Below, piece after piece: positions 1-15,826 of a DNA stretch of 15,826 nucleotides. The stretch lies in the NCBI GenBank assembly GCA_004357015.1, contig SMXE01000037.1, positions 1 to 15,826 of the forward strand, written 5' to 3'. Made by a program: the position numbers and the translations under genes. The DNA comes from Caldithrix sp. (GTDB lineage Bacteria; Zhuqueibacterota; Zhuqueibacteria; Oceanimicrobiales; Oceanimicrobiaceae). Every line of letters starts with the position of its first letter. Positions within the stretch are counted from its first letter, which is position 1. Under the pieces are notes generated by a model. The model saw only the letters and a list, made by a program, of their open reading frames with translations, made no database searches and had not been told where the DNA came from.

Positions 1-780
1 AAGCGCATCCAGCACGCCCTTTGAGTGGCCGTGAGCGGTATCGACCACAAGTACATCCACTCTTGCCTCTACCAGCGCGGCAGCTCTTTCGAGCACATCT
101 GCCGCAACACCTACTGCGGCGCCCGTGCGGAGCCTTCCCTGTTCATCTTTTGCCGCCGCCGGATAAAGGCGTTTTTTCTGAATGTCCTTTACCGTGATCA
201 AGCCCTTGAGATTCATTTGGCCATCGACGACCGGCAGCTTTTCAATGCGGTGCTTCTGCAGTATCTGCTCGGCTTCCTCAAGCGTCGTTCCTTCAGGCGT
301 GGTGATGAGATTCTCGCTGGTCATTACCTCCTTTATCCGGAGGTTGGTATCGATTTCAAATCTCAGATCGCGATTTGTGAGAATGCCGACAAGCTTGCTA
401 CCCTCCACAACCGGAATGCCGGAAATCTTGTACTGCTTCATCAAGGTCAGGGCGTCGCTGATCGGCCGGTCGCTGGTGAGTGTAATCGGGTTGTAAATCA
501 TGCCACTCTCGGATCGCTTTACCTTGTCAACTTCCCGCGCTTGCCTTTCGATGCTCATGTTCTTGTGAATGATTCCTATGCCGCCTTCGCGCGCGAGCGC
601 AATAGCAAGTTCTGATTCCGTGACCGTATCCATGGCCGCCGCCAGCAGCGGTATGGCCAGCGTAACGTTTCTCGTCAGCTTGCTTGCAGTGTCTGCGTCT
701 TTGGGCAAAATCTCGGAATAACCAGGAACGAGCAAGACATCGTCAAAGGTAAGAGCTTCACTTTTTATTTTCTGGGACAT
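1..780 (-). CDS. guaB: IMP dehydrogenase, 5' part (runs off the left edge)
   Basis: This gene encodes inosine-5'-monophosphate dehydrogenase, which oxidises IMP to XMP with NAD+ in the committed step of GMP synthesis in the cytosol. Only residues 1-260 of roughly 490 lie in the window; the reading frame is open to base 1. The N-terminus reads [20 protein letters not shown], the family hallmark, followed by AAMDTVTES and the start of the barrel. Two CBS domains (about residues 95-205) interrupt the barrel, with ISGIPVVEG and [10 protein letters not shown] motifs. The barrel then resumes with [13 protein letters not shown]. The catalytic cysteine loop lies outside the window. Two ATGs stand in tandem; the second, at 780, was chosen because GGAG sits 6 nt before it. 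The gene is separated from the upstream operon by a terminator and has its own promoter candidate, so it is probably an independent housekeeping unit. Confidence 0.97.
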
Positions 781-802
781 CATCTTCTCCGTGGTTTTAT
801 CA

Positions 803-838
803 ATTGGGAATTTTAGCAAATCCCCTTCCCAAAAGCAA
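803..838 (-). promoter_or_regulatory. Sigma-70-type promoter candidate for guaB
   Basis: On the minus strand a -35-like TTGCTT (833-838) is followed after exactly 17 nt by a -10-like TAAAAT (810-815), which places a start near 803, about 23 nt before the guaB ATG. It lies just past the terminator of the preceding operon, where a new promoter is needed. The hexamers match the consensus only partly, and no purine-repressor-like operator was recognised. Confidence 0.45.
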
Positions 839-840
839 AT

Positions 841-876
841 AAAAAAAGCCAATCTCAAACGCGAGATTGGCTTTTT
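841..876. terminator. Rho-independent terminator between the hpt-like gene and guaB
   Basis: The perfect 9-bp stem GCCAATCTC (848-856) / GAGATTGGC (863-871) has a 6-nt loop. An A-run (841-847) on one side and a T-run (872-876) on the other extend the pairing. Read on the minus strand, the stem is followed by a T-tract, so it ends the transcript of the FtsZ/Hpt-like operon 29 nt after its last stop codon. The symmetry means it could also work on the plus strand. Confidence 0.9.
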
Positions 877-904
877 GGATTTCAGCACCGAAATGACTGT
901 AAAC

Positions 905-1522
905 TCAGAATAGCTCCAGCGTGTCATTCACTGAAGTTTCTTCGTCTTCGCCCGCAATCAGAAGAACCGCCTCAAACTCTTTGATGTCGAAAAGCAGCCT
1001 CGCTTGCGGGTTTTCCGGCTGCCCCACTTCCAATTCCTGTAGCAACCGGGCGCTGCCCGTCGGCGGCTCATCAAAATCCAGCTTCAGTTGTAGAGAACCC
1101 GAAAGGTCCCATTCGCGTGATAATTCCAAGGCGCAATCCTGAACCTTTTGCCTCCCCTTTTCCGCAATATCGCTGATGCGCTCAACTGTCATCTGACCCT
1201 CAATTGAATCTTCCAGTTCCGCAATCTTCTGGATGACAGAAATCCCCGCATATAGCCTGGCGATGAGATGAACGTCTGCAGATCTTCTCGAAGTGAAGAT
1301 TTGATCGAAAGTGGAGTGTATTTTAGCGGAGATATTCTCGACGCCGTCATACCCATGAATCATGGCAAGGTCACGCAGGCAGGCGGCAGTGTCTCGAATG
1401 AGTGCGATGTGTTCAAGGCAAGCAGGCGCGGTTTTTAGCCGTGCCAGGGAGGCTTTGATACGCAGTAGCCCCCGCATGATTTCACGAAAATAGTGGGTTT
1501 GTAATGTGTGCTCAGATGGCAT
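905..1522 (-). CDS. Degenerate Hpt-like (pseudo-phosphotransfer) protein
   Basis: This 205-aa cytosolic protein matches no family that I can name with certainty. Residues about 10-110 look like a CheA-P1/Hpt four-helix bundle. A first helix leads into the segment [15 protein letters not shown] (residues 47-61), which lines up with the classical HTLKGSAGMLGFDAI. In that alignment the phospho-accepting His becomes Ala47, while the following Leu, the small residue and the Gly are kept. A helix resembling the 'LIDLL..ALDAL' segment of CheA P1 follows ([16 protein letters not shown]). The C-terminal 85 residues are less clear and end in an acidic tail, ...DTLELF. The ATG at 1522 lies 23 nt after the ftsZ-like stop, with no strong Shine-Dalgarno, so translation may depend on the upstream gene. 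It is the last gene before the terminator. A receiver-docking role without phosphotransfer is inference. Confidence 0.6.
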
Positions 1523-1545
1523 TCTAAAGTAGCTGAACCGAATTC

Positions 1546-3279
1546 CTAAAAGAGCTTGTCGAAGTACTTGACGGCTTCCCGAACGTTGGAGAAGTTATCA
1601 TGCCCCTCTTTGCTCGATTCGGCATCCGACTGCTTCTTCCCTGCGGATTTGCCATTGCCTTTTTGGATGTCTTCAGGTCGGCCTTTTCCATCACCGGCGC
1701 CGTTCTTGTCTTCGATATCCCCCGACGCAGCCTCTTCCTCTTCGGCGTCTTCCGGGCCAACCGGATGGGTCAACAATTCAAGAATATTACTGAACTTGAG
1801 TTTGATCTCATCTGCCTTTTCTGCGGCGTCGCTGTCACTTCCCATCATGTCGTGAACGGTTTGCGGAATTTTCCGGAAGAGATCGATGAGACTCTCTGAC
1901 AACTCAAACTCGCCATTCACCGCGCATTCGGTAATATCCTCCACCAACTCAGCGAGTTCAGCGATTTTTGAATAGCCAAAAAGCTCAGCAGAACTGTAGA
2001 CGGAAGAACAAGCATTCTTGATTTCGCGCAGAAGCTTTTCGTTGCCTGCACGGTCGCCCAGCGCCAGTCCCTTCACAGCCTCTGCCAGAACTGCGAGATC
2101 CGCATCGGTTTCTTCCATGAAAATGTCTGAAAACACCTTTTTGCCGCTCTTGTGCCCGTTGGTCTGCACCATAGCCGGCTCAGAAGTCTCAACTTCCTTG
2201 GCAGGTTCGGTTCCCACGTTCGCGGGTTTGCGCTTTTGTTCGGGCACGTCCAGATCGGATTTGCGGATGGCCATCTCAATTTCGGATGCTGAGTGTTTGT
2301 GAGATTGCAGGCAGGTCACGATAAGCATAACACGGATGGTGCTGCCCATGGCCTCATCCAGCCGGGCGCCCCAGATGATCTTCGCGGAAGAATCCAGCCG
2401 GCTGGCCACTGTCTTCATGACTGTCTTGGCCGCTTTGAGGGAGAGTTCCTGACCCCCGGAAATGTTGATCAAGGCGCTTTTTGCACCTGTGATGTCGACG
2501 TCCAGAAGCGGATTTTGCAGCGCTTTCTCCGCCGCCTGCTCGGCGCCACCGTCTGTGTCGGTTTCGCCCAGGCCGATCATGGCGAGCCCGCCGTTCTGCA
2601 TGATGGTTCGGACGTCGGCAAAATCCAGATTGACCAGGCCTTTCTCGGTCACCAATTCTGTGATGCCTTTCACCGCGTTGACGAGAATTTCATCGGCAAC
2701 CTTGAAAGCCTCATTCAGGGGCATGTCGGGGACCAGGTCTAAAAGACGATCATTTTGTACCACGATGACAGTGTCGACGTGGTTCTGTAGTAGGGCCAGA
2801 CCTTTGCGTGCATTGTCCCAGCGCACGATACCCTCGTCGCTAAATGGCAGCGTCACAACTGCGATGGTCAAAGCGCCCACCTTTTTGGCCACTTCTGCGA
2901 TCACCGGCGCCGAGCCCGTGCCGGTGCCACCACCGAGACCGCACGTGATGAAGACCATGTCGCTGCCTGTCAGCTTGTCCTCGATTTCTTGCAGGCTTTC
3001 CTTTGCCGACTCCGTGCCTTTTTCCGGGTCACTGCCCGCGCCGAGCCCATTCGTGATGTTCTTCCCAATCAGCACCTTATGATCGGCTTTGGCGTACAGC
3101 AAGTCTTGCGCATCGGTGTTGATTGCGACAACTTCGACTTCTTTGGTGCCGACTTCCAGCAATCTGGTAACTGTGTTGTTGCCGGCGCCACCGGTACCAA
3201 CAATTCTGATGATGGTCTTGTGCGATCCTAATACGGCTTCAAGCTCTTTGTCCGTGTCCGACTGATACGATGATGACAT
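1546..3279 (-). CDS. FtsZ-family GTPase fused to a C-terminal Hpt-like domain lacking its histidine
   Basis: This is a 577-aa tubulin/FtsZ-family GTPase, much longer than typical FtsZ (about 380). The GTPase core (residues about 20-325) is intact: GTGGAGNN (28-35), GLGAGSDP, the tubulin signature GGGTGTG (116-122), and a T7 loop N217-L-D219-F-A-D222 that would complete the active site of the neighbouring subunit. Polymerisation is therefore plausible. Phrases such as ITCGLGGGTGTG, VVTLPF and AFKVADEILVNAVKGITEL resemble archaeal FtsZ more than bacterial FtsZ. After a linker, residues 383-503 read as a CheA-P1/Hpt bundle: LLREIKNA, then SSVYSSAELFG (425-435) where HTLKGSAGMLG is expected, then IAELAELVEDI and SLIDLFRKIPQTVHDMM. 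Ser425 takes the place of the phospho-His. An acidic, lysine-rich tail ends in REAVKYFDKLF; the usual FtsA/ZipA-binding tail is not seen. There is no dcw gene nearby, so this is probably a second, specialised FtsZ. Confidence 0.9.
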   Translation of the reverse strand: MSSSYQSDTDKELEAVLGSHKTIIRIVGTGGAGNNTVTRLLEVGTKEVEVVAINTDAQDLLYAKADHKVLIGKNITNGLGAGSDPEKGTESAKESLQEIEDKLTGSDMVFITCGLGGGTGTGSAPVIAEVAKKVGALTIAVVTLPFSDEGIVRWDNARKGLALLQNHVDTVIVVQNDRLLDLVPDMPLNEAFKVADEILVNAVKGITELVTEKGLVNLDFADVRTIMQNGGLAMIGLGETDTDGGAEQAAEKALQNPLLDVDITGAKSALINISGGQELSLKAAKTVMKTVASRLDSSAKIIWGARLDEAMGSTIRVMLIVTCLQSHKHSASEIEMAIRKSDLDVPEQKRKPANVGTEPAKEVETSEPAMVQTNGHKSGKKVFSDIFMEETDADLAVLAEAVKGLALGDRAGNEKLLREIKNACSSVYSSAELFGYSKIAELAELVEDITECAVNGEFELSESLIDLFRKIPQTVHDMMGSDSDAAEKADEIKLKFSNILELLTHPVGPEDAEEEEAASGDIEDKNGAGDGKGRPEDIQKGNGKSAGKKQSDAESSKEGHDNFSNVREAVKYFDKLF

Positions 3280-3319
3280 GTCTTCTCAACCTTCGCTTGT
3301 AAAACCAAACTCTGCGCAC

Positions 3320-5122
3320 TCACGCGAGTCCAACTGCACTGCCTGAGTAATTCTGAAGCCGGTGATGTGCAGAAGCTCCGCGCTGTACCCGCATATTCAG
3401 GTCATTGACAGAAGCCAGCACAGCCTGGAATTCTTCCCCGCTCGTTTCGTCGGGCGTCTCTAAACTTTCGAAATACCGAAAAGCATTCCTTATTAGTTTA
3501 TGTTCGACCGTTGAGAAGGAATAATTAGTGGCTAACATGTTTTTGATCAAATTCAGGACAACATTTGGCAACGCGCCCATCGGGTCAAGGTCGAGTTTCA
3601 GGGTTAGTCCGTAAAGGGCATTTGAAGCAAGTTCCAGGTCCTCGAGCGCAGTCTGGTTATTCTGCTGTTTTTCCAACGTTTGCAGTGCGTCTTCAATAAC
3701 GCTAAAGTAGAGCTCGGATTGCTGCCGGTAGATAGAAAAATTACCTTGGTGGACCGCGCGGATCACATGGGCGGCGACCGGCGCCGATTGCGCGCTGTCG
3801 GAATTGCTGCTGTTGGGCTTCTGGCCGTCTGACTCCGGTTTGTCTTTCTTGTCATCCGCGTCGTCTCCAACGCCCGCATCCTTGCCGTTGTCTTGCTTAG
3901 CTTGCTCGCGATTGATTTCAGAGATCAGTGTACGGATTTCATCGTCCTCTTCTCCAGGAATATTGAATGCATTCTCTGCCAATTCACTACCGTCTTCCTC
4001 GACGGGTAACGCAAATTCGTCGTGCGGATCAGATGGCTCTTCGGGATCAACTTCAATTTCCGGCTCCTCTTGCGGCTTCGCCAGCAGTTGTAAAATCTTC
4101 TCTGTGCTTTGCTTGACAGTGGCCGTATCCACATTCTCCGGATTTTCCAGAAGGCCTGCGAGAATGGCGCCTGTTTCAGCAGCCACCGCGTGGCCCACGG
4201 CATAATCTTCCAACTCTCGAACCTCGAGAACCGCTTTCCTTGCCTTTGACGTTATCTGCTCAAAAGCTTCGAACCCAAAAATTATCGCTGTCATAGTGAC
4301 CGATTCCAGCACCTCGGCAAATTTATTCAGATCTGTGGCACACATTTCAGACGGCGAAAGCCGAGCGACGAGATCGGTCATCGGCGCCATCAAATGCCTG
4401 ACTTTCTCACTAAAAACATCGATGACACTGGCAGGCTCTTCACTCATTTCGATCTTTGGCGTTTCAACTCCGACATCAGAAACCCTGGAACTACGCTTGT
4501 TGCTGATGTTGCCGTCTCCGGCAACGGCAGAGACATCCGGGTCTGCTCGCGTCTCCTGGACATCCTGTCGAGCCAGATCAGGCTCATCTGGCAAGCTTTT
4601 TTCACCAGCAAGGTCGAACTCTGCCCGATTGCTGCTGAACCGCTCGGAAGGCAGCTCCGGGCATTCCTGTGTATCGGTTGTTGGGGATTCGGCTTCGTCT
4701 GGCCCCACAGCCTTGACGGAGAGAAGCCGCCTCAACTCGGCTACAGCGCTTTCATCCTCGAACGCGAGCAAAGCGCTGTTTAAGACAGAATGCGCCAACC
4801 CCTCGATCTCAATTTTCATCCGTTCACCGTCGAGATGGGTCGTGTACAGATGCTGCGCGCCCTGAAACAGCTTGTCATTGAACTCGGCAAAGCCATCTAT
4901 TTCACCGAGGGATTCAAGCTCTTCAACCGCATCTTCAGCAGCCACCAGCTTGTCCATCAGGTTGCCGAGCAGCAGGTACTTTTGTTCCTCCCCTTTGCTG
5001 ACCTCGTTGAGCAGTGGCTCTAATTCTTGGTTGATGCAGCAAAAGAAATAGCTGCTCGGATGAAAAAACCGATTTATCAACTCCCGCTGAAACTCAACTT
5101 CCGTCAAAGGATTCTCGCTCAT
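3320..5122 (-). CDS. Large acidic protein with two degenerate Hpt-like domains
   Basis: I recognise no named family for this protein of about 600 aa. It is probably cytosolic, since no signal peptide or membrane segment is visible. The order is: a helical N-terminal region (1-135), an acidic Pro/Ser-rich linker (140-230), a helical domain (about 233-348), a second very acidic linker (350-450), and a helical C-terminal domain (about 452-560). Both later domains resemble Hpt/CheA-P1 bundles. ESVTMTAIIFGFEAF (273-287) aligns with HTLKGSAGMLGFDAI and puts Glu273 at the histidine position. NALYGLTLKLDLDPM (501-515) puts Asn501 there. Multi-Hpt proteins with acidic linkers recall ChpA/PilL, but no kinase domain follows. 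A TTG at 5164 would add 14 residues; the ATG at 5122 is preferred, with AGGGAG 11 nt upstream. The ftsZ-like gene begins 40 nt downstream. Confidence 0.6.
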   Translation of the reverse strand: MSENPLTEVEFQRELINRFFHPSSYFFCCINQELEPLLNEVSKGEEQKYLLLGNLMDKLVAAEDAVEELESLGEIDGFAEFNDKLFQGAQHLYTTHLDGERMKIEIEGLAHSVLNSALLAFEDESAVAELRRLLSVKAVGPDEAESPTTDTQECPELPSERFSSNRAEFDLAGEKSLPDEPDLARQDVQETRADPDVSAVAGDGNISNKRSSRVSDVGVETPKIEMSEEPASVIDVFSEKVRHLMAPMTDLVARLSPSEMCATDLNKFAEVLESVTMTAIIFGFEAFEQITSKARKAVLEVRELEDYAVGHAVAAETGAILAGLLENPENVDTATVKQSTEKILQLLAKPQEEPEIEVDPEEPSDPHDEFALPVEEDGSELAENAFNIPGEEDDEIRTLISEINREQAKQDNGKDAGVGDDADDKKDKPESDGQKPNSSNSDSAQSAPVAAHVIRAVHQGNFSIYRQQSELYFSVIEDALQTLEKQQNNQTALEDLELASNALYGLTLKLDLDPMGALPNVVLNLIKNMLATNYSFSTVEHKLIRNAFRYFESLETPDETSGEEFQAVLASVNDLNMRVQRGASAHHRLQNYSGSAVGLA

Positions 5123-5186
5123 TTGGAATATCGCTCCCTGACACCCGAACGGATGACAAAACAACTAAGCGCAGGTATTCATGCTA

Positions 5187-5876
5187 TTAGTTCTTGTAAG
5201 TATCATAAAGTTTTAGAATGGCCGGAATGTACCCACGCGTCTCCTCAAAGAGGACTTCATCGTTGCGTCCACTCGCAAGCCACCTTTCGGCACGGTCCGA
5301 GCCGCCGTTGTAAGCGGCAAGCCCACCGTCAATGTGGTATACTTCTATTAGCATGGACAGATAGCGGCACCCCATGCGGATGTTTCTTACCGGATCGAAC
5401 AGCACCTGTCGCGCATTGGTCCATTCGATACTTTCATGTTTGCTTAGAAACTTGCCCGTGCGCGGCATGAGTTGCATCAGTCCCAGAGCGCCCGCCGGCG
5501 AAACGACGTTCGGCCGCCATGTCCTTGCACTTTCATGTGTGATGGTCGCGCAGATCAAATTGACATCAAGGTTGTTGTACCGAATGCTCATCTCGTAAAT
5601 CACATTTGCAATGGCGTATTTATCTTCCTCGGAGAACTTTTTATTGTAGACGGACATGATCGAGATAACCTTGTTGATGGCACTCTGACGAAAGGCATCC
5701 ACCTCTACGATAGCCATCAAATCCAGAGTCTGCTCTTCGACATACAACAATCGCCGGATGTCCTCCTGAATGACCTTGAGATTGGCAGAAAAACTATTCA
5801 TTGAAAAAAACATGAGAGACATAAGAAGCATAAATGTCGACTTCTTCACAACATTGAAGAACATTACGGGAACCAA
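5187..5876 (-). CDS. Secreted lytic transglycosylase (SLT/Slt70-type catalytic domain)
   Basis: This 229-aa enzyme is predicted to cleave the MurNAc-GlcNAc bond of peptidoglycan outside the cytoplasmic membrane, forming 1,6-anhydro-MurNAc. The N-terminus has a Lys-containing start, a hydrophobic stretch (about 13-27) and a plausible cleavage site after FSA (29-31). The catalytic domain shows the family motifs in order: ITHES with catalytic Glu115, SPAGALGLMQLMP, NIRMGCRYLSML, LAAYNGG and ETRGYIPAILKLY. It is small, with no LysM or other wall-binding domain visible. The start is TTG at 5876: a strong AAAGGAGG lies 9 nt before it, whereas the first ATG (5864) would be 21 nt away. It sits between a single-domain response regulator and the pseudo-Hpt/FtsZ genes, which suggests wall remodelling coupled to this system. 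Confidence 0.92.
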   Translation of the reverse strand: MVPVMFFNVVKKSTFMLLMSLMFFSMNSFSANLKVIQEDIRRLLYVEEQTLDLMAIVEVDAFRQSAINKVISIMSVYNKKFSEEDKYAIANVIYEMSIRYNNLDVNLICATITHESARTWRPNVVSPAGALGLMQLMPRTGKFLSKHESIEWTNARQVLFDPVRNIRMGCRYLSMLIEVYHIDGGLAAYNGGSDRAERWLASGRNDEVLFEETRGYIPAILKLYDTYKN

Positions 5877-5908
5877 GTATGAAAACCTCCTTTCTATCTG
5901 TCCGTGTG

Positions 5909-6331
5909 CTATGAAGCATGTCTGGCAACCACGTTGGCATCAGACACACTTTGGGCACAATGAAGGTTCTGCCTTACCCGAAGTAAAGCATCTTCGACCG
6001 CAGACAATAGCCGTTCAATGTCAAGCGGTTTGGTCAGCCAAAAATCTATTCCCGTTTTCTTTCCGGCGGTGTAACTTTCCGGAGTGGTGTATGCCGTCAT
6101 GATGATCGATGCCGCACCAGAGTTCACCCGCTTTACCGCCGCGACTACCTGCAACCCTGAGAGATCAGGCAGCCGCAAGTCTGACACGACAATATCCACT
6201 TCCGGTCTTGCCGCAGCGATGCCTTCCCTGCCGTTATTGGCTGTGTCAACCGTATAGCCCTCGTAGGACAAAATTTCTACCAAACCTTCCCGGGTGTTTT
6301 GGTCGTCTTCGACCAGTAGGACGTGCGGCAA
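5909..6331 (-). CDS. Single-domain response regulator (REC only)
   Basis: This 140-aa CheY/Spo0F-like receiver has no output domain. It has all the phosphorylation residues: the acidic pair Asp9-Asp10, phospho-acceptor Asp51 in VVSDLRLPDLSG, Thr in IIMTAY, and Lys in WLTKPLD. After the fold ends, a 20-residue tail follows, without a recognisable motif. It probably acts by protein-protein contact, either as a relay step or as a binding partner for Hpt-like domains in the operon. The start is TTG at 6331, with AAAAGGA about 8 nt upstream; that ribosome site overlaps the stop of the parA-like gene, so translation is likely coupled. No ATG occurs near the fold's beginning, and the first strand (HVLLVEDD) starts at residue 3, which supports TTG. 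Confidence 0.93.
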   Translation of the reverse strand: MPHVLLVEDDQNTREGLVEILSYEGYTVDTANNGREGIAAARPEVDIVVSDLRLPDLSGLQVVAAVKRVNSGAASIIMTAYTTPESYTAGKKTGIDFWLTKPLDIERLLSAVEDALLRVRQNLHCAQSVSDANVVARHAS

Positions 6332-6346
6332 GTTAATTTCCTTTTC

Positions 6347-7156
6347 TCAGATTACTTTTACTTCTTGATTATCGTCCGCCACCGGCACGAAATTGCCATT
6401 CTCGCCCACAATTTCGCGCGCCAGCTCATAATAACTGGTGGCGCCCTTGCAGTTCCGGTCAAAACTCAAGACCGGCTGCCCGTGGTAAGGCACTTCGGCC
6501 AGTTTTATGTTGCGCGGAATCATGGTCTTGAACACCATGCCCTGCAGCGTGTAGCGGATCTTTTCGATCACAATCCTGGTGAGATTGGTGCGCAAGTCCA
6601 CCATCGTGAGCAAGAAGCCGCGATAGCGTAAATTCGGGTTGTTTTCGTTTTTGATGATCCTGGTCAGTTTCAGAAAACGGCCCAGCGCTTTCAGCGCGTA
6701 GTACTCGCACTGAATGGGCACGATGAGCGAATCCGCGGCAATCAATGCGTTGAACGTGAGATTGCCAAGCGACGGTGGACAGTCAATAAGAATAAAATCA
6801 TACATCTCCCGGATGCCGGCAAGTTCGTCTTTCAGCTTGATCTTTGAGGCCACGCCGATCAGCTTGCGCCGTTCGTTCTCATCTGACCATAAATTGGTGG
6901 GGATAAAATCAAAATTCTCGACCCCGGTCGGATGAACCGCCTCTTCGATCGGCAAGGCATCGAGAAATACGTCTAAAATGCCGGCTTTGATGTCGTAGCG
7001 CGTAAACCCGAAACTCGATGCAACACTGCCCTGCGGGTCGATATCAACCAGCAAGGTTCGATGCCCAAGCGACGCCAGGCTGGCGCCCAGATTAACCGAA
7101 GTGGTGGTTTTTCCCACTCCGCCCTTTTGACTGGCAATCGCAATAACTTCGCCCAT
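6347..7156 (-). CDS. ParA/Soj-family ATPase (no parB beside it)
   Basis: This 269-aa ATPase of the ParA/MinD superfamily carries the deviant Walker A KGGVGKTT (residues 11-18) with the signature lysine, then LLVDIDPQGS (A') and a Walker B-like FILIDCPPSLG. The downstream phrases LIVPIQCEYYAL and IPRNIKLAEVPYHGQPV are typical of chromosomal ParA/Soj. Such proteins form ATP-dependent dimers on the nucleoid and position DNA or protein cargo. No ParB gene or parS-like site is visible here, and the neighbours are signalling genes, so cargo positioning seems likelier than chromosome partition. The start is ATG at 7156, with GAGG 7 nt upstream; a TTG two codons earlier is the alternative. It starts 18 nt after the PATAN regulator's stop and its own stop abuts the next gene's ribosome site. 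Confidence 0.93.
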   Translation of the reverse strand: MGEVIAIASQKGGVGKTTTSVNLGASLASLGHRTLLVDIDPQGSVASSFGFTRYDIKAGILDVFLDALPIEEAVHPTGVENFDFIPTNLWSDENERRKLIGVASKIKLKDELAGIREMYDFILIDCPPSLGNLTFNALIAADSLIVPIQCEYYALKALGRFLKLTRIIKNENNPNLRYRGFLLTMVDLRTNLTRIVIEKIRYTLQGMVFKTMIPRNIKLAEVPYHGQPVLSFDRNCKGATSYYELAREIVGENGNFVPVADDNQEVKVI

Positions 7157-7174
7157 AATCAATCCTCTACCTTG

Positions 7175-7849
7175 TCACGGCGTCAGGCGCTGGTGCAGCA
7201 ACACCTGCCAATCCCTGGAAATAGTTCTGGCTTCCGGAGTCTCATGACAATGAATTCTGAAGGTGCCTCTGTTCCAGTTCAGGATATTGAAGAACGCCCT
7301 TTCCCCTTTCAGATTTCCGCACTCGGCATGCACCACATCACCGTTCCTAAAGTAAATGACTCCTTTTTGCTCGCGCTGCGAAACTGACAGCGAGGTATTA
7401 CTCTTGGTGGTGCAGTTGAGCTCCACCAGTTTCCGGATGCCGGCCTTTTCAATCCGCCCATCGAAACCATGTTTTTGAACGCCCAGAGCCTCCAGAATCA
7501 GCCGTTTCAAATGCCCGATGTCGAAAGGCTTCTCGATATAGAAAAAGCTGCCGAGTGACTCGGCTCGTTCCATCATATCCTGTGACCCATAGGCAGACAT
7601 GATAATAATTTTCACGTCTGGATGAAGCCGGCGGGCTTCCCGGATGACCTCAAGGCCGTTTCTACCCGGCATGCGGATGTCTGACACAACGAGTTGAAAC
7701 GCTTCTTCCCGAATCAAATCGTAAGCCTGGTCGCCACTGTTAACGCAGGTTACGTCCAGATCAAGGCCGCTATTCAACAGGCTGCGTGAGACCGCCCAGG
7801 TAATATCCTCTTCGTCGTCTGCTATCAGAATCTTTTTCTGTTCACTCAT
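7175..7849 (-). CDS. Response regulator with C-terminal PATAN (DUF4388) domain
   Basis: This protein of about 224 aa begins with a receiver domain (residues 1-122): acidic pair Asp11-Asp12, phospho-acceptor Asp57 in VVSDIRMPGRNG, Ser in IIMSAYG, and Lys in IEKPFD. The C-terminal half (about 132-215) has the DUF4388/PATAN pattern: FDGRIEKAGIRKLVELN, then GVIYFRNGDVVHAECGNLKGERAFFNIL and WNRGTFRI. PATAN is a protein-interaction output first noted in cyanobacterial PatA; there is no DNA-binding domain. The start is the second of two tandem ATGs, at 7849, with GGAG 6 nt upstream. It is the first gene of block B after a 427-nt gap, so a promoter for the ParA-SLT-FtsZ set probably lies just upstream. 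Confidence 0.92.
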   Translation of the reverse strand: MSEQKKILIADDEEDITWAVSRSLLNSGLDLDVTCVNSGDQAYDLIREEAFQLVVSDIRMPGRNGLEVIREARRLHPDVKIIIMSAYGSQDMMERAESLGSFFYIEKPFDIGHLKRLILEALGVQKHGFDGRIEKAGIRKLVELNCTTKSNTSLSVSQREQKGVIYFRNGDVVHAECGNLKGERAFFNILNWNRGTFRIHCHETPEARTISRDWQVLLHQRLTP

Positions 7850-8100
7850 CATCAACTCCAAGGTCGAAGAAACCTCCCTTGCCCTGCGCAAAACTCATAC
7901 CAAAAAGCTGTATTGGTTTTGCCTGACAAGCATTGCAGGGAATGAAGCTGCTCCAAGAGATGATTTCGTCATCGAAATCAAAATCTTGAGCAAAGGAAGG
8001 ATGCAGGAGCCGCATAAACAAATAACTCACGCCCAAAGACAATAATAACACACATATTTATGAATAAACAACTTACAATGACATAACGCGGAGTGGCTCC

Positions 8101-8114
8101 GGGAACAAGTTCCC
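8101..8114. promoter_or_regulatory. Perfect 14-bp palindrome, possible operator
   Basis: GGGAACAAGTTCCC is GGGAAC and GTTCCC separated by AA, a two-fold symmetric site of the size bound by dimeric regulators. It lies 252 nt upstream of the REC-PATAN start, in the only long gap inside the signalling region. No regulator that I can identify recognises it. Confidence 0.3.
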
Positions 8115-8221
8115 AAAACTTAACAATAATACCGGCTGATTGTTGCGGGGATTTATGGTTAATTTACAACGGATTCAGACTCGGGAATTCAGGAGTCTCA
8201 GTTTGACGGGACCCAGGTATG

Positions 8222-8270
8222 AAAAAACTACCGGAGCATTTCCAATTCAGATGGCCGGTTTTAAGCCATC
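8222..8270 (-). terminator. Weak terminator candidate after the NtrC-type gene
   Basis: On the minus strand, 5-bp ACCGG/CCGGT arms (8255-8259 and 8230-8234) enclose a 20-nt loop and are followed two bases later by six T residues (8222-8227). An overlapping 6-bp stem GATGGC/GCCATC (8250-8255 and 8265-8270) would compete with it. The short stem and long loop make termination uncertain, but the position just after the stop codon at 8277 fits. Confidence 0.35.
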
Positions 8271-8276
8271 TTGTTG

Positions 8277-9647
8277 TTACGCAATGCCATAGTTTTTCAT
8301 TTTCTCGCGCAGTGTCGAGCGAGAGATACTCAAAGTGCGCGCGGTCTTGGATTTATTGCCTTCGCATTTTTTGAGGATGTGCTCTATGTGGCGCCTCTCC
8401 ATCGCTTCCAGAGAATCGCCATCTCCGCTCAGATCGGCAAACGCATCCGAAATCGCGATCCTGGAGACGCCGTGCAGCAATTCGAGCGGCAGGTGTTCCG
8501 ATTGTAACTCATTCACCTCGCACAAAATCACAGCTCGTTCCACCACGTTCTTGAGCTCTCTGACATTGCCAGGCCAGCGATAATTCAGCATCTTTTGAGT
8601 GGCATCCGCGGTAATGCCTTTGATCGATTTGCCAAATTCTTTGTTATGGTGTTCAATAAACAACATTACAAGCGGGAGGATGTCTTCCTGACGGTCACGC
8701 AGCGGTGGGATGTTAAGCACCATCACTTTCAGACGATAGTACAGGTCTTCGCGAAACAGCTGCTGCTCGACACAGTCCTCGAGATTCCGGTTTGTGGCGG
8801 CGATGATCCGGACATCGATCTGGACATCGGAGACGCTGCCGATTCTACGGAACGATTGCGTCTCCAGCACACGCAGAAATTTCGGCTGAATCGACATCTG
8901 CATACAGGAAATTTCATCCAGGAAAATAGTGCCGTTATGCGCCATTTCAAAGATGCCCTTTTTCATGTTCTTGGCGTCGGTAAAAGCGCCTTTCTCGTGG
9001 CCAAAGAGCTCACTTTCCAGCAGGTTTTCAGGAATGGCGCTGCAATTGATTTTCACCAGTGAATTCTCCCCGCGGGCGCTCCAGTTGTGCACGGCGTTTG
9101 CCACCAGTTCTTTGCCTGTGCCACTCTCCCCTTGAATCAGCACAGACGTCTTCGGTGTGCCGGCAACGATCTTGATCATCTTTTTCAACTCGCGCATCGA
9201 CTCCGCTTCACCATAAAGTTCGTTGTCCGGGAACGACTCTTTGTGCTGAGTTTTCAAACGGGTGACTTCTTTCTTAAGGTTGTGTGTTTCCAGCGCCTTT
9301 GCCACCACAAGTTTCAACTGATCCAGTTCAAACGGCTTCATAAGGTAGTCGTAGGCGCCCTTCTTCATGGCATCTACCGCTGGACGGGCATCCGTCGAGG
9401 CAGTAATCATGATCACCAGAATATCAGGATCTTTGTCCTTAACGGACTCCAGGATCTGAAGGCCGTTAATATCCGGCAATTTGATGTCGAGCAGAACAAG
9501 GTCGATGATATCCTGTCCCAGAATGGAAAGGCCATGTTCCCCGGTAAATGCCGTCCGTACATGATTCCCCTTCTTGCGTAAGAACTCGGCCAGAGTCTTG
9601 CACAAATCTTCATTGTCTTCAATAATCAGTATGTTCGCATTCGCCAT
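8277..9647 (-). CDS. NtrC-family sigma-54-dependent response regulator
   Basis: This 456-aa enhancer-binding protein has REC (1-120), AAA+ (about 143-375) and a Fis-type helix-turn-helix (about 428-454). The receiver has the Glu10-Asp11 pair, phospho-acceptor Asp54, Thr82 and Lys104. The AAA+ domain has Walker A GESGTGKE (173-180), Walker B GTIFLDEI (239-246), and AATNRNLE and FREDLYYRL motifs. The sigma-54-contacting loop reads GAFTDA (220-225) instead of the consensus GAFTGA, a variant that does occur in working family members. The HTH reads NKSKTARTLSISRSTLREKM. It starts 5 nt after the stop of the REC-PAS-PAS kinase, with GGAGG 10 nt before the ATG, so the two are almost certainly a cognate NtrB/NtrC-like pair. 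Phosphorylation should promote ATPase-driven opening of sigma-54 promoters; the targets are unknown. Confidence 0.96.
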   Translation of the reverse strand: MANANILIIEDNEDLCKTLAEFLRKKGNHVRTAFTGEHGLSILGQDIIDLVLLDIKLPDINGLQILESVKDKDPDILVIMITASTDARPAVDAMKKGAYDYLMKPFELDQLKLVVAKALETHNLKKEVTRLKTQHKESFPDNELYGEAESMRELKKMIKIVAGTPKTSVLIQGESGTGKELVANAVHNWSARGENSLVKINCSAIPENLLESELFGHEKGAFTDAKNMKKGIFEMAHNGTIFLDEISCMQMSIQPKFLRVLETQSFRRIGSVSDVQIDVRIIAATNRNLEDCVEQQLFREDLYYRLKVMVLNIPPLRDRQEDILPLVMLFIEHHNKEFGKSIKGITADATQKMLNYRWPGNVRELKNVVERAVILCEVNELQSEHLPLELLHGVSRIAISDAFADLSGDGDSLEAMERRHIEHILKKCEGNKSKTARTLSISRSTLREKMKNYGIA

Positions 9648-9652
9648 TTTGG

Positions 9653-11551
9653 CTAATCCTCCGTCGGTAACAAAACTCTAAAAACCGTGCCCTTGCCTGA
9701 TTCACTTTCAACCTGAATATCGCCCTGATGCTCAGTCATGATTCTGTACACAATTGAAAGCCCCAATCCAGCGCCCTGCGGTTTGGTCGTAAAGAACGGG
9801 TTAAATATTGATGGCAGCACATCCGCCTCAATCCCTTCTCCGGTATCCTTGAGCAGAACTTCCACGTAAAGAGAACTTTTGCTCTTAATCGGAAAAGACT
9901 GGCCACGCCGGTCTACCCGGCTAAGTGTGGCGATTTTCGAACTTGCCTCAAGCTTAAGCTCGCCACCGTTCGGCATGGCATCGAGGGCGTTTAAATATAA
10001 GTTGACAAATATCTGCTGAATTTGATAATAGTCCACATACACGAGCGGCAGATCGGGATCATAATGCTCTGCATAGCTGACAGATTGCCCTCGCATCCTG
10101 TTTTCCACCAGCGCCGTCACCTCCTGCACAATTTCCTGCAGGCGATGATGTTCGCGGCGTGGCTGGCGCGGCTTCGCGTAAGAAAAGAACGTCTTCAGCA
10201 GATCGTCCATACGGTTCACCTGGCGCACGATGCGGGCGATGTACTCTCGTCGCGCATCATCCGGGTCGATCTCCAACTCCAGCGTTTGCGCGATAGTCTT
10301 GATGCCAGCCAATGGGTTTCTGATCTCGTGGGCGATGCCGGACGCCAGCACGCCCATCGACGCCAGGCGATCCATGCGCTGCACCTCAAACTGCATCTGC
10401 TTGATCTGGGTGATGTCTTTAAAGGAAATGATGGTGCCCACGCGCCGGTTTTGCGTATCAAACCGTGGCGTAACCGAGAACCCTACAAAAATCGAGTGGC
10501 CGTTCTTGGACTTGAGCTCCATCTCGCGGTTTAGCAGGCCTTGCTCCGGGTCGTCGATGTTCATAAGTAACCGGTCGCAATCATCTTTGGAGAAAACATC
10601 TTCCAGCTTCTCTTGCAATACCTGCTCAGAAGTGATACCCAGGATTTCGCTGGCACCGTTGTTAAAGGAGGTAATCTTGTGGTCGAGGTCGATGGTCATT
10701 AAACCCGACCCCATGCCCTGAATGATGCTTTCATTGAAATTCTTGAGTTCGATTATCTCTTGCTCGAGCTGCTTCTTTTCGGTGATATTCCGAGCGATGG
10801 CGACACAGCCAACCACTTTCCCCTTGTTAAAGATCGGATTGATGTTGATCGAAAGACAGATGGGAGCGCCATTGGCATGCAGCACCATCACTTCGAAAAT
10901 ACTCGATTTACCATTGATGGTTTTTTCAAAATTGCGCTCCGCGTCTGCCCTGTCCTCCTGCACAATCAATTCGAAAAAGGAGCGATCCAGCCATTCCTGC
11001 TTCTCAAAGCCCGTAATGCTCTGAAAACGCCGGTTGATGAAAACAAGTCTGGCCTGCGGGTTTAACGTGAAAATCAAATCGCTGGCGTTTTCGATCAGGT
11101 CCTGGTACTTGTATTCCGTACGCTTGACCTGTTCCTTCAACTCTTTGTTCTTCAAGCGCAGATCGTTTTGGATGAAAACGTTATCGATGATGTTCAAAAG
11201 CTCGCGGTTGCCAAACGGCTTCATTAGAAACGCACTGAGTCCCAGTTCGAACAACGCGTGCCGGTCTACATCTGACTCCGAAGCAGCAGTCAGCATGATA
11301 ACAGACGTCTCGCGCAATACGCTGTAGTCGGGATTGCTAACGAACTGCTCAAGAAACTCAAACCCGTTCATCCCGGGCATATAATAGTCCAGAACGACCA
11401 GATCCGGGGCATGCTTCAGAGCGGCTGCCAACCCCTCCGGGCCACTGATGGCCGAAACGTAATCATAGCCAGCCCTCTTTATAATGATGCCACCGATTTC
11501 CAGCATGTCCGGGTCATCGTCGACAAAGAGAATTTTGCGTTCTTTTTTCAT
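9653..11551 (-). CDS. Soluble histidine kinase, REC-PAS-PAS-DHp-ATPase (NtrB-like)
   Basis: This 632-aa cytosolic kinase has no membrane segment. An N-terminal receiver (1-128; Asp11-13 cluster, phospho-acceptor Asp55, Thr88, Lys111) is joined by a coiled helix to PAS1 (about 146-270, ending in the ARNITEKKQ linker) and PAS2 (about 275-395, ending in FKDITQIKQ). The DHp domain contains phospho-acceptor His408 in GIAHEIRNPLAGI. The ATPase domain shows the N-box IFVNLYLNALDAM, G1 DTGEGI, the F-box NPFFTTK and G2 GAGLGLSI. The HEIRNPL form of the H-box is typical of NtrB/AtoS-type kinases. Its own receiver sits at the N-terminus and so could gate kinase activity. The next gene is the NtrC-type partner. 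The ribosome site upstream of the ATG is weak (AAAAAGTAG). Confidence 0.95.
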   Translation of the reverse strand: MKKERKILFVDDDPDMLEIGGIIIKRAGYDYVSAISGPEGLAAALKHAPDLVVLDYYMPGMNGFEFLEQFVSNPDYSVLRETSVIMLTAASESDVDRHALFELGLSAFLMKPFGNRELLNIIDNVFIQNDLRLKNKELKEQVKRTEYKYQDLIENASDLIFTLNPQARLVFINRRFQSITGFEKQEWLDRSFFELIVQEDRADAERNFEKTINGKSSIFEVMVLHANGAPICLSININPIFNKGKVVGCVAIARNITEKKQLEQEIIELKNFNESIIQGMGSGLMTIDLDHKITSFNNGASEILGITSEQVLQEKLEDVFSKDDCDRLLMNIDDPEQGLLNREMELKSKNGHSIFVGFSVTPRFDTQNRRVGTIISFKDITQIKQMQFEVQRMDRLASMGVLASGIAHEIRNPLAGIKTIAQTLELEIDPDDARREYIARIVRQVNRMDDLLKTFFSYAKPRQPRREHHRLQEIVQEVTALVENRMRGQSVSYAEHYDPDLPLVYVDYYQIQQIFVNLYLNALDAMPNGGELKLEASSKIATLSRVDRRGQSFPIKSKSSLYVEVLLKDTGEGIEADVLPSIFNPFFTTKPQGAGLGLSIVYRIMTEHQGDIQVESESGKGTVFRVLLPTED

Positions 11552-11563
11552 GCAACTACTTTT

Positions 11564-11776
11564 TCATTCAGCACAGAGAGTTGTGTTCTTTTCCAGAAAC
11601 TTGACCAGCAGCTTCCTCGAAGCGTTGTGGATCGCTGACAATTGCGCTTTGTGTTCCGCGCTGAGCTCGGTTTCCAATTCATCCAGAAGCGTCTGCGACA
11701 ACCCCATGATCGAACTGGCAATGTCGGCCAACTCGTCCGTCTCGTCGATTTCGTCAACTGCTAAATCGCGGCTCAT
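11564..11776 (-). CDS. 70-aa orphan protein resembling a kinase dimerisation (DHp) domain without its histidine
   Basis: The family is not recognised, but the sequence reads like an isolated HisKA/DHp helical hairpin. DELADIASSIMGLS (residues 14-27) aligns with the H-box form HELRTPLASIMGLS, with Asp14 where the phospho-His should be and the Pro also missing. The next part, QTLLDELETELSAEHKAQL, then AIHNASRKLLVKFLEKN, follows the usual DHp pattern (helix 1, turn 'lseeq', helix 2 with I...s..LL). There is no ATPase domain. The ATG at 11776 is preceded by AAAGGTG with a 5-6 nt spacer; a GTG at 11785 is possible. It lies between two full kinases, 12 nt before one and 47 nt after the other. It could dimerise with a kinase or dock a receiver as a dominant regulator (inference). 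A decayed kinase remnant is the alternative, though the frame is clean. Confidence 0.6.
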   Translation of the reverse strand: MSRDLAVDEIDETDELADIASSIMGLSQTLLDELETELSAEHKAQLSAIHNASRKLLVKFLEKNTTLCAE

Positions 11777-11823
11777 TCTGTTCACCTTTCATGAAATGTC
11801 TCACGCGCCGGAACACCGGCAAG

Positions 11824-13308
11824 CTACCCAATAACGTCCGGACGCCCTGTTTCCTCTACACCCATGTTGTACTTGGGCAGGATAAAAGAAAACGTTGATC
11901 CCTGGCCAAGCACGCTGCTGACTCTTATCTTGCCGCCGTGGATTTCCACAATTTCCTTAACCAGCGGCAAACCCAGGCCAGACCCCGTCGTGTCCTGAAC
12001 TGCATCGTTGTCAGTGACGCGATAGAATTTGCCGAAAATGTGGGGCAATGACTTTTCCGAAATGCCATAGCCAGTGTCCTCAACATCGATTGTTATCTGG
12101 TCATCCAATTCGGACAGGCGCACCTTCACCTTTGCTGCTTCCGGGCTGTATTTTACTGCGTTGGAGAACAGGTTGAGGATAGCCTGCTCCATCATGTCGC
12201 GGTCCACGTCCAGGAGCAAGACTTCTTCCGGTGCCAGGAACTCGACGGAAATATTTTTCCTGTCCGCCAATTGCGAGTTGAAGTCAAGCACTTTTTGAAT
12301 CAACATTTTCATGTCGACCGGCGTTTTGTGCAACTGGCTCTTGCCCGCTTCGATTTTGGAGATGTCCAGAAACTTGTTGATGAGATCATTGAGGCGGGTT
12401 GATTCTTTCAAAATAATGGACGCGTATTCTTCTGACTGCTGGCGCGTCACCGAATTGTCAAGCAAGAGCTCACTAAAGCCGGAAATGCACGTGAGCGGCG
12501 ACCGTAGTTCATGCGCCACCATAGACACCAATTCTGTCTTGAGCCGGTCGATTTCCTTCTCGCGTGTGATGTCGCGTAAAATGCTCACGATCCCGATCAA
12601 CTCGTTTTTTTCGTTCGTCATGCATGCGGCCCGCGCCTGCAAGGTCACGGGCTTCCAGCCGCCCAGAGGGTCAAGCGTAATCTCGACGCTTTCAATTTTG
12701 CTACCGCTGGCGCTGGCAATTTCCTTAATAAATGCGACCAATGCTTCATTATTAACCGTCGTTTCTAACGCGGCGTTTTCAAGGTTTTCACTGTCCCACC
12801 CAAACCAACGCTGCGCCACAGAATTGATAAGCAATATTTTTTGTTGGGGGTCGGTGACGATGACGCCGTCGGCGATATTCTTCAGAATGGTTTCGGTCTT
12901 GTTCTTCTCGTTGATGATCTTGTTCAGGTTCATTTCATCCAGCCGGCGAAGCTCGGTCACCATATAGTTGAAGATTCTCGCCAGCCGGCCAATCTCATCT
13001 TGTGATTCCACCGGCACGCGCTGAGAAAAATTGCCGCGCGCTATCTCGGTGGCCGTCTGGATAAAATGCTTGATTGGCCGTGTGATGTGTTTGCTGAAAA
13101 CATAGGCGCCGACGCCGGCAAGCATCAAGGCAAGAACAACCAGGCCGTAATAGATGAACGGCAGGGTACTCTCGCTCCCCCGAATCGAGCCGTGTTTAAA
13201 GTACAGGAAATAAATCCAGGAGAAGCCGAGCGGTACGCTTGCGGCGAAAAAGGTCACCACAAAAAGTTTCTTCGCCAAAGATGTCCGAATCGAGAACTGT
13301 GCCTTCAT
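11824..13308 (-). CDS. Membrane histidine kinase, HAMP-PAS-DHp-ATPase (PhoR/WalK-like)
   Basis: This inner-membrane sensor kinase has 494 aa. Two membrane helices (about 15-37 and 50-71) enclose only a dozen outside residues, so sensing may occur in the membrane or in the cytosolic PAS domain. A HAMP segment (72-125; ITRPIKHFIQTATEIARGNF, DEIGRLARIFN) leads to a PAS domain (about 137-250, ILRDITREKE) and the DHp with phospho-acceptor His266 in MVAHELRSPLTCISGF. The ATPase domain has the N-box ILNLFSNAVKYSP, G1 DTGYGI, F-box IFGKFYRV and G2 GSGLGLPL. The layout resembles PhoR and WalK. The ATG at 13308 follows a GTG and a short purine tract (AAAGAGAAG). No transcription-factor partner is adjacent, so the partner receiver may be the REC-GGDEF upstream or one of block B. 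Confidence 0.95.
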   Translation of the reverse strand: MKAQFSIRTSLAKKLFVVTFFAASVPLGFSWIYFLYFKHGSIRGSESTLPFIYYGLVVLALMLAGVGAYVFSKHITRPIKHFIQTATEIARGNFSQRVPVESQDEIGRLARIFNYMVTELRRLDEMNLNKIINEKNKTETILKNIADGVIVTDPQQKILLINSVAQRWFGWDSENLENAALETTVNNEALVAFIKEIASASGSKIESVEITLDPLGGWKPVTLQARAACMTNEKNELIGIVSILRDITREKEIDRLKTELVSMVAHELRSPLTCISGFSELLLDNSVTRQQSEEYASIILKESTRLNDLINKFLDISKIEAGKSQLHKTPVDMKMLIQKVLDFNSQLADRKNISVEFLAPEEVLLLDVDRDMMEQAILNLFSNAVKYSPEAAKVKVRLSELDDQITIDVEDTGYGISEKSLPHIFGKFYRVTDNDAVQDTTGSGLGLPLVKEIVEIHGGKIRVSSVLGQGSTFSFILPKYNMGVEETGRPDVIG

Positions 13309-13381
13309 CACTTCTCTTTAGTACCTGATAAGTCAAATTTTGTCGTTTTGGGGCAGGATTTTTTTCTTCATCGCCCCAACC

Positions 13382-13447
13382 TTAACCGCAGTGAGCGCAG
13401 AGTCTTCAGAGATCTATCATGGCAATTTCTGCGTTCTCAACGGTTTA
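13382..13447. repeat. Imperfect palindrome in a 166-nt gap, resembling a dispersed 'CGCAGAG' repeat
   Basis: The left arm AACCGCAGTGAGCGCAGA (13384-13401) matches the reverse complement of the right arm TCTGCGTTCTCAACGGTT (13428-13445) at 14 of 18 positions. TTAACCG and CGGTTTAA extend the ends. From general knowledge, AACCGCAGAG..CGCAGAG palindromes recur as small dispersed repeats in many environmental bacterial genomes; this would be a decayed copy. Only one copy is in the window. The same gap also has a 7-bp TTGGGGC/GCCCCAA hairpin with a 20-nt loop (13353-13379 area) and no T-tract. Confidence 0.4.
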
Positions 13448-13474
13448 ATGTTCATTTGGTCCGGCTGTGCCTCT

Positions 13475-14425
13475 TTAGGAATGTACAATAACAGTGTTCC
13501 TTCCGGCCTGCTTTGCCAGATACAATCGCTGGTCTGCAGTGTTCACTAAACTGTCAAAATCGGCCGCATCGCCAGGGAAAGTCGCAACGCCGCTGCTGAT
13601 CGTAATTTTCTTTAGCGGCTGGCGCTTTTCAAATTTAAAGGCACTTTTTTCAACCAATTTACGGATTTTCTCAGCCACGATCTTGGCTGCGTCTTTGTTC
13701 GTCTCGACCAACACCAGTGCAAACTCCTCACCGCCGTATCTGATCGCCATATCGATATTTCGTATGTTGTCTTTCAACAGCGCACCAATGGTTTTCAACA
13801 CCTTATCACCGGCCGGATGGCCATTGGTGTCATTATAATGTTTGAAATGGTCAATATCGATCATGGTCAGCGATACGTTGAGTTCATGACGGCGTGCGCG
13901 GTTCAATTCCTGCTCCAACTGCTCCTTGAAGTAGCGGTAGTTGTACAAGCCGGTCAATCCGTCTGTAATGGCCAATTGCCGGAGTTCCTCCTTTGCTTGT
14001 TGCAACTGAATCACTTTTTCCTGCAGCTCGTCGTGCAGATATTTTATGCGCAACAGCGAGCGCACCCGCGCCAGAAGCTCGAGCTTGTTGAACGGTTTGC
14101 TGATAAAGTCATCCGCGCCCGAATCGATGCCTTTGACTTTGTCTTCGACTTCATTGAGGGCGGTTACCATGATAACAGGAATGAATCGGGTCAACTCCTG
14201 CGACTTCAGAAATTTGCAGACATCGAAGCCGTTCATTTTCGGCATCATGACGTCCAGCAAAATCAAATCCGGCGCATGCTGTTGCACTTGTTCGATGGCT
14301 TCGGCGCCATCAGAGGCCGTCACCACATTGTACCCCTCCGAGGAAAGATAAGTGTTGAGCAATTGGATGTTTACCGGTACATCGTCTACGACCAGTATCG
14401 ACTTGGACTTGGGGTTGTTTGGCAT
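13475..14425 (-). CDS. Response regulator diguanylate cyclase (REC-GGDEF)
   Basis: This 316-aa enzyme is predicted to make cyclic di-GMP from two GTP when phosphorylated. The receiver (1-125) has Asp14-Asp15, phospho-acceptor Asp58 in LILLDVMMPKMNG, Thr in VTALNE and Lys in ISKPFN. A helical linker (LQEKVIQLQQAKEELRQLA) leads to the GGDEF domain (about 150-312), which begins with DGLTGLYNYRYF. The active site is GGEEF (231-235), and the inhibitory site RNID (222-225) sits exactly five residues before it, so product feedback is expected. It has one receiver, unlike PleD with two. The ATG at 14425 is chosen because the fold starts right after it. A TTG at 14461 would add 12 residues, and neither has a clear ribosome site. 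It is the first gene of block A. Confidence 0.93.
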   Translation of the reverse strand: MPNNPKSKSILVVDDVPVNIQLLNTYLSSEGYNVVTASDGAEAIEQVQQHAPDLILLDVMMPKMNGFDVCKFLKSQELTRFIPVIMVTALNEVEDKVKGIDSGADDFISKPFNKLELLARVRSLLRIKYLHDELQEKVIQLQQAKEELRQLAITDGLTGLYNYRYFKEQLEQELNRARRHELNVSLTMIDIDHFKHYNDTNGHPAGDKVLKTIGALLKDNIRNIDMAIRYGGEEFALVLVETNKDAAKIVAEKIRKLVEKSAFKFEKRQPLKKITISSGVATFPGDAADFDSLVNTADQRLYLAKQAGRNTVIVHS

Positions 14426-14461
14426 GGTATCGTACGTCGCGCTCGCGCTCTTGCCTTTCAA

Positions 14462-14887
14462 TCAAATAACTGTAATTTCAATATGTTGCGTAAAGTTCGG
14501 CTGGCCACAACTGGACTACCGCAAAAATTTGGGAAATGTTGGGTACACATATTTCCTGGTCAAGTCGAATACCGTGCGAAAATCATGTGAGTTAGCGGCA
14601 TCGTTTCATGAATCCGTGGGCCGCAAAGATTGAACAATGTGGTCGATAATCGTTCAATTTAAGCAAGGTGAAAATACAATTCTATGCTTTGAGAGTCAAG
14701 ACTTATGTGAAAAAAGAGGGTTAAAGTATCGTAACATCCGCTGCACCACCGCAAGTTGTGCGGGAAAATGCCGGATTTCTGGCCACCGATAACGTTCACA
14801 ACTACTTAGCCGGGGGCAGATATGCGCCAACGGTCCCGGCATGGAGTACATTCTACTCGAAACATTGTTTGAAAATCGGACACAGAG
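14462..14887. other. Gene-free upstream region of signalling block A
   Basis: About 430 nt hold no convincing gene. On the minus strand a possible -35 (TTGACC, 14558-14563) lacks a good -10, so the promoter for the GGDEF gene is not fixed. Two small dyads are visible: ATTGAAC (14629-14635) / GTTCAAT (14652-14658), perfect over 7 bp with a 16-nt spacer, and CCGCA/TGCGG (14749-14763) with a 5-nt loop. Any of these could be control sites for the long co-directional gene set downstream. Confidence 0.4.
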
Positions 14888-14918
14888 AAGCCCCTGCCGA
14901 ACTTCCCGACAGAGGCTT
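14888..14918 (-). terminator. Hairpin, likely terminator of the sorting-domain gene remnant
   Basis: AAGCCCCTG (14888-14896) pairs with CAGAGGCTT (14910-14918) at 8 of 9 positions around a 13-nt loop. It lies about 75 nt after the remnant's stop codon on the minus strand. The run after the stem is CTTCTCTG instead of T's, so if it was a Rho-independent terminator its T-tract has decayed. Confidence 0.45.
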
Positions 14919-14991
14919 TGATCTCCAGTCTAATACCGGTGAAAAGCTCATGGTTTAGGAAGCAGAAAGCGCCCTTCCTAAATCGATCAGA

Positions 14992-15305
14992 CTACCGCAA
15001 CAGCCCCAGCCGGCGGACAAGTTGTTCATGGCCAACGCGCATTTTATACGTGTAAATGCCGCTGGCAACGTTGCGCCCGGCTTCATGCTTGCCATTCCAG
15101 GTCGTCGAAGAGCTGCCCGGTTCGTAACTCCGGTCAACAAGGTTGTTCACCAGTTCCCCCGCGCAGGTTGAAAATCCTGATCGGTACATTTCCTCTGCTC
15201 TGGAGCGCAAATCGATACGCGTTTCCGGGTTGAAGGGATTGGGATAGTTTGCGCCAGTAAGAAGCTGCCCGGCTGCACGCGTCCTTGCTGCGAAACAGAC
15301 GTCGG
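14992..15305 (-). pseudogene. C-terminal sorting/FlgD-like Ig domain remnant of a secreted protein, frameshifted
   Basis: Across three frames the minus strand spells one familiar domain: GRVQPGSFLLAQ, then NYPNPFNPETRID, then FALQSRGNVPIRIFNLRG, then ELVNNLVDRSYEPGSS, WNGKHEAGRNVASGIYTYKM, ending RRLGLLR and a stop. This is the C-terminal T9SS type-A-like/FlgD-Ig region that follows the passenger of many secreted FCB-group proteins. Each frame break sits in a homopolymer: CAAAC needs one more A, GATTTGCG one more T, and CGCGGGGGAA one fewer G. No passenger domain remains, because the Dph6-type gene ends immediately upstream at 15319. It is therefore a truncated, decayed 3' end. Sequencing errors could explain the frame breaks but not the missing front. 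Confidence 0.7.
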
Positions 15306-15318
15306 CGCGCTGCTCCTC

Positions 15319-15826
15319 TCAATCTTTTGGAAGTAAATCGCAAAAGCAAGAATCATTTTTCACAACGGTTTTTCCTAAAGCGAATTTTACCTCTTCGTCA
15401 AAAATTGGTCCATCGAAGACAAAGGTATGAAACTCTCCGTTTTCTCCGCATGGATCGATGTTCGAGGGTAATTCGTCGAGAAATTTTCCATCGATCATTT
15501 TGCCCACGAACGAACCGGCAAGCGTTCTTAAGTCCACACAAACAATGATTGCTTTAAAACCTAATTGGAGAAAGGTTTTGAGCATTTCGGTGGTGTCCCG
15601 TTGCCAGATTGGGAACAGCCCTTGCATTCCAATTTTGGCCAGATGCGCCTGCCGGTATTTTTTAATGTCTTCTAAAAACAGGTCGCCAAACGCCACGGAA
15701 TCGATCCCCTGTTCTTTATGGCTTGCCAGAACCGCATTTATCCGTGCCTCATAGATTTCATTTGTCGAGCGCTTTGGAATGAGCACTTTCTGTAAAGGAT
15801 GTCCTAATGATTTTGCTTGCTGCTCG
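15319..15826 (-). CDS. Dph6-type ATP pyrophosphatase, C-terminal part (runs off the right edge)
   Basis: This is the C-terminal 168 residues of a diphthine-ammonia-ligase-like (DUF71/ATP-PPase superfamily) protein. Visible hallmarks are LIPKRSTNEIYEARI, GIDSVAFGDLFLEDIKKYR, FPIWQRDTTEMLKTFLQLGFKAIIVCVD and the signature GENGEFHTFVFDGPIF. The SGGKDS nucleotide-binding motif should lie upstream, outside the window. A GTG at 15786 is not the true start, because the frame stays open and homologous to the edge (QAKSLGHPLQKV). The eukaryotic/archaeal Dph6 amidates diphthine on elongation factor 2, a modification bacteria lack, so the bacterial substrate is unknown. Confidence 0.88.
   Translation of the reverse strand, partial: EQQAKSLGHPLQKVLIPKRSTNEIYEARINAVLASHKEQGIDSVAFGDLFLEDIKKYRQAHLAKIGMQGLFPIWQRDTTEMLKTFLQLGFKAIIVCVDLRTLAGSFVGKMIDGKFLDELPSNIDPCGENGEFHTFVFDGPIFDEEVKFALGKTVVKNDSCFCDLLPKD

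Follow-up and report, generated by a model that had tools for sequence, protein, structure and literature searches.

An FtsZ-family GTPase with a histidine-less CheA-P1-like tail, encoded in a two-component signalling cluster with a sigma-54-type promoter

Ordinary FtsZ ends in a C-terminal peptide that binds partner proteins, archaea anchor their FtsZ through SepF, and additional FtsZ-superfamily proteins, FtsZl-1 and FtsZl-2, belong to bacteria and archaea. The usual outputs of two-component systems, for their part, are transcription, enzymes and motors. Transfers of FtsZ among archaea have been described, and the excerpted text of that study makes no mention of a bacterial FtsZ1 (PMC9871819). 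Similarly, the excerpts of a study of sigma-54 regulons do not mention FtsZ as a target (PMC12316311).

Phosphotransfer-like domains that have lost their acceptor are described in Pseudomonas aeruginosa, where, according to the excerpted sources, Gln occupies the two sites of FimL (PMC3019171) and a scaffold role has been suggested for those Xpt domains of ChpA that are left unphosphorylated (PMC12632253). In Anabaena, the CheY-like/PATAN protein PatA acts on the divisome and shows two-hybrid interactions with ZipN and SepF; it works on the canonical Z-ring, and contact with FtsZ itself is not reported in the excerpted text (PMC7380572).

The protein described here, which we call FtsZ-pseudo-Hpt, is encoded in a stretch of 15,826 nucleotides (the window), a single contig of a genome that is 2.2 Mb in size and 70% complete. 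Its nearest archaeal counterpart appears to be FtsZ1, represented by the M. jannaschii FtsZ (PDB 1w58/2vap), from which it differs by its bacterial host, mostly beside a canonical FtsZ, and by a length that exceeds that of the archaeal copies by about 200 residues. By contrast with FtsZl-1 and FtsZl-2, beside which it is set by description only, it passes the cutoff of the FtsZ equivalog model. With FimL (likened by description) and the ChpA Xpt domains, as far as the excerpted sources go, it shares a histidine-less Hpt-like domain in signalling tied to polar structures, but those domains are not fused to a polymer-forming protein and control the pilus rather than FtsZ. The relatives carry the database names "candidate division KSB1 bacterium", "Caldithrix sp.", "Calditrichaeota bacterium", "bacterium" and, in one case, "Bacteroidetes bacterium". 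The features of the window are collected in Table 1.

Table 1. Features of the window and of the FtsZ-pseudo-Hpt protein
Feature	Position	Strand	Remarks
guaB (IMP dehydrogenase)	1-927	minus	after HptS; cut by contig end
HptS	905..1522	minus	205 aa; Hpt-like, without His, nearest the HptL middle domain
FtsZ-pseudo-Hpt	1546..3279	minus	577 aa; core, linker, CheA-P1-like domain, disordered linker, C-terminal helix
FtsZ-pseudo-Hpt, archaeal-type FtsZ core	aa ~10-330		
FtsZ-pseudo-Hpt, CheA-P1-like domain	aa 377-504		
FtsZ-pseudo-Hpt, amphipathic helix	aa 566-576		
HptL	3320..5164	minus	614 aa; own N-terminal helical domain 22-148; CheA-P1-like domains without His at about 243-364 and 463-606
SLT-type lytic transglycosylase	5187..5876	minus	Pfam PF01464, E 3.4e-20
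RR1, single receiver domain	5909..6331	minus	Pfam PF00072; phospho-Asp present
ParA/Soj-type ATPase	6347..7162	minus	Pfam AAA_31, E 1.7e-51
Receiver + DUF4388 response regulator	7175..7852	minus	Pfam; listed ORF start 7891, likely true ATG 7852
Sigma-54-type -24/-12 promoter TGGTATGAGTTTTGC	7888..7902	minus	10/10 positions of the relaxed consensus
NtrC-type sigma-54 activator	8277..9647	minus	Pfam; receiver, AAA+, Fis HTH
Hybrid histidine kinase	9653..11551	minus	Pfam; receiver-PAS-PAS-HisKA-HATPase
Histidine kinase with HAMP + PAS	11824..13311	minus	Pfam
Receiver-GGDEF response regulator	13475..14461	minus	

The FtsZ core and its archaeal affinity

The gene had been placed at 1546..3279 by a first-pass annotation of this DNA. 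These coordinates stand, with the minus strand to be added (3279..1546); all genes described in the window are on the minus strand. The intact FtsZ core claimed at the same time is borne out: GGGTGTG at residues 116-122 and NLDFAD at 217-222 are both there, and the protein scores 413.5 bits against the NCBIfam ftsZ equivalog model (cutoff 295.2). The glycines of GGGTGTG and the residues N217, D219 and D222 are identical in all 29 aligned sequences, the window's included, and the GGGTGTG and NxDxxD motifs are conserved in 29/29 except for a single T-to-S change at 121. By its motifs and this curated score, FtsZ-pseudo-Hpt is an FtsZ-family GTPase. Foldseek and VIA-align, with the whole FtsZ model as the query, returned FtsZ in all of their best 50 rows, which therefore bear on the core and not on the tail, and a search of PHROGs matched the core to PhuZ.

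Among PDB chains, the nearest solved relative of the core is M. jannaschii FtsZ1 (394 bits), followed by 9v7v (340 bits); the top recognisable bacterial chain is from S. aureus (289 bits), and FtsZ of E. coli/Klebsiella scores about 251. Each of 12 archaeal genomes has one copy scoring 376-421 bits, labelled FtsZ1, and a second type at 263-306 bits, labelled FtsZ2, is present in 11 of the 12, with two such copies in G048; the exception is G045, where the second copy is weak (88 bits). These labels were assigned in this analysis from the scores and the tree, and the archaeal copies are open frames of 362-399 aa. A locus ranking in which archaeal FtsZ came top after three KSB1/Caldithrix-type loci was discarded, as the search patterns favour the archaeal motif.

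In a tree of 67 rows (model LG+G4), the 21 FtsZs with the pseudo-Hpt tail form a single clade (100/100) located on the archaeal side, with the canonical FtsZ of the lineage and E. coli opposite (100/100); the bacterial side consists of E. coli, which sits on a long end branch, and 20 canonical FtsZs from the class of the window's genome, and three divergent archaeal FtsZ-superfamily rows (L157, L159, L160) were omitted. The branch that unites the pseudo-Hpt FtsZs with FtsZ1 has a support of 91/95, under the star level of the tool. Given these branch supports and the narrow bacterial sampling, the description of the core as archaeal-type is firm within this sample of sequences, FtsZ1 is its likely nearest archaeal type, and an ancestral member of this bacterial phylum probably acquired the core from archaea. 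The SepF partner of archaeal FtsZ1 is missing here: SepF was found in 0/40 genomes of the lineage set, the window's own included, in a search that was positive in 7 of 14 control genomes.

The tail domain and its missing histidine

The same annotation had proposed a CheA-P1/Hpt-like tail at residues 383-503 and suggested a profile search and a structure prediction for it. In the former, Pfam Hpt (PF01627) matches residues 385-469 with an E-value of 2.6e-5, its 24.8 bits lying just above the cutoff of 24.6, and the NCBIfam CheA model matches residues 383-503 (E 2.9e-5), far under that model's own cutoff for a whole CheA. Searched alone against the PDB, the tail finds CheA P1 in 8c5v (E 3.3e-5) and 1i5n (E 3.8e-4); its top match is BRIC1 (3e-10), a repeat protein with CheA-P1-like matching stretches. 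PHROGs adds a weak match to the function-less family phrog_22644 (E 1.5e-4).

In the AlphaFold2 model (mean pLDDT 75.6 over the whole protein, pTM 0.55), five helices are predicted at 377-403, 410-434, 437-454, 462-479 and 483-504, with pLDDT of 80-93 per ten-residue block from 381 to 500, and low-confidence stretches flank the domain at 344-376 and 507-562. The tail is thus predicted as five confident helices and not as disorder, and neither of the two outcomes named beforehand as counting against the claim, a disordered or non-bundle tail and a lack of Hpt/CheA-P1 similarity, occurred. Profiles and the predicted model together confirm residues 377-504 as a five-helix domain of the CheA-P1/Hpt type. 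It resembles CheA P1 and Hpt in its profile match and its five predicted helices, and reads FGY where CheA P1 has FGF, but its fusion partner is a cytoskeletal GTPase and not a kinase.

A generic helical bundle, evolutionarily unrelated to CheA P1, could in principle produce such matches: the Pfam Hpt score exceeds its cutoff by 0.2 bits, and at E<=0.01 the model matches 17 of the 29 aligned sequences and misses 12. However, the matches include CheA-specific models and CheA PDB chains, and an HMM built from the 29 tails gives E. coli CheA 32.6 bits, 24 bits apart from the best of 500 shuffled CheA P1 sequences (8.8). Related domains encoded by neighbouring genes are also closer in structure to CheA P1, which ranks above other bundles. 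We therefore consider an unrelated bundle highly improbable and retain common descent with CheA P1.

The domain was found in all 40 fetched loci of relatives (E<1e-6). Of the window's protein and 221 others among the matches listed, 220 have it, and the two exceptions are 320 and 406 aa long. A search that started from the tail of a distant member returned at least 100 proteins, all annotated with an FtsZ-family domain, among candidates confined to 0.55-1.75 times the query length.

Ser425 aligns with His48 of CheA and with the histidine of a true Hpt (GHSLKG) from the same genome, so that the placement of Ser425 at the phospho-His position stands; "serine replaces histidine" as a rule is too narrow. 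His is found at the acceptor column in 0/54 aligned rows, and at this column or within two columns of it in none of the 195 distinct tails among the matches listed, a clear departure from CheA P1 and Hpt. In these 195 the column is occupied most often by K (93 tails), then by S (44) and T (19), and after these by A, I and others. As His is never present across the distinct tails, the alignments identify the domain as an inherited, lineage-wide pseudo-Hpt whose loss of His is old and fixed, not the product of recent damage.

Phosphorylation of the tail on Ser or Thr would have a model in ChpA, for which Xpt domains with Ser/Thr are named in the excerpted text (PMC12632253), and S or T occupies the site in 63 of the 195 distinct tails among the matches listed, S being the residue in the window. 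As a general rule it is rejected, K being the most frequent residue at the site: among the same matches, 132 of 195 distinct tails have neither S nor T, and the Lys that follows the CheA acceptor by three residues is kept in just 8 of 195. We give this explanation very little credence.

The fusion of FtsZ with an Hpt-like domain had been called undescribed in the first-pass annotation, and no description turned up among the matches listed in the open-access PMC literature, the scope of the search. Database entries already carry PF01627 among the precomputed domains of some of these FtsZ proteins; the architecture is thus recorded in databases yet, as far as we found, undescribed.

At the other end of the disordered linker, the protein's last 12 residues, which read VREAVKYFDKLF in the window, form a strongly amphipathic segment. 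Its moment of 0.74 is reached by 3 of the 566 windows along the protein, this segment being one of the three, and by 6 of 5000 shuffles. A terminal helix of the VREAVKYFDKLF type is conserved in near relatives and not in all distant ones. Our guess is that it may contact the membrane or a partner directly.

The gene cluster and its sigma-54-type promoter

Read in the direction of transcription, the window encodes RR-GGDEF, the HAMP kinase, the hybrid kinase, NtrC, receiver-DUF4388, ParA, RR1, the transglycosylase, HptL, FtsZ-pseudo-Hpt, HptS and guaB. The conserved cluster comprises two histidine kinases, the ParA-type ATPase, the lytic transglycosylase and five proteins with a receiver, one of them a kinase, and the gaps from the receiver-DUF4388 gene through HptS are 12-40 bases by ORF coordinates. 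Like PatA, which consists of PATAN and a receiver, the first product of the operon joins a receiver to DUF4388, a domain that we take to be PATAN. In several relatives guaB stays beside or near the cluster.

The promoter TGGTATGAGTTTTGC precedes the RR-ParA-RR1-SLT-HptL-FtsZ-HptS operon, and its position is the reason for placing the start of the receiver-DUF4388 gene, putatively, at 7852. Of the 34 clusters scanned, 33 have a sigma-54-type site ahead of the operon, L132 being the sole miss. The scan covered the gap between the NtrC and receiver genes plus 130 bases into the gene, allowed Y at two positions, and left out 7 of 40 loci: L118, L183 and L187, where the gene was cut off or not seen, and four of the f8 family. 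Sites with a score of 9 or 10 out of 10 (TGGYAYN5TTGC) precede the first operon gene in 23 of 24 clusters, that of the window among them, against 0.44 expected from Markov shuffles; this relaxed consensus was picked after sites had been seen, and the shuffles used the identical relaxed pattern. Further clusters gave 8/8 (0.26 expected) and then 2/2. In 21 of the 24 clusters the site lies no more than 60 bases from the listed gene start; it is farther upstream in L126 and L133, and outside these 24 also in L123 and L124. Overall, 33 sites with a score of 10/10 occur in 1.17 Mb on both strands (all 40 loci). The strict TGGCAC pattern has no site in the whole window, none of 4 FtsZ genes in the f8 family has a sigma-54-type site directly before it, and none was found within 400 bases upstream of the canonical FtsZ gene in 5 cases, where that gene lies inside an operon.

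An NtrC-type activator adjoins the promoter in most clusters and is directly upstream in the window, and a protein with a sigma-54 DNA-binding domain is encoded in the window's genome. Activators of the NtrC type usually contact sigma-54 through GAFTGA; the window's (8277-9647, minus) reads GAFTDA. Gene context and the conserved sigma-54-type promoter strongly support a tie between FtsZ-pseudo-Hpt and two-component signalling, and the coupling is probably in part transcriptional.

The two genes that flank FtsZ-pseudo-Hpt encode, by profile comparison, three further His-less Hpt-like domains. HptL adjoins FtsZ-pseudo-Hpt in 17 of 20 relatives of a first set; another 20 relatives include 8 with HptL and 2 in which FtsZ-pseudo-Hpt is alone. 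Across genomes, HptL occurs in 31 of 49 with FtsZ-pseudo-Hpt versus 1 of 33 without (Fisher p 7.6e-9, with kinship ignored); the test drops 2 of 34 HptL matches (G025, G064) that are located inside FtsZ frames. HptS is called Hpt-like solely because it is related to the HptL domains, with an hhalign value of 98.7 to the HptL middle domain: E. coli CheA is missed by the HMMs of HptS and of the HptL N-terminal domain, whereas the HMM of the HptL C-terminal domain finds it weakly (14.6 bits). Long forms of HptS (L121, L122, L129, L131) have a short, positively charged end, for instance KLRKLFGMY, which could be a membrane anchor.

These neighbours raise the alternative that the pseudo-Hpt domains connect to each other, the FtsZ tail, HptL and HptS forming a scaffold that tethers the polymer while receivers act through transcription only. 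The HptL middle domain, the HptL C-terminal domain and HptS are all related to the FtsZ tail (hhalign 92.6 to 97.5, with HptS at 92.6; control domain 1.1), His is absent from all four domains in the aligned rows, and HptL tracks FtsZ-pseudo-Hpt as counted above. However, distant families keep the tail without a neighbouring HptL or HptS and have a receiver there instead. Ten loci from such families (f18, f19, f20, f22, f23) share the order RR-GGDEF, HAMP kinase, hybrid kinase, NtrC, receiver, FtsZ, and in 10/10 the operon is reduced to one receiver and FtsZ-pseudo-Hpt, the receiver standing immediately before FtsZ on the same strand with a gap of -35 to 135. These receivers have the acid pocket, the phospho-Asp and the Lys in 10/10, with Thr or Ser as the switch residue, and Pfam reports nothing but a receiver domain in the 3/3 checked. 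The f8 family likewise has neither HptL nor HptS nearby. We regard the scaffold as rather unlikely, and the docking of receivers by the tail, through which signalling would act directly on the filament, as plausible. Silent Hpt domains serving as connectors have precedents in FimL and in the non-phosphorylated ChpA domains, for which a scaffold role has been suggested.

The f8 family (L128, L130, L200, L202) has its tailed FtsZ in proteins of 711-898 aa, and the cluster is absent from the fetched stretch, a point that also weighs against the signalling reading of the tail.

A second FtsZ and its proposed role

Other FtsZ homologues with the same tail, a search for which had been proposed at the outset, proved common across much of the phylum: the long form, counted as open frames of at least 513 aa at E<=1e-90, is present in 49 of 82 genomes. 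Among the window's genome and those of 39 relatives, 40 in all, it occurs in 27, and 24 of these also have a match to canonical FtsZ, that of G009 being only a fragment; the canonical protein was not found in the window's own genome, G024 and G037. The canonical gene comes directly after ftsA in 5/5 neighbourhoods read, with FtsA confirmed by Pfam. Three genomes of the f2 family (G008, G013, G018) contain an extra divergent FtsZ-like frame of 511-521 aa that matches the N-terminal GTPase part only.

FtsZ-pseudo-Hpt might instead serve mainly in ordinary division, as an extra component of the Z-ring, with the tail merely standing in for the usual C-terminal linker. Its catalytic FtsZ motifs are intact, and the C-terminal helix kept in near relatives is positioned like the usual partner-binding peptide. 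Against this, the canonical FtsZ is present as well in most genomes and lies beside ftsA, 33 of the 82 genomes of the phylum are without FtsZ-pseudo-Hpt at E<=1e-90 (some perhaps through incomplete assembly), and sigma-54 control would be atypical for a housekeeping gene. A role in ordinary division therefore seems improbable to us, and the best reading of FtsZ-pseudo-Hpt is a dedicated second FtsZ, archaeal-looking, in a little-known bacterial group.

In the mechanism that we propose, the sensor kinases of the cluster would activate the adjacent NtrC-type regulator, which together with sigma-54 would turn on the operon and hence the receiver or receivers, ParA, the transglycosylase, HptL, FtsZ and HptS; the promoter is assigned by conservation, and the regulation is what we infer from it. 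The pseudo-Hpt tail would then act as a docking arm for a receiver from the same operon, and perhaps for HptL or HptS. Assembly or placement of the filament may thereby follow the signal state, coordinated with ParA and with cutting of the cell wall. The job of such a polymer would be conditional and localised, for instance at a special constriction, a pole or a site of envelope remodelling, and not everyday division.

Taken as a whole, a second FtsZ polymer that is switched on by two-component and sigma-54 signalling and whose tail docks partners, probably receivers, is a reading for and against which our judgement is evenly balanced. We hold more tentatively, at somewhat short of an even chance, that an archaeal FtsZ1 joined to a silenced CheA-P1 stands under sigma-54 and phosphorelay control and that phosphorylated receivers bind the polymer directly and set where or when it assembles. 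The conserved signalling cluster and the promoter of its own suggest that environmental signals control the FtsZ-pseudo-Hpt filament.

What sets this family apart is a putative FtsZ polymer with the fold on which receivers normally act. Across much of the phylum its gene cluster retains kinases, receivers and a sigma-54-type promoter. An archaeal-type core in genomes that mostly have a canonical FtsZ as well offers a case for how a second FtsZ acquires a new job, and the His-less tail turns the matter of what a pseudo-Hpt does into a testable question. If docking is true, it would provide a direct route from signal to cytoskeleton, with two-component signalling that has a filament as its output.
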